Source of the DNA: Chthoniobacterales bacterium
GTDB taxonomy: Bacteria > Verrucomicrobiota > Verrucomicrobiia > Chthoniobacterales > JACTMZ01
DNA: 64,000 nucleotides
Direction: 5' to 3'
Assembly: GCA_018402585.1 (NCBI GenBank)
Contig: JAGYIO010000003.1
Location: 266,386-330,385, forward strand
Both the position numbers and the translations under genes were made by a program. Positions 1 to 64,000 of the stretch are shown here, piece after piece. Numbering within the stretch: position 1 is the first letter of the stretch; every line of letters starts with the position of its first letter. Under the pieces are notes generated by a model that saw only the letters and a list, made by a program, of their open reading frames with translations, was not told the DNA's origin and ran no database searches.

Positions 1-375
1 GAGCAGCACGGCGAAGACCACTTCCGCACGCTCGAAACCAAAGTCCTGCAAAGTCTGGTCGGCCGCATCGGCCTGATCGTCGCCACCGGCGGCGGGGTTA
101 TCGTCACGGAGGAAAACCGTAAACTTCTCCCGCAGATCGGCCCCGTGGTCTGGCTCGACGCCAGCCCGGAACAACTCTACCAGCGGGTCAAACAGAGCAA
201 ACGCCCGCTCCTCCAGACCGCCGACCCCCGCCGCACCGTCGAGGAACTCTACCGCCAGCGCGAACCCTTCTATCGCGAGGCCGCCACCGTCCGTCTCGAT
301 TCCGGCACCCTGACCCACCGCCAAACCGCCGAAGCCATCCTCAACGCCTTGCAACAAGAGCAGGCCCAGCAATAA
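1..375 (+). CDS. aroK: Shikimate kinase, C-terminal part (5' end outside the window)
   Basis: Frame 1 is open from the first base to a TAA at 373-375, giving about 124 residues. It carries the glycine-rich VATGGGVI segment of shikimate kinase, the RPLL lid motif, and the REPFYREAA helix that follows the lid. The family phosphorylates shikimate with ATP in chorismate synthesis in the cytosol. The N-terminal P-loop lies upstream of the window, so only the C-terminal two thirds can be checked. The gene ends 54 bp before tRNA-Gln. Gluconate kinases share the fold, but the GGG and RPLL motifs favour AroK. Confidence 0.8.
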   Translation, partial: EQHGEDHFRTLETKVLQSLVGRIGLIVATGGGVIVTEENRKLLPQIGPVVWLDASPEQLYQRVKQSKRPLLQTADPRRTVEELYRQREPFYREAATVRLDSGTLTHRQTAEAILNALQQEQAQQ

Positions 376-429
376 AATGCTCCAAGCTTGAAAACCCCCG
401 CCCCGCGCCTATAGTCACATTTCAATTAT

Positions 430-503
430 TGCCTCGTGGTGTAACGGTAGCACTGCAGATTCTGGATCTGTGTGTCATGGTTCGAATCCATGCGAGGCAG
501 CCA
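430..503 (+). tRNA. tRNA-Gln (anticodon CUG)
   Basis: A 74-nt cloverleaf can be drawn by hand. The 7-bp acceptor stem pairs TGCCTCG with CGAGGCA. The D-arm contains GGTGTAACGGTAGCAC. The anticodon stem GCAGA/TCTGT encloses loop TTCTGGA with anticodon CTG. The T-arm holds GGTTCGAATCC. The discriminator is G and an encoded CCA ends at 503. A U1-A72 first pair and G73 are typical of bacterial tRNA-Gln. The last 19 bases (485-503) are also the first 19 bases of the tandem repeat that follows, so the tRNA 3' end is the first element of the array. Confidence 0.92.
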
Positions 504-1105
504 TGCGAAGCATGGCGAACTCAAGTCCCCGCCACGCGCAGCAACCCTCGGAAAGGTCGCCCTCGCGACCAATCCATGCGAGGCAGCCATGCGAAGCATG
601 GCGAACTCAAGTCCCCGCCACGCGCAGCAACCCTCGGAAAGGTCGCCCTCGCGACCAATCCATGCGAGGCAGCCATGCGAAGCATGGCGAACTCAAGTCC
701 CCGCCACGCGCAGCAACCCTCGGAAAGGTCGCCCTCGCGACCAATCCATGCGAGGCAGCCATGCGAAGCATGGCGAACTCAAGTCCCCGCCACGCGCAGC
801 CACCCTCGGAAAGGTCGCCCCGGCGACCAATCCATGCGAGGCAGCCATGCGAAGCATGGCGAACTCAAGTCCCCGCCACGCGCAGCCACCCTCGGAAAGG
901 TCGCCCCGGCGACCAATCCATGCGAGGCAGCCATGCGAAGCATGGCGAACTCAAGTCCCCGCCACGCGCAGCCACCCTCGGAAAGGTCGCCCCGGCGACC
1001 AATCCATGCGAGGCAGCCATGCGAAGCATGGCGAACTCGTGTCTCCGATAAACGAAGTCATCCCCGCAAAGACCGCCACAGGCGATCAATCCATGCGGGG
1101 CAGCC
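485..1105 (+). repeat. Seven 86-bp tandem repeats derived from the tRNA-Gln 3' end
   Basis: Units start at 485, 571, 657, 743, 829, 915 and 1001, a constant 86-bp period, with a degenerate partial eighth unit at 1088. Each begins with the 3' strand of the tRNA T-arm and acceptor (AATCCATGCGAGGCAGCCA). Two perfect hairpins follow: GCCATGC-GAA-GCATGGC, and GGTCGC-CCTC-GCGACC (or CCCG in the loop). Units 1-3 look identical to one another. Units 4-6 form a second identical block with two small changes (cagcA to cagcC and the loop change). Unit 7 is diverged. Such block homogeneity suggests recent amplification or gene conversion. No spacers occur, so it is not a CRISPR array. Open frames across it are products of the repeat. 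Confidence 0.95.
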
Positions 1106-1208
1106 AAACTTAAAGACCCCCTCCGCATGTGCGCTGACCGTGCGACTTTTGCCCTCATCATCATTGGTAGTGACCTTGCCAACCTGGCAGGCGTCGCACG
1201 AAAGAGCT

Positions 1209-3359
1209 CTACTTGAGGATAATCTTATCATTGTCCGCCAAAACATAATCGTTGCCGTCTGCAACCAGTCTAAATTCCGCATAAGCAAAAGTTGCTGCTG
1301 GAGACAAGCCACGGATCATATCACTTAACTCAATCACTTCCATGCCCGCACCGATCGTGGTTTGACCAGGTAATGATTGCAACTTTAATCCAAAGGTATC
1401 ATAAAGATTCACCTCATATAAGACTTCGAGGTCGACGTCGGTTGAGCCCGTCCGAAAAATCGCAATGTGGCTGCCGACCTTTTCGCTGCTGACCTCAACC
1501 AGTTCAAAAGTACTGTCCTTGGCGGCTTTAATGCGGACCGGATCAAGACCCAACATGTAGACATTCACGCCGTTGTACATGGAGAAGCTGGAAATATAGA
1601 AACTCCCATTGGTATCCCAGGAATCATAGCCAGTTATGAAGGCCTGTGAGCTCGCGACAGTATCCAGTTGGCTGAGCTTAGCCAGCTCGGTGGTGACACC
1701 CGATGCAATATCAAACTCCCAAATGGAATTGGGATAAGATACATCACTTACTCCGATATAAATTTTTTCGCCATCGGCCGACAATTGAAAAACCCAGGTT
1801 TTCGGCACGCCTTTACCAATGCCGCTAAAGTGGGGCCGTCCCACAAAACTCCACGAGGCAGTGGCATCGGTAAAGCGATAGACGTTGCCTTGGTCGTCAG
1901 CCGTATAGAGAATTTCGCCTGCTCGGTCCCACTGTCCAACTTCCATCGCGTTGGGGCCCTGCAGCGGGAAGTCTTGGAGTTCTCCAAAGCCAGTGGCGGG
2001 ATCATAGTACCAGACATGATTGAAGGTGCTGGCAGACTCGCCCTTATACCATTGAGGACGACTGGAGCCCCCTGTCATGTAGACTCGCCCACGCGAATCA
2101 ATCCACATAAAACGAGTACTGTAAAAGTAACCGGTCCAGGCACGCGGTTTACCCAAAAGCGTGGTCTCGGCCCGATCAATATTGTAGCGAACCAATTCAT
2201 TTGTCGGAATGGACATCCCGTAGAGTAAATTATTCGCCACGTCTTTTTGAATAGTCACTATCTGCAGGTTGGGCCAACCGACTCCAGCAGGCTCAGATAC
2301 GCTCAAGTCGAGCAATTCGTTGTCAAGCGGTTCGTATCCATACCAGTGAAATCCACGGGTGTTTAAATAATCGTTGTTCATGTTTGAGCTATCGAGTGTC
2401 GCGACGTAAACTCGACCGCCGTGAGCGATGGGGCGCGTATGAAACTTCTCGGCGCTTTCGCCCAGCGTCCAGTTGTTAACTTTGCGAGAGGCCGTCTCCG
2501 CATCACCAACCCAACGCAAAACTCCATCGGACTGATGGAGTCGATACAGCATCGAGTTGCTCACGTGGTCGTGTCCGGAAATATAGATGTCGCCATTGGG
2601 ATGCGATCCCACGGCCAACCAGCATTGATCGGGCCTGTCGCCGTTCGGTGCGTTGGGCAATTGCCAAACCCTGACCCCCTCAAGGTTCCCCTGTCGCATC
2701 TGATCGGTGGGAATAGGGATGGCCGAAGTGGTAACACTAAAGGAATCGCTGACGCTATCAATCGTTAGCACCGTGTCGATGGTCGTCGCCAGTTGCGCTG
2801 CCGCCATCTGCTGAAGCGTAATTACCTGTCCATTTGAAATTATGCCATCCGCATCGGTAAAGGCACGGCCGTCGATGGAATATTTTCCGTTCTCTATACT
2901 AATAATTGCGGTTCCACCAAGAACAGAGACCAAAATGGAGTCGGAGGTGACTAAAGAGTCCGGGGCAGCGCTGGTCAAACTAGCCAAACTAAATCCACCC
3001 GGCTCCACTCCCACCTTGCGCCTCTGGATCCGGTAGAATCGAACAGCGGAGAGCGGTGTCGAGTCTGTGAATTTAAGAGTGGCTCCATTGCCCACCAGCT
3101 CCTCTTGCAATGGAACCCAGCCGACGTCTAGCGACTCGGTGGTCTCAAGTTGGTACCAGTAACCCGGGAAGGAATTGACCGAGACGGTTGCGAGGCCATT
3201 GACCATACTGATATGGGCCACGAAGGGTGCAGCCGGATCAACGGTTGCCCCGAGGGTGGTCGTAGCACCTTCCCAGGAGACGCCCGTATCTTCACCGCCT
3301 CCATTGACCGCCGAGTTGGCCAGCGCCATGAAGGCCAGGATTAGTGACAGTTTTTTCAT
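1209..3359 (-). CDS. Secreted protein of unknown function, probably beta-propeller-like
   Basis: The product has 716 residues and a clear signal peptide (MKKLSLILAFMALANS). Residues of roughly 50-115 form a beta-rich segment ending FYRIQRR, of the kind often found before C-terminal domains in large secreted verrucomicrobial proteins. The middle, about 235-600, has recurring strand-turn blocks with GxVYxT- or GxIYIS-like cores (RVYVATLD, RVYMTGG, NVYRFTDA, KIYIGVSD), which suggests a propeller of WD, kelch or NHL type. I do not recognise the family. Base composition is visibly more AT-rich than the neighbours. Its ATG overlaps the upstream ORF stop as TAATG, so the two are probably translated together. 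It lies between the tRNA-Gln array and a second tRNA-3'-end copy. Confidence 0.7.
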   Translation of the reverse strand: MKKLSLILAFMALANSAVNGGGEDTGVSWEGATTTLGATVDPAAPFVAHISMVNGLATVSVNSFPGYWYQLETTESLDVGWVPLQEELVGNGATLKFTDSTPLSAVRFYRIQRRKVGVEPGGFSLASLTSAAPDSLVTSDSILVSVLGGTAIISIENGKYSIDGRAFTDADGIISNGQVITLQQMAAAQLATTIDTVLTIDSVSDSFSVTTSAIPIPTDQMRQGNLEGVRVWQLPNAPNGDRPDQCWLAVGSHPNGDIYISGHDHVSNSMLYRLHQSDGVLRWVGDAETASRKVNNWTLGESAEKFHTRPIAHGGRVYVATLDSSNMNNDYLNTRGFHWYGYEPLDNELLDLSVSEPAGVGWPNLQIVTIQKDVANNLLYGMSIPTNELVRYNIDRAETTLLGKPRAWTGYFYSTRFMWIDSRGRVYMTGGSSRPQWYKGESASTFNHVWYYDPATGFGELQDFPLQGPNAMEVGQWDRAGEILYTADDQGNVYRFTDATASWSFVGRPHFSGIGKGVPKTWVFQLSADGEKIYIGVSDVSYPNSIWEFDIASGVTTELAKLSQLDTVASSQAFITGYDSWDTNGSFYISSFSMYNGVNVYMLGLDPVRIKAAKDSTFELVEVSSEKVGSHIAIFRTGSTDVDLEVLYEVNLYDTFGLKLQSLPGQTTIGAGMEVIELSDMIRGLSPAATFAYAEFRLVADGNDYVLADNDKIILK

Positions 3360-3835
3360 TAATTGCCGAGTGGTATGGCCAGGACAAGGGTCAGGGTGGC
3401 GGTGGAACCGTCACTTCCCCTTTGGAGCGGCGGGTCGGAGGCTCGCATTTCCAGCCTACCCTCCCCCGGGCGCTTGACGCTCAAAGCCTCATCTGGCGCC
3501 GACCGGGCATGGAAGTCACCGCTTCCAGCCGCAAACTCCGGGCCAAGGCACCGGAGGCCCGGAAAGCGATTTCCGATCGGATATTGAACCTTCATACTAA
3601 AGTGCGGGGACTCCATCCCCTCGCTATCCAGAGGCTTGAACAAGTGGCGAATCCAGTAGTTTGCACTCTTCCGGCCAACTCCAGTCGGTCTTTCCTTTGC
3701 CACTCGCTTAGAATTTTTTCCGTCGCGCTCGGCATGGACTTGTGTCGGAATGTTGGGGTTGGCGTTCGTCTGCGAGTTCAGTCTTGGTGCCGGTTGAGGG
3801 TGTTTGACTTGCTCATATCGCCAAAGTATAGCCAC
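3359..3835 (-). CDS. Hypothetical protein, possibly the C-terminal remnant of a larger gene
   Basis: A 158-residue ORF whose stop overlaps the start of the downstream secreted-protein gene (TAATG). Residues from about 58 onward (YWIRHLFKPLDSEGM, then FSMKVQYPIGNRFPGLR) look protein-like. The first 45 residues are polar and low in hydrophobic pattern and may not be native. It could be the tail of a longer secretion- or pilus-associated protein whose N-terminus was lost at the island edge near 3840-3890. There is no signal peptide. I cannot assign a function, and the start codon is uncertain. Confidence 0.35.
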   Translation of the reverse strand: MAILWRYEQVKHPQPAPRLNSQTNANPNIPTQVHAERDGKNSKRVAKERPTGVGRKSANYWIRHLFKPLDSEGMESPHFSMKVQYPIGNRFPGLRCLGPEFAAGSGDFHARSAPDEALSVKRPGEGRLEMRASDPPLQRGSDGSTATLTLVLAIPLGN

Positions 3836-3888
3836 CCGAATGTGGCAAGAAGCAAGTTTTTCGGTCTATGTCTCGTGGTTCGGCTCCC

Positions 3889-3922
3889 TGCGAGGCAGCC
3901 ATCCACAGGATGGCGAACTCAA
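3889..3922 (+). repeat. Decayed second copy of the tRNA-Gln 3' end plus hairpin
   Basis: The sequence TGCGAGGCAGCCAT is followed by hairpin GCCATCC-ACA-GGATGGC (3898-3914) and then GAACTCAA. This matches the start of the 86-bp repeat unit (485-525). The hairpin arms differ from the array version (GCCATGC-GAA-GCATGGC) by a paired, compensatory change. The T-arm just upstream (3874-3888) is only partly preserved. With the array at 485-1105 it brackets the 1.1-3.9 kb segment as direct repeats would bracket an integrated island. Confidence 0.75.
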
Positions 3923-3949
3923 AACTAAACCACACGGAATCTTAAAGTG

Positions 3950-4030
3950 GCATCGGCATCTCTCCGAGCCGTAAGCTCTACGAGCAGGAGACCTGCCGAT
4001 GACGTCCATTCCTCACGGGCAAGATGGCCG
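3950..4030 (+). promoter_or_regulatory. Cobalamin-riboswitch-like 3' half (B12 box), orphan
   Basis: Positions 3981-3997 read CGAGCAGGAGACCTGCC, very close to the B12-box consensus AGCCAGGAGACCTGCC of cobalamin riboswitches. Before it lies GCCGTAAGCTC. After it come GATGACGTCC and ATTCCTCACGGGC, resembling the 3' flank often seen after the box. I cannot trace a convincing complete 5' half. No rightward gene follows: the next gene on either strand is leftward tesA at 4864. It is therefore best read as a truncated or orphan element left after gene loss. Confidence 0.45.
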
Positions 4031-4095
4031 TGCCACCTTCTCCACACCAAGGCCACGCACAAAGGCGCGCCCCCCACACGCTGCTTCCCCCCCAA

Positions 4096-4151
4096 GGGGC
4101 ATGGGCGTCCCGCCCGTCACGACCAGTCACCACGGCCGGAACGGCCGTGCC
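4096..4151 (+). repeat. Solitary palindromic repeat related to the MITE core
   Basis: Two hairpins stand side by side: GGGCG-TCC-CGCCC (4103-4115) and CACGGCC-GGAAC-GGCCGTG (4131-4149). Outer GGGGC and GCC edges can also pair. The same arrangement, almost base for base, forms the centre of the three 221-bp MITEs at 22.6, 41.0 and 43.9 kb, but here the MITE ends are absent. It is a dispersed intergenic palindrome. The rest of 3836-4231 holds only the tRNA relic and the riboswitch-like element. Confidence 0.75.
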
Positions 4152-4231
4152 TCCTCTACGTCAACAGCACGACTCCGCCCCAAAAAAAGTCACCCCGTCT
4201 CCCTGAAATAAACCAATCACACCCCCTCTGC

Positions 4232-4864
4232 TCAATCTTCTCCCCCAACCAACACACCCTGCAGCGCCGGCCACATCGTCGCGGCAATCTGCTGCTGCCC
4301 CTCAGCCGTAGGGTGGATCAAATCCGCTTGGTTCATCCCCGGATCACCCGCCACCCCCTCGAGCAAAAAGGGCAACAACACCGCGCCATGCGCTTGCGCC
4401 ACCTTGCCGAAGACCGCGGCAAAGGACTCCGCGTAATCCCGACCCATACTGCCCGGCATCTGCATGCCGGCCACCATGATTTTCACTTGCGGATTCGCCG
4501 CACGCGCCTTGGCCATGATCGCCGCCAGGTTTTCCTCCACTTGCTCGACCGGTAAACCGCGCAAGCCGTCGTTACCGCCCAAGGCAAGGACCATCACCTC
4601 CGCCGCCCCCTCGCCCAGCAGCCAATCGACCCGCCGCAGTCCCCCCGCCGTGGTATCCCCACTCAGGCCGGCATTGACCACGGAGTAATTGAGCCCCGCA
4701 GCCTTGATTTTCTCCTGCAGCAACGCAGGGTAAGCCTCTTCCGGTTCCAGATTGTAGCCGGCCGTGATGCTGTCACCGAGAATGACCACCCGGCCCGGTT
4801 CGCCGGCCACCGCCGCCGCCCCGACAACCGCACCGAACCACAAAGCGTAAAGACTTCCGCGCAT
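4232..4864 (-). CDS. tesA: SGNH/GDSL esterase, TesA-type
   Basis: The product has 210 residues from ATG 4864. That start gives a short signal sequence (MRGSLYALWFGAVVGAAAVA), while the much longer open frame upstream is only the antisense of ybbA. SGNH blocks are present in order: GDSITAGY (catalytic Ser), then GLSGDTT, then GGND, and near the C-terminus DLIHPTAEG (catalytic Asp and His). TesA is a periplasmic lysophospholipase/thioesterase/arylesterase. Divergent ybbA and ybbP begin next to it, the same neighbourhood as in Escherichia coli (tesA-ybbA-ybbP), which supports the assignment. Confidence 0.87.
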   Translation of the reverse strand: MRGSLYALWFGAVVGAAAVAGEPGRVVILGDSITAGYNLEPEEAYPALLQEKIKAAGLNYSVVNAGLSGDTTAGGLRRVDWLLGEGAAEVMVLALGGNDGLRGLPVEQVEENLAAIMAKARAANPQVKIMVAGMQMPGSMGRDYAESFAAVFGKVAQAHGAVLLPFLLEGVAGDPGMNQADLIHPTAEGQQQIAATMWPALQGVLVGGED

Positions 4865-4909
4865 ATGATCCTCCAGCAAACCACGGAACCGGCTCCGGCC
4901 AAGAGCGAA

Positions 4910-5587
4910 ATGACCGCGCCCATCCTCGCCGTCCGCGGACTCGGCAAGACCTATACCAGCGCCGGACACCCCCTCACCGTCCTCGCCGACATCACCTTCG
5001 TCCTCGCCCCGGGTGCGCCCTGCGCCATCGTCGGACCCTCGGGCAGTGGCAAAACCACCTTGCTCGGACTCTGCGCCGGGCTCGACCGTCCGACCACCGG
5101 CCAGGTCGTCCTCGACGGACACCACCTCAGCGACCTGGACGAAGACGCACTCGCCGCGCTGCGCAATGCCACCACCGGTTTTGTTTTTCAAAGCTTCCAA
5201 CTCCTCCCCTCGCTCACCGCCCTGGAAAACGTCCTCGTGCCGCTCGAGCTGCGTGGCGTCCGCGGCGCGCAAGCCACCGCCCTCGACAACCTCGCCCGCG
5301 TCGGCCTGGCCGACCGCACCGACCACTACCCGAACCAACTCTCCGGCGGCGAACAACAGCGCGTCGCCTTGGCCCGCGCTTTTGTCCACCGCCCGAAAAT
5401 CCTCTTGGCCGACGAACCGACCGGCAACCTCGACGACGAAACGAGCGGACCCATCGTCGACATGCTCTTCGACCTCAACGCCACCGCTGGCACCGCGCTG
5501 GTCCTCGTGACCCACGATGCCGAGCTGGCCCGCCGGGCCGGACGCGTCATCACCATGCGCGGGGGACGGATTTTGTCCGACACATGA
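4910..5587 (+). CDS. ybbA: ABC transporter ATP-binding protein, YbbA type (LolD/MacB-like family)
   Basis: The motifs are Walker A GPSGSGKTT, Q-loop VFQSFQLLP, signature LSGGEQQR, Walker B ILLADEPTGNLD and switch VTHD, all intact. I place the start at ATG 4910 (MTAPILAVRG, 225 residues). An upstream in-frame ATG at 4865 abuts the tesA start and would leave no room for a leader. The protein should energise the large permease encoded next, whose ATG overlaps this stop (ATGA at 5584). Family relatives drive lipoprotein release or envelope mechanotransmission. The exact YbbA substrate is not established. Confidence 0.87.
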   Translation: MTAPILAVRGLGKTYTSAGHPLTVLADITFVLAPGAPCAIVGPSGSGKTTLLGLCAGLDRPTTGQVVLDGHHLSDLDEDALAALRNATTGFVFQSFQLLPSLTALENVLVPLELRGVRGAQATALDNLARVGLADRTDHYPNQLSGGEQQRVALARAFVHRPKILLADEPTGNLDDETSGPIVDMLFDLNATAGTALVLVTHDAELARRAGRVITMRGGRILSDT

Positions 5588-8145
5588 AGCCGCCTCTGCC
5601 GACCAGCCTGCCCCGCCTTCTCGTCCACCCGTGGATCTGGCGGATGGCCTGGCGCGATTCGCGGCGCGAACGGCAACGTCTCGCTGTCTTCGCCGCGTCC
5701 ATCGTGGTCGGCATCGCCGCCCTGGTTTCCATCCACGCCCTGCGGGCCACCCTCGAACGCGGCATTTCGCTTCAAGCCCGCGAACTGCTCGGCAGCGACC
5801 TGCAAATCTCCGCCCGCCTCCCGTTTGACCACACCGCCCGCGCCGCCTTCGCCGCCGCAAGCACCGCCGCCGATTACGAGACGAACTTCACCACCATGAT
5901 GACTTTCCCCTCGGGCGAAGCACGACTCGTGCAACTGCGCCTGCTCGGCGGCGCATTCCCGTTCTACGGCAAAATCTCCACCCAGCCCGCCGACGCTTGG
6001 GCCGCCCTGCGCGAGCAGACCGCACCCGTGCTCTTTCTCGAGCCCGCCCTCCTCGATCAGTTCGGCGTGGCCATTGGCGACAGCGTCCGCCTGGGCGAGG
6101 CCGACCTGGTCATCAGCGGCACCGTCTTGCAAACCGCCCCGCGCACCGGGCGCTTCGCCGGCTTTGCCCCCGACGTCTATGCCAACCGCGCCGCCCTCGA
6201 CGCCACCGGATTACTCACACGCACCAGCCTGGCCGGCTACCACGCGCATTTGCAATTGCCCGCCGAGGCTGAACCTTCCGGCGTGGCCGAACGCCTCAGA
6301 GCCCTCTTCCCCGAAGTCAACTGGGAGATGGAAACCGCGGACAGCCGACGCGACCAGATCGGCGAAGTGCTCAACCGCTTTGAACAATTCCTCTCGCTCA
6401 TCGCCCTTTTCAGTCTGGTTCTCGGCGCCATCGGCGTGGCCAGCGCCATGCACGCGCAGATCCGCCGCCGACGCCAAAGCATCGCCATCCTGCGTTGCCT
6501 CGGACTCTCCTCGCGCGGGGCACTGGCCGTTTATTTCGTGCAGGCCGCCGTCCTCGGCCTCCTCGCCACCCTGGCCGGCGCCCTCCTCGGCGTGGCTCTC
6601 CATGCCGGCATCGTCGCCTGGTTCCGCGAAGACCTGCCCGTCGCCCTCGCTTTGCTTCCTCCGGCCGGCATCATCCTGCGCACCGCCTCGGTCGGCTTCC
6701 TCGCCTGCCTCGGCTTCGCCCTTCTCCCGCTCCTCCAAGTGCCTGACATCCCGCCGCTCGCCGTCCTGCGCGACAATTCCGGCGGAATCAGCCGCCTCCG
6801 CCTCGTCCTCCGCGCCCTGCCGGTCGGACTTTTCCTTTTTGCCCTGCTCACCCTCCTCTCGATCCTCGGCAGTACCAGTCTGCAACGCGGGTTCGCCTTC
6901 CCGCTCGGACTGGCCGGCGTTTTCCTGCTCCTGCTTCTCGCCGGACAACTTCTTATTCTCACCGCCCGCCACGGCGCCAAACTCTTCCCCGGCTACCTCA
7001 CCCGGCAAGGCTTGGCCAACCTCTTCCGCCCGCAAAACCAGACCCTGCTTTTCGTTGTCTCGCTCGGCCTCGGCGTCTGCCTTCTCACCCTCACCGTGCT
7101 GGCCCGCGCGCAAGTCCTCCGTCAGATTGCGGTGACCGAATCAGGCACCGGACCCAACCTCTACCTCGTCGATGTGCAACCCGACCAGGCCGACGACCTG
7201 CGTGGCCTTCTTGCCGAGCGGCTACTCCCCGTGGTGGAAAGCGCACCAATGGTCAACATGCGTCTCGTCTCGGTCAAGGGCACCGAGGTGCGCCAACTGC
7301 GCGACGAAGGCCGCGTGCCCGCGTGGGTCCTGCGCCGCGAATTCCGCTCCAGCTACCGCACTACCTTCAACGCAACCGAACGCGAGATCGCCGGCCAATG
7401 GCCGCCCGCGCCGTGGCAGCCCGACGACCCCATCCCGCTTTCGCTCGAGACCGGCATGGCCGCAGACCTCAACGTCGGCCTCGGCGACCGTCTCGTGGTC
7501 GACATTCAAGGCCGCACCCTCGAAGCGAAAATCGTCCACCTGCGCGAAGTCGATTGGAGCCGGCTCAACCTCAACTTCTTCATGCTCTTCCCGCCCGGCG
7601 TCCTCGAGGACGCCCCCGGCTTTCACGTCATCACCACCCGCCTGCCGGAGGACACCACCTCCGGACGCCTCCAAGCCGCCATCGCGGCGAAATTCCCCAA
7701 CGTCTCCGCCATAGATCTCTCCCTCATTCTCGAAACCGTGCGTGAGCTCCTCGGCCGCGTCGGCCAGGCCGTGCAAGTGCTCTCCGCATTCACCATCGTG
7801 GCCGGTATTTTCATCATGACCGGGATCTTCCTCAACGGACGCGAACAACGCACCCACGATGCCGTCCTCCTCCGCACCCTGGGCGCCTCGACCCGCCAAC
7901 TGCGCACCATCCTTTGCCTCGAATTCGGCCTGCTCGGCTTCCTCGCCGCCCTCACCGGCAGCCTCCTCGCCCTCGGCGCGCATGCGCTGATCGCCCGCTT
8001 TGCCTTCTCCGCCGACCCGGTCTTCCCTCTGGCCTCCGTCGGCCTCATCCTGCTCGGGGCGGCCGCCCTCTCGCTGCTCATGGGCGGACTGCTCAGCCGC
8101 GGCGTCTGCCACGCTCCACCGCTCTCCATTCTGCGCCGCGAATAA
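5584..8145 (+). CDS. ybbP: FtsX-family ABC permease, YbbP type
   Basis: The 853 residues hold two FtsX-like membrane domains, the typical YbbP layout. One TM helix lies near residues 35-55 and is followed by a periplasmic domain. A first membrane block spans about 265-400, with more helices near 420-500. A second periplasmic domain follows, then a C-terminal block at about 730-850 ending SILRRE. Both FtsX blocks show the usual LRxLG-type segment (ILRCLGLS and LLRTLGAS). It is translationally coupled to ybbA and should form the inner-membrane half of the same exporter. The substrate is unknown. The next gene starts 1 bp after the stop. Confidence 0.87.
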   Translation: MKPPLPTSLPRLLVHPWIWRMAWRDSRRERQRLAVFAASIVVGIAALVSIHALRATLERGISLQARELLGSDLQISARLPFDHTARAAFAAASTAADYETNFTTMMTFPSGEARLVQLRLLGGAFPFYGKISTQPADAWAALREQTAPVLFLEPALLDQFGVAIGDSVRLGEADLVISGTVLQTAPRTGRFAGFAPDVYANRAALDATGLLTRTSLAGYHAHLQLPAEAEPSGVAERLRALFPEVNWEMETADSRRDQIGEVLNRFEQFLSLIALFSLVLGAIGVASAMHAQIRRRRQSIAILRCLGLSSRGALAVYFVQAAVLGLLATLAGALLGVALHAGIVAWFREDLPVALALLPPAGIILRTASVGFLACLGFALLPLLQVPDIPPLAVLRDNSGGISRLRLVLRALPVGLFLFALLTLLSILGSTSLQRGFAFPLGLAGVFLLLLLAGQLLILTARHGAKLFPGYLTRQGLANLFRPQNQTLLFVVSLGLGVCLLTLTVLARAQVLRQIAVTESGTGPNLYLVDVQPDQADDLRGLLAERLLPVVESAPMVNMRLVSVKGTEVRQLRDEGRVPAWVLRREFRSSYRTTFNATEREIAGQWPPAPWQPDDPIPLSLETGMAADLNVGLGDRLVVDIQGRTLEAKIVHLREVDWSRLNLNFFMLFPPGVLEDAPGFHVITTRLPEDTTSGRLQAAIAAKFPNVSAIDLSLILETVRELLGRVGQAVQVLSAFTIVAGIFIMTGIFLNGREQRTHDAVLLRTLGASTRQLRTILCLEFGLLGFLAALTGSLLALGAHALIARFAFSADPVFPLASVGLILLGAAALSLLMGGLLSRGVCHAPPLSILRRE

Positions 8146-8146
8146 G

Positions 8147-9316
8147 ATGAATATCCCCACGCAATGTCCTTTCAGCGGACGGCGCCTCCCGGCCGACCAC
8201 TCCCCCTTGCTGGCCGACGAGGCCGGCCTGCCCGCCGATCCGGTCGAAGCTGCGCACGCGTTCCTCGACCAGTTTGCCCAGGAAAACAAGATCGCACCGG
8301 ACCCCGCCCGCCGCGAGCAAGTGGCCGCGGAAATTCGCCGCCACGGGTTCTATGCGCAAACCCCCGCCGAACTCGCTGCTGCCTGCCGCCTTGCCTGGCG
8401 CAACAACCGCCGCTGCATCGGCCGACGCTTCTGGGAATCCCTCGAAGTGGTCGACGCACGGGATATCACCACGGCCGGAGGAATTTTCGAGGCCTGCCTG
8501 GCCCACCTCCGCCGCTCGACCAATGGCGGACGGATCCAACCCCTCATCACCGTCTTCGCCCCATCGGGTCCGGACGCCCCCGGCCCGCGGATCCACAACT
8601 ACCAACTCATCCGCTACGCCGGCTACCGCGCGGCCGACGGCACCGTGCTCGGCGATCCCGCCGAGACCAACTTCACCGCACGCCTCATCGAGGCCGGGTG
8701 GACCCCGCCGCAAACCCGCTCCGCCTTCGATCTTCTCCCGCTCCTCATCGAAGTCCCCGGGGAAAAGCCCCGCTTCTTCCCCGTGCCGCGGGATGCCGTC
8801 CTTGAGGTTCCCCTCACCCACCCGACCCTGCCCTGGTTCGCCGATCTCCGCCTGCAGTGGCACGCACTTCCGGCCGTGAGCAACCTGACCCTCATGACCG
8901 GCGGTGTCCGTTACACCGCGGCACCCTTCAGCGGTTACTACATGGTCACCGAGATCGCGGCGCGCAATTTCGGCGACCCGCATCGCTACAACTTGCTCCC
9001 CGTCGTGGCCGATCGCCTCGACCCGCAACTCCGCTCGCATGACCCACTCTGGCGCGACCGCGCCTTGGTCGAAATCACCGCCGCCGTGCTTCACTCCTTT
9101 CGCCGCGCCGGCGTCACCATGGTCGACCACCACACGGCCTCACGCCAATTCGTCGACCACCTCGAAAACGAAAAAGCCGCCGGCCGACCCGTGCCCGGCG
9201 ACTGGGCTTGGCTCGTGCCGCCCATCTCCGGCTCGGCCAGCCCCGTCTTCCACCGCGCGTACGATCCGCGCCGCCGCTTGCCGGATTTTGTCTCGGAACC
9301 ACGGAAAAATGAATAG
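8147..9316 (+). CDS. nos: Bacterial nitric oxide synthase, oxygenase domain only
   Basis: The product has 389 residues from ATG 8147, 1 bp after ybbP. The heme-thiolate motif WRNNRRCIGR places the ligand Cys at residue 90. Further NOS blocks follow: RIHNYQLIRYAGY, YTAAPFSGYYMVTEIAARNF with the conserved substrate Glu, RYNLLPVVA, DRALVEITAAVLHSF, VTMVDHHTASRQF and GDWAWLVPP. The usual GWYM reads GYYM, and TEIG reads TEIA. No reductase domain is present, as in Bacillus and Deinococcus NOS, so electrons must come from a separate reductase. The expected reaction is L-arginine to citrulline plus NO, using tetrahydrobiopterin or tetrahydrofolate. The close spacing implies transcription with ybbAP. 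Confidence 0.94.
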   Translation: MNIPTQCPFSGRRLPADHSPLLADEAGLPADPVEAAHAFLDQFAQENKIAPDPARREQVAAEIRRHGFYAQTPAELAAACRLAWRNNRRCIGRRFWESLEVVDARDITTAGGIFEACLAHLRRSTNGGRIQPLITVFAPSGPDAPGPRIHNYQLIRYAGYRAADGTVLGDPAETNFTARLIEAGWTPPQTRSAFDLLPLLIEVPGEKPRFFPVPRDAVLEVPLTHPTLPWFADLRLQWHALPAVSNLTLMTGGVRYTAAPFSGYYMVTEIAARNFGDPHRYNLLPVVADRLDPQLRSHDPLWRDRALVEITAAVLHSFRRAGVTMVDHHTASRQFVDHLENEKAAGRPVPGDWAWLVPPISGSASPVFHRAYDPRRRLPDFVSEPRKNE

Positions 9317-9355
9317 ACTTGGTCCACGACGAGCCGGACCGCCTGCCTTGCCCCG

Positions 9356-11083
9356 ATGAATCTCCGCCACCGTCTCCTCACCCTGGCCCTGGTCCTCGCC
9401 CTGCTTGCTCTCGCTAGCTTCGCAGTGGCCCGCCTTATTTTGCCGCAAGTGCTCGTCAGTTGGGTGGCCGGGCCGCAGTTCGAGCGCCTCTTGGCCAACG
9501 CGGTCGGCCACGCGCTCAAGGTCGAAGGCCAATTCGGTCCGCTTACCCTGAACCCTGATCTTTCGGTCACCGCGGAAAATTTTTCCAGCACCGGTTGGCC
9601 GGGCCAAGCCATCGGGGGGCTCGACGCAGGCCGGGCCACCGGCTGGTTCAATCCGGCGGGCATCCTCCGCGGACGCTGGGAGGTCGACCGCATCGATATC
9701 GCCCGGGCCAATTTCCGCGTCGTCGCGCCAAACAACGAATTGAAGAAGCAGGACCCCGTGATCCCGCCCAAGCCCTGGTATGCCTTCCTCCTGCCTTCGC
9801 AATTCCACTGTGGATGGATCGAATGCCCCGACATGACCATTGAATTACCCCTCGGATCAATCCCGGTGCGCGGGACCGGAATGCACCTCGGTGCCATGAT
9901 GGTCGGGCGGAATTTCCAATACTTCGGCCGCGGCGGTCATCTCGTCCTGCCCGCTTATCCCGACCTGGCAATCGACGGATTCGAGGTCTACGTGACGCAC
10001 GAGCTGATCGAGATCGACTACCTTTTTCTGCGCGAACCCGCCTCGACGCAGAGCAACCTCGAACTCAAAGCCCGCCTCGGCCAGCAATCCGACAAAAGCA
10101 TTGACGCCTCCGCGCAGATCACCTCGCTCGAGATCACGCCTTTCCTCCCGGCGGATATTGCCGCCGTGCTCTCGGGACGGCTCGAGGGAAAACTGACCTA
10201 CCGCGTCGGCCCCACCGGGGAAAATGCTTCCGGCGAGGGCAATATCGCCCTGCAAAACGCGCGCCTTCGCGACTGGAACTACCTCGATCGCCTCGCCGCG
10301 CGCGCCGGCCAACCTGCCTGGCGTAACCTCGCCCTTTCCCGTGTTTCCCTCGACTACCAACTCGAAGGTGATCTCCTCCGCGCGGAGAATATCGTCGTCC
10401 TCGCCCCCGGTCTCGCCGACCTGCGCGGCTCCGGATCATGGAATATGGAAACCGCCGCGGCCGCCGTGGAGATCTCCGCCTCCAGCATTCCCCTCGGCGC
10501 CTACCTCCCGGCTTCGCTCACCGGAAGCCTCGCCGGCGAACTCGCGGCCGAACTCTCCTGGACTTGGCACGGCACCAAGGTCGCCGAGGGCCGCGGCGGC
10601 GGCAGGTTGCACTTCATTGGCGGACGACTCGAAGGATTCCACTTCCAGAAATTCCTCGACCGCTTCCTTAAGTCCTCAGCCTACACCACGATCAAAGTGA
10701 CCCGCGCCTCCGCGCATTGGCGGGAGGACGGCCGCGGCTTCCATCTTGACCAACTCGATGTTCTCGCTCCCGATCAAGCCGGATTGCGCGGCGCGGTGCG
10801 CATTGCGCCCGACGGAACCCTCGCCGGAACCGTGCGGGCCGGATTACCCGCCTCCGCGCTCAAATGGTTGCCGGACGCGACCACATCCGTCTTTGCCCGG
10901 CAGGAAGACGGCCTCCATTGGTGCGAGATCGAACTGTCCGGCACGGTGAAAAAGCCGCTCAACAATCTCAGCGCGCAAGTCATGCATCAGCTTGAAAAAC
11001 ATCCGCTCGCCCTGGCCGAACTCGCACTGCGCGGGCTCAGTTGGTGGCTCGGTAACCAGCTCGGCAGGGCAAACGAGAGTTGA
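9356..11083 (+). CDS. AsmA-like envelope protein
   Basis: The 575 residues carry a single N-terminal TM helix or uncleaved signal (LLTLALVLALLALASFAVARLI). A long beta-rich body follows without further membrane segments. It contains AsmA/TamB-type phrases such as LKVEGQFGPLTLNPDLSV near the start and GLRGAVRIAPDGTLAGTV near 480. Such proteins sit in the periplasm anchored to the inner membrane, and some bridge lipids to the outer membrane. It lies 39 bp after nos and may share its transcript. The family call is by architecture, not by a diagnostic motif. Confidence 0.6.
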   Translation: MNLRHRLLTLALVLALLALASFAVARLILPQVLVSWVAGPQFERLLANAVGHALKVEGQFGPLTLNPDLSVTAENFSSTGWPGQAIGGLDAGRATGWFNPAGILRGRWEVDRIDIARANFRVVAPNNELKKQDPVIPPKPWYAFLLPSQFHCGWIECPDMTIELPLGSIPVRGTGMHLGAMMVGRNFQYFGRGGHLVLPAYPDLAIDGFEVYVTHELIEIDYLFLREPASTQSNLELKARLGQQSDKSIDASAQITSLEITPFLPADIAAVLSGRLEGKLTYRVGPTGENASGEGNIALQNARLRDWNYLDRLAARAGQPAWRNLALSRVSLDYQLEGDLLRAENIVVLAPGLADLRGSGSWNMETAAAAVEISASSIPLGAYLPASLTGSLAGELAAELSWTWHGTKVAEGRGGGRLHFIGGRLEGFHFQKFLDRFLKSSAYTTIKVTRASAHWREDGRGFHLDQLDVLAPDQAGLRGAVRIAPDGTLAGTVRAGLPASALKWLPDATTSVFARQEDGLHWCEIELSGTVKKPLNNLSAQVMHQLEKHPLALAELALRGLSWWLGNQLGRANES

Positions 11084-11148
11084 CCACCAGCGGCTCGGGG
11101 GGAAGTTTTCCATTGGCGGACCAGCCCGGCAGTCCACAATGACCTTTC

Positions 11149-13440
11149 ATGCCTCCGCTTTCCTCGGTCAATAAAGTCGCTTTCCTCGGTGACTATCCCC
11201 CACGGCAGTGCGGCATCGCCACTTTCACCCGCGACCTGCGTAATGCCGTGGTCGCCGCGAATCCCGCCTGGAGCTGCCCGGTCATCGCCGTCTCCGACCG
11301 CGCCGGCACCTACAATTATCCGTCCGAGGTCCGCTTCGAAATTCCCCAACCCGACGTCGCCTCCTACGTGCGGGCGGCCAACTTCCTCAACCTCGCCCAC
11401 ATGGACGTGCTCTGCGTGCAGCACGAATTCGGTATCTTCGGCGGGTCCGCCGGGAGCCACCTCCTCGCCCTCCTGCGCCGCGTGCGCATGCCCGTTGTGA
11501 CCACCCTCCACACCGTGTTGGAAAATCCGGACCCCAACCAACGCCGCGTCTTCCACGAACTGGTCGACCTTTCCTCCCGTCTCGTGGTCATGGCGGAGCG
11601 CGCCCGCGGTATGCTGACCAGTCTTTACGGGGTCGATGAGGCCAAGATCGCGGTGGTCCCGCACGGCATCCCCGATACCGGCTTCACCGATCCGAGTTTT
11701 TACAAGGACCAGCTCGAGGTCGCCGGGCGGCCGGTCATGCTCACCTTCGGACTCCTTTCCGCGAACAAAGGCATCGAATACGTCATCCGCGCCCTGCCCG
11801 ATATCGTCCGCGACCACCCGCGGATCGTTTACATCGTGCTCGGCGCCACCCATCCGAACCTCATCCGCGAGGAAGGCGAGAGCTATCGGCTGCAACTCGA
11901 GCGCATGGCCCGCAGCCTCGGCGTGGAAAACAGCATCCGTTTTGTCAACCGCTACGTCTCGAACGAGGAACTGCGCGAATACATCGGCGCGACCGACATT
12001 TATATCACCCCCTACCTCAACGAGGCCCAGATCACCTCGGGTACCCTCTCCTACTGCTTCGGGGCCGGAAAAGCCGTGGTCTCGACCCCTTACTGGCACG
12101 CCGGCGAATTGCTGGCCGGCGAAGCCGGCGTCCTCATTCCCTTCCGCGACGCCACCGCCGTAGCCCGGGAGGTCGGCGCCTTGCTCGCTGACGAGACCCG
12201 GCTCAATGCCCTGCGCAAGCAGTCCTACCTGGCCGGACGCCACATGATCTGGCCCGAGGTGGCCGCGGCCTACACCCGCCTTTTCGCCACGGCGGGCGAC
12301 CACCACGAAGTCCATGCCCACCACAAGCCGCGGCCGGCCGCGCCCTTTGGCGAGCATTCGCACCTCCCCCCCTGGCGCTTCGATCATCTCCTGCGCATGA
12401 CCGACAGCACCGGTATCTACCAGCACGCCATTTTCACCGTGCCGTGGTTCGACCACGGATATTGCGCCGATGACAACGCCCGCGCCCTCCTCCTCTCCGT
12501 TCTCCTCGAAGGCCTCGACGAATGCCCGGCCGAAATCGGGGTGGCCCGCGCCGCTTACTCCGCCTTCCTCCAGCACGCCTTTGTCCGCGACACCGGGCGC
12601 TTCCGCAACTTCATGAGCTTCGACCGCAAGTGGCTCGAAAAACACGGTTCGGAAGACAGCCACGGGCGCACCCTCTGGGCGCTCGGCGCCGTGGTCGGCC
12701 GCACCCGCAACGAGAGCCTCCGTTCCTGGGCCGCCCCGCTCTTCGACGAGGCCCTGCCCGTCGTCGAATCCTTCACTTCTCCACGGGCCTGGGCCTTCAC
12801 CATTCTCGGACTCCACGAATACCTGCGTACCCTCGAAGGCGACCTGCTCGCCGCCCGCATGCGCGAGGACCTCTCCGCGCGGCTCTTCGCTCTTTGGCAA
12901 CGCGTGGCCACCCCCGAATGGCCCTGGTTTGAGGAAGTGGTCACCTATGACAATCCTCGCCTCTGCCACGCCCTCATCCTCTCCGGCCGCTGGACCGCCA
13001 ACGAGGAAATGCTCCAAGCCGGCCTCACCTCGCTCCGCTGGCTCATGCAGCACCAACGCGGGGAAGGTGGCTGTTTCCGTCCGATCGGATCCAACGGCTT
13101 CTGGCAAAAAGGCGCCGGGCCCGCCGCGTTCGACCAACAACCGGTCGACGCTGCCGCGGCGGTCGGCGCTTGCATCGAGGCACATAATGCCACTGCCGAC
13201 CAAAGTTGGCGCGCGGAAGCCAACCGGGCCTTCGACTGGTTCCTTGGGGCCAATGACCTCGGCGAATTGCTCTACGACCCGGCCACCGGCGGTTGTCGCG
13301 ACGGACTCCACCAAAACCGGACCAATCAGAACCAAGGCGCCGAATCGACGCTTTCCTTCCTCCTCGCCCTCGCCGAGATGAAGGCCCTCGATAATACCAG
13401 CGCCGCCTTCCAAGCCGACTTCAGCGCACTTGGCAAATGA
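11149..13440 (+). CDS. Glycosyltransferase (GT-B, family 4 type) with C-terminal alpha/alpha-barrel domain
   Basis: The product has 763 residues. Residues 1-385 form a GT-B fold: FLGDYPPRQCGIATFTRDL at the N-terminus, VPHGI near 170, the acceptor-to-donor linker phrase LTFGLLSANKGIEYV near 205, and the nucleotide-sugar site region EAQITSGTLSY near 285. From about 395 the sequence becomes helical (HLLRMTDSTGIYQHAIF, YCADDNARAL), resembling the six-hairpin glycosidase barrels often fused to such transferases. It overlaps the following GH130 gene by 4 bp (ATGA). A joint role in making or recycling a mannose-type glycan is plausible, but the donor and acceptor are not visible. Confidence 0.8.
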   Translation: MPPLSSVNKVAFLGDYPPRQCGIATFTRDLRNAVVAANPAWSCPVIAVSDRAGTYNYPSEVRFEIPQPDVASYVRAANFLNLAHMDVLCVQHEFGIFGGSAGSHLLALLRRVRMPVVTTLHTVLENPDPNQRRVFHELVDLSSRLVVMAERARGMLTSLYGVDEAKIAVVPHGIPDTGFTDPSFYKDQLEVAGRPVMLTFGLLSANKGIEYVIRALPDIVRDHPRIVYIVLGATHPNLIREEGESYRLQLERMARSLGVENSIRFVNRYVSNEELREYIGATDIYITPYLNEAQITSGTLSYCFGAGKAVVSTPYWHAGELLAGEAGVLIPFRDATAVAREVGALLADETRLNALRKQSYLAGRHMIWPEVAAAYTRLFATAGDHHEVHAHHKPRPAAPFGEHSHLPPWRFDHLLRMTDSTGIYQHAIFTVPWFDHGYCADDNARALLLSVLLEGLDECPAEIGVARAAYSAFLQHAFVRDTGRFRNFMSFDRKWLEKHGSEDSHGRTLWALGAVVGRTRNESLRSWAAPLFDEALPVVESFTSPRAWAFTILGLHEYLRTLEGDLLAARMREDLSARLFALWQRVATPEWPWFEEVVTYDNPRLCHALILSGRWTANEEMLQAGLTSLRWLMQHQRGEGGCFRPIGSNGFWQKGAGPAAFDQQPVDAAAAVGACIEAHNATADQSWRAEANRAFDWFLGANDLGELLYDPATGGCRDGLHQNRTNQNQGAESTLSFLLALAEMKALDNTSAAFQADFSALGK

Positions 13441-14918
13441 ACCTCCGTCGCCAACCCTTCGAATTACGACCCGACGCCCGGCGCGTGCTCCTCCGCCCCT
13501 TCATGGCCTCGGTCATCGTCAAACCGACCGGTCACCCCGAGCCCAGCCGGCTCCTCCTCGATGTCCTCACCCGCGTCCTCATGCTCGACGAGGCCACGGT
13601 CGCCGCCACGCTGGACAATGTGCTCGCCGAATTCCACGACCGCCACGTGGATATTCGTGCCCTCTTCCTCGAGCGATTCAACAAATTGGCCCCGCTCATT
13701 CCCGTCGACCGTCCGCTCGACGGGGCCCGCCAGTTACTCATCGGCTCCTATTTCACCAACGAATATTCCCTCGAATCCAGCGCCCTCTTTAACCCGAGCA
13801 TCGTGGCCGCCCCCGACCAATCCGGACTCGCTCCCGGGGAATTACGCTTCGTTCTCAGCCTGCGCGCCACCGGCGAGGGGCACATCTCCTCGATCACCTT
13901 CCGCTCGGGCCTCGCCGCGGCTGACGGCACGGTCCGCCTCGACCCGGTCTCGAAATTCGTCCACTCCCCCCGGCCCGAACCCGCCGCCAAATACGACCTG
14001 CAGCTCTTCCGCCGCAAACTGTTCGAATTGGGAGTCCCCCACCATGCGGCCCACGCCGCCACGGCCGGACTCCCCGACGTCTTCCACATGCCCGAACTCT
14101 TGGCCCGCGCCGCCGCCCTCCGGCGTGACGGCAGCGACCCCGAAATCGTCCGCGCCGGCGAGCGCGCCATTTCCCTTGCCGAGGCCAATTACGTCGTGCG
14201 CTTCAAGGACGGTCTCAATCTCTCCGAAAAAGTTATTTTTCCCTACTCCCCACTCGAGAGCAACGGCATCGAGGACGCCCGTTTCGTGCGCTTCACCGAT
14301 GACGACGGCAAGGTCACCTACTACGCGACCTACACGGCCTACAACGGGGTGGACGTCTTCCCGCAGATGGTTACCACCCCCGACTTCTGTGCCTTCCACA
14401 GCAGCACCCTGAACGGCCCCGCGGTGCGCAACAAAGGGTTCGCCCTCTTCCCACGGAAAATCAACGGCCACTACGCCATGCTCAGCCGCCAAGATGGCGT
14501 CAATATCCACCTCATGTTCTCCGACCATCCCCACTTCTGGTATGAGTCGCAGGTCATTGTCCGCCCGGCGCAACCTTGGGAATTCACCCAACTCGGCAAC
14601 TGCGGGTCGCCCATCGAGACCGAGGCCGGCTGGCTCGTCCTGACCCACGGCGTCGGACCGATGCGCAAATACTGCATCGGCGCCGTCCTCCTCGACCGCG
14701 CTGACCCCTCCCGCGTGATCGGGCGCCTCAAAGAACCATTGCTCGGCCCCGCCCCCGACGAACGCGACGGCTACGTGCCCAATGTGGTCTACACCTGCGG
14801 CGCGCTGCTGCACCAAGGTGTTCTGGTGATCCCCTATGCGGTCTCGGACACCGCGACCCGCTTTGCCTCTGTCGCTCTCCACGAGTTGCTCGACGCCCTC
14901 CGCCGCGGCGCCAATTGA
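13437..14918 (+). CDS. GH130-family glycosidase or phosphorylase
   Basis: The 493 residues show the five-bladed-propeller pattern of GH130. Key segments are NGIEDARFVRFTDDDG, then YYATYTAYNG, RNKGFALFPRKINGHY, GPMRKYCIGAVLLD, and VVYTCGALLHQGVLVIPYAVSDT near the end. Characterised members phosphorolyse or hydrolyse beta-mannosides. Which activity applies here cannot be told without placing the catalytic Asp and phosphate-binding residues on an alignment. It is translationally coupled to the upstream glycosyltransferase, a pairing consistent with glycan synthesis and turnover in one unit. About 270 bp without a gene follow to the convergent metal operon, and I see nothing clear there. Confidence 0.82.
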   Translation: MNLRRQPFELRPDARRVLLRPFMASVIVKPTGHPEPSRLLLDVLTRVLMLDEATVAATLDNVLAEFHDRHVDIRALFLERFNKLAPLIPVDRPLDGARQLLIGSYFTNEYSLESSALFNPSIVAAPDQSGLAPGELRFVLSLRATGEGHISSITFRSGLAAADGTVRLDPVSKFVHSPRPEPAAKYDLQLFRRKLFELGVPHHAAHAATAGLPDVFHMPELLARAAALRRDGSDPEIVRAGERAISLAEANYVVRFKDGLNLSEKVIFPYSPLESNGIEDARFVRFTDDDGKVTYYATYTAYNGVDVFPQMVTTPDFCAFHSSTLNGPAVRNKGFALFPRKINGHYAMLSRQDGVNIHLMFSDHPHFWYESQVIVRPAQPWEFTQLGNCGSPIETEAGWLVLTHGVGPMRKYCIGAVLLDRADPSRVIGRLKEPLLGPAPDERDGYVPNVVYTCGALLHQGVLVIPYAVSDTATRFASVALHELLDALRRGAN

Positions 14919-15187
14919 AACCACGCGCATCCTCGAGCCCGGCCGGCTCGAACCCGCCCCCTCCACCGCGCGGCCTCGCCCCATTCCGCTCATCCCTGGC
15001 AGGGGCAACACCATGACCACCGTCTGCTCGATTGGCGAAGACGCCGCGCGCAAAAAACCCGGGCCGCAGGAGAACAGTTCGCGGGACACACGCTGGGAAC
15101 ACAACGTTGGCCGCTCGATTGGTCCCTCCCGAGATACCCCCCGCGGCTTCTTTTCCGCCGCCTTCATCCCGGGCCCAAGCCACTCCT

Positions 15188-15607
15188 TCACTGCGGCAAA
15201 CGCAGCTCAAGCAGTTGGTAGGCTGCCGCCGCTTTTGTCGCTTCGCGGCCGGCTGCCTCGTAATCCCCCTGATCTGCCTCGCGCGCCACGGAGGCCCACG
15301 CTTTCGCCGTGTTGTTCGCCATGCCCTCGACACGCTGTCGCGCCGTCTGGTCCGAGGATTCCAGCAGGCCGGAAATGGCTTTGACACAAGCTGACAGGAC
15401 ATCGGTCACCGCGTGGGCCTCCGCAGCATTGCCGGCTTCGAGCAGCGCCGTGAGTTCGGGCTGCTTCGCCGCGATCACCGCACGCACCTCGGGCAGGGTG
15501 GACGGCACTTCGATCTGTTCGTGACTGTGCCCGTGGCCATGGTCCTCACCCGCCTGCAAGTTGAGCGGGAGAACGAAAGCGGCAAGAAGAAGGAGGTATT
15601 TCATCAT
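15188..15607 (-). CDS. Small His-rich periplasmic protein of the metal-efflux operon
   Basis: The 139 residues run from ATG 15607, which overlaps the RND gene stop (ATGA). A signal peptide (MMKYLLLLAAFVLPLNLQA) is followed at once by GEDHGHGHSHEQ, a likely metal-binding stretch. The rest is mostly helical (EVRAVIAAKQPELTALLEAG, TARQRVEGMANNTAKAW), suggesting a small helical bundle. It is the last gene of the leftward efflux operon and may buffer or deliver metal in the periplasm. I do not recognise a named family. Confidence 0.65.
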   Translation of the reverse strand: MMKYLLLLAAFVLPLNLQAGEDHGHGHSHEQIEVPSTLPEVRAVIAAKQPELTALLEAGNAAEAHAVTDVLSACVKAISGLLESSDQTARQRVEGMANNTAKAWASVAREADQGDYEAAGREATKAAAAYQLLELRLPQ

Positions 15608-18600
15608 GGTGTTGTCGCCGAGGGGGGAAAGGCGCCGGGCACCAGCCGGGCCGAGGCCCGTCGGCCATATTGCCAGAAAACCAGCGGGCGGACGAGCAAA
15701 TCGAGCAGTGTGCTCGTAAACAAACCGCAAAAGATAACGACCGCCACGGGGTGGAGGATTTCTTTGCCCGGCTGGCCGGCCCCGAGGAGCAAGGGAAGCA
15801 GGGCCAGGCCCGCGGTCAGCGCCGTCATGAGCACGGGAACCACCCGCTCCTGCGTGCCGCGCACAATCATCTCGCGGCCGAAAGGCATCCCCTCCTCGCG
15901 CATCAGGTGCAGGTAGTGCGAGATCATCATGATCCCGTTGCGCGCGGCGATTCCGGTCAGGGCGATGAAACCGACCATCGAAGCAACGGACAGTATGCCG
16001 CCAGAAAGCAATTTCAGGCCGAAGACCGCACCGACGAAGGCCAGCGGAATGTTCAGCATGACCTGCGCGGCAAAGGCGCCACTTTGGAATTGCAGGTAGA
16101 GAAGGAAAAACATGCCCACCAAACTGAGGGCGCCAAGCAGCAGGATGAGTCGCGAGGCCCCGGCCTCGCTTTCGAATTGTCCCCCGTAAGTGAGATAATA
16201 ACCCCCGGGCAGCGCGACCTTCTCCGCCACCGCGGCCTGCGCCTCGCGGACCACCGTGACCAGATCCCGGCCGGCCGCATTGGCCGAAACGTAAATGCGG
16301 CGCTGCCCATTTTCCCGGTTGATCATGTTCGGCCCCATCGCCTCGCTCACTTCGGCGATCAGCCCGAGGGGCACCAACTGCCCGGCCAGGGTATCGACCG
16401 GAATGGAGCGGATCGCCTCCAGATCTTGGCGCGCCTCGTCGGTCAGTCGCAGCACCACGTCAAAAGTCCGCTGGCCCTCAAGCACCTCGGTGACCGCCGC
16501 CCCCTTGATGGCCAACTCGGTGTAACGCGCCGCCTCCCCGGGCCGCACTCCGTAGGCCGCACACTTGGCCCGGTCGAAGCGCACCTGGATCTGGGGCACC
16601 AACGTGAGCCGCTCGACTTGCACGTCGGTCATCCCGGGGACCCCGACCACGACGTCACGAACCTCCCCGGCCAGCCGGCGCAGCACCCCGAGATCATCGC
16701 CGAAAATTTTTATCGCGATCTGCGCCTCTACCCCGGAGAGGATGTGGTCGATCCGGTGCGAGATCGGCTGGCCGACACTCACCCCGACGCCCGGCAGGGT
16801 GGCCAACCGTGCGCGGATCTCGGCGAGAATTTCCGCCTTGGAACGTGCGGAGGAGTCCAACTCGAATTCGATTTCCGTCGTGTTGACCTCCATAACGTGC
16901 TCGTCGCCCTCGGCCCGTCCGGTCCGGCGGGCGATGGTGCGGGCCTCCGGTAGCCCGGACAACAAAACCTCGGCCATGCGGCTGATCCGGTTGCTCTCCT
17001 CGAGCGAAGTGCCCGGGGCGGAGACCACAAATGCGGTGATACTGCCCTCGTTGAACTCCGGGAGAAATTCGCGACCGAGGGTCGGCACCGTAAAGAGCGC
17101 CGCGACGAAAAGCCCGCCGGCCACGAGGTAGACGCGGTGCGGCGCGCGGAACCCGATGACCAGCAAGCCCGCTTCCCACCCCTTGATCCTCCGCACGAGC
17201 CATCCGTCCCGCGAGTGCTCCATGCGTTTCATCCGCGGGAGAAGCAAGGCGCACAAGGCGGGCGTCACGGTGAGCGACACGATCAGCGAAGCGAGAATGG
17301 AGACGATATAGGCCACGGCCAAAGGGGCGAAGATACGTCCCTCGATCCCCTGCAGGGCGAAAAGAGGGAGGAAGACGAGCACAACCAACACGGTGGCATA
17401 GACGATGGAATTGCGGATTTCCCGCGAGGCCGTGACCACCACATCGAGCACCGGCCGCGGGTTCGCCGCGTGGCGGTTTTCCCGCAAACGACGGAAGACA
17501 TTTTCCACATCCACGATGGCATCATCGACCAATTCGCCGATAGCCACAGCCAAGCCACCCAGCGTCATAGTGTTGATCCCCAGACCGGCCGCGTGGAAGA
17601 CGATGAAGGTGGTCAACAACGACAACGGAATCGCGGTCAAGGTGATCGCCGTGGTGCGGAAGTTGAGCAGGAAAATGAAGAGCACCACGGCCACCATGAG
17701 ACTTCCATCCCGCAGCGCCTCCTCCACATTGCGCACCGCCCGCACGATAAAATTGCTCTGCCGGAAAATGTCGGTGTGAACTTTTACCCCTTCGGGCAGC
17801 GACTTTCCGATGACCTCCAACTCGGCCTCGATCTTCCCGGTTAGAGCAACCGTATCCGCCCCGGGTTGTTTCTGCACCGTGAGGATCACGCCGGGACGCC
17901 CGTCGATGCCCGCATCCCCGCGCTTGTGCAGGGAGGCACCTTCACGGACCTCGGCAATCTGACCGAGTAGAATACTCGATCCATCGGGCAACACCTTCAC
18001 CACCGTGATGGCCAAATCCTCCGCGCTTTCCACCCGGGCCAAATTGCGGATCAGCCGCTCCTGGTGTGCATCGGGGAGAAAACCTCCGGAGGAATTGACG
18101 TTCGACTCGTCGATCGCCGACTCGACCTCGTGCAAGGTTACGCCGGCGGCCACCAGCCGCGCGGGGTCGACCAGCACCTGGTATTGCCGCACGTCCCCGC
18201 CCATCACGGTGATTTGCGACACCCCGGGGATACTCATCAAACGTCGACGCAGATCCCAGTCGGCCAGGGTGCGCAACTCGAGCGGCCTGACCGACGGATT
18301 TTCACTGGTCAGCCCGATGGCCATGATCTGGCCCATGATGGATGACACCGGTCCAAGGAACGGCCGGATCTCCGGCGGCAACCGCGGTGTCACCTCGGCC
18401 ACTTTCTCCGCCACGATCTGCCGGGCCCGGTAAATCTCGGTCTCCCAGCCGAATTCTACAAAGACGAGCGACAACCCGATCCCCGACATCGAGCGCACCC
18501 GCTCCACGCCCGCCGCACCATTGACCGCCGTCTCCAGCGGCATGGTCACCAGGGTTTCCACTTCATCGGGTGCCAACCCGCCCGCCTCGGTGAAAATGGT

Positions 18601-18741
18601 CACCGTGGGGCGATTGAGATCCGGAAACACATCAACCGGGATCTGGGTCAGCACGTATCCGCCGTAAGCGGCAATGAGCGCGGCGCTCGCCACCACCAAG
18701 AGGCGGTTGCGCACCGAAAAGGCAATCAAGCGGTCGAACAT
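15604..18741 (-). CDS. Heavy-metal efflux RND inner-membrane pump (CusA/CzcA family)
   Basis: The product has 1045 residues from ATG 18741 (MFDRLIAFSVRNRLLVVASA). It has the standard HME-RND layout: TM1, a large periplasmic loop (DVFPDLNRPTVTIFTEA), TM2-6, a second loop, and TM8-12. The TM4 segment GGLAVAIGELVDDAIVDVEN carries the proton-relay acidic residues, and ALTAGLALLPLLLGAG-type helices lie at the C-terminus. It exports divalent or monovalent metal ions by proton antiport as part of a tripartite complex with the two genes upstream. Whether it is the Cu/Ag or the Zn/Co/Ni/Cd class cannot be settled by eye. The His-rich partners lean towards divalent cations. Confidence 0.95.
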   Translation of the reverse strand: MFDRLIAFSVRNRLLVVASAALIAAYGGYVLTQIPVDVFPDLNRPTVTIFTEAGGLAPDEVETLVTMPLETAVNGAAGVERVRSMSGIGLSLVFVEFGWETEIYRARQIVAEKVAEVTPRLPPEIRPFLGPVSSIMGQIMAIGLTSENPSVRPLELRTLADWDLRRRLMSIPGVSQITVMGGDVRQYQVLVDPARLVAAGVTLHEVESAIDESNVNSSGGFLPDAHQERLIRNLARVESAEDLAITVVKVLPDGSSILLGQIAEVREGASLHKRGDAGIDGRPGVILTVQKQPGADTVALTGKIEAELEVIGKSLPEGVKVHTDIFRQSNFIVRAVRNVEEALRDGSLMVAVVLFIFLLNFRTTAITLTAIPLSLLTTFIVFHAAGLGINTMTLGGLAVAIGELVDDAIVDVENVFRRLRENRHAANPRPVLDVVVTASREIRNSIVYATVLVVLVFLPLFALQGIEGRIFAPLAVAYIVSILASLIVSLTVTPALCALLLPRMKRMEHSRDGWLVRRIKGWEAGLLVIGFRAPHRVYLVAGGLFVAALFTVPTLGREFLPEFNEGSITAFVVSAPGTSLEESNRISRMAEVLLSGLPEARTIARRTGRAEGDEHVMEVNTTEIEFELDSSARSKAEILAEIRARLATLPGVGVSVGQPISHRIDHILSGVEAQIAIKIFGDDLGVLRRLAGEVRDVVVGVPGMTDVQVERLTLVPQIQVRFDRAKCAAYGVRPGEAARYTELAIKGAAVTEVLEGQRTFDVVLRLTDEARQDLEAIRSIPVDTLAGQLVPLGLIAEVSEAMGPNMINRENGQRRIYVSANAAGRDLVTVVREAQAAVAEKVALPGGYYLTYGGQFESEAGASRLILLLGALSLVGMFFLLYLQFQSGAFAAQVMLNIPLAFVGAVFGLKLLSGGILSVASMVGFIALTGIAARNGIMMISHYLHLMREEGMPFGREMIVRGTQERVVPVLMTALTAGLALLPLLLGAGQPGKEILHPVAVVIFCGLFTSTLLDLLVRPLVFWQYGRRASARLVPGAFPPSATTP

Positions 18742-18745
18742 GGGC

Positions 18746-19702
18746 TTAGTGCGCGTGGTCGTGGCCCGCATCCGCCTCCGTTGCCCCACCCGTTGCCGCA
18801 TATTGCAGTTGGTAATGCCCGTTGGTCACCACGCTGTCGCCCGGAAGGACGCCTTCGACCATTTCCACCCGGTCACCAGCGGTCAACCCCGTGACCACCT
18901 CGCGCCGCTCGAAATGCAACGGCTCGGTCTGGACGAAAACAAACTTGGCCCCGAGCAGACCGAGCACCGCCCGGCGCGGCACCGCGACCACGGTTTCGGG
19001 CGCGCCGGTTTCGACCAGCATGCGCCCGCGGTAATTCGGATGGAGTTTGTCGTCCTGGTTCGCGACCAGCGCGTAAATGTGGAAAAACGGGCTGCCCTCG
19101 GTATGGCCTGGATCGACCCGCTGCACCAACCCCTCGAAGCGCTCACCGGGGAAAACATCGAGCAAAAGCACGGCCTTTTGTCCCGCCCCCACCCGGGTCA
19201 GCTCCGGCGATTGGTAAAAACTGCCCCGCGCCAGCAACTCCCGGTAGTCGCCGGTCTGCATCAGCGTGGTTTCCGGGGTGAAGGGCTGACCGATGACCAC
19301 CGCCTGCTCGAAAACCACCCCCTCGAGCGGGGCGCCAATTTCCTGCGGCGGGCTCCCCACCGCCAAAGGCGCGACGCGCAGCAAAGGTTGACCTTTTCCC
19401 ACCTGCTCGCCGAGCTTGGCCAAGAGCTCGGTCACGCGTCCCGCAAACGGGGCGGTGATCCGCGCATGGCGCTCCGGCGGGAGCACAAGGACCGCGGGCA
19501 CTTCCAGCACCGGCGCCATCTCCGTGATCTCCGCTTCGACCGTCTCAAGCTGGAGATTCGCCGCCTGCGCCGCGGTCAGGACGACCGGCCCGGCAGCGGT
19601 CACACCAGCGGATCCCGGTTCGTCCGCATGGTCGTGGCCCGGCCCGGCCCGCAGGGTCAGGGCCGCGACGGCCAGACACCAAATCATCATCATGGTCCTC
19701 AT
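18746..19702 (-). CDS. Periplasmic adaptor (membrane fusion protein) of metal RND efflux
   Basis: The product has 318 residues. A signal peptide (MIWCLAVAALTLRA) is followed by His-rich GPGHDHADE, and the C-terminus is also His-rich (ADAGHDHAH). The lipoyl/barrel-sandwich half-motifs are visible: ITAPFAGRVTELLAKLGEQV, and VIGQPFTPETTLMQTGDYREL on the return strand. There is almost no alpha-helical hairpin between the two halves, as in short CusB/CzcB relatives. The start overlaps the stop of the outer-membrane gene, and its stop is 4 bp before the RND start, so the order is OMF, MFP, RND. The His-rich ends may take part in metal capture. Confidence 0.87.
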   Translation of the reverse strand: MRTMMMIWCLAVAALTLRAGPGHDHADEPGSAGVTAAGPVVLTAAQAANLQLETVEAEITEMAPVLEVPAVLVLPPERHARITAPFAGRVTELLAKLGEQVGKGQPLLRVAPLAVGSPPQEIGAPLEGVVFEQAVVIGQPFTPETTLMQTGDYRELLARGSFYQSPELTRVGAGQKAVLLLDVFPGERFEGLVQRVDPGHTEGSPFFHIYALVANQDDKLHPNYRGRMLVETGAPETVVAVPRRAVLGLLGAKFVFVQTEPLHFERREVVTGLTAGDRVEMVEGVLPGDSVVTNGHYQLQYAATGGATEADAGHDHAH

Positions 19703-21018
19703 AGTCTTTTCCTCCGATGTAAGGGTTTCTCTTCCAGATAGGCCGCCGCCATGGCGGGATGCGTTCCGCCCGCGGCTTCCAACTCAATCAGCGCCACCGC
19801 CAGCTCTTCGATCACGCGCGTCGCCTCGACTTGCAGGGTCGTGCTCTCGGCGCGGACAAGCAACAAATCGCGGGCCTCGACCCGCCCCTGCTCGAAGCCC
19901 TGCACCATCTCGCGGCTCGCCTCGTCGATCACCGGTTGCGTCTCGCGTCCATAGCGCCGCCACTGGTCCTCGAGCAGCGAGACCCGAAGGCTCGCCGCGA
20001 AAATGTCGTTGCCCACCTCAAGTTCAAGCGCGCGCACCCGCGCTGCTCGCTCCTCCTCTGTGGCCCGCGCCACTTCGATTTCTCCCGTCTTGCGGTCCCA
20101 GACCGGCAGGGGAAGGCTGACCTTCACGCCGAGAAAATGGCCCGTGTCGATGCCGCCCGGCGCATCGACCCCGCGGTCCTGCATGTATTCCACGCCGACC
20201 CGGATCCCCTCCCACGCCGAGGCCTGCGCCAAACGGGTTTCCGCCCCGCCGCGGTCCAGCCCAAGCAGGGCCAATTCCAGATCGGGACGGTAAGTGGCCC
20301 GCGCTAAGCCGGCCCGCGCCCGCAAATCGTCCAGCGCAGACTCAAGGGTTTGGGTCAGCGCGAGGGGAGCGCCCGCTGGCAGGCCCGCCGCGGTTTTCAA
20401 ATCGAGCAGCAACGTCTCGGCCTCGGTCGCCGCACTCGTCGCCACGGTGCCCCAGCGCTGCTCGTCCACCCGGGCCAAGGCGGACTCCGCCAGCGTGCCC
20501 TGCCCCGCGGTGAGTCGGGTCGCGGCCAACCCGGCGGATGTGGCGGCACCCTCCCTTGCCTCGGCCGCCGCCACGGAACGTCGTCGCGCCGCCTGCGTCC
20601 GCACGTAAAGTTCCTGCACCCGGGCAATGAGCAGGCGCTCGTGATTGCGCACTTCCCGCAGTGCCTCGGCCACCCCGACCCGGCTCACCTCGCGTGCGAA
20701 CGATAAACGCGCGGTCAGGGGCAGCACCTGATGCAGCCCGATGACAAATTCACCTTCACCATCACCACTGGTCAGAAAGTCGCTGAAACCGTTGAACTCA
20801 ATATCTGGATTGGGCAACAAACCTGACTGACGCAAACGCCCCTCCGCCTTCTTGACCGCAAAGCGGGCAGCGGCCAAGTCGCGGTTCCCGATCAAAGCAA
20901 CCTGGACCGTACCTTCCATCGACAGCTCCATTCCCCAAACGGGGCAGAAGAGCCCGCCAGCAACAAGCAGCGCGGCAAAAAATCGGCCACTTGGCGAAAA
21001 TATGTTTCGTGTTTTCAT
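19699..21018 (-). CDS. Outer-membrane efflux channel (TolC/CzcC family)
   Basis: The 439 residues run from ATG 21018 (MKTRNIFSPSGRFFAALLVAGG), which gives a signal peptide. The longer open frame to 21201 has no leader-like features. The TolC repeat pattern is present, with long helices rich in Ala, Glu and Arg, the strand turn SGLLPNPDIEFNGF, and the second-repeat GLARATYRPDLELALLGLD. It should form the trimeric channel for the adaptor and RND pump encoded just downstream, with which it overlaps by 4 bp. It is shorter than E. coli TolC but normal for CzcC. Confidence 0.87.
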   Translation of the reverse strand: MKTRNIFSPSGRFFAALLVAGGLFCPVWGMELSMEGTVQVALIGNRDLAAARFAVKKAEGRLRQSGLLPNPDIEFNGFSDFLTSGDGEGEFVIGLHQVLPLTARLSFAREVSRVGVAEALREVRNHERLLIARVQELYVRTQAARRRSVAAAEAREGAATSAGLAATRLTAGQGTLAESALARVDEQRWGTVATSAATEAETLLLDLKTAAGLPAGAPLALTQTLESALDDLRARAGLARATYRPDLELALLGLDRGGAETRLAQASAWEGIRVGVEYMQDRGVDAPGGIDTGHFLGVKVSLPLPVWDRKTGEIEVARATEEERAARVRALELEVGNDIFAASLRVSLLEDQWRRYGRETQPVIDEASREMVQGFEQGRVEARDLLLVRAESTTLQVEATRVIEELAVALIELEAAGGTHPAMAAAYLEEKPLHRRKRL

Positions 21019-21140
21019 TGTCCTAATCACCGGCGAATACCAGATGCCGCGCCGGCCTGCGGCGCGGAGACATACCGTCGGACCCGAGCTCCGGTGGGCA
21101 TGTCGGGATTGTCGTACGGGCACACCTCGCCCGTAGACCT

Positions 21141-21461
21141 TCAGGACAGCCGAGGCGGCTGCTCGAAGGGCTCGGCCCGCGCAGCGCATGCCACGGGACA
21201 TTTTGCAGAAAACGGAGCAACTACTTCGGAAACGGTGAGCAGAAAAACCGTGCCGGCTAACGCGGGGGCATGATCATGCGAAGTGCAGCCGTGGTCGTGC
21301 TTCGGGCCGGCATCGTCATGGTCGGAAGCTTTGTCGGGATGGGCAACGCACTGGGCGTGCGCTGCGATCTCCCAGTGCTCATAAACATGAACCCCTCCTC
21401 CCACCGCGAGGAGGGCCAAGCCAACCAGCCAAAGAACACGAAAATAAGGCGTGCTTCGCAC
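21141..21461 (-). CDS. Small secreted or membrane His-rich protein upstream of the metal operon
   Basis: The 106 residues begin with a GTG codon at 21461. An N-terminal hydrophobic segment (VLWLVGLALLAVGGGVHVYE) is followed by a His/Asp/Cys-rich middle (HPDKASDHDDAGPKHDHGC, SHDH) and a hydrophobic stretch near 70-85. DUF2946-type proteins of similar shape commonly precede RND metal pumps, but I cannot confirm the family. It lies 122 bp before the outer-membrane channel gene on the same strand and probably belongs to the operon. The intervening gap holds GC-rich inverted repeats (for example 21048-21068) that could act as a regulatory hairpin. Confidence 0.55.
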   Translation of the reverse strand: MRSTPYFRVLWLVGLALLAVGGGVHVYEHWEIAAHAQCVAHPDKASDHDDAGPKHDHGCTSHDHAPALAGTVFLLTVSEVVAPFSAKCPVACAARAEPFEQPPRLS

Positions 21462-21614
21462 AGGTCAAGGTTCAAGAGCTCCCGCTGGTCTGTCAAGGCT
21501 GCAACTTTCTTTTCATGCTGCCGCAGCTCGATCAGGGTCGGACTTGGCCTGTCCCCTATCCCAGCCCTCAGCCCAAAATCATTGCCCTGCCCGTCTTCGT
21601 GAGATGGCCACCGA

Positions 21615-21649
21615 CAAAAAAGACCACCTCGCGTCTCCGCGAGGTGGTC
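21615..21649 (-). terminator. Rho-independent terminator after the fasciclin gene
   Basis: A perfect 12-bp stem pairs GACCACCTCGCG (21622-21633) with CGCGAGGTGGTC (21638-21649). Read leftward it is followed by a T-run (21615-21621). It lies 52 bp beyond the fasciclin stop, separating that gene from the metal operon on the same strand. Confidence 0.85.
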
Positions 21650-21701
21650 AAGGAAACAAAATTTTTCCCGGTCGGTTTGACCCGAGAAAACGACTAGCCG
21701 C

Positions 21702-22205
21702 TTAATCAGGCAGCACAACCGTGTCGATCACGTGGATGACGCCATTGGAAGCCGCAACATCTGTGCCGATTACCGTGGCATCGCCGTATTTGACCGAACC
21801 ACCCTCGACGGCGACAACGACTTCACCCCCACCCAAGGTCGGAACTGCACCAGCCTTGACGTCGGCGGCCATGACTTTGCCCGCGACTACGTGGTTCTTC
21901 AGAATGGCAGTCAGCTTGGCTTTATTTTCGGGCTTGAGCAGGTCATCCACCGTGCCGGCCGGCAATTTGGCGAAAGCGGCATTGTTTGGCGCGAAGACCG
22001 TGAAGGGACCAGCTCCCTCCAGAGCCTCGACCAATTCGGCGGCCGAGAGGGCAGCCACAAGGGTGCTAAAGTCGGTGTTGCCACTGGCCACGACAACGAT
22101 GTTTTCGTTTGCCGTGGGATCCGCGATGGCTGGGGTGGTGAAGTAGGAGGTAGCGGTGGCGAACACAGCGGTTGCCATGAGGGTATTAAGAATGGATTTG
22201 TTCAT
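21702..22205 (-). CDS. Secreted fasciclin (FAS1) domain protein
   Basis: The 167 residues run from ATG 22205. A signal peptide (MNKSILNTLMATAVFATATS, cut near TPAIA) precedes one FAS1 domain. The domain motifs are complete: FSTLVAALSAAELVEAL, GPFTVFAPNNAAFAKLP, LTAILKNHVVAGKV and NGVIHVIDTVVLP at the C-terminus. Bacterial single-FAS1 proteins are secreted or surface-associated and are linked to adhesion. No partner gene is evident, and it has its own terminator downstream. Confidence 0.92.
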   Translation of the reverse strand: MNKSILNTLMATAVFATATSYFTTPAIADPTANENIVVVASGNTDFSTLVAALSAAELVEALEGAGPFTVFAPNNAAFAKLPAGTVDDLLKPENKAKLTAILKNHVVAGKVMAADVKAGAVPTLGGGEVVVAVEGGSVKYGDATVIGTDVAASNGVIHVIDTVVLPD

Positions 22206-22624
22206 TGCTAAGTCTGAACGACTGGGAGGGTCCCGGCAGACGCATAAAGTTGACCGGACTCGTCGCCGGGGCCTTGGCGGCACACTCCGCGGCGAGGTCC
22301 ATCGCCTCCACCCAGGAGACGACTGCCAAGGCTGGAGCCCGCGCCAGAACGCAAACTATCAAAATCAAGGCGCCTCCTCGTTCAGGAAGGTGGCAGGCGG
22401 GCCAGCGAAAGGTTCGAGCGAGCCATGGAGAGGACCGCTTGGGCCCTCTTGCTTGAAGATGGAGCCAATAAGGACCTGTCGCCGTAGGTCTCACAGACCA
22501 TCCCCAGGATTAAGTTTGCCCAGCCATTCCCAACTCGGATCCGGGTCACCGCTCAACCTGCAGTGACGCTGCGGCCGTCTGCCAGGGAAGTAAATAAGCC
22601 GATTATCGGCTCGGCTTTGACCTA
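22206..22624. other. Non-coding stretch, no gene recognised
   Basis: About 420 bp between the fasciclin start and the first MITE. It probably carries the fasciclin promoter on the minus strand. A leftward ORF runs through it with a hydrophobic segment (GALILIVCVLARAPALAVV), but it continues into the fasciclin start in another frame and has no convincing start signal. I see no RNA gene here. Confidence 0.5.
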
Positions 22625-22845
22625 AGCCGTGTCCATGCAAAACATTCTGCCATTTCTGGCACGGCAACAGAGTCGCGTCTGGGCGAGAGTTGACTAACTA
22701 TTTGGTGAGCGAGGTGGCACGTCGCCAAGGGGGCACGGGCGTCCCGCCCGTCACGACCCGACAACACGGCCGGGACGGCCGTGCCCCCTGGACAAACCGA
22801 ACCAAGCCGCGCTTTTATTGCGTCTTCAATTGCCTCGTTCAGGCT
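22625..22845 (+). mobile_element. MITE copy 1 (221 bp)
   Basis: A 221-bp element whose left end reads AGCCGTGTCCATGCAA. Copies of the same length lie at 40993 and, inverted, at 43828. The centre carries the double hairpin ACGGGCG-TCC-CGCCCGT and ACGGCC-GGGAC-GGCCGT. The right end here is diverged (CCTCGTTCAGGCT instead of CATGGTTACGGCT). It contains no ORF of its own. The element abuts, and ends inside, the stop codon of the next leftward gene. Confidence 0.88.
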
Positions 22846-23365
22846 AAGCCGCTTGGTGTTTGACCAATTCTAACACTTTTTTTTGATCCCCCCGCGCTGC
22901 CCAGATCATGCGCAAAAAGTCGGCCAGATGAATGCGGTGGGCTTTCAGAAAATTCCGATCTCCACCGCAGCCGTACATAATGTCGCGACAGAGCCTTCCG
23001 CCGAGAAAACACTCTGCTTTCTGCGTGATACGTGGCAGCCATTCAATACCTTCAACCGCTTCAGTTTTGGGGGGAAGTTCGGAGGAATCGAGCATTTCTT
23101 GTGACCACTCTCCATTTTGCTCGTGGAGAAAGTAGTCGCGGCGCGCAGCAGCGACGAGAAGGAATGTCTCCCAATCCGGTTCGCCGCGATTCACGTAATC
23201 TTCAATGTAGTCGAAAACATTAATCGGCTTCAGGCCGATAGTCGCGAGCGCACTTTTTTCGTCGGGGGAAAAACATTGTTCTGGATCCCGCGTGCCCTCA
23301 CCAAACCGCAAAGTTGCAGCGTCGTAAATGTCTTTGAGTTCCTTTTGCCAACTATATCGAGTCAT
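22844..23365 (-). CDS. Hypothetical cytoplasmic protein, C-terminus altered by a MITE
   Basis: The 173 residues have no signal peptide. The C-terminal half is the most protein-like and probably conserved: FLGGRLCRDIMYGCGGDRNF, then HLADFLRMIWAARGDQKKVLELVKH. The first half is acidic and helical (WQKELKDIYDAATLRFGEG). I do not recognise the family. The TAG stop uses two bases of the MITE end and one base of flank, so the insertion set the present stop and the original C-terminus may have been longer. It neighbours toxin-antitoxin relics, consistent with an accessory region. Confidence 0.65.
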   Translation of the reverse strand: MTRYSWQKELKDIYDAATLRFGEGTRDPEQCFSPDEKSALATIGLKPINVFDYIEDYVNRGEPDWETFLLVAAARRDYFLHEQNGEWSQEMLDSSELPPKTEAVEGIEWLPRITQKAECFLGGRLCRDIMYGCGGDRNFLKAHRIHLADFLRMIWAARGDQKKVLELVKHQAA

Positions 23366-23609
23366 GGCGCGAAGATCATACGGATTGAATCGCGTTGCAA
23401 CGGAATTTCCATGGGCTGGGCTCCATCATCCAGGTCCAGCGCGGCAAGTTGCCCCTTTGTTTCAAGGGCTGCCATCTAGCCTGTACTCGCGGCAGAAGAC
23501 CACCTGGCGAAGAAATCCGCGCAGAGCGAAACGGAGACCATGCCGAGGCTGCCGAACTGGGTCTTGCGCAGGCCGACCGAGGAGGCCGCGGCCAGATCGA
23601 CGGACCAGA

Positions 23610-23855
23610 CTAGGGGTGAGGACAATTTGGGCATGGTTTTAGGCGGGTTACCAGCGCAGCCCGAACTACTTCGGCGCTCTGTCGAGCTTGCCCCCCTTGG
23701 ATGGGCCGAGCGGGGTAGGAAATGAGGGAAGGAACTCCCCCGTTTTGTACGTTTATCAACCTGTTTTGGCCCGTTTCCCCCGCGCCGAGGATGGCGATCG
23801 CCCCAGCTTCATTCGCCCCGCTGTTCATCACGTCGCTGGCGACAAATCGCGCCAC
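23610..23855 (-). pseudogene. Broken PemK/MazF-type toxin (start only)
   Basis: A GTG at 23855 inside the antitoxin 3' end opens a frame beginning (M)ARFVASDV, which resembles the N-terminus of MazF/PemK-family toxins (MARFVAGDV followed by VPFPF-type residues). From residue 10 on, the sequence has no toxin features and drifts to the end of the ORF. The overlap with the antitoxin is the usual arrangement. The toxin body appears deleted or replaced. The remaining 23366-23610 stretch shows no gene. Confidence 0.4.
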
Positions 23856-24067
23856 GCCTCATCCTCCTCGGCAGAGTCCCAATCCTGCGACCAAGACGTG
23901 GCGGCCAAAGGAAGCAGGCTGGCATGGACGGCCTGATCAGAATCTCCACCCGAGCCGCTTGAGTTGCTGCGCTTGGGCAATCCCGCCTGCAGGGTGGCAA
24001 TGAGCCGCTGCTTCTGGTCGACCGGCAAAACCTCGGCGGTTTGTTCGATTTCGGCCCATGTGCTCAT
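23828..24067 (-). CDS. Antitoxin-like small protein
   Basis: The 79 residues begin with MSTWAEIEQTAEVLPVDQKQ, a helical N-terminus typical of small addiction-module antitoxins. They end with the acidic DWDSAEEDEAWRDL segment, which in such proteins overlaps the toxin start. The ATG overlaps the stop of an upstream fragment (ATGA at 24064-24067). The cognate toxin reading frame directly downstream is broken, so this is either an orphan antitoxin or a decaying one. Confidence 0.6.
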   Translation of the reverse strand: MSTWAEIEQTAEVLPVDQKQRLIATLQAGLPKRSNSSGSGGDSDQAVHASLLPLAATSWSQDWDSAEEDEAWRDLSPAT

Positions 24068-24270
24068 AGGCGGTCAATAACCCGGCAAATCAGCTCCCGC
24101 AAACCGGATTCCACGCTCTGTTCATCCCGCGCCCGGCCATGTCTTAATCTCGGCCCGGCAAGGGCACATCTTCACGCGCCGCGCGCTGCCAGGCCAGGGG
24201 ATCGCTGAGGCCACGGAATGGATTGCGGTCGCGGACTTTCTGCATGATGGCGCGCGGTTCGAGAGGGCTC
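24064..24270 (-). pseudogene. Toxin-antitoxin fragments (two frames)
   Basis: Two short protein-like C-termini lie here on the minus strand. One ends RNPFRGLSDPLAWQR, then AAREDVPLPGRD and stop at 24144, resembling antitoxin C-termini. The other, in a different frame, reads RDEQSVESGLRELICRVIDR and stops at 24064. Neither has an N-terminal half. They look like debris of another small two-gene module. The stretch 24270-24540 shows nothing else recognisable. Confidence 0.3.
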
Positions 24271-24544
24271 CTTGCCGCAGAGGAAGCCACTTCGAGCTTG
24301 GCCTCGAACCCGCACGCGGTTGCCACGCAAGTCCGGCCGCAACGGCAAGTGCAGCGTTCCATCCGGACAGGCGTCTCGGACAGCCGTAACTGAACCCATC
24401 GAAACACCGTTCCGCATGCGGGCTGCTCCGGCTAATACGGATCTAAGCACCGGGCGCACGGGCGGAGGAGTAATGGCATGCGCCTTTTTGCCAATTATCG
24501 CAGTGTGGCCGCGGTGGAATTTCAAAGGTAAAGACCTGACCCCT

Positions 24545-25041
24545 TTCAGCACCGTGTTGTCCCAAATGTAGGATCCGGCGCCGACGAAATATGCAGTATT
24601 AAATCCCCCATCGCCGACCTGGATAGTTTGGCCGCTGAACAGCTCGGTCTCGTCCCCCTCGGAGGTGACAACCGTGAACTCGTCCGTTGCTGCGTCGTGG
24701 CTCCAACCGTATCCCGATGCTGCGAGAATCCGCTCGGCAACCTCGCGCGTGCAGCAAGGCTTCTTCCAGCCGTTCCAAGACGAGCCGTCCGACCATCCCT
24801 CAAACTCCCCCTCGATTGCTTCGAGATAGAAAGTCCCAGCGCTGAAGACGGGGATCTGCTCGGCAGGCTCCACGCTTTGAAAGCGGCCAATTTCGGGAAG
24901 CGGCAAAGCGAACTGCAAAGCGCCGCCCAGCGGATGCACGAGAAGTCGTCCTCGGATGTCGAGGCCGTCCACGACAACCGCCCCATCGGGGTATTTCAGG
25001 TCGTCCCGGACAATGATTTCTCCCTTTGTGAACATGGGCAT
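24545..25041 (-). pseudogene. Truncated hypothetical gene, cut by a RAYT-type repeat
   Basis: From ATG 25041 about 165 residues look like a real, soluble, beta-rich protein (FTKGEIIVRDDLKYPDGAV, then FYLEAIEGEFEGWSDGSSWNGW, GYGWSHDAATDEFTVV and VGAGSYIWDNTVLKG). After that the frame runs into AAAGGGGTCAGGTCTTTACC (read leftward). That sequence shares its 12-bp core with the one ahead of the RAYT remnant at 42.08 kb, and the translation turns into Arg/Pro-rich noise ending at 24172. The gene has probably lost its 3' end. The family is unknown. Confidence 0.5.
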
Positions 25042-25215
25042 ATCTCACCATTTCAGCAGCCCCCACCCCCCGAGCCAAGCAGGTCTGGGCTTTATGACGC
25101 ACAAAACTTTGGTCGGCCTCCAGATGGTCTGGCATGGTCGGCGGTAGAAAAGACCACCTCAACTGAGGCGCGAGGATTCTTTCCAGAAATCAGCAAAACG
25201 GATACTCTGAAATAA

Positions 25216-28200
25216 ATGCCCCCGCCCGAAAGCACCGCCGAGTCATCCGTCGAGAAGGTCCTGCGGATGATCGACTACCTGACTCGGGTGGCACTGCTGA
25301 AGACCAAGGTTAACCGTGATCTGGCTGGCTATGAGGAGGTTGTCTGGCTCTCCTCCGTGCCCTCGGACAAACACTGCTTCACGCAGGCCTCGGGTCGTTC
25401 TGAGGAGCACGAGACCGACGTGTGGCTTGAGGTCAAGGCAGGCAAGGAGCCTGGCCTGCCGGAGGTGCCGGGCGTTTGCAAAGAATGGATCGATCCGGAG
25501 ACTCTCACGGACACCAGTAAGCCTCCCCAGCTCGGGGCGGAGACCACGCTGGAAATCCCCAACCCGGCTTGCCCGGAGGATTCCGGTCAGCCGAAAACGA
25601 TCCCTAAGGATGCGATCCTCACTGACCACCCGGAAGTGCAAGCGGCTTGGGCTAAATATTTGGAATCGGATTGGCGTCCATGGGCCGACAAGCACGACGC
25701 GTGGAAAAAGGTGCATGACATTTACTCCGCGATCTTCGCGATCCACCAGAAACAGCTGCGGCTTGGTGAGGAATACGAGCTTGTCCTCGGACTTGGGCTG
25801 CTCAGTTGGCTGACTCCGACAAAGCAAAGAGTCCGTCGGCACATCATTGCCGCCGACGCCCAGCTTGAATTCGAATCAGGCGTCGGAAGGTTCACCGTCG
25901 GACCACGCGCCGACGGCCCAAGACTGCGCGTCGAGTTGGATATGCTGGAGTTGGAGTTCCAGCCCGCCGGTGGAGAAAGCGCGGCTTCGGCTGGCTTGGT
26001 TGCCGCGGCGGACGATCCGTGGGATAGCGCTCATCTCGAACCGGTCTTGCAGGGCCTAGTTCATTCTCTCGACGCCTCGGGAGAATACCGCAACTCCCTC
26101 GACCCAACGGCAACTCCCTCGACCAAACCCGTTGTCGAATATGCGCCGGCACTCATCTTACGGAAGAGATCCGCCCGCGGTTTGACGCAAGCCCTTCAGG
26201 TCATCAAAGAGCTGGTCGAATCGGGTGAAAAGTTACCCGACGGATTTTCCGATCTGGCCGAGATCTTGTCTCCGGATGAAGCAGAATCCGGAGGCGGAGA
26301 CGACGATTCTCCCGAGGAATTCGCCGGTGAAATTTATTTCCCCAAGCCTTCGAACGACGAGCAGAGACAAATCGTCCACAAGTTGCGACGATCCCGAGGC
26401 GTCCTCGTACAGGGCCCTCCGGGCACCGGCAAGTCACACACCATAGCCAACCTCATCTGTCACCTGCTGGCCACGGGTCAGCGCGTTTTGATCACGGCAA
26501 AGACGCCCCGTGCCCTGCAAGTCTTGGAAGGTCATATCCCGGAAAAACTTCGACCTCTCTGTATCAATCTCCTCGGTGCAGGATCGGACGAGCGCCGATC
26601 GCTCGAAGCCAGCGTCAGCGGCATTCTCCGGAAGAACGAGGAGTGGCAAGCGTCGCGGGCAGAGCGCGAGAAGGCAGATCTCGAAGCGCAGATCAAGATC
26701 ACGCGCTCAGGCAAAAGCGCGTTGCAGCGGAAATTGCGCGACATTCGCGAGGCAGAGACGCATGAGCGGACAATTGCCGGCGGAGCGTACAGGGGCACCG
26801 CCGCCCAAATTGCCCAGCAAGTCAACCGGGACAAGCCTCTCTACGACTGGTTCAAAGATCAGTTGCAGCTTGAAGCCGAGCTCCCGGTGATACCTCGTGA
26901 CGTGCACAGCGCTCTGCAGGCTTTGCGTTATTTCACACCTGCCAAACGCGAGGAGCTGAAGCTCCTCCGAGCCGACGAAATTCCGGAAGCGTCGGAATTC
27001 GCTGCACTTGTCACCGAGGAGAACGTTGCCATGGCGGAGGAACGGGAGATCTGGCCGGAGGCAGATGAGCAGTCGGCGGAGGTCCTGCTGCGAGAAGAAG
27101 AAACGGAGGTCGATGCATTGAAGGATCTCCTCGCCGATTTTGCCGCCTGTCGTCGCGCTGTTGCGACCTCGCCTGCCAAATGGATGCCGGATGCAGTCAG
27201 GGATATCTTGGCCAATCATGCCACAGTTTGGCAAACGCTGCACAAGTCCACCGCCGATTGCGTGGCGGATTTCACGCCTCTGGCTGCAAAAGCTGACGAC
27301 ACCGCGATCGACCATCCGCCTGATCTCAAGCCGGACAATCTCCAGAAAGATGCCGACAGGCTGCGTGTGCATCTGGCCGGCGGCGGGAAACTCGGTTGGG
27401 GATTGTTTCGACCGAAGCTGGTCAAAGATCTCCTCAAGACGCTCAACCAGCTCAGGCTGAATGGACACCCCTGCCGCACCGCGCAAGATTTCGCAACGGT
27501 GGCGGAGACTTTCAAAGTCCGGCTCGGGATTGAGAAGACCTGGCAACTTTGGTCCGGAAAGTGCGAACGCACGGACGGCCCATTGTTGCTGCAGCTCTCT
27601 GCGTTGTCCGCCCTGAAAGATGCGCTGGACAACGTTCTGCCCCTGGCTGGCAAGCTGGCCAAATGCAAAGAGAAGCTGCAGCGCTTCCCCGCGTTGACCG
27701 CACCCGATTGGAACGATCCGGCCAGTCTGGACAAGTTGGTTGCCGCCTGTCGCTTGGCCAAAGCAAGGAGGCGACGCAGAGAAGTGCAGGCCGGGATACA
27801 ATCGATTGTTGCCGACGTTGAGAAAATTGCCGCTCAGCCGAAAGCCCATCCGTCGAACAAGCACCTTCCGGATGCGATAGGCGCCCGGGAGGTGGAGAAA
27901 TACGAAGCGATCCACAAGGAGTTCGCCACCCTCTCAAAAGACGCGGAGAATCTCGTCCAGCTGCAAGAGTGGATGCGCTATCTGGCGGGACTATTGCCCC
28001 AGTTGGCAAAAGATCTGGAGAGCACGTCTGACCAGCCGCATTGGACGGAGCGCAGCAAAGACCTTGAGAAGGCTGGGAAGTGGGCGCAAGCCAGGCACTG
28101 GATCGAGGACTACATCGGCAAGGAAGACCTCGTAGCGCTCGGCAAGCGCATCACGCAGGCCGAGGACCAGATACATCACACCATTGCCGAACTCGCGGCC

Positions 28201-30021
28201 CTGCATTCCTGGAGTCACTGTTTCGACCGGCTGAAAGAAAGCCATCGCCGGCACATGGAGGGGTGGCGGCTTTCGATGCGCCGTCTGGGCAAAGGCACCG
28301 GCAAGCATGCGCCGCGCCACCGCCGTGAAGCCCAGCAGAGCTTGGAATCCTGCCGCGAAGCCGTGCCGGCATGGGTCATGCCCCTGCACCGGGTCTGGGA
28401 TACCGTGAGTCCCCAGCCCGGCATGTTCGATGTTGTCATTGTCGACGAGGCCTCGCAGTGCGGACTCGAGGGGCTGCCCCTGACTTTCCTGGCCAAGAAA
28501 GTGCTTATCGTTGGCGACGACAAGCAGATCAGTCCCGATGCGGTCGGCGTGCCGCTCGCCGCTGTCCACCGGTTGATGCAAGAGCATCTTGGAGACTTTA
28601 CCCACCGGGCATCTTTCGACATCGAGAGCAGTCTCTTTGACCACGCCAAGCTCCGCTACGGCACGAGCAGGATCACACTTCGGGAGCATTTTCGCTGCAT
28701 GCCCGAGATTATTCGCTTCAGCAACGAACTGTGCTACGCCGATACGCCCCTCATTCCCTTGCGTCAATACGGGCCGGACCGCTTGCCGCCGCTCAAACAC
28801 TTTTTCGTCAGCGGCGGATACCGCGAGGGCGAAGGCAATCGGGTGATCAATCGCCCCGAAGCTGAAGCCATCGTCGACAAGATTGAAGCGATGTGTGGCG
28901 ATGCCAGATACGAGGGCAGGTCAATGGGCGTAGTCGTTCTGCAGGGCGAAGCTCAGGGTGCACTGATCGAAAAGCTGCTCCTCGACCGGATCGGGGCGAC
29001 TGAAATAGAGCAGCGCCACCTCATTTGCGGCAACCCCTATACCTTCCAAGGCGACCAGCGGCATATCATTTTTCTCTCCATGGTCGCCGCGCCCAACGCC
29101 CGCATCGGTCCGATGGCCTCACCCGCCGACGAGCGCCGTTTCAACGTCGCAGCGAGCCGTGCGCAAGACATGATGATTCTTTTCCACTCGGTGCAGTCCG
29201 AGGATTTGAGCCACACCTGTCTGCGGCGACGACTGTTGGAATATTTCAAGGGCACACGGCAGGCGGAATTGGCCGGCCTGACCAAAGACGAGTTGGAAAT
29301 GCGGGCTGCCCGAGACAACCGGCAACTGGTCGAACCTCCGAAGCCTTTCGGCAGCTGGTTCGAAGTGGATGTGGCGCTGGAGCTTCTTCGGCGGAATTAC
29401 ATCGTTTACGCCCAGCATGAGGTGGCCGGAAAATTCATCGACCTGATGGTCGAAGGCGGCAAAGCAAGACTAGCCGTCGAATGCGATGGCGACCGCTGGC
29501 ACGGAGCCGACAACTACGAGGAGGATATGGACCGCCAGAGAAGGCTCGAACGCTGCGGCTGGGCTTTTTTCCGCGTCCGGGAGGCCGCTTTCTACGCCAA
29601 CAAAGAAGAGGCTCTCCGCGGTCTGTGGGATGCGCTGGAAGAACGCGGCATCCATCCGGTTTCCGCACCACCGCCCATAGAGGTGCAGCCCGAGGAAGAG
29701 CCGGACGATGAGGAAGAGACAACAGACGATATCGAGGAAAATGAGCCCAAGGTGGTGGCGACCAATGGCCGCCGCCCCGAGGATGTGCCAGCAACGGAAG
29801 TGCAGGAGGTGATCGTCAAAGCACTCGCCAAGTGCCCGAATACAAGCTGCACCGAGCACTCGATCACTCCGCGGGTCTTGAAAGAGCTGGGCATCATCAC
29901 TCGGGGCCAACCCTACGCGGATTTTGAGCGCCGCGTGATACAAAGCGTGGCGGTGCTCGCGATGCGTGGCCAGTTGGAGCGTTACAAAGCAAAGAACAAG
30001 CGTTTGAGGCTCATCGAGTAA
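25216..30021 (+). CDS. SF1 helicase with C-terminal REase-like nuclease domain, candidate defence protein
   Basis: The product is 1601 residues. Walker A (QGPPGTGKSHTIANLI) is near residue 400. Walker B is DVVIVDEASQCG near 1076. Motif III is LIVGDDKQISPDAVGVP, and RFNVAASRAQDMMILFHS near 1308 is motif VI. Between Walker A and B lies a roughly 670-residue helical insertion with many charged heptads. After the helicase, residues of about 1378-1480 form a PD-(D/E)XK-like domain (SWFEVDVALELLRR, KFIDLMVEGG, LAVECDGDRWHG), matching the MTES_1575-type endonuclease fold. A winged-helix-like end follows (TPRVLKELGIITRG). Upf1-like helicase-nuclease fusions of this kind occur in defence islands. Function is inferred. 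Confidence 0.9.
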   Translation: MPPPESTAESSVEKVLRMIDYLTRVALLKTKVNRDLAGYEEVVWLSSVPSDKHCFTQASGRSEEHETDVWLEVKAGKEPGLPEVPGVCKEWIDPETLTDTSKPPQLGAETTLEIPNPACPEDSGQPKTIPKDAILTDHPEVQAAWAKYLESDWRPWADKHDAWKKVHDIYSAIFAIHQKQLRLGEEYELVLGLGLLSWLTPTKQRVRRHIIAADAQLEFESGVGRFTVGPRADGPRLRVELDMLELEFQPAGGESAASAGLVAAADDPWDSAHLEPVLQGLVHSLDASGEYRNSLDPTATPSTKPVVEYAPALILRKRSARGLTQALQVIKELVESGEKLPDGFSDLAEILSPDEAESGGGDDDSPEEFAGEIYFPKPSNDEQRQIVHKLRRSRGVLVQGPPGTGKSHTIANLICHLLATGQRVLITAKTPRALQVLEGHIPEKLRPLCINLLGAGSDERRSLEASVSGILRKNEEWQASRAEREKADLEAQIKITRSGKSALQRKLRDIREAETHERTIAGGAYRGTAAQIAQQVNRDKPLYDWFKDQLQLEAELPVIPRDVHSALQALRYFTPAKREELKLLRADEIPEASEFAALVTEENVAMAEEREIWPEADEQSAEVLLREEETEVDALKDLLADFAACRRAVATSPAKWMPDAVRDILANHATVWQTLHKSTADCVADFTPLAAKADDTAIDHPPDLKPDNLQKDADRLRVHLAGGGKLGWGLFRPKLVKDLLKTLNQLRLNGHPCRTAQDFATVAETFKVRLGIEKTWQLWSGKCERTDGPLLLQLSALSALKDALDNVLPLAGKLAKCKEKLQRFPALTAPDWNDPASLDKLVAACRLAKARRRRREVQAGIQSIVADVEKIAAQPKAHPSNKHLPDAIGAREVEKYEAIHKEFATLSKDAENLVQLQEWMRYLAGLLPQLAKDLESTSDQPHWTERSKDLEKAGKWAQARHWIEDYIGKEDLVALGKRITQAEDQIHHTIAELAALHSWSHCFDRLKESHRRHMEGWRLSMRRLGKGTGKHAPRHRREAQQSLESCREAVPAWVMPLHRVWDTVSPQPGMFDVVIVDEASQCGLEGLPLTFLAKKVLIVGDDKQISPDAVGVPLAAVHRLMQEHLGDFTHRASFDIESSLFDHAKLRYGTSRITLREHFRCMPEIIRFSNELCYADTPLIPLRQYGPDRLPPLKHFFVSGGYREGEGNRVINRPEAEAIVDKIEAMCGDARYEGRSMGVVVLQGEAQGALIEKLLLDRIGATEIEQRHLICGNPYTFQGDQRHIIFLSMVAAPNARIGPMASPADERRFNVAASRAQDMMILFHSVQSEDLSHTCLRRRLLEYFKGTRQAELAGLTKDELEMRAARDNRQLVEPPKPFGSWFEVDVALELLRRNYIVYAQHEVAGKFIDLMVEGGKARLAVECDGDRWHGADNYEEDMDRQRRLERCGWAFFRVREAAFYANKEEALRGLWDALEERGIHPVSAPPPIEVQPEEEPDDEEETTDDIEENEPKVVATNGRRPEDVPATEVQEVIVKALAKCPNTSCTEHSITPRVLKELGIITRGQPYADFERRVIQSVAVLAMRGQLERYKAKNKRLRLIE

Positions 30022-30404
30022 GCTGACTCAAGGGCCCGGTGGATGCGGTTTAGGCAGGCATCGGGCGATTTCTTGAGGGAATGTTGCCAGATGCGGATGA
30101 CTTTCCATCCTTGGCGGCGGAGTTGACGGGTGACGTGGCGGTCGCGGGCCATGTTGGTCTCGCGTTTGCGGTCCCAGAAGGCGCGGTTGGTTTTGGGACG
30201 AGTGTAGCACTTGGGGCAGCCGTGCCAGAAGCATCCGTCGACGAAGACTGCGACCTTCTGCTTGGGAAAAGCAAAGTCCGGCTTTCCGGGCAAAGGAAGA
30301 TGCGTTCTCCATCCGGTGATCTTGTTCTGCCTCTCCTTGTTGCCCTTGCCCCGGATGAGGGACGTGACTTTCGAGCGCTTCCTTTCTGGCCAGATGTCAG
30401 TCAT
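29982..30404 (-). CDS. vsr: Very-short-patch-repair (Vsr)-type endonuclease with an internal deletion
   Basis: The 140 residues show the Vsr core: LPGKPDFAFPKQKVAVFVDG, then CFWHGCPKCYTRPKTNRAFW, and RQLRRQGWKVIRIWQHSL. The N-terminal RSKVTSLIRGKGNKE helix normally runs through about a dozen more residues before ITGWRTHLPLPGKPDF. Here it jumps via RQNK, so part of the helix between the RGK and LPGKPDF motifs is missing. Vsr nicks at T:G mismatches left by deamination of 5-methylcytosine. No cytosine methyltransferase gene is in the window. The 3' end overlaps the helicase gene by 40 bp, converging. Confidence 0.8.
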   Translation of the reverse strand: MTDIWPERKRSKVTSLIRGKGNKERQNKITGWRTHLPLPGKPDFAFPKQKVAVFVDGCFWHGCPKCYTRPKTNRAFWDRKRETNMARDRHVTRQLRRQGWKVIRIWQHSLKKSPDACLNRIHRALESAYSMSLKRLFFAL

Positions 30405-30427
30405 CCGGTCAGGCGCTCCTGCCTAAT

Positions 30428-30815
30428 CACACGTCCATGTTCTCGCAACCACAGGCCAACAAAAGTGCATGGGTCTCGTCCAACTCTGGCAGCACTTGAG
30501 GAAGGCAAATAATCACTCCTTCACGCCCCCTCGTTAATAAAACGCGATAGGCGTTCCGGCGAAGCTGGAGAGGGTTCTTGATGGCTTTTTTTCTTTGAAA
30601 CTTCATGGCTCGGCTGTCGTTCCAGGACCCTCGCTCCCTGATGAAGTCTGTGCCCCAAACAAGGAGAGTGTGATCGAGCTCGAGGCCCTGCGCGGAGAAT
30701 TCCGTTGCTACGCCGTGACCTGGGTCCGCCTTCGGGCGGTGGAGAACGAAGGGAGCGACGAGGCGACCTGGGGCTCGGGCGCACCAGAATCGAGGTGCTT
30801 CAGCTCCGGGCTCAA
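30428..30815 (-). pseudogene. C-terminal relic of a DUF2075-type helicase
   Basis: Read leftward, a frame without a proper start encodes VATEFSAQGLELDHTLLVWG, then FIRERGSWND, NPLQLRRNAYRVLLTRGREG and VIICLP, ending at a TGA at 30428-30430. The QGLELD and RNAYRVLLTRGREG segments are helicase motifs typical of the DUF2075 group of SF1 enzymes. Only the last 120 or so codons remain. It sits directly behind the Vsr gene, suggesting that this defence-type cluster was once larger. Confidence 0.58.
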
Positions 30816-30843
30816 CTGATTCGGGCCGGGCCAGAGAACCGGT

Positions 30844-31344
30844 CTATTCCTTGCGGACCACGCCGAAGAACTGCGGGGGTTCCTTTTCTTGGCCATTCTG
30901 CAACACCCAGGCAAGTTCGGTGGCCAAATCCCCGCGTCCGAGTTCGCGCAGGCGGGCTTGGTCGGACTGGGCCAGATCGTTCTGGCCCATGGCCTGATAG
31001 AGAACCCCCCGATACATGTAGGCCTCGGCCAGTTTGTCGTTCAACTTGATCGCACGATTGTAGTGCTTTAAGGCTTCGTCGAAATGGGCGCTGCCTTGTT
31101 TGCGCAGGACAAAGGCCAGGTTGTTGTGCGCTCCAGCGTTTTTTTCGTTGGCCCCGAGGGCAGCCCGCAGATCTTTTTCCGCCGCGGCATAGTCTCCTTT
31201 GAGCAGCTTGTTCGTTCCCGAGGCAAACAAGGCGGCATCATTGGCTTTGGCCGGCTTTTTGGGCGCCGCGGAAGGCGCGCCCAGAGCGAGCGATCCGCCG
31301 AAAAAGGAAACCGCGAAGAATAAGGTGAGGAAGTTAACGGGCAT
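30844..31344 (-). CDS. Secreted TPR protein
   Basis: The 166 residues have a signal peptide (MPVNFLTLFFAVSFFGGSLALG) and a Lys/Ala-rich linker. At least three TPR units follow, at about 40-140 (GDYAAAEKDLRAALGANEKN, AHFDEALKHYNRAIKLNDK and AYMYRGVLYQAMGQNDLAQ). It probably acts as a periplasmic scaffold. The ADP-ribosylglycohydrolase gene lies 30 bp upstream on the same strand, so the two may be cotranscribed, but no shared function is apparent. Confidence 0.75.
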   Translation of the reverse strand: MPVNFLTLFFAVSFFGGSLALGAPSAAPKKPAKANDAALFASGTNKLLKGDYAAAEKDLRAALGANEKNAGAHNNLAFVLRKQGSAHFDEALKHYNRAIKLNDKLAEAYMYRGVLYQAMGQNDLAQSDQARLRELGRGDLATELAWVLQNGQEKEPPQFFGVVRKE

Positions 31345-31374
31345 GGGGGACTTATCGTTGGGTTCGGTGAGAAG

Positions 31375-32346
31375 TCAAGGTGCGGTCTGCCGGGCTAAAG
31401 CTGACAGGGCGGTTTGGATCCGATCTTTCTGGCGGAGTGTTGCGCGGAGGGATGGGGGAATGGCTTCAAGCCCGAGATGCGCGCCGAGCCAGGCTCCGGC
31501 CAGGGCCGCGCGGCCCGCGTTGTCACCGCCGGCGGCGAGAATGCGCAACAAGGTGCCGGCGAAGTCGTCGGGCGTCTGGATGACGGCGACCAGCGCGGAG
31601 GGGAAACTATTTTTCAAAGGACAGGACTGCCCCAGCTGTGCGGTGGCCTCGGTGGTGGAGAGGTGTTTGCGTTCGAAGACCTCGCGGAAACGCAGGGCCA
31701 GCTCCGAGCCGAATTCCGTATCTTGGACCGTGGTTTCCTGCACACGGTGGACCGCGCTGTGCAGATCCGTGCCGGAGAGCAATTCCTCGAGCAGGCGCGC
31801 GTGGATTTGCATGTAGGCAATACTGCGGGGATGGTTTTGCCGGACCCGGGTGGCGCGGGCAACTTGTGCGGCCAGACCGGGCGTGGCCCGGTAACGGGCG
31901 ACGACGGGGGCCAGGCTGGTCGCGGTGGCCAGTTGGTCGTCATCGGCTCCGGATTGAAAATCAAAATCCTGCGCTGGCTCGTGATTTGTCCCCGATCGCG
32001 CGTTTTCCAGCGTGCCCCGCGTGGCGGAATCCAAGTAGCCGGCATACGCCGCGGAACCAAAGTGGGCGACAAAGCGCTTTCCGTAATCCGTGGGGTCAAG
32101 GTCGCCCCGCTCGGCCATTGACTCGAGGAGGAGGAGGGCTGCTTCTCCGTAGTGGGTGAGCTCGCCGGGTTGTTTGCCTGCGTGGTAATGACCGGGGCGC
32201 GGGAGTTCGAAACCTTTGAGCTCGGGATAAAACGCCTGAAGATCCGCCAGATTATAAATCCAGTGGGTTCCGAGGCACATGGCGTCACCGATAAATTGCC
32301 CCCAGATCATGCCTTCGACCCGGCTTTGCGTGGTGGGATTGGTCAT
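31375..32346 (-). CDS. ADP-ribosylglycohydrolase-family protein
   Basis: The 323 residues run from ATG 32346 (MTNPTTQSRVEGMIWGQFIG). The upstream in-frame TTG or other starts lack support. The family's metal-site motifs are visible: GDAMCLGTHW near residue 20, TNHEPAQ and GADDDQLATATS near 130-140, and AAGGDNAGRAALAGAWLGAHLG near 285, where classical members have GGDTDT. The GGDN variant resembles crystallin-J1-like relatives. The family removes ADP-ribose from proteins or small molecules, but the variant site makes the substrate uncertain. It is cytosolic. Confidence 0.85.
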   Translation of the reverse strand: MTNPTTQSRVEGMIWGQFIGDAMCLGTHWIYNLADLQAFYPELKGFELPRPGHYHAGKQPGELTHYGEAALLLLESMAERGDLDPTDYGKRFVAHFGSAAYAGYLDSATRGTLENARSGTNHEPAQDFDFQSGADDDQLATATSLAPVVARYRATPGLAAQVARATRVRQNHPRSIAYMQIHARLLEELLSGTDLHSAVHRVQETTVQDTEFGSELALRFREVFERKHLSTTEATAQLGQSCPLKNSFPSALVAVIQTPDDFAGTLLRILAAGGDNAGRAALAGAWLGAHLGLEAIPPSLRATLRQKDRIQTALSALARQTAP

Positions 32347-33118
32347 GGTGAGGAGGAGCCCCAGGCGGATGAAGTGTCTCTGCTTTTTGGAGTGAGGCAA
32401 AGGGCGAATCTGGGCCCGCGGTTCTTCCCGTGGTCAGACCAAGTCGCCGGCGCCCAAGTTTCCTTTTTCGGCAGATTGGTGTTGAGGGATTCTCTTGCCC
32501 CAATCATGCGCTCGCTTCTCAAGCCAATCCGACTGAACCGTCGGCGCAAGAGCGCGGCAGCAAGTATTGGGAGAAAGAGGAGGAGCTTTTACGACTCCGC
32601 CTCCCTGGTAGGTTTTGTTGCCGACTTTGCTGAGGAGATTCTGCAAATAAGCGAGAGTCGCGAGGTCGGGCAGGTCGCCCGACGAGTCCCGCATGCGGGA
32701 CGCACCCCGAGCGCACTGCGCTCCGCTGGTCAGGGCAATCTGATTCGCCGCAGAGCCGAGTCTCGACGAGACGGGCCCACCGGCAAACCAGTGCCGGGTA
32801 AGGGGGTGACGAGTGGACTCGGAGGGGGCGGAGGCGCGGTACACTTGGGCGACTTCAGACTCCTGGTCGCATTGCTCAACCAGCGGATCGGCCGCGAGTA
32901 GAGGGCGAACAAAGGGCTGAAAAATAGCCGCCACCGGGTCGATGACCGACTCCAGCGCCTCCACCGGCTCAATTCGCTCGGTGACCGGCGCCCGCAGCGC
33001 CGGACCAAAGTCATGCCTGGTAAATTGCCCCGATCACACGGCAGGCTCATCATCCCACCCGATTCGGGCCAGCGCGGAAGAGAGCGAGAACGTGGTGCGG
33101 AGGAGGCTTTTCAGCAGA
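32347..33118. other. Gap of about 770 bp with a hairpin cluster, no confident gene
   Basis: Four palindromes lie within about 110 bp: GTCGGGC-AGGTC-GCCCGAC (32665-32683), the perfect palindrome GTCCCGCATGCGGGAC (32686-32701), an AGCGCAxTGCGCT-like palindrome (32709-32723) and GTCTCGACGAGAC (32760-32772). A leftward frame (32434-32964) has protein-like pieces (LPDLATLAYLQNLLSKVGNK), but it runs through the palindromes and has a composition I do not trust as a gene. It may be a decayed gene or dispersed repeat material. Confidence 0.5.
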
Positions 33119-33475
33119 TCAGTTGACCACCAGGCCTTTCACGCCCCCGGGGACGCGGAAAAGGAGGCGCGAGGGAATGCGGTCACCGGGATACCAGAGC
33201 TTTTGCTCCCATCCCGAGGTATCGGGAGTGCTGGCCCGCATGATGATCGGGCTGAACCCTCGTCCGAAGTCTGCCGTCCAGTTGCCGGAACGGGTGGAAT
33301 TGACCACGAGTTCCAAGGGTGTGGTACCGATGTATTCGCCATTGAGTTCGATCACGAGGCCCGAGGGCCAGCTGCGGATAACGATCGTCTTGACCGGATC
33401 CGCCACCCTCACCTCAGGCTCCGGGCCCGAAGCGCAGGCGGCGAGAAGGAGGGTGAAAAGGAGTCCGCGCGGCAT
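33119..33475 (-). CDS. PEGA-domain lipoprotein
   Basis: The 118 residues run from ATG 33475, giving a lipoprotein signal (MPRGLLFTLLLAAC) with the lipidation Cys at residue 14. The body contains a PEGA-type repeat (IVIRSWPSGLVIELNGEYIG, then TTPLELVVN) and ends GGVKGLVVN. PEGA domains are beta-rich and usually sit on exported or surface proteins. It stands alone between non-coding stretches, and no partner is visible. Confidence 0.77.
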   Translation of the reverse strand: MPRGLLFTLLLAACASGPEPEVRVADPVKTIVIRSWPSGLVIELNGEYIGTTPLELVVNSTRSGNWTADFGRGFSPIIMRASTPDTSGWEQKLWYPGDRIPSRLLFRVPGGVKGLVVN

Positions 33476-33620
33476 ACAGTGAATTGAACAGAAGGAAGCC
33501 AAGGATCAAAGGGGTTTGTCTGTCATAAGCGCCCGGGCGGGCCTGAAGCAGTTTTGAGGCGGAAGTGGACTTGCTGGCAAAACTTGCCCCAACCCAACGT
33601 CTCGTCCCGGCCTTCGTCCC

Positions 33621-36600
33621 TCAAGAGGGCAGGGCTCTGATCCGCACAGCGCTGGCCTGCACCTGATCCGGCGCCAGGCCCAAGAGTTTGGCCACCGCCT
33701 GGCGGTAGGCCTCAAGCTGGCCCTGGTAAGCCTCGCGCAGGTCAACGGGCGTTTTGTCTGTCTTGAAATCGTAAAGGGCAGCTTTGACCGGCTGGCCCTC
33801 TGCCCCCAGCGTGAGGTGCACGCGATCGAAGATGCCGCTGACCGGATCACCGTCAAGTTCCAGATCGAAGGCTCTCTCCCGCCAGACGGCGCAATGACCC
33901 TCCGGTCGCCGGAGCACTGCGGCCCGCTCGCTGCCGAGAAAGTCGCGGACCAACTGGGCCGCCGCCTCACTTGCGCCGGAGTAGTCAGGCTCGTCCCCCA
34001 GCCATTCAACCTGGGCGAGCAGGGCGTGCACCTCCGTGCCAAGATGACGCGCCGCACCACCGCCGAGGATCAAGCCTGCGGGGAGGTCCTCACCCTCAGA
34101 CGAGGAGGGTGCGTTCTGGAGGGACTTGCCAGGCCCCGGCCGGAGTTTCGTGCCGAGAATCCTGGTCGGAGGCCGTTCCTCCGGCCGGTAATGCTCAAAC
34201 CACCGGGGGTTTCCCAGCGTGCGGTTCTCCGCATCACATCCGTCACCCGAGGGAAAGTAATCCTGCAGCCAGCGGCCGGCATTTTTGCTCTCATTCAACG
34301 GGGCCCGCAGGCAATAAAGCGCGTGTTTCGCGCGGGTCATCGCGACGTAAAGCAGGCAGAAGTTTTCGTAGGCCTGCCGGGCCCGCAAGTGCTCGCGGGC
34401 AGCCCCGAGGGTTTCATCCGCGGCACAGATGTCTTTGCAGGGAAGCGAAAGGCCCCATTGGATTTCCCCCTCGCTATTGCGGTGCAGCGAAATGCCAGAC
34501 GTGTCGCGCAACTCGGCCATACCTTTGCCCCCAAGTTCAGGCAGGATGACCATGTCCAGACCAAGACCCTTGGAGAAGTGCGTGGTCATGACGCGGACCA
34601 CACCCGGCGTCTCGCTTTCCTGCTCGATGCGGTGGTCGACGAAGGTGAGGAAGACGCGGAGATCTTCGTTCGGTTTCCGCTGTGCCTCGTAGTCGGAGGC
34701 GGCTTCGATCAAGGCTTCGACTTTGGTGGCCTCAAGGACGGACTTGGCCACCGCTTGGCGGACCCACCCGGACAAAGTCGCGGCCAAACCCGCTTCGGCG
34801 ATCAACCCGAGGGCCTCGAGGTGGAAAGCCGCCGGGTCATGCCCGGCGATGAAGCCGAGCGGAGAGGCGAGGAATTGATGTTCGGCAATGCGGTCGATGG
34901 GCGCAGCGAGAAACTTGACGAGAGCATAGAGGGCCAAGCTCTCGGGTGTCTTAAGGCAGGGGTTGACCCGTCCTTCCGCCGCCACCGGGATCGGTTCCTT
35001 TTGCCCGCGGAGGAGGGCGACATAGTGCTCCAAGGCGGCGCGGGTGCGCACGATGATGGCGCAATTGATTCCCCGGCCGACCGGATCGACTTCGCGCAAG
35101 ATTCCGAGCAGGGCCACGTCGAGCGCCATCTGGCTGGCCTCCTCACCATCGTCCTTTTCGACTTGGAGCGTCCGGAGTTGCGCAAAGCCCTGGCCTGCAC
35201 GTTCCGGCCGCGCCTGATGCACGACCCAGGCCTTCTGCCAATGCGCGATGGTCTCGCCGGGTAGAGCGAAATCCGGGGCCTGCGCCAAACGGTCGGGCGC
35301 GAAGACCTCATTGATGACCTGCACGATGTTTCCGTCGGACCGCCAGGAATCGGGAAGTTGCTGCCGGGCGATCTCGACCCCGCGTTGCGTTTTGAAGTTA
35401 TCGTGCACCTGCTCGAACAACTCGAAGTCCCCTCCCCGCCAGCCGTAAATGGCCTGCTTGGTGTCACCCACGTAGAAAAAGCTTCGTCCTTCGTCCTCGC
35501 AAACCACGTTGTCCACGAGGGGCTGCATGATGCGCCACTGGAGACGGCTGGTGTCTTGAAACTCGTCGAGCAACCAATGGCGGTAGCGCCCGTCCAAGCG
35601 ATATTCAATGTGCCGGTGGTCGATGTTCTCCAAGTGGCGGGCGAGCAAGGTGGCCAGATCGCTGAAGGTAAGTTGCCCGGCGAGGCGGACGCAACGCGCG
35701 TAAATGCGTTCGTAAGCTGCGAGTAGAGCGTAGAGCGCTCGGGAGGAACGCAACTTGCTCTGCAGCTCCTGCTTGAGCAAGGAGCGCGACAGGTTGTCGC
35801 GGAGGGCACGGACATTACCGCGCAGGAACAGGCATTTGCTCTCGGTTTTGCCGCCGGCAATCGGAATGTATGGGTCCGCTTTTTGCCTTTTGCCCAGGCC
35901 GCGGTCGCTCAGCTTGACCACGAAATCCTGGAGGATCTTGCTCATGCGCCGGGGCGGACGGTGGGCCACGGCCAAATCCAACCAACCGGCCAAGACGGCT
36001 TGGGCCTCAGGGTCGAGTTGGTTCGTTTTCTCGACTTCGGCGCGGAACTTGTCGGCCGCCAGAGCTGTATCGTCAGCCGAGAGAATCGCGCATCCCGCGG
36101 GCCAAATGATCGCAGCCTGACCCCAAGGTCGCTCCGCGGGTGTTTCGCCGAACTTTTCCTGCAGGGAGGTGGCGGCACGGGAAATGGCCTTGAGGGCGGA
36201 CTGGTCGGCGCGGTTGCGACTTTGTTCACGCAGGACTTCGATGAATTCGTCCAAGCCATTTTCTTTCGCGGCCTCGGCAAAAAGCCGCTCCAGCGTGCGT
36301 TGCTGGTTTTCCTCCTGGTCGGCCGCGTCGAGGAGTTCCACCTCCTGGGACAAGCCCAACTCGAAGGGGAAGGCGCGCACGATCCGGCCGAAATATTGGT
36401 CCAGTGTGCCCATGGAGAGCCGGGGCAGGGCCTGGACGAGAGCCCGGAGCAACTTGGTACAACCCTCGGCGTCGATCGGCCGGCAGTCCGGGCCCAAGGC
36501 CTTCCGCAAGTTTGCCAATTGCGCGGGGTCGGTCGCCGCTTTGGCCAGACGCTCGAAGAGTTGCTGCAGGAATTCCGCCGCGGCCGCCCGGGTGAAGGTC

Positions 36601-36737
36601 AAAGCGAGGATCTCCTCCGGCTTGGCCTCGCGCTGGAGTAATTGGATGCAACGGGTGACCAGGCAGTGGGTTTTCCCGCTACCCGCGTTGGCCACAATCA
36701 GCAAATTACGTTGGAACGTTTGCTCTGCGCTGCTCAT
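33621..36737 (-). CDS. AddA-like UvrD/REP helicase with C-terminal nuclease domain
   Basis: The 1038 residues include Walker A VANAGSGKTHCLV near residue 15 and motif Ia LTFTRAAAAEF near 45. Helicase motif II is WLLDEFQDTSRLQW near 390, motif III is FYVGDTKQAIYGWRGG, and VRVMTTHFSKGLGLDMVILP and YVAMTRAKHALYCL complete the set. The C-terminus has a PD-(D/E)XK nuclease (GIFDRVHL, then ALYDFKTDKTPVDLREAYQGQ). Together with the upstream AddB-like gene, with which it overlaps by 4 bp, it should process double-strand breaks for RecA-mediated repair. In some phyla the pair is called AdnAB, RexAB or RecBCD-like. I give no symbol because those groups cannot be separated by eye. Confidence 0.87.
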   Translation of the reverse strand: MSSAEQTFQRNLLIVANAGSGKTHCLVTRCIQLLQREAKPEEILALTFTRAAAAEFLQQLFERLAKAATDPAQLANLRKALGPDCRPIDAEGCTKLLRALVQALPRLSMGTLDQYFGRIVRAFPFELGLSQEVELLDAADQEENQQRTLERLFAEAAKENGLDEFIEVLREQSRNRADQSALKAISRAATSLQEKFGETPAERPWGQAAIIWPAGCAILSADDTALAADKFRAEVEKTNQLDPEAQAVLAGWLDLAVAHRPPRRMSKILQDFVVKLSDRGLGKRQKADPYIPIAGGKTESKCLFLRGNVRALRDNLSRSLLKQELQSKLRSSRALYALLAAYERIYARCVRLAGQLTFSDLATLLARHLENIDHRHIEYRLDGRYRHWLLDEFQDTSRLQWRIMQPLVDNVVCEDEGRSFFYVGDTKQAIYGWRGGDFELFEQVHDNFKTQRGVEIARQQLPDSWRSDGNIVQVINEVFAPDRLAQAPDFALPGETIAHWQKAWVVHQARPERAGQGFAQLRTLQVEKDDGEEASQMALDVALLGILREVDPVGRGINCAIIVRTRAALEHYVALLRGQKEPIPVAAEGRVNPCLKTPESLALYALVKFLAAPIDRIAEHQFLASPLGFIAGHDPAAFHLEALGLIAEAGLAATLSGWVRQAVAKSVLEATKVEALIEAASDYEAQRKPNEDLRVFLTFVDHRIEQESETPGVVRVMTTHFSKGLGLDMVILPELGGKGMAELRDTSGISLHRNSEGEIQWGLSLPCKDICAADETLGAAREHLRARQAYENFCLLYVAMTRAKHALYCLRAPLNESKNAGRWLQDYFPSGDGCDAENRTLGNPRWFEHYRPEERPPTRILGTKLRPGPGKSLQNAPSSSEGEDLPAGLILGGGAARHLGTEVHALLAQVEWLGDEPDYSGASEAAAQLVRDFLGSERAAVLRRPEGHCAVWRERAFDLELDGDPVSGIFDRVHLTLGAEGQPVKAALYDFKTDKTPVDLREAYQGQLEAYRQAVAKLLGLAPDQVQASAVRIRALPS

Positions 36738-39565
36738 GGGTTGCCCTTCAGCCGGTCGGCCGATGCCTCATCAATCAATTTGCGGGGATCCTCCGGCCCG
36801 AACCAGTCCTTGAAATCATCAAATTCGACTTCCGAGGAAGGCGACGGAGGCCAGAACTGCCCGGTCTTGACCAGACCGGCAATACGGGCCGCGCACCTTT
36901 CCGCCGAGGTCTGCATTTCTGCAGTCAGGGCAAAGAACTCGAGCGCGCTCGGGCCAGCCTCGCCATCCGGCGGCAGCAGAAAGTAACCAACGGCCACGCC
37001 TTTGGCCGCCTGCTCGGGCCAAATTTTCCGGGCCAACCAAGCGTAAAGCGGAAGTTGCAGTTCCTTCCAGGAGCGCAGTTGCGCTCGGCCCGTTTTGCTC
37101 CAGGTCTCGAGATCCGCTTCGGGCAGATGATCCCTCCCACGGAGCGGGCCAAGGTGCGTCTTCAGGGGATTTTTCGGCTGCGAGTAGGTCTTATAGTCAA
37201 GGATGCGCAGACCGTGCTCGGGGTGCACATCGATCCGATCGATCGTCCCGGTCACCGCGAGGCCCCCGAGCAGGCACTGGTCGTCCGCCACGACTTTGTA
37301 TTCCGCTTCCAGCGTCGACCATCCGTCCGCCCGAAGGCCAGCCTCGGTCGCCGCGGCCACCACGAGGCGGGCCCGCATGCTTTCGATTTGCACCTGCACC
37401 ACGGGAGAAGGATGATCGCCATAGAACCGCGGGACCAGAGCATCAAGGAGCCTGGAGAGATGCCGGGCAATTTCTGCGCCGTCCCGTAGGCCGGCGAGTG
37501 ATTTATCGAGAGCAAATTCTTCGAGCACCTTGTGCATCACAGTGCCGAAGTCGGTGGCCGGGATTTCCCGGGCGTCGGGATCGACTTTGCGCAACTTGAG
37601 GATAGTGCCGAGGTAAAAACGCAGCGGGCAGGCCAGATAATTCTTGAACGCCGTGACCCGGATCGACCGGGGCGGCCACTGCTGCGCATCGGGCGCGGGA
37701 ATCTGCAATTGGAAAGGGACCTCCTGCTGTTCGCCGCGCACCGAGCGCGGGGCGGGACGAAGCAAAAGACCGGAGCGCTCCGGCAACTCGGAATCAAGAC
37801 AGCCGAAAAGCAGGCGGGACGGACGGTTCGGTTCCCCCTGGGGGCCGAGCCGGGAGAAGCCGAGGCGCACTTGCGCTCCCGGGCGCGAAGCGAGGAGGCA
37901 GGAAAGCAGATACGAGTCGCGGGCCAGGCGGCCGTCCTGGGTGACCAGCCCGAGATTCTTTTTCGCACCGTCAGGCAGGAAGGAATCATCGTGAGTGCCC
38001 GACGGCAATGCGCCCTCCCGGCAACCGGCGATGACCAGATGGCGGGCTGCACTCCATGGCGCCTCAAGCCAGCCCTGCACTTCGATCGCCCCGTCCGGCG
38101 CGCGGGGGAAGATCCGTTTGCCCATGATGTCGGCCCGCGAGGCCGCTTCGCGCATCGCTGCAGGCAACTGACGGAGGAGCGGCGAATCCGCAAATTGCCC
38201 CGCGACTTCCGCCACGGCGGCCAACTCCCGGGCGGCAAAGGAATCGGTCGGCACTCTGCCGCGATGCCGGTTGACCGCTTCGAGCATGGCTTGGCCCTCC
38301 ATCCTTTTCCCAAGCAAATTCCCGGCGGTCGCGACCAAAGATTCTTGCGCGGGGAAATCGGCTTTCTCCGCGGACCGGTCGGCCTGTTTGAGCCAGCTGC
38401 GGGCCGCCTCGACCGACTCGCAGAGGTGCTGGGCGATCAACTGGTCGCAGGCCTCCCGCGCGGTTCGCGTGGTGAGAGGCGACGGCTGGCCGCTCGCGGC
38501 AACAAAGAAAGAGAGAAATCGCGGCTTCTGGAGCAAAACCCGGAGATCACGCCAGCGGTGGCCCCGCGCAAATTCATCCCAACCGAGCAGAATCTCCGCC
38601 GATTCGGTCCGGGCCAAGGCCCGACCTTCAGGCAGATAGGCCTCCGCCTCGCGCCAGGCAATTTCCTGAGCGAGGGCCGCGGCCGACTCGGGAGCAGCGG
38701 CGAAAATTTCGAAGTCCGCCTTTTCCGCCCCGGCGGCGTAGTCAAGGAGGAGCCCCGCTTCGGTCGGCGGATCATTGGCGGCGACAATGATCTTCGTTTC
38801 CACCCGGGGTTGATTCTCCCTCCACCATGAGGGATCAGCGCGGCCCCAGGCGCTGAGGTGCGCGGCTTGACCGGACGGACTCCAAGCGAGCACCTCGACC
38901 GTAAGGCCCAAGCGGTCGAGCGATTGCAAGTAAGTTTCCACGATGGGCGCCAGATCGGGGATGCAGGCCACCACGAGGCGCCGGCACCCGTGGGGCACGG
39001 TCGGATCGTGCCCCTCGGCCAACCGCACCTTATTGGGGTCGCGCAGACCATACTTGGCTAAAACGGCAAGGTATTCGGCGTAAAGTTTTCCGAACGCCTG
39101 CCAGCGCTGCTCATCACCGGAACACACCTCGACCATCTGGGGGGAAGCAGGATTCAGCCCAGCTTCGGTCAATTGGTCACACACGGCGCAGAGGCGGGCG
39201 GCGACCGCAAAACGATCGTCTGGTGCCTCGAGGGGCACAACTTCCGGGACGAGTGCCTTGAATCTTTGACGCCGGGTCGGTTCGAGGAGCAGGGCCCAGG
39301 CCGCTTCGCGTTCCAGCCGGCTGGCTACCGCGAGGCCCTTGGGGAGCAAGGCCTCCAAAGGCAGACGGAATTGCGGGGAGAGAACACCTTTCTTGGCCAA
39401 TTCCCGCCGGATAGCCCGCCCAGCCCCCGCGGTGGGGATGAGAACCAAGGTGTCACCCAGATCAACCGGAGTCCCTTGCCGGCCAAAGAGCAGAAACCCG
39501 GCAACTTGGGCTGGGAGCGGGGCCGCCTGTTCAAGTGGGATGATGGGCTTCAAAGCAAAAAGCAA
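36734..39565 (-). CDS. AddB-like PD-(D/E)XK nuclease of double-strand-break repair
   Basis: The 943 residues begin at a TTG (39565), with no ATG nearby in frame. The N-terminal half is an inactivated helicase-like region (VLIPTAGAGRAIRRELA where a P-loop would be). The C-terminal domain has the RecB-type nuclease: a Cys-containing entry VTAFKNYLACPLRFYL, FGTVMHKVLEEFA, VTGTIDRIDVHPEHGLRILDYKT (catalytic Asp and Lys) and LQLPLYAWLARK. The single Cys is not obviously part of a four-Cys iron-sulfur site. It is coupled to the AddA-like gene by ATGA. Function is repair, with a possible antiviral side role. Confidence 0.82.
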   Translation of the reverse strand: MLFALKPIIPLEQAAPLPAQVAGFLLFGRQGTPVDLGDTLVLIPTAGAGRAIRRELAKKGVLSPQFRLPLEALLPKGLAVASRLEREAAWALLLEPTRRQRFKALVPEVVPLEAPDDRFAVAARLCAVCDQLTEAGLNPASPQMVEVCSGDEQRWQAFGKLYAEYLAVLAKYGLRDPNKVRLAEGHDPTVPHGCRRLVVACIPDLAPIVETYLQSLDRLGLTVEVLAWSPSGQAAHLSAWGRADPSWWRENQPRVETKIIVAANDPPTEAGLLLDYAAGAEKADFEIFAAAPESAAALAQEIAWREAEAYLPEGRALARTESAEILLGWDEFARGHRWRDLRVLLQKPRFLSFFVAASGQPSPLTTRTAREACDQLIAQHLCESVEAARSWLKQADRSAEKADFPAQESLVATAGNLLGKRMEGQAMLEAVNRHRGRVPTDSFAARELAAVAEVAGQFADSPLLRQLPAAMREAASRADIMGKRIFPRAPDGAIEVQGWLEAPWSAARHLVIAGCREGALPSGTHDDSFLPDGAKKNLGLVTQDGRLARDSYLLSCLLASRPGAQVRLGFSRLGPQGEPNRPSRLLFGCLDSELPERSGLLLRPAPRSVRGEQQEVPFQLQIPAPDAQQWPPRSIRVTAFKNYLACPLRFYLGTILKLRKVDPDAREIPATDFGTVMHKVLEEFALDKSLAGLRDGAEIARHLSRLLDALVPRFYGDHPSPVVQVQIESMRARLVVAAATEAGLRADGWSTLEAEYKVVADDQCLLGGLAVTGTIDRIDVHPEHGLRILDYKTYSQPKNPLKTHLGPLRGRDHLPEADLETWSKTGRAQLRSWKELQLPLYAWLARKIWPEQAAKGVAVGYFLLPPDGEAGPSALEFFALTAEMQTSAERCAARIAGLVKTGQFWPPSPSSEVEFDDFKDWFGPEDPRKLIDEASADRLKGNP

Positions 39566-39761
39566 AATACCTGTTCAGAGCCAAAAGCCGAGTCGGAATC
39601 GTGTCATAGGCAGGTTGACCAGCCTCGGTCTGCGGTCGCCCCGCACGCTGACGGCCGGATTATTTCATTCTCTCTCCGACCCGGGATGCTTTCCCCGACC
39701 AGAGAATCAGGCGTAGGTTCAAGACATAGTTAACGCCCGTGGTTCAGGACATAGGTAACAC

Positions 39762-40880
39762 ATGGGCTCTCAGGCAGAGTGGGAGTCTATGCCGTGGCAA
39801 GAAATCAAACCTATGGACCAAAGACTGGAATTTGCGCTTCGGGCGCAGCGATACGAGAACTTTCGGGCCTTCTGCCGGGAGTATGGGATCAGTGCCCGGG
39901 TGGGCTACAAATGGAAGCAGAGGCTTTTGGAGGAAGGCGCCTTGAGTTTGGCTGAAAAGAGCCGGCGTCCGCGCCGCAGTCCGACTGGATTAAGCGAGAG
40001 TGAGAGGTGCCAGTTGGTGGCGTTGCGCCACCGGCATCTGCACTGGGGGTGCGCGCAAGTTGGCCGATCTTTATCGCCGGGCCCACGGCACGGCGCCGAG
40101 TGAGAGCACCATCAAGCGGGCGTTGGATCGCTGCGGGCTGACGCGCAAGCGCCGCCAACGCCGGGCCAGTCTGGGAGGTCAACTCGGCGGTCACCCAGTG
40201 GCCGCGGCTTGCCATGACATCTGGACGGTGGACTTCAAAGGTTGGTGGCATGATGCCGAGGGCCGTTGCGAGCCTTTGACGGTGCGCGACGAATACCCCC
40301 GCTACGTGTTGGAAGCGCGCTCCTTGGCCAAGGCCAAAACCGAGACGGTCCAAGCCTGCTTCGAGGCTTTGTTTGTCCAACACGGCCTGCCCGCGGCCAT
40401 CCGCAGCGACAACGGTGTGCCTTTTGCCAGCAGGCACGGCCCGGCGACAACAGCCATCATGAAGGCCGGCATCTTGACCTCAGCAACGAAGTGGCAGGAG
40501 CCGACTCTGCCGAACGGCAAGCCGCGCTGGATATCTGGCGCCAAGAATTTAAGCAGATCCGGCCGCACGAGTTGCTGGGCATGCAACGACCGGCCGATGT
40601 TTATCGTCCCAGTCCGCGACCTTGGGAAGGAACGCCCGAGCAGATCAACTACGAGGGTTTAATGACCCGGCGGATGCGGCGCTGCGGACAGATCGGCTTC
40701 TTGGATCACGCCTACTCTATCTCCAGGGCTTTGGTTGGTTGGGATGTCGGCCTCAAGCCCGTCGAGGACGGTGTCCTCGAAGTCTACTTCGCCAAACTCT
40801 TGGTCGGACACTTGGATCCCAAAACCCCCAGCTTCCAAGCCATGGGCGCCGGCCCCAAAGCACACCGTCATGCGGCTTGA
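39762..40880 (+). pseudogene. IS481-family transposase, frameshifted and deleted
   Basis: The N-terminal HTH region (FRAFCREYGISARVGYKWKQ) is in one frame up to RHRHLHWG. A run of five G at 40045-40049 then shifts into the frame encoding ARKLADLYRRAHGTAPSEST. The DDE core follows: DIWTVDFKGW (first Asp) and IRSDNGVPFAS (second Asp). About 45 codons are then missing and the frame changes again before HLDLSNEVAGADSAERQAAL and IRPHELLGMQRPADVYRPSP. At least two lesions therefore inactivate it. The predicted Glu lies at the deletion edge. Confidence 0.85.
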
Positions 40881-40992
40881 GGATCACATCCCCTGCGGCG
40901 GCTCTTGCCACCCCTTCTCTGCACAACATTGACCAACCCCTCAACAACATTACCAACAACTCACGGCAGCTCTTACCCATGTCTTGAACCTA

Positions 40993-41213
40993 AGCCGTAA
41001 CCATGCAAAACATTCTGCCATTTCTGGCACGGCAACAGAGTCGCGTCTGGGCGAGAGTTGACTAACTATTTGGTGAGCGAGGTGGCACGTCGCCAAGGGG
41101 GCACGGGCGTCCCGCCCGTCACGACCCGACAACACGGCCGGGACGGCCGTGCCCCCTGGGCAAACCGAACCAAGCCGCGCTTTTATTGCGTCTTCAATTG
41201 CATGGTTACGGCT
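40993..41213 (+). mobile_element. MITE copy 2 (221 bp)
   Basis: This is the best-preserved copy. The left end AGCCGTAACCATGCAA and right end TTGCATGGTTACGGCT are perfect 16-bp inverted repeats. The interior includes CATTCTGCCATTTCTGGCAC and the two GC-rich hairpins seen in the other copies. There is no ORF of its own. It lies between the two right ends of the IS481-family element, so it inserted after that element or was trapped by it. Confidence 0.9.
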
Positions 41214-41241
41214 AAGTGTTACCCATGTCCTGACCTACGCC

Positions 41242-41587
41242 CAGACTGACCTCAGACACCACGGCGCACAATCGTAGCGTATGATCAATCCCGCGGTCGG
41301 AAAGGCCAATCGTGACGGCTCGAGAATTTGGACCGACCGCCAAATCGTGATGCGGCTCATGGACGAGAAAATCACCGCGGGATGGAGACCTTTCCATCTG
41401 TCTTCAGCGCACCTTGGCGGGTTAAGCCTCGGTTTCGGACCGATACCTCCCCTGCGAGTAAAGGCGTGACAATCAACCCGCCCAACCCTTCGTTCGCGGT
41501 CTTCTCTTTCCATTGAAATTGCCGGAAAGCCAAGGGACGAAGGACCCCAGCACCCCGAACGTTGACAGTCCATTTCCTGGCCATACC
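41242..41587. other. Non-coding stretch before the membrane-protein gene
   Basis: About 345 bp hold no convincing gene on either strand. Short ORFs here overlap one another in several frames, with no recognisable family. The region probably contains the promoter of the rightward membrane-protein gene, but I cannot pick one with confidence. In-frame TTG 41513 is an alternative start for that gene. Confidence 0.45.
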
Positions 41588-42028
41588 ATGGGTCTCATGG
41601 CTGGTGTCGTCCCCCTCTTGATCGGCGGGATTTGCGGAACATTGGTCATGACAGTTTTCCTGCTCGTTCCGCGTTGGTTGGGCTTGGGGAAAATTGATGT
41701 TATGCCGGCGGTGGGCTCGCTCATTCTCCGTCGCGAGCAAAATGTTTTTACGATCGGGTTACTGCTCCACCTCGGCATGGGCCTGATCTTCGCTTTTATC
41801 TACGCCGCCTTCCTCGGTCTCTCCCGATTACCCTTCAACGCCATGACCGGCGCCTTGCTCGGCACTGTCCACGGTGTGGTCGTCATGCTGCTTGTGGCCA
41901 TCGCGATCATGGAACACCATCCGGTCGCCCGCTACCACGCGAAGGGTCTCTCGACGGGGATCTCCCAGCTCGTCGCCCACATTCTTTATGGCCTGACCGT
42001 CGGCACGGTCGTGGGCATGATGCACTGA
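41588..42028 (+). CDS. Small polytopic membrane protein of unknown function
   Basis: From ATG 41588 (MGLMAGVVPLLIGGICGTLV) the product is 146 residues with four TM helices: about 5-28, 52-76, 85-105 and 120-145. It shows the pattern GTLVMTVFLLVPRWLGLGK and a C-terminal HILYGLTVGTVVGMMH. Small four-helix proteins with TVHGVVVMLLVAIAIME and ending in GMMH occur widely next to stress and redox genes, but I do not assign a family name. It is flanked on both sides by insertion-sequence debris. Confidence 0.7.
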   Translation: MGLMAGVVPLLIGGICGTLVMTVFLLVPRWLGLGKIDVMPAVGSLILRREQNVFTIGLLLHLGMGLIFAFIYAAFLGLSRLPFNAMTGALLGTVHGVVVMLLVAIAIMEHHPVARYHAKGLSTGISQLVAHILYGLTVGTVVGMMH

Positions 42029-42144
42029 TGCGCCGGCACCGCGCGGCAAGATGGGTCTCCAGCACTGATTTGAGGTCCCCCAAAAAGGGGTCAGGCTTAT
42101 ATTTTAAATCTCGCAGCTGCGGCCAGACGTGGAGAGGCGAAGTC

Positions 42145-42569
42145 ATGGCAGGCCGACCGCGATTGGAGTTTGAAGGCGCGATTTACCATCTGATCAACCG
42201 GGGCAATTAGGGCAAAGACTTGTTGGGCGAAAAAGGGGTCGGCGGAAGTTTTCCAAAGGGCTCTTGCCGAGGCCCCCGAAAAATGCGGGTGGAACCTTCG
42301 CCAACCGCTTCAACCGCTTCCACGGCGCGCGGGGACACCTGTTCCAGGGCCGTGACCAAAGCATCCTTACTGTGGGAGGTCGCCCGTTGCTCGGGCTGGT
42401 CGACTCCATCCATCTCGATCCGGTGAGAGCGGGCCTTCTCGCGCTGCCCAACCTCGGAGAGCACACATTCTCCAGTTATCCGAAATTCTTCCGAAAATTG
42501 ACCTGCCGCTACTGCATCGGTTGGGCTGTCGCCTCCGCCGGGTGTCGTCGGGGGATCAAAAAAATTTAG
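42145..42569 (+). pseudogene. REP-associated tyrosine transposase (RAYT) remnant
   Basis: The start MAGRPRLEFEGAIYHLINRG is the classic RAYT N-terminus. A TAG follows at once, and the central part, which should hold the HUH motif, is missing. The tail resumes in another frame as ANRFNRFHGARGHLFQGR, then LVDSIHLDPVRAGLLALPNL and HTFSSYPKFFRK, all typical RAYT C-terminal motifs. Upstream, at 42078-42102, lies CCCCCAAAAAGGGGTCAGGC, the type of repeat that accompanies these genes. The gene is dead. No other gene lies in 42029-42688. Confidence 0.75.
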
Positions 42570-42717
42570 GCCGCAGTTTCCGAGAAAGCGGGAAAGGAAG
42601 CGCCGGAGCACGGCAGCCAACCCTTGGTGGGGCGAGGTGCTCAAGATGGGCCATCCGAGCCGGGTCGGCAATCTCATGAAGAGCATTTATACACGACGCC
42701 ATAAATAAATGCGCATG

Positions 42718-43299
42718 CTAAACTTGGCAGAGCCTGTGCAGAACCGCGGCTTTTCTCGTCCACTGGCCAAACAACTTCTCGACCGTGTCCATGATGTTGC
42801 TCAGTTCCGGCAAGTAGCGGTTGTGCAGGCGCAGGCGACGAACCAGTTTCCACACTCTCTCGATGGGGTTGAGTTCCGGGCTGTAGGGCGGCAGGAACAA
42901 AAGGCGAAAGTCCGGTTCTCTGGTTCGTCTCCATTCCTTGTGCATGGAGGCGTGGTGATACTTGGCATTGTCGATAATGAGCGCCACCCGACGGCCGGAC
43001 CTGCAACTGACGGCGTGCAGACGCCGGAGGAAGGCCCAAGTGGTCACCGCATCAAATTTGCCTTCCTCCCGGGAGAAGCAGAACTTGCCGTCACGCAAGC
43101 GAACCGCCCCGAAGTATCCCACGCTTTTGCGGGTGGGATGATGGAGGACAACAGGATCTTTCATTTCCGGGGGAACCCACATGACGGCGCGGGAGCCGTG
43201 CTGCTGGAAATGGACTTCATCAACAGCCCAGAGGTCATAGCCTGCGCGCGCCAGCCTTCGCAGTTTTTTTATAGGCCCTCTGGGCCTCGGGATCGGCAT
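42718..43299 (-). CDS. IS630 transposase, frame B (catalytic part)
   Basis: The DDE domain holds DLWAVDEVHFQQHG (first Asp), ALIIDNAKYHHASMHKEW (second Asp) and LLFLPPYSPELNPIERVWKL (catalytic Glu), then a C-terminal tail. The listed start is formal. The natural product is probably made by slippage at the A7 run at 43264-43270 from frame A, since the first codons (PIKKLRRLARAGYD) directly continue frame A's AYKK. Frame B lies in the +1 frame relative to A. Confidence 0.85.
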   Translation of the reverse strand: MPIPRPRGPIKKLRRLARAGYDLWAVDEVHFQQHGSRAVMWVPPEMKDPVVLHHPTRKSVGYFGAVRLRDGKFCFSREEGKFDAVTTWAFLRRLHAVSCRSGRRVALIIDNAKYHHASMHKEWRRTREPDFRLLFLPPYSPELNPIERVWKLVRRLRLHNRYLPELSNIMDTVEKLFGQWTRKAAVLHRLCQV

Positions 43300-43759
43300 G
43301 GGCCAGCAGAGGCCTCGGCTTTCGCCGGCGAAAGCCGAGTTGACGGAAGAGCCTTTGGCATTGCCGCACTTGGAGATCCACGCCGAAGCGTTTCATCACA
43401 AAGCTGGAAAGCGTCTTGCCATCCCAGACACCCTCATCGCCGACCCCGGCTTGCTTGGGACTCTTGCGCAGGGCAGATCCGATCACGGCCATTTGTTTTT
43501 CATCAAGCCGCCTGGGCCTCCCCGGACGATCACCCTCGGCCAGGCCGGCGAACCCGTCGTCTTCAAAACGCCGGACCCAATTCTCCACGGTTCTCGGAGC
43601 ATCACCGAGCATGGCTGCCACCTGCGGACAACTCAGGCCTTGGGCCACAAGTAAAACCCCATGCAGGCGATGGTCATAGCGACTCTGGTCGCAGCGGCGG
43701 ATTTCATCATGAAGAGCGGGGATCATGGATTCGGCGTCGGAGATGCGTAGAGCTTTCAT
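43235..43759 (-). CDS. IS630 transposase, frame A (DNA-binding part)
   Basis: The 174 residues carry an N-terminal HTH pair (HGVLLVAQGLSCPQVAAML, then RTVENWVRRFEDDGFAGL) and the GRPRRL linker. The second HTH (LSSFVMKRFGVDLQVRQCQRL) leads to AYKKTAKAGARRL and stop. Without slippage it gives a short DNA-binding protein that could act as a repressor of transposition. The A7 run near its end is the likely shift site to frame B. Confidence 0.85.
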   Translation of the reverse strand: MKALRISDAESMIPALHDEIRRCDQSRYDHRLHGVLLVAQGLSCPQVAAMLGDAPRTVENWVRRFEDDGFAGLAEGDRPGRPRRLDEKQMAVIGSALRKSPKQAGVGDEGVWDGKTLSSFVMKRFGVDLQVRQCQRLFRQLGFRRRKPRPLLAHADPEAQRAYKKTAKAGARRL

Positions 43760-43827
43760 CCCGCCAACCTAACGGCCAGATCACAATGCGCAATTACTTA
43801 TGACGCTAAGTATAAATTAGAAGCCTG

Positions 43828-44048
43828 AGCCGTAACCATGCAATTGAAGACGCAATAAAAGCGCGGCTTGGTTCGGTTTGTCCAGGGGGCACGGCCGTCC
43901 CGGCCGTGTTGTCGGGTCGTGACGGGCGGGACGCCCGTGCCCCCTTGGCGACGTGCCACCTCGCTCACCAAATAGTTAGTCAACTCTCGCCCAGACGCGA
44001 CTCTGTTGCCGTGCCAGAAATGGCAGAATGTTTTGCCTGGTTACGGCT
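43828..44048 (-). mobile_element. MITE copy 3 (221 bp, inverted)
   Basis: It has the same length and structure as the copies at 22625 and 40993 but the opposite orientation. The end at 43828 is intact (AGCCGTAACCATGCAA). The end at 44048 is slightly diverged (GCCTGGTTACGGCT). The GC-rich double hairpin lies in the middle. It sits 14 bp from the right end of the IS630 element. Confidence 0.9.
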
Positions 44049-44096
44049 TAGCCCTTTTTTGTTATGCGGCGCTTGGGAGACCGGAAGCGGGAGAAT

Positions 44097-44124
44097 AAAA
44101 ACTCTGGGCGGGAGGATGCCCCAG
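44097..44124 (-). terminator. Possible terminator of the small Cys-rich gene
   Basis: Read leftward, a short stem CTGGG/CCCAG (44104-44124) is followed by AGTTTTTATT (44092-44103). It is weak (5 bp, 11-nt loop) but lies 29 bp past the stop of the gene at 44153. Confidence 0.35.
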
Positions 44125-44152
44125 CAGCGGTCACGCGGGCTCGGCTCGGGCC

Positions 44153-44350
44153 TCAGGACTTGCTGCAGGCGTCGCCTTTACAGGCTGCGCTCGCTTTGCA
44201 GGCATCTGAACCGCAGATGTAGCCGCAATCCTTGCACTTGCAGGGCTGACCGATGACGCAGCCATCCTGATCAATCACCTTATCCGATGCGGCCAGCACG
44301 GGGGTCAGGGCCAAGACGAGGAGCGCGAGGGTGGTTTTAAATGCTTTCAC
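44153..44350 (-). CDS. Small secreted Cys-rich protein
   Basis: The product has 65 residues from a GTG at 44350 (VKAFKTTLALLVLALTPVLA). The mature part carries nine Cys in the pattern CxxxxxCxCxxCxxxC, then four more (DACKASAACKGDAC). Such spacing suggests metal binding or disulfide knots, and a metallothionein-like or predatory/defensive peptide role is possible. It is divergent from another tiny secreted protein at 44489, with a 138-bp shared upstream region. No family recognised. Confidence 0.65.
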   Translation of the reverse strand: MKAFKTTLALLVLALTPVLAASDKVIDQDGCVIGQPCKCKDCGYICGSDACKASAACKGDACSKS

Positions 44351-44488
44351 GTGGGCAAATTTGGGGCGCCGCGGAGAAGAAGTCAAATTGCCTCTTGATT
44401 GAGTCTCGGATTGCTCCAGCGCCCAGTTCCGGAGGCAGGCTCAAAAACTATTTGCCTTTCGGGCAGTTTGTGGCAATGTATGTGGGTT

Positions 44489-44629
44489 ATGAAATCATTG
44501 TTCACACTAGCCCTCACGGTCGTCTCCATGGCCGCTTTCGCCACCTCCACCTTCGCCGGCAGTTGCGGCGGATGCCCGGACGGGGAGAAGAAAGATGGTG
44601 CCAAGACTGAAGACGGCGCCACGAGCTAA
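44489..44629 (+). CDS. Tiny secreted protein
   Basis: The product has 46 residues from ATG 44489. A signal peptide (MKSLFTLALTVVSMAAFATS) leaves a mature part of about 23 residues with SCGGCPDGEKKDGAK. The CGGC pair resembles a thioredoxin-like or metal-binding CxxC, but the peptide is too short for a domain. A strong terminator lies 22 bp downstream, which supports real expression. The in-frame ORF extends upstream to 44399, but without a signal-peptide logic. Confidence 0.65.
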   Translation: MKSLFTLALTVVSMAAFATSTFAGSCGGCPDGEKKDGAKTEDGATS

Positions 44630-44651
44630 GCTCTGAGTCAAAAAATCACAG

Positions 44652-44683
44652 AAAGGCGGCCGTTTCGGCCGCCTTTCTTTTTT
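44652..44683 (+). terminator. Strong Rho-independent terminator
   Basis: An 11-bp stem pairs AAAGGCGGCCG (44652-44662) with CGGCCGCCTTT (44666-44676) across a TTT loop, followed by CTTTTTT. It terminates the tiny secreted-protein transcript. Confidence 0.92.
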
Positions 44684-44856
44684 GGTCAGAGGCCGCACGG
44701 TACGAACGCGCCGCCTGTTGCGACCGGCCAGTCGCTGTGGAGGGATCTGATTTTTTCATCGCGCCAATCTGAGGACTCATTGGCCAGGCGCCCCACATTG
44801 CGACCTTTTTGGCCGAAGAGCGTGAAAATTTCCAGGGGTTGCTCTATGGTGGGCCG

Positions 44857-45408
44857 ATGAAGACCTTTGCACCCCTGTTTGGCCTGGCCATGCTGACCTC
44901 CTTTGCCATGGCGACCGAAACACCCGATTACAAAGTGCTCGTGCAGGACGGGAAGTTTGAGCTGCGGGATTATCCGGCGCTGACACTGGTCCGGACGGCT
45001 GCCGGGGACGGGGATTTCATGCGCTTATTCCGATACATATCGGGCACGAACGTAGCGGAGCAGAAGATCGCCATGACGGCGCCGGTCTTGATGACAAAGG
45101 ATGACGGGCAGAGCGGCATGAGTTTTATTCTGCCGCGCGACGTGGCGGCGGGAAAGGTGCCGGTTTCCGCGGATGCCGCGGTCACGATGGACGCTTTGCC
45201 GGCCGGACACTTTGCGGTTTACCGTTTCTCAGGCGGGCGGAACCAAGCCAATGAAGAGGAGTCACTGGGCAAGTTGCGCGCGTGGGTCGAGACCCGGCAG
45301 CTTGCGGTCGAAGGTGCCCCGCTCTTCGCCTATTACGATCCCCCGTGGATCCCGACTTTCCTGCGCCGCAATGAAGTGATGCTGCGCTTGTCGGGGACCC
45401 AGCCGTAA
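44857..45408 (+). CDS. SOUL-family heme-binding protein
   Basis: The product has 183 residues from ATG 44857, with a signal peptide (MKTFAPLFGLAMLTSFAMA). The SOUL/HBP pattern is clear: YKVLVQDGKFELRDYPALTL at the N-terminus, RLFRYISGTN, the IAMTAPVLM signature, MSFILPRDV, FAVYRFSGGR and LFAYYDPPWIPTFLRRNEVM at the end. Bacterial SOUL proteins are exported or cytosolic heme or tetrapyrrole binders of uncertain role. It stands as a single gene. Confidence 0.87.
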   Translation: MKTFAPLFGLAMLTSFAMATETPDYKVLVQDGKFELRDYPALTLVRTAAGDGDFMRLFRYISGTNVAEQKIAMTAPVLMTKDDGQSGMSFILPRDVAAGKVPVSADAAVTMDALPAGHFAVYRFSGGRNQANEEESLGKLRAWVETRQLAVEGAPLFAYYDPPWIPTFLRRNEVMLRLSGTQP

Positions 45409-45530
45409 AGGTAGGGGCATGCGGCTCGCGGGCCCGAGGCGGCACGGGGTCAGACGCCCGCCGCTCGTTCCTCTCCAGCGCAGCGGCAGCCTTGAGCAAG
45501 GGCCGGGCATGGGCTTACAATCTCCGCCTT

Positions 45531-46262
45531 ATGGGACGTCAATGGTTGTTGGCCAAGCGCGAGGTTGCCTCGCTCCGGAAATCGCAGGCCACGGGGAAAT
45601 TCATCCGTGAGATCACCATCGCGGCGCGCCAGGGGGGAGCGGATCCGGCGACCAATTCGCGGTTGACCGCGGCATTGGAGAAAGCACGGCGGGAAAGTGT
45701 GCCCAAGGATGCCATCGAGCGGGCAATCGCCAAAGGCGCTGGCACCGGGGCCGACAAGATCTCGCTCGAGCACATGACTTTCGAGGGTTACGCGCCGCAT
45801 AAGGTGCCGCTCATCGTGGAAGTTTTCACCGACAACCACAACCGCACGGCGCCAGAAATCCGCGTGCTTTTCAAAAAGGGGCAACTCGGCGCTTCGGGTA
45901 GCAACAAGTTTCTCTTTGACCACGTCGGTCTGGTCGAGGCCTACACGGCACAAACGGGAGTCGACCCGGAGGAAGCGGCCATCGAGGCGGGGGCCAATGA
46001 AGTCGAACTCCTCACCCACGCGCAGAACGATGACATTCCGGCGGACGCAACCGGCGCGCGCTTCAGCACGGACCGCACAAACACGCACAGCGTGGCGCAG
46101 TGGCTCTCGGGCCATGGCTGGACCGTGGTGACCAGTGAGTTGGGCTTTGTCCCAAAGCAATGCCCGGAACTGCTCGGGGAGCAAGGCGCGGAAGTGGGTG
46201 CTTTTTTGCAGGCGCTCGATGACCACGATGACGTGCATCGGGTTTGGGCCGCGGTGAAGTGA
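45531..46262 (+). CDS. yebC: YebC/PmpR-family protein (translation or transcription factor)
   Basis: The product has 243 residues from ATG 45531; TTG 45492 is a weaker alternative. All three YebC domains are present: the N-terminal helical part (KFIREITIAARQGGADPATN), PKDAIERAIAKG, the middle FEGYAPHKVPLIVEVFTDN with RTAPEIRVLFKKG, and the C-terminal EVELLTHAQNDD. YebC proteins have been reported both as transcription regulators and as ribosome-associated factors easing proline-rich stalls. Cytosolic. Confidence 0.92.
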   Translation: MGRQWLLAKREVASLRKSQATGKFIREITIAARQGGADPATNSRLTAALEKARRESVPKDAIERAIAKGAGTGADKISLEHMTFEGYAPHKVPLIVEVFTDNHNRTAPEIRVLFKKGQLGASGSNKFLFDHVGLVEAYTAQTGVDPEEAAIEAGANEVELLTHAQNDDIPADATGARFSTDRTNTHSVAQWLSGHGWTVVTSELGFVPKQCPELLGEQGAEVGAFLQALDDHDDVHRVWAAVK

Positions 46263-46327
46263 TTGCCGGCCACTCCGTACCCACTTCTTCCGGGAAGGGC
46301 CGACCGCTGTCCTTCGCCTGCGCGGGC

Positions 46328-46918
46328 TTACAAATGCCCGCGGGTCATGAGCGCGCTGGGCTTGGCCAGGCCACGAGGTGTGCCGAGAATTTCAGAGAGG
46401 ACCACGGCCTTGCGTTGGGCGGAGGCATTGGAGAGGAGGGCGCGCACGTTGCTGCCTTGCCAAATTTGGGGTGAGGCATCGTCCATGGCGGCGAAAGCCG
46501 AGGCGAGTTGCCTGGTCTTCTCGTCGGGTTGCGCGCCCCGGGCGGGAGGATGCCAGGAAGCCGCGGTGGAACGAGGTTTCGCCGCCACGGGTTTGGCCAC
46601 GGGCGGAACTGGCAGAGCGTCTTCGAGCGTAACAAGTTCCTCTTCGGCAAAGATGTCACGGTCGGCGACCACCGGGCCGGGCGGCGCCTCGTCAGAGGGC
46701 AGGCCAAGCGCATCCATCAAATCCTTGAACGGGTCACGCTCGGCCGGCGCCGCCTGGGGCGCGGGGTCGGTGTAAATGTTACGGCGCGATTCGCGCTTTA
46801 CCTCCCGCTTGTCGACCCGCGCCGTCTTGACCAACTCGCGCTTCTTTGCAGCCTTTTGCATCAGCCAATTGACCAGGCTGATCAACCCGATGACGACGAG
46901 GAGGACTAGTTGTTCCAT
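46328..46918 (-). CDS. Membrane-anchored hypothetical protein
   Basis: The 196 residues have one N-terminal TM helix (MEQLVLLVVIGLISLVNWLM). A basic cytosolic segment follows (KKRELVKTARVDKREVKRES), then a long Pro/Ala-rich linker, and a C-terminal helix ending at VRALLSNASAQRKAVVLSEI and LGTPRGL. The C-terminal KAVVLSEILGTPRGL motif recurs in hypothetical proteins of this phylum next to floA, to the best of my recognition. It lies 21 bp downstream of floA on the same strand, so it may be part of the same membrane-organising operon. No named domain. Confidence 0.6.
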   Translation of the reverse strand: MEQLVLLVVIGLISLVNWLMQKAAKKRELVKTARVDKREVKRESRRNIYTDPAPQAAPAERDPFKDLMDALGLPSDEAPPGPVVADRDIFAEEELVTLEDALPVPPVAKPVAAKPRSTAASWHPPARGAQPDEKTRQLASAFAAMDDASPQIWQGSNVRALLSNASAQRKAVVLSEILGTPRGLAKPSALMTRGHL

Positions 46919-46939
46919 GGCGGAACCGGATGCAACTCT

Positions 46940-47959
46940 TTACCGCGCCTCGGCGTCGCCCCGCTCGGAACCGGCGATAGATTCGCGCATTTGCGAGTCG
47001 GCTTGGATGTTTTTCATCCGCATATAATCCATGATCCCGAGATTGCCGGAGCGAAAAGCCTCGGCCATGGCTTGGGGGACCTGCGCTTCGGCCTCGACCA
47101 CCTTGGCCCGCATTTCCTGGGTCTTGGCCCGCATTTCGCCCTCAAGGGCGACGGCGGCGGCGCGACGGACTTCCGCTTTGGCTTGGGCCACCACTTTGTC
47201 CGCTTCGGCCTGCTCGCCCTGCAATTTGGCGCCGACGTTTTCGCCCACGTCAATGTCGGCGATGTCGACCGAAAGGATTTCAAAAGCGGTGCCGCTATCG
47301 AGGCCCTTTTGCAGGACGGTTTTCGAGATACGGTCCGGATTTTCGAGCACATCTTTGTAAGAAAGGGCCGAACCGATCGAAGTGACGATGCCCTCACCGA
47401 CGCGGGCAATGATGGTTTCTTCGGTCGCGCCGCCGACAAAGCGGTCGAGGTTCGAGCGCACGGTAACCCGGGCTTTGACTTTCACCCCAATACCGTCGCG
47501 GGCCACGGCGTCGATCGTCAGGCGGCCGGAGCCGGGGGCGGGGCAATCGATGACTTTCGGATTGATGCTCGTGCGGACGGCCTCGAGCACGGTTTTGCTC
47601 GTGCCTTTGATCGCGAGGTCGATGGCGCAGGCGCGATTGAAGTCGAGTTTGATCCCGGCTTTGTCCGCCGCGATGAGCGCGAGGACCACCGAGTCCACAC
47701 TGCCACCGGCCAGGTAGTGGGCTTCAAGCTCATCCGCGTTGAGCGGGATGCCTGCTTTGACCGCGGTGATCCGGCTATCGACGATCATGCCGAGAGGCAC
47801 GCGACGCAGGCGCATTCCGATCAGGCTGGCAAAGGAAACCGGGGCGTCAGCCACTTTGGCCCGCAGCCAGATACCGAAAAAATTAAAAAGAACGATGAGA
47901 AGGACAAGACCGAAAACGACAGCCAGTCCGGTGACGATGTAGATGAAAAGTGACCCCAT
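46940..47959 (-). CDS. floA: Flotillin-like protein FloA (YqfA type)
   Basis: The product has 339 residues. ATG 47959 ([20 protein letters not shown]) is preferred to the upstream TTG. One N-terminal membrane segment is followed by the FloA core: [80 protein letters not shown] and [22 protein letters not shown]-terminal coiled coil ([20 protein letters not shown]) leads to [11 protein letters not shown]. FloA organises functional membrane microdomains. It is preceded by nfeD, the standard partner. Confidence 0.93.
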
Positions 47960-47970
47960 GTGGCTCAACC

Positions 47971-48474
47971 CTACGCGGTTCCGGGCGCGGAGACCAGACC
48001 ATCTTTTCGCCGCACGGCCACCCGCATGCCATCGGCCGCGGTGACCACGAGGAGCTCGCCTGACTCCAGAAAATCGCCCACGGCCGTGACATCAACGCGT
48101 TTCCCGTTGATTTGCGCCGTACCGGAGGGGCGCAAAGGGGTGAGGGCTTCGCCGCTTGCGCCAATCATCGCCTGGTGTGCCGCGGCGGTGAGGTCGGCCG
48201 GCTGGCGCGCCTTGAGCATGAGGCGGCGGCCGATGCGAGTGCGCGGGAAGAAATTAAGCCAAAGGATGAAGCCGATGAGGCTGAGACCGCCGACCAGAAC
48301 AGCAGCAAGCAGGCCGGCCGAAGATCCGTATTGCACATAAACAAGGATGACCGAAGCCATGAGGCAAAAAAAACCGATGGTCCCCAGAATGAGGCCGGGG
48401 AGAAACACCTCGGCCGCAACAAGGGCGAACCCGACGACAAAGAGCACGATGATGAGGGATGAACTTTCAGGCAT
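47971..48474 (-). CDS. NfeD-like membrane protein
   Basis: The product has 167 residues from ATG 48474. Two to three TM helices lie in the first 80 residues ([35 protein letters not shown] and [17 protein letters not shown]). A C-terminal OB-fold domain follows ([20 protein letters not shown], then [20 protein letters not shown]). NfeD proteins pair with flotillin/stomatin proteins, and floA follows 11 bp later. It lacks the ClpP-like N-terminal domain of long NfeD proteins. The start lies 2 bp after the stop of the preceding gene. Confidence 0.88.
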
Positions 48475-48476
48475 AA

Positions 48477-49244
48477 TCAATCAGGGGGGGCGGTCGCAGG
48501 TTGTTCCGGACGTCCGACAAAAAAGGCGCTGATGCTCTCACCGAGGCGCACGGCGACATTTGTCGTCGTGGACCAGGACTTCTCGCCCCAACGGCTGGCG
48601 TGGCCGACGAGTCCCCCACCCTCAACCCAGCGGTCGCCGAAGGAACCGCCACTGGTGGGCGGCGGAGGGGTCCGTGGCGCCGCCGCGCGGGCGGCGGATC
48701 CGGCCGCAGCCGCTGAGGGCCGGCGCAGCCGCGAAACGATATCCCCGTCTTGGGCGGAGACTTCCATCTTGCCGAGTTCGAGGCCGGCCGCATCGTAAAG
48801 TTGCACCAACCATACCGGTTCGGCCTGCTTGTTTTGCAGCAGGTAGTTGAGGGATTGGAAGCCGACCTTGCCGGCGGCCGCCTGCTTGTTCGCCGCGGCA
48901 AAGGCGCCGGTCGAATCAAGGTTGAGCGAGCGTGCACCCATGACCAAGAGGGCAGGGGAGCCGGCGGCACGCACCGGCGTACGCTCGCTGGTCACCCCTT
49001 GCGCGGTCACGGCGAATTCGCGCACGCCGCCGCGCGCAGCTTCATCGCGAAAGGTGAGTAACCAACGCGATGGCTGCGGATCGCCGTCCACCCCACGCAT
49101 TTCCACCAAACGGCCCAGCCAGTTTTCACCTTTTTCGCGGCCCACGGCGCGCAGGGCTTCGTAAGCGGGAAGCTGGGCACTTTGTCCCAGGGCCGGCGCT
49201 GAGAGCAGCACCGCAGCAAGGAGAAGAGCGGTCGTGGCTTTCAT
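48477..49244 (-). CDS. Secreted protein upstream of nfeD-floA
   Basis: The product has 255 residues from ATG 49244, with GTG 49247 just before. A signal peptide (MKATTALLLAAVLLSAPALG) precedes an alpha/beta-looking domain (AYEALRAVGREKGENWLGRL, then WLLTFRDEAARGGVREFAVT and VWLVQLYDAAGLELGKMEVS). The C-terminal half is Pro/Ala-rich and low complexity, then WSTTTNVAVRLGESISAFFV. It is not a known domain to me. It is likely cotranscribed with nfeD and floA, suggesting an exported component of the same membrane system. Confidence 0.65.
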   Translation of the reverse strand: MKATTALLLAAVLLSAPALGQSAQLPAYEALRAVGREKGENWLGRLVEMRGVDGDPQPSRWLLTFRDEAARGGVREFAVTAQGVTSERTPVRAAGSPALLVMGARSLNLDSTGAFAAANKQAAAGKVGFQSLNYLLQNKQAEPVWLVQLYDAAGLELGKMEVSAQDGDIVSRLRRPSAAAAGSAARAAAPRTPPPPTSGGSFGDRWVEGGGLVGHASRWGEKSWSTTTNVAVRLGESISAFFVGRPEQPATAPPD

Positions 49245-49314
49245 CACTCCCTATTAAGGACCCGATCGCGGTGGTTTTCCAGTGCGGAAAAAACGGACAC
49301 CCAGCCGGCTGGAC

Positions 49315-50298
49315 TCAAACCCGCAGACGCGCTTTTTCGTCGGGGGGCAAAAAAGCAATCTCCCAAGCATTTTCGAGGGCCTGCACGATCTGCGCTTCGT
49401 CCAGCCCCGCCGCGGGCGCGGCAACGTCGAGTTCGTAAGGCAAATCAATGCCGCTGATGCCGGGATCGTCGGTATTGATCGTGGCGAGCAGCCCGGCTTG
49501 GAGAAACTTTTTCAGCGGATGGCTGGCGTACTCCGGCACGGTGCTGGTCTGGACATTACTGGTCAAGTTGGCCTCGATGCCGATGCGGCGCTGGAGCAGC
49601 AGCTCCATGACGGCAGGATCCTCGGCGGCCCGGACGGCATGACCGATACGTGTGGCCCCCAGTTGGTCGAGGGCGGTGACGATGCTCTGCGCTCCGGCCG
49701 CTTCCCCGGCATGCACGGTGACCTGCCAACCGGCCTCGCGCCCCTCTTGAAAATGCTCGAGAAAAAGTTCGCCGGGCCAGTTGCCTTCGTCGCCAGCCAG
49801 ATCGAGCGCGACAATTTCTTGCCGGTGGTCAAGGAGGGCCCGCAATTCCCGCCGGGCCCGCACCGGCCCGTAGCTCCGGGTGAGAATACCGATCAGGTTG
49901 GCTTTCACCCCGGTGGCGGCCTCACCCTCGCGCACCCCGGAAATCACCGCGGCCGTCACCTCGGAAGGATCGAGATTGTGTGCGTCGGCCATAAAGAGCG
50001 GACTGAAGCGCAACTCGAGGTAGCGGATCCCCTCGCGCCGCGCATCCTCCACATTTTCACGGGCCACCCGGCGACAGGCCTCGTAGTCGGCGAGCACACC
50101 GGTCATCCAGCGGAATTTGGCTAGAAACTCAATCAAGCCGGGTTGGGGCGTGCTGACCACAACATGCGGCTTGAGTGCCTCGAGGCTGTCGCCGGGCAAA
50201 GGGATACCGTGCTGCCGGCCGAGATCGAGAATGGTTTGCAGGCGGACACTGCCATCGAGATGGCGGTGAAGATCGATGAGGGGCGGGCGGGCGGACAT
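49315..50298 (-). CDS. add: Adenosine deaminase
   Basis: The product has 327 residues from ATG 50298 (MSARPPLIDLHRHLDGSVRL). The zinc site is complete: HRHLDG, then TVHAGE with the next His (RIGHAVRA), and the catalytic Asp pair INTDDPGISG. The substrate-side SFXEYASHPLKKF-like segment (EYASHPLKKFLQAG) is typical. The enzyme hydrolyses adenosine or deoxyadenosine to inosine and ammonia in purine salvage. Related adenine deaminases share the fold, but the length and RHLDGS start favour Add. It is followed on the same strand by unrelated genes. Confidence 0.92.
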   Translation of the reverse strand: MSARPPLIDLHRHLDGSVRLQTILDLGRQHGIPLPGDSLEALKPHVVVSTPQPGLIEFLAKFRWMTGVLADYEACRRVARENVEDARREGIRYLELRFSPLFMADAHNLDPSEVTAAVISGVREGEAATGVKANLIGILTRSYGPVRARRELRALLDHRQEIVALDLAGDEGNWPGELFLEHFQEGREAGWQVTVHAGEAAGAQSIVTALDQLGATRIGHAVRAAEDPAVMELLLQRRIGIEANLTSNVQTSTVPEYASHPLKKFLQAGLLATINTDDPGISGIDLPYELDVAAPAAGLDEAQIVQALENAWEIAFLPPDEKARLRV

Positions 50299-50347
50299 AA
50301 AGGAGACAAGAATTTGTTTTCTGGGTTGGGGCGACAAGTCGAGTGAT

Positions 50348-51214
50348 TCAAGCTGCGATTTGCTCCAAGGCCTTCCCCACGTCGGCGAATTGGTAGGGGT
50401 AACCCCGCACTTCCGCCACCCCCGGTCGCACGCGCGAACTGTCGAGGAGGAGCGAGGACATATCTCCCAAGACCGCGCGGAGGACAAAAGCCGGCGCGGG
50501 CAGAATGGCTGGACGGTGGACCGCGCGAGCCAGGAGACGGGTAAAATCGGTGTTGGTCACCGGGTGAGGCATCACGGCGTTGACCGGACCGCCCAAGCTT
50601 TCCTCACCGATCGCCCACAAAGCGAGCCCGGCCATATCCTCGACGTGGAGGCAGGACATCCATTGCCGACCGGAGCCGAGCCGTCCACCGAGACCGGCGC
50701 GGAAGACCGGAAGAATGCGTTTCATCGTTCCGCCCTCACGTCCGAGGATAAGTCCGATCCGCAAAATGACCACGCGGGCATTGCGCACCTTCATGGCCTC
50801 GGCTTCCCAAGCCCGGCAGACCTCGGCGAGGAAACCGCGGCCGGGCGGGGAATTTTCTGCAACTTCGGTCTCGCCCGTGTGGCCGTAATAACCGACGCCC
50901 GAACTGCTGATCAGTACCCGGGGCGGATGCGCAGCGCGGGCGAAACCTTCGGCCAGAGAGCGCGTGCCCAGCACGCGGCTTTCCATGATGCGGCGGCGCT
51001 TTTCGGAGGTCCAACGTCCGACCACCGGTTCGCCGGCCAGATGCAGGACGGCATCAAGACCCTCCACGTCGGCCGGTTCGCCCGGTACGAGGCGGCGCGT
51101 GCGCTCATCGCGTGGCTGGCGGGAGAAAGGCACAACTTCCCATCCCCTTGCCCCGGCCAGACGTGTCACGTGCCCGCCGATGAAACCCGAGGCTCCGGTG
51201 ATCCCGAGGCGCAT
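50348..51214 (-). CDS. TIGR01777-family NAD(P)-binding epimerase (YfcH-like)
   Basis: The 288 residues carry the Rossmann motif GITGASGFIGGHV, DAVLHLAGEPVVGRWTSEKR, LISSSGVGYYGHTGE, and VVILRIGLILGREGGTMKRI with QWMSCLHVEDM. The C-terminal DUF1731 part holds PAPAFVLRAVLGDMSSLLL. The family is of the extended SDR type. Its substrate is generally unknown, and some members act in cell-wall or cell-division contexts. The start is 3 bp before the amidase stop, so it is probably in an operon with it. Confidence 0.92.
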   Translation of the reverse strand: MRLGITGASGFIGGHVTRLAGARGWEVVPFSRQPRDERTRRLVPGEPADVEGLDAVLHLAGEPVVGRWTSEKRRRIMESRVLGTRSLAEGFARAAHPPRVLISSSGVGYYGHTGETEVAENSPPGRGFLAEVCRAWEAEAMKVRNARVVILRIGLILGREGGTMKRILPVFRAGLGGRLGSGRQWMSCLHVEDMAGLALWAIGEESLGGPVNAVMPHPVTNTDFTRLLARAVHRPAILPAPAFVLRAVLGDMSSLLLDSSRVRPGVAEVRGYPYQFADVGKALEQIAA

Positions 51215-51216
51215 GG

Positions 51217-52287
51217 TCAGAAGGTGCGATGCATCCAGCTGTAAGGAAAGCGGTTGCCCGGGCAGTCGGTCGGCCTCGGGTTGATTTCGCGGTGAGCTTT
51301 GACCATGAGCACGCGCCCTTTACTCCGGCCGACGCGTTTGCGCAGGTATTTGATTAACTCCTCCAAGGCGGCCAGCTGCGCTTTGCTCGGTAGATCGCGG
51401 TTGAAGTCGCCGACAAAGCAGATGCCGATGCCGATGTTGTTCAGGTAGTCACTGGCCACGTGCCCGCCATTGATCTGACGAGTCCAGCGCGGACCGATCT
51501 CAATCTCGCCGTCGCCGGACGAGGTGCCATTGCCGATCACAAAGTGGTAGGCCAGGCCGTTTTTCATTTTGCGCACGTTTTTGTGGTAATGGCCAAAGAT
51601 ACGCGCATTGCCTTGCCGGGTGGCGCTGTTGTGCACGATGACGTATTGCCAGCGCCCGCGCTTGACCGGAGCACGGTCGATCGCGGCACGAACGCTGCGG
51701 GTGAGATAGCGGTGACGCGGGCCGCCACCCAACCCGAACCAACCCCGGCGCTCACCCGCCGGGAGCGGAGCCAACCCTTGTTCCTTCTCCTGTCCTGACT
51801 TCTCAATCACGATGGGTGAGGTCGGCAGCTCTGGCCCGGATGCGCGTCCACCTTGAGGGGTGGGTCCGGAGCGGGGCGGCGGCAGCTTGATGACCTCAGA
51901 CCTCTCCTCCTTGGCCGGAGGCAGAACGAGATCATCCGCGCTTTCGGCCACCAGCGCTGGGGGTTTCGGGCGCGGCGGAGGGGTGGCTTTTGCTTTTGGC
52001 GTGGCCCGTGGAGCGGGCTTGGGACGGGGCGGAGGCGTGGAGCGGGGCGACGGGAGGGTGATCGGCTCCAGGGGTTGCTCGACCGATTCAGCCACGGGCC
52101 GAGGTCGTGGTTGGGGGCGCACCGCCGGCCGGACCGGGGAGGCGGCAGGAGCCGGCTCGATCGACTCGCGGGCCTGGAGGAAGAGATCGCGTTTGCGTTG
52201 TTCCTCCGGAGAAATCTGCGCAGGGGCGGAGAGCGCGGCCGAGAACGAGAGCCCGAGGCTGATCAAAAAAACGGGCGCGGCACGCAC
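51217..52287 (-). CDS. Exported N-acetylmuramoyl-L-alanine amidase (Amidase_2/PGRP fold)
   Basis: The product has 356 residues from a GTG at 52287, with a signal peptide (VFLISLGLSFSAALSAPAQI). A long Pro-rich linker fills about 45-190. The amidase domain is C-terminal: YVIVHNSATRQG with the first zinc His, LAYHFVIGNG with the next His, NGGHVASDYLNNIGIGICFV, and HREINPRPTDCPGN with the last zinc site. It cleaves the amide bond between MurNAc and L-Ala in peptidoglycan in the periplasm. The Pro linker suggests a wall-spanning reach. Confidence 0.87.
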   Translation of the reverse strand: MRAAPVFLISLGLSFSAALSAPAQISPEEQRKRDLFLQARESIEPAPAASPVRPAVRPQPRPRPVAESVEQPLEPITLPSPRSTPPPRPKPAPRATPKAKATPPPRPKPPALVAESADDLVLPPAKEERSEVIKLPPPRSGPTPQGGRASGPELPTSPIVIEKSGQEKEQGLAPLPAGERRGWFGLGGGPRHRYLTRSVRAAIDRAPVKRGRWQYVIVHNSATRQGNARIFGHYHKNVRKMKNGLAYHFVIGNGTSSGDGEIEIGPRWTRQINGGHVASDYLNNIGIGICFVGDFNRDLPSKAQLAALEELIKYLRKRVGRSKGRVLMVKAHREINPRPTDCPGNRFPYSWMHRTF

Positions 52288-52319
52288 GGGGAGAAGCTAA
52301 GGGCGCAGCGGAGGGGATT

Positions 52320-53084
52320 TCAACCCGATTGCGCTCCGGCGCGCGCATAAGCGACCCGCACGAGACAAAGACCATCGGACGGCGCGACCATGCGCGGCAG
52401 ATCTGTTGCCCTCCCGGCGAGGCGGCCACGCAGGGCCGTCTCCGTGGCTTTACCCTGCGCCACGCGGACCATACCGGCGGCCAACATACGGACCATCCGG
52501 TAAAGAAAACCGTCGCCGACGAAGCGCAAGCGGACGAGCGGCCCGTGGCCGGAGACAGAGATGCGCCGGAGATGGCGCCGGGCATGGCGCACGGGTATGC
52601 CGCGGCTGGCCGCAAATCCGCTAAAGTCATGGTAACCGGTGAGGATCTTAGCCGCGCGACGCAGCGCGGCCGGATCAGGTGAAGGAACGACGTGCCAGGC
52701 GCGCGCGGCCCAATGCGGCGGGAGAACCGGGCCGATCCAGAGCAGGTAGTCATAGGTTTTGCCGGTGGCGGAATAGCGGGCGTGGAAATCGTCCCGGGCC
52801 CGCGTGCAATTCATCACGCGGATGGCCGAAGGGAGGGTGGCATTAAGCGCGCGTTGCCAGAAAGCAGGCTCGAGGTGTTTGTCGGGAACATCGGCGTGGG
52901 CCACCTGGCCGAGCGCGTGGACGCCGGCGTCGGTCCGGCCGGAGCCATGCACGTGGACAATCTGGCCACCGGCCAGACGAGTCAGTGCCTCCTGCAAGAT
53001 GTCCTGCACGGCGCCTCCGCCGGTCTGGCTCTGCCAACCGCGGAAGGAGGCGCCATCGTAGGCCAAGGTCAGCTTAAGTCGCAT
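52320..53084 (-). CDS. truA: tRNA pseudouridine synthase A
   Basis: The 254 residues have the TruA signature GSGRTDAGVHALGQVAH, holding the catalytic Asp. KLTLAYDGASFRGWQSQ lies at the N-terminus, DDFHARYSATGKTYDYLLW follows, and VRLRFVGDGFLYRMVRML lies before the C-terminus. It isomerises uridine 38-40 in the anticodon stem-loop of many tRNAs. It overlaps the ruvX 3' end by 16 bp, so the pair is probably in one operon. The length is normal. Confidence 0.96.
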   Translation of the reverse strand: MRLKLTLAYDGASFRGWQSQTGGGAVQDILQEALTRLAGGQIVHVHGSGRTDAGVHALGQVAHADVPDKHLEPAFWQRALNATLPSAIRVMNCTRARDDFHARYSATGKTYDYLLWIGPVLPPHWAARAWHVVPSPDPAALRRAAKILTGYHDFSGFAASRGIPVRHARRHLRRISVSGHGPLVRLRFVGDGFLYRMVRMLAAGMVRVAQGKATETALRGRLAGRATDLPRMVAPSDGLCLVRVAYARAGAQSG

Positions 53085-53488
53085 GGGTCGCGGTCGAGCC
53101 AGCTCTGCAGGAGAATTTGCGCTGCCACTTGATCGATCACCCCGCGTTGGTCACGCGCTTTGCGTCCGCTTTCCCGCAGGGCGCGCTGCGCGGCGACCGT
53201 GGTCAGCCGCTCGTCCCAGAGGTCGACCGGACAAGTGACCCGAGCCCGGAGATTTTCGGCAAAAGTGCGCGCATTTTCCGCCGCGGGGCCGTAGGTGCCG
53301 TTCATGTTGCGGGGCAGACCGATGACAATGCGGACCGGCTGGAGCTCCGCCCACGCGGCCGCGACCGCCTCAAGGGCGGCCTCGCCCCCGGGCAGAGTTT
53401 TCCAAGGCTGCGCGAGCATGCCGAGTTCGTCGCTCACCGCAATGCCGGTGCGCGCGGTGCCCAGGTCAATCGCCATGGTGCGGCTCAT
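53069..53488 (-). CDS. ruvX: Putative pre-16S rRNA nuclease (YqgF/RuvX)
   Basis: The 139 residues begin MSRTMAIDLGTARTGIAVSD, the RNase-H-like Asp motif. VIGLPRNMNGTYGPAAENAR is the GLP motif, followed by PVDLWDERLTTVAAQRAL and DQVAAQILLQSWLD with the last acidic residue. The protein processes the 16S rRNA 5' end in E. coli. It lies 16 bp upstream of the manC stop and overlaps truA. Confidence 0.93.
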   Translation of the reverse strand: MSRTMAIDLGTARTGIAVSDELGMLAQPWKTLPGGEAALEAVAAAWAELQPVRIVIGLPRNMNGTYGPAAENARTFAENLRARVTCPVDLWDERLTTVAAQRALRESGRKARDQRGVIDQVAAQILLQSWLDRDPCDLS

Positions 53489-53504
53489 CGAAATGGCGGA
53501 AAGG

Positions 53505-54581
53505 TCATTGCAAGGCCTCTGGAATGGCGGGCACGATGTTTTTGATCTTCTCGGCTTCGTTGCGGTGACAGACGAGCAGCGCGTCGCCTGTCTCGATCAC
53601 GATGAGATCCTGCACGCCAACCAGAGCGACGTGCTTTTGGCCGCTGGAGAAAACGATATTATGCGCGGAGTCTTGCGTGGTGAGCGGTCCGTTCGCGGCG
53701 TTTCCTCCCTCGTAAGCGGGCAAGTATTTGGCCAGCGCAACCCAGCTGCCGACGTCATCCCAGTCAAAGCCCGCCTCAAGTTCGAGCACCCGAGTGGCTT
53801 TTTCCATGATGGCGTAGTCGACGGATATTTTCGGGAGCCGGGGAAATTCCGCTTCGAGCAAGGCCAGCGGATCGTCCGCCGTGCGCAGGCGGGAAACAAA
53901 GGCGGCCAACTCGGGCGCGTGCTTGGTCAGCTCACCCATGATGGCCGGGATCGACCAAATAAACATGCCGGCATTCCAACGGAAGTTGCCCGCTTTGAGG
54001 AATGAGTCGGCCAGGGAAGGATCGGGTTTCTCCCGGAAGCGCTTCACTTCGTAGATCGCGGGCTCACCCCCGGAGACCCGCCGGCCCTGCTCAATGTAGC
54101 CGAAGCCGGGGCAGGCCCAGGTTGGTTTGATCCCGATGGTGAGCAGTGCACCGGAATCCGCGGCCGCGCGGGCCCCGGCGAGGAGGTCGCGGCGGAAGGT
54201 CTCCGTGTCCTTGATCAGGTGATCGGCGGGCAAGACGGCCATGACCGCTTGAGGGTCGCGGCGTGAGACGAGACCGACCCCGAGGGCGAGCGCCGGTGCG
54301 GTATCGCGTTTGGCGGGCTCGGCCACGATGTTTTCCGCAGGCAACCCCGGGCAAGCCGCGCGAACCGCGGTTTCCTGCTCCTGGTTGGTGAGGACAAAGA
54401 CCCGCTCGGGAGGAACGGCCGTCCCGAGTCGGGCGATGGTTTCCGCCAGCATGGTCTGCTCGGAAAAAAGTTTGAGCAGTTGCTTGGGACGGGCACGCCG
54501 GCTGTAGGGCCAGAACCGCTCGCCACTGCCGCCGGCGAGAATCAGGACATAAAGGTTTGCAGCCACCACGGGATGAGACAA
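53505..54581 (-). CDS. manC: Mannose-1-phosphate guanylyltransferase
   Basis: The product has 358 residues from TTG 54581; GTG codons a few residues later are alternatives. The nucleotidyltransferase signature is intact: YVLILAGGSGERFWPYSR, then RPKQLLKLF, and VLPADHLIK, FGYIEQG, RFREKPD, NAGMFIWSI, VDYAIMEKA and FDWDDVGSW. The enzyme makes GDP-mannose from mannose-1-phosphate and GTP. It lacks the C-terminal phosphomannose isomerase domain of bifunctional AlgA/ManC proteins. The GH130 and glycosyltransferase genes at 11-15 kb could use its product. Confidence 0.92.
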   Translation of the reverse strand: MSHPVVAANLYVLILAGGSGERFWPYSRRARPKQLLKLFSEQTMLAETIARLGTAVPPERVFVLTNQEQETAVRAACPGLPAENIVAEPAKRDTAPALALGVGLVSRRDPQAVMAVLPADHLIKDTETFRRDLLAGARAAADSGALLTIGIKPTWACPGFGYIEQGRRVSGGEPAIYEVKRFREKPDPSLADSFLKAGNFRWNAGMFIWSIPAIMGELTKHAPELAAFVSRLRTADDPLALLEAEFPRLPKISVDYAIMEKATRVLELEAGFDWDDVGSWVALAKYLPAYEGGNAANGPLTTQDSAHNIVFSSGQKHVALVGVQDLIVIETGDALLVCHRNEAEKIKNIVPAIPEALQ

Positions 54582-54668
54582 TTTTGCCGCACCGGGCGCA
54601 ACCCTGCGCGAAAGTATTTTACCGGTTACGGTTGCCAGCAGCTGTTATCTGGAGTAGGCACGTGGTCC

Positions 54669-54965
54669 ATGGCAAATCCTCTCGACCGGTTTTCGCGCAA
54701 TCTTTCCGCCACCTCCCTGGCCGCGGTCGCCGAAATGGCGGTCGGCGTGGGAGCGGGCCTGCTCGTCGCCGACCAGCTCGGCAAAAGCGCCCGGCAGCGC
54801 CTCGGGGTTGTGGTCTTGCTCGCCGGACTCGCGGCGACCATTCCTCTGCTCATCGGAGCGGGCGTCCGGGTCAACCGCGAACTGGGGGAAGGACGCCGCA
54901 CGCGCCGCCGCCTCGAAACAATTCGCCACGATTCCGGCTTTGCCGAGGACGGTGAGTTTTATTGA
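54669..54965 (+). CDS. Small membrane protein before maf
   Basis: The product has 98 residues from ATG 54669 (MANPLDRFSRNLSATSLAAV). Two TM helices lie at about 18-38 (AEMAVGVGAGLLVADQL) and 47-68 (RLGVVVLLAGLAATIPLLIG), with a basic C-terminus (RRTRRRLETIRHD). Its TGA overlaps the TTG start of maf, so the two are coupled. It resembles small two-helix AtpI-like or DUF-type proteins, but no clear family was recognised. It is divergent from manC. Confidence 0.65.
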   Translation: MANPLDRFSRNLSATSLAAVAEMAVGVGAGLLVADQLGKSARQRLGVVVLLAGLAATIPLLIGAGVRVNRELGEGRRTRRRLETIRHDSGFAEDGEFY

Positions 54966-55537
54966 GCCACCCTCCCCTCATCCTCGCTTCAGTTTCGCCC
55001 CGGCGGAGTGAATTGTTGCGGACGGCCGGAGTCCCGCATTCCGTGGTGCCCGCGGGAGTGGCGGAAAGCAACGACCCTACGCGGGGATTGATCATGCTCG
55101 TCGCGGCCAACGCCCGGGCCAAGGCACTCAAAGTCGCGGCGCGCTGTCCGGACGCGGTGGTGCTCGGCGCAGATACCCTCGTCTGGCTCGGAGGCCGCGC
55201 CTTGGGCAAGCCGGCAGATCATGAAGACGCCCGGCGCATGCTGGGGGAGTTGTCGGGGCAGACCCACGAAGTCGCCACGGGGGTTCATCTTATCAGGATG
55301 GAGCCACGACAGCAGGTCGAATTTCAGGAGATCACCCGGGTGCGCTTTCGTCTGCTCGGCGCAAAGGTGATCGAGGAATACCTCGCCACCGTCGATGTGC
55401 TCGACAAGGCGGGCGCTTACACATTGCAGGAAAAGGGCGAAATGCTGGTCGAAACAGTGGAGGGCAGCCGGTCGAACGTGGTCGGGCTACCCCTGGAGCG
55501 CACCATGGCGGCCTTGGCGCAGAATTTCGGGTGGTGA
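54962..55537 (+). CDS. maf: Maf-like nucleotide pyrophosphatase
   Basis: The product has 191 residues from TTG 54962, which overlaps the previous stop (TTGA); no ATG lies at the right place. The Maf blocks are clear: LILASVSPRRSELLRTAG, VVLGADTLVWLGGRALGKP, DARRMLGELSGQTHEVATGV, GAYTLQEKGEMLVETVEGS and VVGLPLERTMAAL. The enzyme hydrolyses non-canonical or modified nucleoside triphosphates, such as dTTP/UTP or m7GTP depending on subtype. The subtype is not decided here. Confidence 0.93.
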   Translation: MSHPPLILASVSPRRSELLRTAGVPHSVVPAGVAESNDPTRGLIMLVAANARAKALKVAARCPDAVVLGADTLVWLGGRALGKPADHEDARRMLGELSGQTHEVATGVHLIRMEPRQQVEFQEITRVRFRLLGAKVIEEYLATVDVLDKAGAYTLQEKGEMLVETVEGSRSNVVGLPLERTMAALAQNFGW

Positions 55538-55608
55538 GCAAAGAGGTCTGGTCAAGGGGGGAAGATCACTCCGGAACGGGGCGATCCGCCGAGCCAAATA
55601 GCGACCGT

Positions 55609-57066
55609 CTATTCCCCTCCGGGAGGACGGTCGAACGCGGCGTTCTCAAAGCGCGTGTATTCTTTGATAAAAGTCAGCGCTATTTCCCCGACCGGCCCGT
55701 TGCGCTGTTTGGCGATGAGCAGTTCGGCTTTGCCGGCCAATTCAGATTTTGAATCTTCGTCATCCTCGTAGACTTCCGGCCGCACGAGGAGCGCGACGAC
55801 GTCCGCATCCTGCTCGAGGGACCCGGATTCGCGCAGGTCCGACATGCGGGGCTTTCCGCCGCCGCGTTGCTCGGGTTGCCGGTTGAGCTGGGCCAGAACG
55901 ATGATCGGGATTTCCAGTTCCTTGGCGAGGGCCTTGATCCCGGAGGAAATTTCGGCAATTTCGATTTGGCGGTTATCCTGTCCGCGGCGGGAAGTCGAGC
56001 GGCACAATTGGAGGTAATCGATGGCGATCAACTCGATACGGTGACGGTCGCGCATGCGGCGGGCTTTGGCCCGCAATTCAAGGATGGTGAGGCTGGCCGT
56101 GTCATCGATGAAAATGCTGCTTTCGCTCAGCGCGGCGGCCGCGTCGTTCAGCTTCCCGTGTTCGGCCCGGGCCAACATGCCGGAACGAATTTTTTTCATG
56201 TTGACGCGTGCCCGGGAACAAAGCATGCGCTGCACGAGTTGCTGCGTGCTCATTTCCAGACTGAAAACACCGACCGGTTTGGGTTCCTCGAGGTTGAGCG
56301 CAACGTGCTCGACGATATTCATGGCCAGCGCGGTTTTGCCCATGGAAGGACGCGCCGCAACGATGATCATTTCGCCCGGATGCAAGCCGTCGGTCATCTG
56401 GTCGAAGACGGTGAAGCCGGTAGCCAAGCCGCTGATCCGCCCCCGCTGTTGGTACATTTTCTCGATGTTCTCCAACGCGGCAAAGACCTCGTCACGCATG
56501 TCGGGCGCGGTTTTGCGGAAGCGCGTTTCCCCGATGGTAAAAATCTCCCGCTCCACGTCATCGAGCAATTGCGGAACATCGCCCTGCTCCTCGTAACAGC
56601 GGGCCGCGGACGAAGTGCAAGTCGTGATCATGCGGCGCAAGAGCGACTTCTCCAGGACGATGTCGAGGTAGTGCGGGGCATTGGCTGCGGTGGGCACAAA
56701 GCCGAACAATTCGGTGACCGCACCCGGGCCACCCACGGCGTCGAGAACATTGAGATCGCGCAGGCGGTTGGTCAGCGTAATGACGTCGATCTGCTGGTTG
56801 GCCGACCACATCTCGACCAGCACGCGAAAGATCGTGCCGTGGGCCGGGGAGTAGAAAGCCTCCTCCTTGATCTGTTCCGCACAATCGTTGAGCACCTCGC
56901 GGGGCATCAGCAGAATCGACCCCAGAAGTCCCCTCTCCGCCTCGACGTTCTGCGGTAAAGAGCGATGCGCATCGGGCGCAGCGCCTCCTACTTTGGCCGC
57001 AGCATTGCGCCGCGCGGGCGGCGCGCGGCGGGCGGCGGGCGCTGTGAGATCAACCGAAGGGGTCAT
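55609..57066 (-). CDS. dnaB: Replicative DNA helicase
   Basis: The 485 residues comprise the N-terminal DnaB domain (PQNVEAERGLLGSILLMPRE), a helical linker and the RecA-like domain. The latter holds Walker A VAARPSMGKTALAMNIVEHV, FSLEMSTQQLVQRMLCSRAR, IELIAIDYLQLC (Walker B), ISSGIKALAKELEIPIIVLA and SDLRESGSLEQDADVVALLV. The DnaB hexamer unwinds DNA at the replication fork. rplI lies 115 bp upstream on the same strand, a frequent arrangement. A leader of Ala/Arg-rich residues (to about 30) precedes the conserved start of the domain. The intervening gap may hold a dnaB promoter. Confidence 0.97.
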   Translation of the reverse strand: MTPSVDLTAPAARRAPPARRNAAAKVGGAAPDAHRSLPQNVEAERGLLGSILLMPREVLNDCAEQIKEEAFYSPAHGTIFRVLVEMWSANQQIDVITLTNRLRDLNVLDAVGGPGAVTELFGFVPTAANAPHYLDIVLEKSLLRRMITTCTSSAARCYEEQGDVPQLLDDVEREIFTIGETRFRKTAPDMRDEVFAALENIEKMYQQRGRISGLATGFTVFDQMTDGLHPGEMIIVAARPSMGKTALAMNIVEHVALNLEEPKPVGVFSLEMSTQQLVQRMLCSRARVNMKKIRSGMLARAEHGKLNDAAAALSESSIFIDDTASLTILELRAKARRMRDRHRIELIAIDYLQLCRSTSRRGQDNRQIEIAEISSGIKALAKELEIPIIVLAQLNRQPEQRGGGKPRMSDLRESGSLEQDADVVALLVRPEVYEDDEDSKSELAGKAELLIAKQRNGPVGEIALTFIKEYTRFENAAFDRPPGGE

Positions 57067-57180
57067 ATTGAACCTTATTCTGGGACCGCCTGCAGCGGCC
57101 GGTCAAACGCGGACCTTGCGCCGGGCAAAAAAAAGAAAGGACTCGAGGCAGAAAAACCGGCCTAACAACTTGTGAACAAC

Positions 57181-57735
57181 TCAGCCCGCGCTTTCTGCCT
57201 CGCGCCGGACACTGCGGCCGCGCGGGCGCGGCCCACCCTCGCTCTCGCCCTCCTCCTTGGAGGCGGCGGTAGGTTTCGGATGTTTCGCGCTGACCGTGAG
57301 TTTCAGGCCGGTTTGGACTTCGGGGTGCAGGCGGACGTTGACCGTGAACTCCCCGGTTTCCTTGATCGGACGCTCCAGAACAATGCGGTGGCGGTCGATT
57401 TCCTGACCGGATTCCGCTTTGACCCGGTCGGCGATGTCTTTGGCCGTGATCGCGCCAAAGGCTTTGCCACTTTCACCGGTTTCGAGAATAAAGCTAAGTT
57501 TCAGTTTACCGAGGCGCTTGGCGAGTTCATTCGCCCCGTTTAATTCGGCGGCTTCGCGCTCGGCCCGGCGGGCCATGAGCGAATCGGTCCGGCGCAGCGA
57601 GGCAGGTGTGAGCTCGTGGGCCATGCCGCGGGGAATGAGGAAATTACGCGCGTAGCCACGGCGGACTTTGACCACATCGGCCTCGGCGCCGAGCTTCGGG
57701 ACGTGTGCGGTGAGAATAACTTCGGTGTTGGACAT
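57181..57735 (-). CDS. rplI: 50S ribosomal protein L9
   Basis: The product has 184 residues from ATG 57735 (MSNTEVILTAHVPKLGAEAD). The L9 signature VKVRRGYARNFLIPRGMA is followed by the helical connector, then the C-terminal domain (FGAITAKDIADRVKAESGQE). A basic, Glu/Arg-rich tail of about 35 residues extends past the usual end (ASKEEGESEGGPRPRGR). The tail is longer than in E. coli L9 (149 residues). Confidence 0.95.
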   Translation of the reverse strand: MSNTEVILTAHVPKLGAEADVVKVRRGYARNFLIPRGMAHELTPASLRRTDSLMARRAEREAAELNGANELAKRLGKLKLSFILETGESGKAFGAITAKDIADRVKAESGQEIDRHRIVLERPIKETGEFTVNVRLHPEVQTGLKLTVSAKHPKPTAASKEEGESEGGPRPRGRSVRREAESAG

Positions 57736-57790
57736 AAGCAGATTGGTGGGAAGCCGCAAAAACAAACTTGGCCTGGCGGCGGGACCAATG

Positions 57791-58783
57791 TCAATCACCC
57801 ATCAGTCTCTCCGCCATATGGACCGGCTGAAAAAGTTCGACCTGCAAGCGCGAGGTCAGGTCCGCCGCCCGGTCCAAGGGGGCCAGAGGGCCACAATCAT
57901 CCAGCCAATCCAGACGAACCTGCGACCCGGGCTGCAGGGCGGACTCCGGAGGATTGGCCGAGCGGCAACCGGGCCACCAAAGGGTGACCGGAACACAGAC
58001 TTCGGCCAAGCGCGGCAGGGCGGCAGTCTGGAAGCGGCCCGAGAGAATACGTTGCACGGCCAAACCGGCGCCATACTGCCGGGCGAAGGACGAATAAACC
58101 GAGACGGGTTCGGTCAGATCGATGTTCCCGGCAGCGCTGCGGCGACCGTTGAGCCAGCGCTCAAGGCAGGCGGGACGGGCCAGGTAGTTGGCGTAAATCC
58201 AACGGCGCCCGGACCGGGTCCAAGCCGTAGCCCGCACCGGCGGAGGAGCCCAAGGTCGGAGCCAGTGATCCGTGCCGGACGGATGAAAGAGGATGAGCCG
58301 CGCGACAAGTTCGGGATGCTGCGCGGCAGCCAAGCAGGCCAGGGCGGCGCCGAGGCCCGAAGCGACGACCACCGGTCTTTTTCCGCCGCAGGTGGCCCGA
58401 CAGAATTCATGGAGACAACGGGCATAATCCTCGGCCCGGAGCGGACGATCAGGACGCTCGCTTTCGCCGAAGCCGACCCAGTCGGGCGCCAAGACGCGAT
58501 GACTTGCGGCGAAGAGCGGATAAATTTTCGACCACTCATACGATGCGGCCCCCGGAAAAAAATCGTGCAGAAAGACCAGTGGTTCCCCCTCTCCGCTCAC
58601 ATGATAAACAACCTGTCCCCGCGTGGTGCGCTGCACGCGGCGGGCAAAAACGGCGGGCGAAATGATGTCCGGCAGCGACGGTTGCGGCAGTGGACGCCCG
58701 CCCCGGCGCAGGGCCACGAGCGCAGCGCCGAGCAGACCGGCCCCGAGTCCCATGCCGAGACCTTTTTTCCAAAACACAGCCAT
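57791..58783 (-). CDS. Alpha/beta hydrolase with N-terminal membrane anchor
   Basis: The product has 330 residues from ATG 58783 (MAVFWKKGLGMGLGAGLLGA). The N-terminal hydrophobic segment may anchor it. The oxyanion segment LVFLHDFFPGAASYEWSKIY, APDWVGFGESERPDRP and RPVVVASGLGAALACLAAAQ follow. The nucleophile elbow reads ASGLGA, so the usual Ser is not followed by the standard GxSxG pattern (here VASGL, with Ser between Ala and Gly). The catalytic Asp and His positions are unclear. It looks like the verrucomicrobial and plant-type hydrolase group (pheophytinase-like), but the substrate is unknown. It is followed by rplI 55 bp downstream. Confidence 0.8.
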   Translation of the reverse strand: MAVFWKKGLGMGLGAGLLGAALVALRRGGRPLPQPSLPDIISPAVFARRVQRTTRGQVVYHVSGEGEPLVFLHDFFPGAASYEWSKIYPLFAASHRVLAPDWVGFGESERPDRPLRAEDYARCLHEFCRATCGGKRPVVVASGLGAALACLAAAQHPELVARLILFHPSGTDHWLRPWAPPPVRATAWTRSGRRWIYANYLARPACLERWLNGRRSAAGNIDLTEPVSVYSSFARQYGAGLAVQRILSGRFQTAALPRLAEVCVPVTLWWPGCRSANPPESALQPGSQVRLDWLDDCGPLAPLDRAADLTSRLQVELFQPVHMAERLMGD

Positions 58784-58869
58784 ATGCCTGTGCAAAAGTA
58801 CCGCCTGCTCCGTATTTGACAATGCATCGGTCGCTTGCGGCCGTCCTGACTGCTGCGCAGGATGGCGGC

Positions 58870-59316
58870 ATGAGGACAAAGCGCTACCGCCCGAACGTCG
58901 CCGCTATCTTGCAAAGACGCGACGGCTTTGTCCTCATCGGCCAGCGCTCAGACTTTCCCGGGAGCTGGCAATTCCCGCAGGGGGGAATCGACGAGGGCGA
59001 GTCACCGGAGGAAGCGCTCCACCGGGAAGTGTTTGAGGAGGTGGGGATCGCCGCCGAGGCCTACCGAGTTTCCGCGCGGAGTGGTCCGCACCGCTACGAC
59101 TTTCCTGCCGGCCCGGACCGGCGCGGTTTCGACGGGCAGGAGCAAATCTATTTCCTTTGTTCCTGGCGCGGGGCACCCGCACCGGACTTGGGGGGAACCT
59201 GCGGGGAGTTCAGCGCCCTTCGTTGGGTCGAATTGCCCGATTTTCCCCTCCATTTGGCACCTCCCATGAAGCGAGAAGTCTACCGCACTGTTCTAGAGCA
59301 GATCTTTGCCAGATGA
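58870..59316 (+). CDS. Nudix hydrolase, RppH-like
   Basis: The product has 148 residues from ATG 58870 (MRTKRYRPNVAAILQRRDG). The Nudix box GGIDEGESPEEALHREVFEE plus VG fits the GX5EX7REUXEEXGU pattern. PGSWQFPQG precedes it, and IYFLCSWRG and FSALRWVELPDFP follow. The family resembles RppH, which removes pyrophosphate from mRNA 5' ends or hydrolyses Ap4A. The YRPNVAAILQ start is the RppH-like hallmark. It is divergent from the alpha/beta hydrolase gene. Confidence 0.88.
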   Translation: MRTKRYRPNVAAILQRRDGFVLIGQRSDFPGSWQFPQGGIDEGESPEEALHREVFEEVGIAAEAYRVSARSGPHRYDFPAGPDRRGFDGQEQIYFLCSWRGAPAPDLGGTCGEFSALRWVELPDFPLHLAPPMKREVYRTVLEQIFAR

Positions 59317-59474
59317 AGGATTCGAATTGACTGCGCACCGCTGGCGGCTACTTTACGGCTCTACCAAATGCACCCAATTCCGGCTCATCCGCCTAAAACT
59401 GCGGGAAGTGCCTTAAAGAGCAAATTTGGCAGCCTTGAGGGAGCAGCTCTACCGGCGCGCTCCTCGTTTTCGTC

Positions 59475-60029
59475 ATGTCCATTCCTTCCAAACCAACCCT
59501 CCTTAACCGCTACCATTGGAAGTTAGCCGAACTTCCGTCCGGCTCTGGACTCGTCCCGGCACCGTTTACTTTGCGCCCGGCGGGCGAGCAGGAATTGGAA
59601 GATGCCGTGCGCGTGGTCCAAGCCAGCTACGATTTGGATCCTGACTGGAGCGGATGCGCGAAGCACATTAACCAGGTAATCTTACCCGGTTTGCGCCGCG
59701 CCTTCGAGGGGGAAGCGACCTGCCTTTTCCTGCTCCACGGGAACCGGGTTATCGCCGTCTCGGCCTACGACCCGGAGCCGGCGGACGGCATCCATTTTGT
59801 CACGGGTCCTTGTGTGCTCGTCGAATACCGCAACCGCGGCATCGGCGGTGCCTTGCTCCACGCCACGCTCGAGGCTTTGGGTGCGCGGGGTCTGACCGAA
59901 GCCGTCGGCCTGGCCCGGCCCGGCACCCCTTCGGCGAAATTTCTCAGCCGCAAATTCGGCGGCCAACACCTGCCCATCCCCGCGCCGATGGTCCAACCAA
60001 CGGGTGCGGAGTCGGCAGTTGCCGCTTGA
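59475..60029 (+). CDS. GNAT-family N-acetyltransferase
   Basis: The product has 184 residues from ATG 59475. The acetyl-CoA motif VEYRNRGIGGALLHATLEAL (Q/RxxGxG/A type) lies at about 115-135. RVIAVSAYDPEP is the preceding beta-strand, and KFLSRKFGGQ follows. The substrate is not apparent. It stands 158 bp after the Nudix gene, with no overlap. A tRNA-like stretch between the two (59320-59460) was considered and rejected. Confidence 0.8.
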   Translation: MSIPSKPTLLNRYHWKLAELPSGSGLVPAPFTLRPAGEQELEDAVRVVQASYDLDPDWSGCAKHINQVILPGLRRAFEGEATCLFLLHGNRVIAVSAYDPEPADGIHFVTGPCVLVEYRNRGIGGALLHATLEALGARGLTEAVGLARPGTPSAKFLSRKFGGQHLPIPAPMVQPTGAESAVAA

Positions 60030-60079
60030 CGCGAGGCGCGCCCTTGCCTCGCGCAGCTGGACCTGGTGCCATATTTGCC

Positions 60080-60628
60080 GTGCTTGAATTGCTCTTCATC
60101 ATTGCCTTCATCGCCTGGGTGGTGATCACCGCCCTCCAGTATCTGGCCGGATTGGCCGCCGCCCCGACTTTGCTTGCCGCCTTGCTCACGGTGCCAATTC
60201 TGGCCATATGGCGGAGCCGGCTGCTCATCCGCCAGGCGCACCTCGAATTCGCATCGGCACGGCGTCGCCCGCTGCCGCCGGAGCGCTTCTATTGGCCCTC
60301 CGCGCGGCGCCGTTTGGGCTGGAGGATCGGACTGGCCACTTTCGCGGCCTTGGCCGCCTGGCCGCTGGCCATCGCTTGGCCGGCACGCTGGTCGATCGAT
60401 TCCGGGTCGGCCATGGGTTGGGCGGCAGGAGCCATCGCGCTGGCCTCATTGGCCGAGTTGGCCGCCGCCCTCTGGCTTTACGTTCGCGCCTCCCAGCTAT
60501 TCGACCATCTCGCTCCCACCGCGCTCGGTTGGCTCCGGGTCGGGCTTTATCGCCTTTCGGACAACCACGAATTCCTCGGCGAAGAACCGTTGCCGCGACG
60601 CAAAATCGTACGCGAGTCGATTTATTAA
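60080..60628 (+). CDS. Putative membrane protein
   Basis: The product has 182 residues from GTG 60080. Three to four TM segments can be seen: LELLFIIAFIAWVVITALQY, AAPTLLAALLTVPILAIW, LATFAALAAWPLAIAWP and WAAGAIALASLAELAAALWLYV. The C-terminus is basic and polar (GEEPLPRRKIVRESIY). The 3' end overlaps murI by 4 bp in convergent orientation. No family recognised, and the start is a guess because no ATG is suitably placed. Confidence 0.5.
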   Translation: MLELLFIIAFIAWVVITALQYLAGLAAAPTLLAALLTVPILAIWRSRLLIRQAHLEFASARRRPLPPERFYWPSARRRLGWRIGLATFAALAAWPLAIAWPARWSIDSGSAMGWAAGAIALASLAELAAALWLYVRASQLFDHLAPTALGWLRVGLYRLSDNHEFLGEEPLPRRKIVRESIY

Positions 60629-61452
60629 ACGAGAGGCCGCGCTGCACGGACCCGCGCTGCACCCGCCTCGAGACCGAGGGCAAGACGGACCACTTGGAGG
60701 AAATTATCCGGCGGATCGGTGAAGGAAAGATCGAGCGTGCCCGGGTGGCCGGATGGAGCGCGCAAGCCGAGCTGGTCGAGACGGCGGGCCACGGTGCGGG
60801 CGCAGTTTGCGGCGGAGTCCACCAGCGTGATGGCTGGTCCGGCCGCCCGTGCCAAGGCTTCGGTCAACAAGGGATAATGCGTGCACCCCAAGACCAGCGT
60901 GTCGGCATCACCTGCGCGGATTGCTCCAAGGTAACGTTCGAGCACCGCATCGGTCACTTCATCTTCGAAAAGGCCTTCCTCGACCAGAGGCACCAGCAAC
61001 GGGCAGGCCCTACTGGTGACCCGTATGCCGGGACGAGCCGCGCGCAGGGCATCGGCGTAAGCACCGCTCCCGATTGTCGCTTTGGTGCCGAGCACCGCGA
61101 TGTGCCCGGTCACGGTGGCGGCCAGGGCGGCCTCCACCCCCGGCTCGATCACCCCCTCGACCGGCACACTGAGCACCTCACGAAGTCGGGCCAAGGCCAG
61201 AGCCGAAGCCGTGTTGCAGGCGACCACCACCATTTTCGCACCCTCCCCGACGAGCAGGGCGGCGATTTCTTCACTGTAGCGTTCGATGGTGCGGCGCGAC
61301 TTCCCGCCGTAAGGCACGCGCGCGGTGTCGCCAAGGTAAAGAATATTTTCGCCCGGCAGTTCGCGGCGCAAAGCGCTGACCACGGTGAGTCCGCCGATCC
61401 CGGAATCAAAAACACCGATCGGCCTTTCTGCGGTGGAGGAAGACGCTGGCAT
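60625..61452 (-). CDS. murI: Glutamate racemase
   Basis: The product has 275 residues from ATG 61452, whose first base is the last base of the lptD stop (TGATG). Both catalytic Cys motifs are present: MVVVACNTASALAL and LVLGCTHYPLL. PIGVFDSGIGGLTVVSAL lies at the N-terminus, and ILYLGDTARVPYGGKSRRTI follows. It converts L-glutamate to D-glutamate for peptidoglycan. Coupling to lptD is unusual and may coordinate envelope synthesis. Confidence 0.95.
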   Translation of the reverse strand: MPASSSTAERPIGVFDSGIGGLTVVSALRRELPGENILYLGDTARVPYGGKSRRTIERYSEEIAALLVGEGAKMVVVACNTASALALARLREVLSVPVEGVIEPGVEAALAATVTGHIAVLGTKATIGSGAYADALRAARPGIRVTSRACPLLVPLVEEGLFEDEVTDAVLERYLGAIRAGDADTLVLGCTHYPLLTEALARAAGPAITLVDSAANCARTVARRLDQLGLRAPSGHPGTLDLSFTDPPDNFLQVVRLALGLEAGAARVRAARPLV

Positions 61453-63764
61453 CAATACTGCTGCTGACCCTGCTGCTGGCTGCCGAGCACGTCGAAGGCC
61501 AAGGGTAGACTGATATTCGGCGCCTCCTTGAGGGTCACCATGAGGAGCACACCCACACCAACCTCGCCGCTCGTCTGGTTATTGAAGGTGGCACTGTTGT
61601 CCGTGATGAGAAAGCCCGCCGAAATGAGCCACGAACTCAGGTCGCGGTGGACCATGTAACGCTGGATATCCCAGGTGCCGAAAGTCACATCATAGCGGGT
61701 GGCCGCACTGACCGCCCAATGGTCATTGACCCGCCAGTAGCCCCCGACGGAAGCCTGACTGTCGTTCTGGAAAAACGGGCTGCTCTCAATGAAGCGCTGC
61801 GAGAAAAAGAAAGAGAAATCCTCAACCGGCTGCCAGTTGAGGTAGGAATTCACGTCGGTGAAACCTCCGTCGGAGATCGGCAACTGGGTGGTGGCTCCAA
61901 AAGTGAACCAAGGCACCGGGGAAAAGGCAAAGTTGTTGTAAAGGTTCGAGAATTGACCCGGGTCGTCCAGGTAGGGGTTGTCGAAATTCAGGTCGAGAAA
62001 AGTTTCCAGGGCGAACCACTCGTGGTTGCCGTCATCGCGACGGGTGACCAGACGGTTGCGCACGCCGAGGCGGAGCAAGTTCGAAGTGGCGATGCCGTCG
62101 ATCATGTTGAACTGCGGGAAATTGAGCGACGGCAATTGCGCCGAAGGCACGACACGGTCAAATTGCAGAATCTGGTCCGGGGCCAGCCCCGCATTGTTGA
62201 CGTAGGCGTAATTGAAGAAGGGTTGGACGACGTGGAGCAGGCCATCAAGGCCGAAGAAACCGGATTGGACTTGTTCGAATCGCGCCGAAAGTTTGAAGGA
62301 GCCCTCGAACCCGGCGTTCATGATCGGACGGAAGGTGCCGTTGTTGTAGTCGTTGCCCGGCACCGCAATGTAGCCGGGGGAATTCGGATCCGAGTCCCCC
62401 GTGCGGCTGTAATAGGTCCCGCGGAAGCCGACCCGCGGGGTGAGCGAAAGCCAGCCGAAGTAAGTCTTCGGGTAGGAGAGCTGGTGAAAGGTGTCGAAGC
62501 GAAAGGCCGAGTAATTGTTCAGCCCGGTGGTATCGGCGAGAACGTTGGGGTTGAAAACAGAGTCCTGCAACTGCGTGATGTAATCGGGCGTCTCACCGGC
62601 GGGAAAATTACGCTGCAAGTAGCCGCCTCTGGTCGAACCGTCGTAAAAAATCGGCAGCCCGAAGAGCGGGGCCTGCTTGGCCGTCCAACTCAACTCCGGC
62701 AAGCGCGAAGTCACCTCCTGCCAATTGTTCATCTGCCAGCGGGCCAGAAGGTTGACCTGGAAATTTTCGGTCAGCCAGTTGAAGGACGTGTTGTTGTCCG
62801 GTTGGGGATCGACCGCAAACTCCGCGGGGAAAAAGTCCTGCAAAAAATAGTCGTCACTGATGCTGTTCAAATCCGTGGTGGCATAAATGTTCTCATCAAC
62901 AACCAACCGGTTCTTGAACGAGACAATCCAGCGGTCGCGGCCCGGCGGGTTGGTCCGCGGGAAGGCGGTGTCGTTGGTCTCCGCGTTGTTGTCGTCGGCG
63001 TAGTAAGCGCGGAACTTGCCATTGCTCGTGTCATTCGGCCCATAGGCGCCATCCACGTCGATCCCGAAGGCTGCTCCGCGCTCGGTCCGGTAATCGAATT
63101 TGGCCAAGGCATCGATTTTTTCGGTCAAGGGAAAGCGGTAGCCGAGGAGGAGGAAGCCTCCCCAAGTCGAATTGTAGCCCGGCTGGATATCCAACCCGGC
63201 CTCGCCAAGCGGCGCGTAAAGGTAAGGCAGCCAGAGGACCGGGGTCTGACCGACGTAAAGGGTGGCATTGGTCAGGATCACGCGGTCGTCGGGGTAAATC
63301 CGGGCGCCTCCCGCTCGCAATTGGTAGTCCGGCTGGGAGTTATCGCTCGTGGTCAGACGGAGCGCCTGCGCCTGGAATTGGCGGAAGGTCGGCGCCCGCA
63401 AACTCACCGCGCTAAATTTGTAGACCTGGTCGCCCCCCTCGAAATCCAGCGCCTCGATTTGCCGCTTCTCCAGATTGTAGATCGCCCGCTGCCCGTTGAG
63501 GATTTGGCCTTCGTGATAAATACGTACATTGCCCATCAGGAGCACCTCGCGGGTCTCCGGATTGTATTCGGCGTAGTCGCAGTAGATGTCCGTTCCCCGG
63601 AAATGGATCCGCACATTGTTCTCCGCCACCGCCACGCCTCCCTCAAACCGCGTTCCGCCCTCCGCCCTGATCTCCACGGGCACATCGCTGAAGCTGCCGA
63701 ACTGGGCAAGCGCCGCCCTGCTGCCCGCCAGAAGGAAACAGAACAGCAGGACAGGGTAGCGCAT
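61452..63764 (-). CDS. lptD: LPS-assembly protein LptD (OstA domain plus barrel)
   Basis: The 770 residues have a signal peptide (MRYPVLLFCFLLAGSRAALA). An OstA-type beta-jellyroll follows at about 30-135 (GGVAVAENNVRIHFRGTDIY and VLLMGNVRIYHEGQILNGQR). The large beta-barrel domain has alternating aromatic strands (YLYAPLGEAGLDIQPGY, FDTFHQLSYPKTYFGWLSLT). The C-terminus is Gln-rich (GSQQQGQQQY). LptD moves LPS to the outer leaflet of the outer membrane. It supports a diderm cell envelope. The conserved Cys pairs of E. coli LptD are not evident. Confidence 0.9.
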   Translation of the reverse strand: MRYPVLLFCFLLAGSRAALAQFGSFSDVPVEIRAEGGTRFEGGVAVAENNVRIHFRGTDIYCDYAEYNPETREVLLMGNVRIYHEGQILNGQRAIYNLEKRQIEALDFEGGDQVYKFSAVSLRAPTFRQFQAQALRLTTSDNSQPDYQLRAGGARIYPDDRVILTNATLYVGQTPVLWLPYLYAPLGEAGLDIQPGYNSTWGGFLLLGYRFPLTEKIDALAKFDYRTERGAAFGIDVDGAYGPNDTSNGKFRAYYADDNNAETNDTAFPRTNPPGRDRWIVSFKNRLVVDENIYATTDLNSISDDYFLQDFFPAEFAVDPQPDNNTSFNWLTENFQVNLLARWQMNNWQEVTSRLPELSWTAKQAPLFGLPIFYDGSTRGGYLQRNFPAGETPDYITQLQDSVFNPNVLADTTGLNNYSAFRFDTFHQLSYPKTYFGWLSLTPRVGFRGTYYSRTGDSDPNSPGYIAVPGNDYNNGTFRPIMNAGFEGSFKLSARFEQVQSGFFGLDGLLHVVQPFFNYAYVNNAGLAPDQILQFDRVVPSAQLPSLNFPQFNMIDGIATSNLLRLGVRNRLVTRRDDGNHEWFALETFLDLNFDNPYLDDPGQFSNLYNNFAFSPVPWFTFGATTQLPISDGGFTDVNSYLNWQPVEDFSFFFSQRFIESSPFFQNDSQASVGGYWRVNDHWAVSAATRYDVTFGTWDIQRYMVHRDLSSWLISAGFLITDNSATFNNQTSGEVGVGVLLMVTLKEAPNISLPLAFDVLGSQQQGQQQY

Positions 63765-63828
63765 ACCGGAACAAGCCTAAAAAAAGAACCCGGCGAAGCC
63801 AGTCAATTATGGCCGCGCTGAGGCTGGC

Positions 63829-64000
63829 TCAATCAACGTAACCGGCAGGATGCCGCAAATGCCATTCCCAGGCATGTTGGACGATGCACTCGATATTCTG
63901 GTAACGAGGCTCCCACCCAAGCTCGCGGCGGATCTTCTCCGAAGCGGCAATCAGGCGCGGTGGATCACCCAGACGACGCGGCTTCTCCCGCACCGCAATG
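63829..64000 (-). CDS. galE: UDP-glucose 4-epimerase, C-terminal end (rest outside the window)
   Basis: The reverse complement gives about 57 residues ending at TGA 63829-63831. They read REKPRRLGDPPRLIASSEKI, then RRELGWEPRYQNIECIVQH and AWEWHLRHPAGY. The RRxGDPxxLIAxxxKIRRELGW pattern is the characteristic C-terminus of GalE. It interconverts UDP-glucose and UDP-galactose for envelope glycans. It is 65 bp upstream of lptD on the same strand. Confidence 0.87.
   Translation of the reverse strand, partial: IAVREKPRRLGDPPRLIAASEKIRRELGWEPRYQNIECIVQHAWEWHLRHPAGYVD

Follow-up and report, generated by a model that had tools for sequence, protein, structure and literature searches.

A tandem array of short tRNA-linked repeats behind a tRNA-Gln gene of a Chthoniobacterales bacterium

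Introduction

What are the seven repeated units that stand directly behind a tRNA-Gln gene in a Chthoniobacterales bacterium, and why does each of them carry the 3' end of that tRNA? We address this question in a stretch of 64,000 nucleotides, termed here the window (GenBank assembly GCA_018402585.1, contig JAGYIO010000003.1, positions 266,386 to 330,385 of the forward strand), together with the rest of the genome, other members of its genus and more distant relatives. The arrangement recalls the tRNA-linked repeats (TLRs) of Escherichia coli. According to PMC8144298, these were first described in 1978; strain K-12 has 22 of them at ten loci, with one to five per locus, and 18-19 bp of their 3' end are identical to the 3' end of the upstream gene. 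An earlier reading of the window from its letters, the original prediction below, held that no described element has this exact design: this was mistaken, since the E. coli TLRs, which Rfam models as RtT, share it.

Anatomy of the array

The array lies directly 3' of tRNA-Gln and on the same strand, and its units follow a single order: hairpin 1 just past the tRNA tail, then a linker, hairpin 2 and, once more, nucleotides 58-76 of tRNA-Gln (Table 1). Tandem Repeats Finder, run on the window, gives a period of 86 with 6.4 copies, 99% matches and a score of 1045 over 485-1038; comparison unit by unit resolves 485-1087 into seven units of 86 or 87 bp, beyond which an eighth copy of the tail extends to 1106. 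Unit 1 opens with the 3'-terminal 19 bases of the tRNA itself, and among the 19-nt copies past the tRNA six are identical and the seventh has one change. Units 1-3 and units 4-6 form two blocks of identical sequence set apart by 3 differences, and unit 7 has 21 differences in its first 86 positions. Both methods bear out the predicted tandem array, and the unit-by-unit comparison its seven units, each seeded by the tRNA-Gln 3' end, and its two identical blocks; the predicted unit length of 86 bp is right for units 1-6 and wrong for the diverged unit 7, and the predicted span of 485-1105 is right at its start and wrong at its end.

Two perfect hairpins had been ascribed to every unit. The first (GCCATGC GAA GCATGGC) has a 7-bp stem that is free of mismatches in each of the seven units; the 6-bp stem of the second (GGTCGC CCTC GCGACC) is equally perfect in units 1-6, and in unit 7 it has one C-A mismatch. 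The change of TC to CG in units 4-6 leaves the stem paired, as had been predicted. Folded alone, a single unit shows a modest gain in stability against shuffles (z -2.1 for unit 1, -1.2 for unit 4). Between 340 and 1300 no terminator-like site was found on the + strand, the single one being on the - strand.

Table 1. Features of the tRNA-Gln locus, in window coordinates.
Feature	Position	Strand	Remarks
Sigma-70-like promoter match (TTGAAA-16-TATAGT) before the tRNA	388-415	+	Consensus match only
Second, weaker promoter-like match before the tRNA	349-378		Consensus match only
tRNA-Gln(CTG), intact, CCA encoded	430-503	+	ARAGORN; ordinary Rfam tRNA, 58.9 bits
tRNA tail (A58 to CCA)	485-503	+	Copy one of eight; opens unit 1
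Unit 1, 86 bp	485-570	+	Hairpin 1 500-516; hairpin 2 555-570
GGA of unit 1	550-552	+	Can pair with TCC 573-575 in the next tail
Unit 2	571-656	+	Sequence of unit 1
Unit 3	657-742	+	Sequence of unit 1
Unit 4	743-828	+	3 changes against unit 1
Unit 5	829-914	+	Sequence of unit 4
Unit 6	915-1000	+	Sequence of unit 4
Unit 7, diverged, 87 bp	1001-1087	+	Hairpin 1 intact; hairpin 2 1071-1087, one C-A mismatch
Last tail copy, AATCCATGCGGGGCAGCCA	1088-1106	+	One change
Orphan eroded unit	3865-3922	+	Degenerate tRNA-Gln tail; intact hairpin 1 (GCCATCC ACA GGATGGC)

The orphan unit lies 2.8 kb downstream of the array and was matched by a covariance model (G000:C23:270268-270376, 42.9 bits, E 1.4e-8). 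An exact 29-base pattern had no match in the genome contigs collection.

A repetitive protein encoded by the array is extremely improbable. Forward frames are open over all or most of it, and in E. coli the gene tpr is located inside the small RNA RttR; these open frames, however, follow from a GC-rich, stop-poor unit, and the period of 86 is not a multiple of three and the unit lengths are 86, 87 and 90, so that no frame is kept, and we rejected this reading.

Other features were seen elsewhere in the window. A dispersed palindromic repeat, GGGGGCACGGGCGTCCCGCCCGTCACGACC..., occurs at 4091-4155, 22725-22789, 41093-41157 and 43881-43945, and two of its copies sit within a 234-bp direct repeat of 96% identity (22615-22848 and 40983-41216); a similar palindromic repeat is found near 1856-1934 of the sequence of the tRNA-Ser(GGA) locus of the same genome. 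The region 8150-9313 encodes a bacterial nitric oxide synthase oxygenase domain (PF02898, E 3.7e-137).

Pairing within and between units

We aligned nine different units with their following tails, from five genomes, which gives 16 pairs and 144 cells. The pairs are the 7 bp of hairpin 1, the 6 bp of hairpin 2 and the 3 bp of a GGA/TCC helix that joins a unit to the next tail; 97.9% of the cells are paired, against 20-43% in slid controls. Cells changed on both sides number 8 against 2.5 in shuffles, and none of 500 shuffles reaches 8; cruder measures give 3 pairs with a double change against 1.8 (38/500 shuffles reach this value) and 6 further pair types against 4.4 (23/500). Compensatory changes are present in both hairpins. 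As three pairs bear all 8 double changes and the sequences are related, the case that this comparison makes for selection on pairing is good without being overwhelming. A further candidate, an acceptor-like stem CCTCG/CGAGG from a unit to the next tail, seemed compensated in unit 7 and was rejected, 227 of 500 shuffles reaching the observed value.

Tests for pairing specific to the host tRNA reach significance over all hosts at two places. For the downstream hairpin against the tRNA acceptor strand, 22 units of 10 host types give p 0.006; the signal is strong for Asn, Glu and Ala(TGC), and none was found for tRNA-Gln. For the unit interior against the next tail, 55 units of 12 host types give p 0.022, again with no signal for tRNA-Gln. 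Terminal hairpins take 22 distinct forms, and by the same rule none is present in 29 of the 56 units examined, a set that includes a few chance tail matches. In the predicted fold of the tRNA with one unit, the 5' acceptor strand of the tRNA pairs with the second tail and not with the first, so that, on this one energy prediction, the tails may be interchangeable acceptor strands; in the fold of the tRNA with the whole array, the tRNA's own tail is kept.

The locus in congeners

The tRNA plus array was searched against 97 genomes, its own and 96 relatives, and among the matches listed those extending more than 10 bases beyond the tRNA came from the genus only. With up to 4 mismatches allowed, the 19-base tail copies that follow the tRNA number 7 in the genome of the window; 2 each in G002 and G007; 1 each in G006 and G009; and 1, with three mismatches, in G004. 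The locus thereby has one or two tail copies in five of ten congeners, the one in G004 being degenerate. Full units with both hairpins stand at the orthologous locus in four of them (G002, G006, G007 and G009) and hairpin 1 in two more, including G001, which has zero tail copies and retains hairpin 1. G003, G008 and G010 have no tail copy at the locus at this threshold, and G005 gave no match in the search. The DNA upstream of the tRNA is homologous to the window in G001, G002, G004, G006, G007 and G009; it is homologous too in G008 and G010, yet these have no array, so that presence of the array varies at an orthologous site. In G003 the match is confined to the tRNA itself.

In G002 and G006 the array joins directly to sequence matching window 4632-4908, in the GDSL hydrolase region, and in the window the orphan unit sits shortly before the GDSL hydrolase gene: together these suggest that the stretch from 1107 to about 3864 is a later arrival. 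Inside the apparently inserted stretch, between the array and the GDSL gene, an open reading frame of 716 aa (1209-3359) has no Pfam match.

The distribution bears on two further explanations. The first is that the array is a local slippage product free of selection, a conclusion that the original prediction tied in part to its absence from all close relatives; in fact some of these have it and others lack it. The identical blocks of units do point to recent amplification, and this part of the original prediction is supported both by them and by the range of 0 to 7 tail copies across the genus. The full units in four congeners and hairpin 1 in two more, however, together with the compensated stems and the related units behind other tRNAs (below), make slippage by itself quite improbable. 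The amplification may be neutral; the unit itself is not random sequence, and the tandem array is not a local oddity.

The second is that the units give rise to functional small RNAs, acting as a regulator or as a sponge or decoy for a tRNA-binding protein, with the array raising their dose. We regard this as possible, if doubtful. In its favour, compensatory change maintains both hairpins; the 22 distinct terminal hairpins hold 3 G-U and 1 A-C pairs, which hints weakly at a reading of the tRNA strand as RNA; and PMC8144298 reports in vitro binding of Hfq and CsrA by the E. coli TLRs RrA, RrB and RrF, which follow 5S rRNA. CsrA and Hfq, however, were each unmatched in all 11 genomes of the genus, six of which are at least 90% complete (the same searches on 14 control genomes, E. 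coli included, found CsrA in 3 and Hfq in 5). Moreover, G003, G008 and G010 do without a tail copy, which makes the units dispensable, and copy number ranges from 0 to 7.

Tail copies behind other tRNA genes

Independently of any model, we sought the 16 bases from position 58 of each tRNA in the 400 bases that follow it. The first base of the tail copies we take to be tRNA position 58, which lies in the T-loop at the junction TTCG/AATCC. In the genome of the window 7 of 43 tRNA genes have an exact tail copy: Ser GGA, GCT, TGA and CGA; Ala TGC; Gln CTG; and Tyr GTA. In the congener G007 the count is 8 of 42 at up to one mismatch, 6 of them exact (Ser CGA, TGA and GCT; Ala CGC; Glu TTC; Gln CTG) and the others, Asn and Tyr, with a single mismatch; a ninth copy, behind Ser GGA, has four mismatches and lies above this cut. 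Every host copy in the two genomes stops matching exactly 5' of base 58, the start thus being fixed after TTCG, and in a reversed-downstream control the best matches have 2 to 8 mismatches. Hosts also share a T-loop: in the genome of the window they are 7 of the 13 tRNAs with TTCGAATCC against 0 of the 30 others (Fisher p 5.3e-5), and in G007 8 of 15 against 0 of 27 at up to one mismatch (p 5.5e-5), or 6 of the 15 with exact copies alone (p 9.5e-4); these p values are a guide, as tRNA genes are not independent and both genomes come from one genus.

Two exceptions, both with another T-loop, were excluded from these counts. tRNA-Thr(CGT) of the genome of the window has a 3-mismatch copy extending 8 bases further 5'; tRNA-Lys(TTT) of G007 has at +295 an exact longer partial copy, which extends 16 bases further 5' and is possibly an integration scar. 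A looser cut of 4 mismatches adds single matches at Lys CTT of the former genome and Thr TGT of the latter, which we take for chance.

A second search was made with the pattern of hairpin 2 without the tail, AAAGRTCGCCNNNGGCGAYC. It gave 8 matches in 4 of the 11 genomes of the genus, against 0 for the pattern read backward, and none in the genome of the window, whose loops differ. All 8 belong to arrays whose host is tRNA-Gln, -Asn or -Ala, and after each come AATC and tail-like sequence, two tRNA-Ala tails having drifted from their host. This search and the model-free scan are the only ones free of bias as to the boundary: the covariance-model and core-pattern searches include AATCC or its partner, and boundary counts drawn from them are biased.

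The tails found on related units are those of six tRNAs: Gln, Asn, Ala, Tyr, Ser and Glu. In G007, one unit of the array behind tRNA-Ser(TGA) has the tail of tRNA-Asn, which it matches at 18 of 19 bases, and a tRNA-Asn array lies about 1 kb from this array on the same strand; the one change in this Asn tail recurs in a copy of the Asn array. Sequence comparison thus shows that a unit passed between arrays of different tRNAs, by a route that we infer. As a separate observation, at least four near-identical units of 98/99 bp stand behind tRNA-Ser(CGA) of the genome of the window (G000:C23:242400-243160).

Two explanations that invoke integration can be weighed against these tails. One, raised in the original prediction, is that the array is a stack of phage or island attachment sites left by an integrase that uses the tRNA 3' end. 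The stretch from T-loop to CCA is a typical integrase identity block, and the orphan tail 2.8 kb downstream would suit such an origin; the related units, however, bear the tails of six different tRNAs, each kind of tRNA its own, which one attachment site would not produce, and no integrase or transposase family was found among eight proteins checked in the first 13.4 kb of the window (three of them have no Pfam match). The proposal is unsupported and we consider it very improbable.

The other is a mobile non-coding element that inserts at TTCG/AATCC T-loops and duplicates nucleotides 58-76 as its target. This accords with the fixed boundary, the T-loop preference and the host-specific tails; with unit cores common to several tRNAs and the Asn-tailed unit in a Ser array; and with the recurrence of a boundary at 58 or 59 in E. 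coli and, at loci found by model, across the phylum (below). Against it, no enzyme was identified, the 8 pattern matches are all behind tRNAs, and plain recombination in the common AATCC would account for the spread without an enzyme. We therefore hold a mobile element to be rather unlikely.

Units resembling the RtT family

The Rfam RtT model (RF00391) gave no match to the array of the window up to E 10, and its gathering cut-off was not reached. Its best match in the same genome scores 37 bits (cut-off 45) and lies directly behind tRNA-Ser(GGA). The RtT-like unit seen behind that gene occupies G000:C31:20274-20367. Across the order, matches at E <= 0.001 occur in 11 of 213 genomes, one of them over the cut-off; at the loci read the hosts prove to be tRNA-Ser and tRNA-Glu, and the match over the cut-off lies on a contig that begins inside a tRNA. 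Of 387 genomes drawn evenly from the phylum, 8 have matches, one over the cut-off. These genome counts are lower bounds, as the draw of 387 missed the genome of the window, which two other RtT searches found. At the 11 phylum loci read (nine distinct tRNA genes) all copies start exactly at position 58, behind tRNAs with TTCGAATCC, in a search that favours AATCC.

A pattern for the core of longer units, GGGATGAGAACGNAGTTCGAGC, matched 22 stretches in the genome contigs collection, which by title belong to Verrucomicrobiota groups in 21 cases and to a Eubacteriales MAG in one; at 20 of 24 sites a tRNA (Ser, Ala or Arg) lies at most 260 bases upstream. The units of the Eubacteriales MAG look nearly identical to units behind tRNA-Arg in a Verrucomicrobiota MAG, and the isolate names are similar; the former MAG may be mis-binned. 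We did not find such repeats in Verrucomicrobiota described in titles or the starts of abstracts, a coverage that leaves most subscription journals aside.

A model for origin and spread

We think it likely that the feature is a tandem TLR array of structured non-coding units, cotranscribed with the tRNA, processed, and both amplified and spread by recombination, its products being by-product RNAs or the whole a tolerated repeat. Cotranscription with repeated tRNA-3'-like ends is the best reading by analogy: in E. coli K-12 the annotated 3' end of the sRNA RttR coincides exactly with the CCA that closes the first tail copy behind tyrV. The steps would be these: the units are transcribed from the tRNA promoter; the precursor is cut next to the CCA ends, as annotated for RttR; copy number shifts by unequal recombination or slippage between units; and spread between tRNA genes proceeds through recombination in the common AATCC. 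Whichever tail follows, the tRNA would regain a complete 3' end, so that changes in copy number would spare it and the array would do it no harm. What the units yield is most likely a set of by-product small RNAs, or else the repeat is a partly selfish one that the cell tolerates; CsrA- or Hfq-dependent regulators are not the expected products, nor would an essential role be expected.

In kind the array is ordinary, TLRs being known; what is new is the short variant, and its boundary rule makes an old question testable. Among the arrays counted, that of the window has the largest copy number. A sharp rule, with copies starting after TTCG behind hosts with TTCGAATCC, can be tested across thousands of genomes. 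The genus offers a natural experiment, as CsrA and Hfq were not found in it, seven tRNA genes of one genome are hosts and copy numbers vary among close relatives; it bears on how stable-RNA genes gain repeats and on the origin of tRNA-trailer small RNAs. A bolder proposal, which we advance as a speculation that is probably wrong, is that TLRs are ancient, phylum-crossing, tRNA-targeted non-coding elements, for which an active process inserts a unit at TTCG/AATCC and duplicates nucleotides 58-76 of the tRNA entered. If true, tRNA genes grow arrays of alternative 3' ends with their function kept, and 7 of 43 tRNA genes are so occupied here.

Comparison with known systems

REP/BIME palindromes are short repeated hairpins, as are those of the array, and REP elements are dispersed. 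A dispersed REP-like family was rejected here: the hairpin-1 pattern at up to 3 mismatches has 9 sites in the genome of the window, namely the seven of the array, the orphan and one 3-mismatch site, and all 8 matches of the hairpin-2 pattern in the genus are behind tRNAs.

Closer likenesses are found among stable-RNA operons. RrA, RrB and RrF of E. coli are of the TLR kind and are transcribed with, and processed from, their operon; their host is 5S rRNA, and the two proteins that they bind are ones which the genus of the array appears to lack (PMC8144298). The same source gives predicted CsrA scores below 0.01 for the other 19 E. coli TLRs, records the retraction of an early starvation phenotype and states that the TLRs of tRNA operons had no known function as of 2021 (PMC8144298). 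The 5S-linked TLRs are without a T-loop (PMC8144298), so that the T-loop rule is not universal. RNAs of the RtT family, adjoining tRNA genes, were detected by Northern blot in a Pasteurellaceae species, as reported in PMC4986893. Rfam RtT RNA has the same placement and the same tail as the array, and it has a GGGATGAGAAC...GTTCGAGC core that the array lacks.

The E. coli TLRs at tyrV are likewise tandem units directly behind a tRNA, each ending in its last 18-19 bases with CCA. Among 38 E. coli tRNA genes fetched, at loci picked by tRNA operon position and not at random, 9 (six tRNA-Lys and three tRNA-Arg) are followed by copies that begin at T-loop position 58 or 59, as in the array, and all 9 hosts have the T-loop TTCGAATCC, which 15 of the 38 possess; the copy reported behind 5S rRNA at rrnB was missed by a 19-base scan of E. 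coli. At about 178 bp, the tyr unit of E. coli has a long core, whereas the array has 86-bp units with two hairpins, in seven copies and in another phylum. Of the features that define TLRs, the array lies directly behind a tRNA on the same strand, has 3' end identity of 18-19 bp, and shares its genome with tail copies at several loci (7 of 43 tRNA genes), its seven units exceeding the five reported in E. coli; it is without the common core that E. coli TLRs have as in RtT, to which other units of the genome and genus give weak matches. Kinship with the E. coli TLRs would accordingly rest on design, on units of intermediate form within the genus and on the boundary common to both, the RtT model being without a match. 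Though not recognised by that model, the array belongs with the TLRs, as a short variant amplified in tandem.
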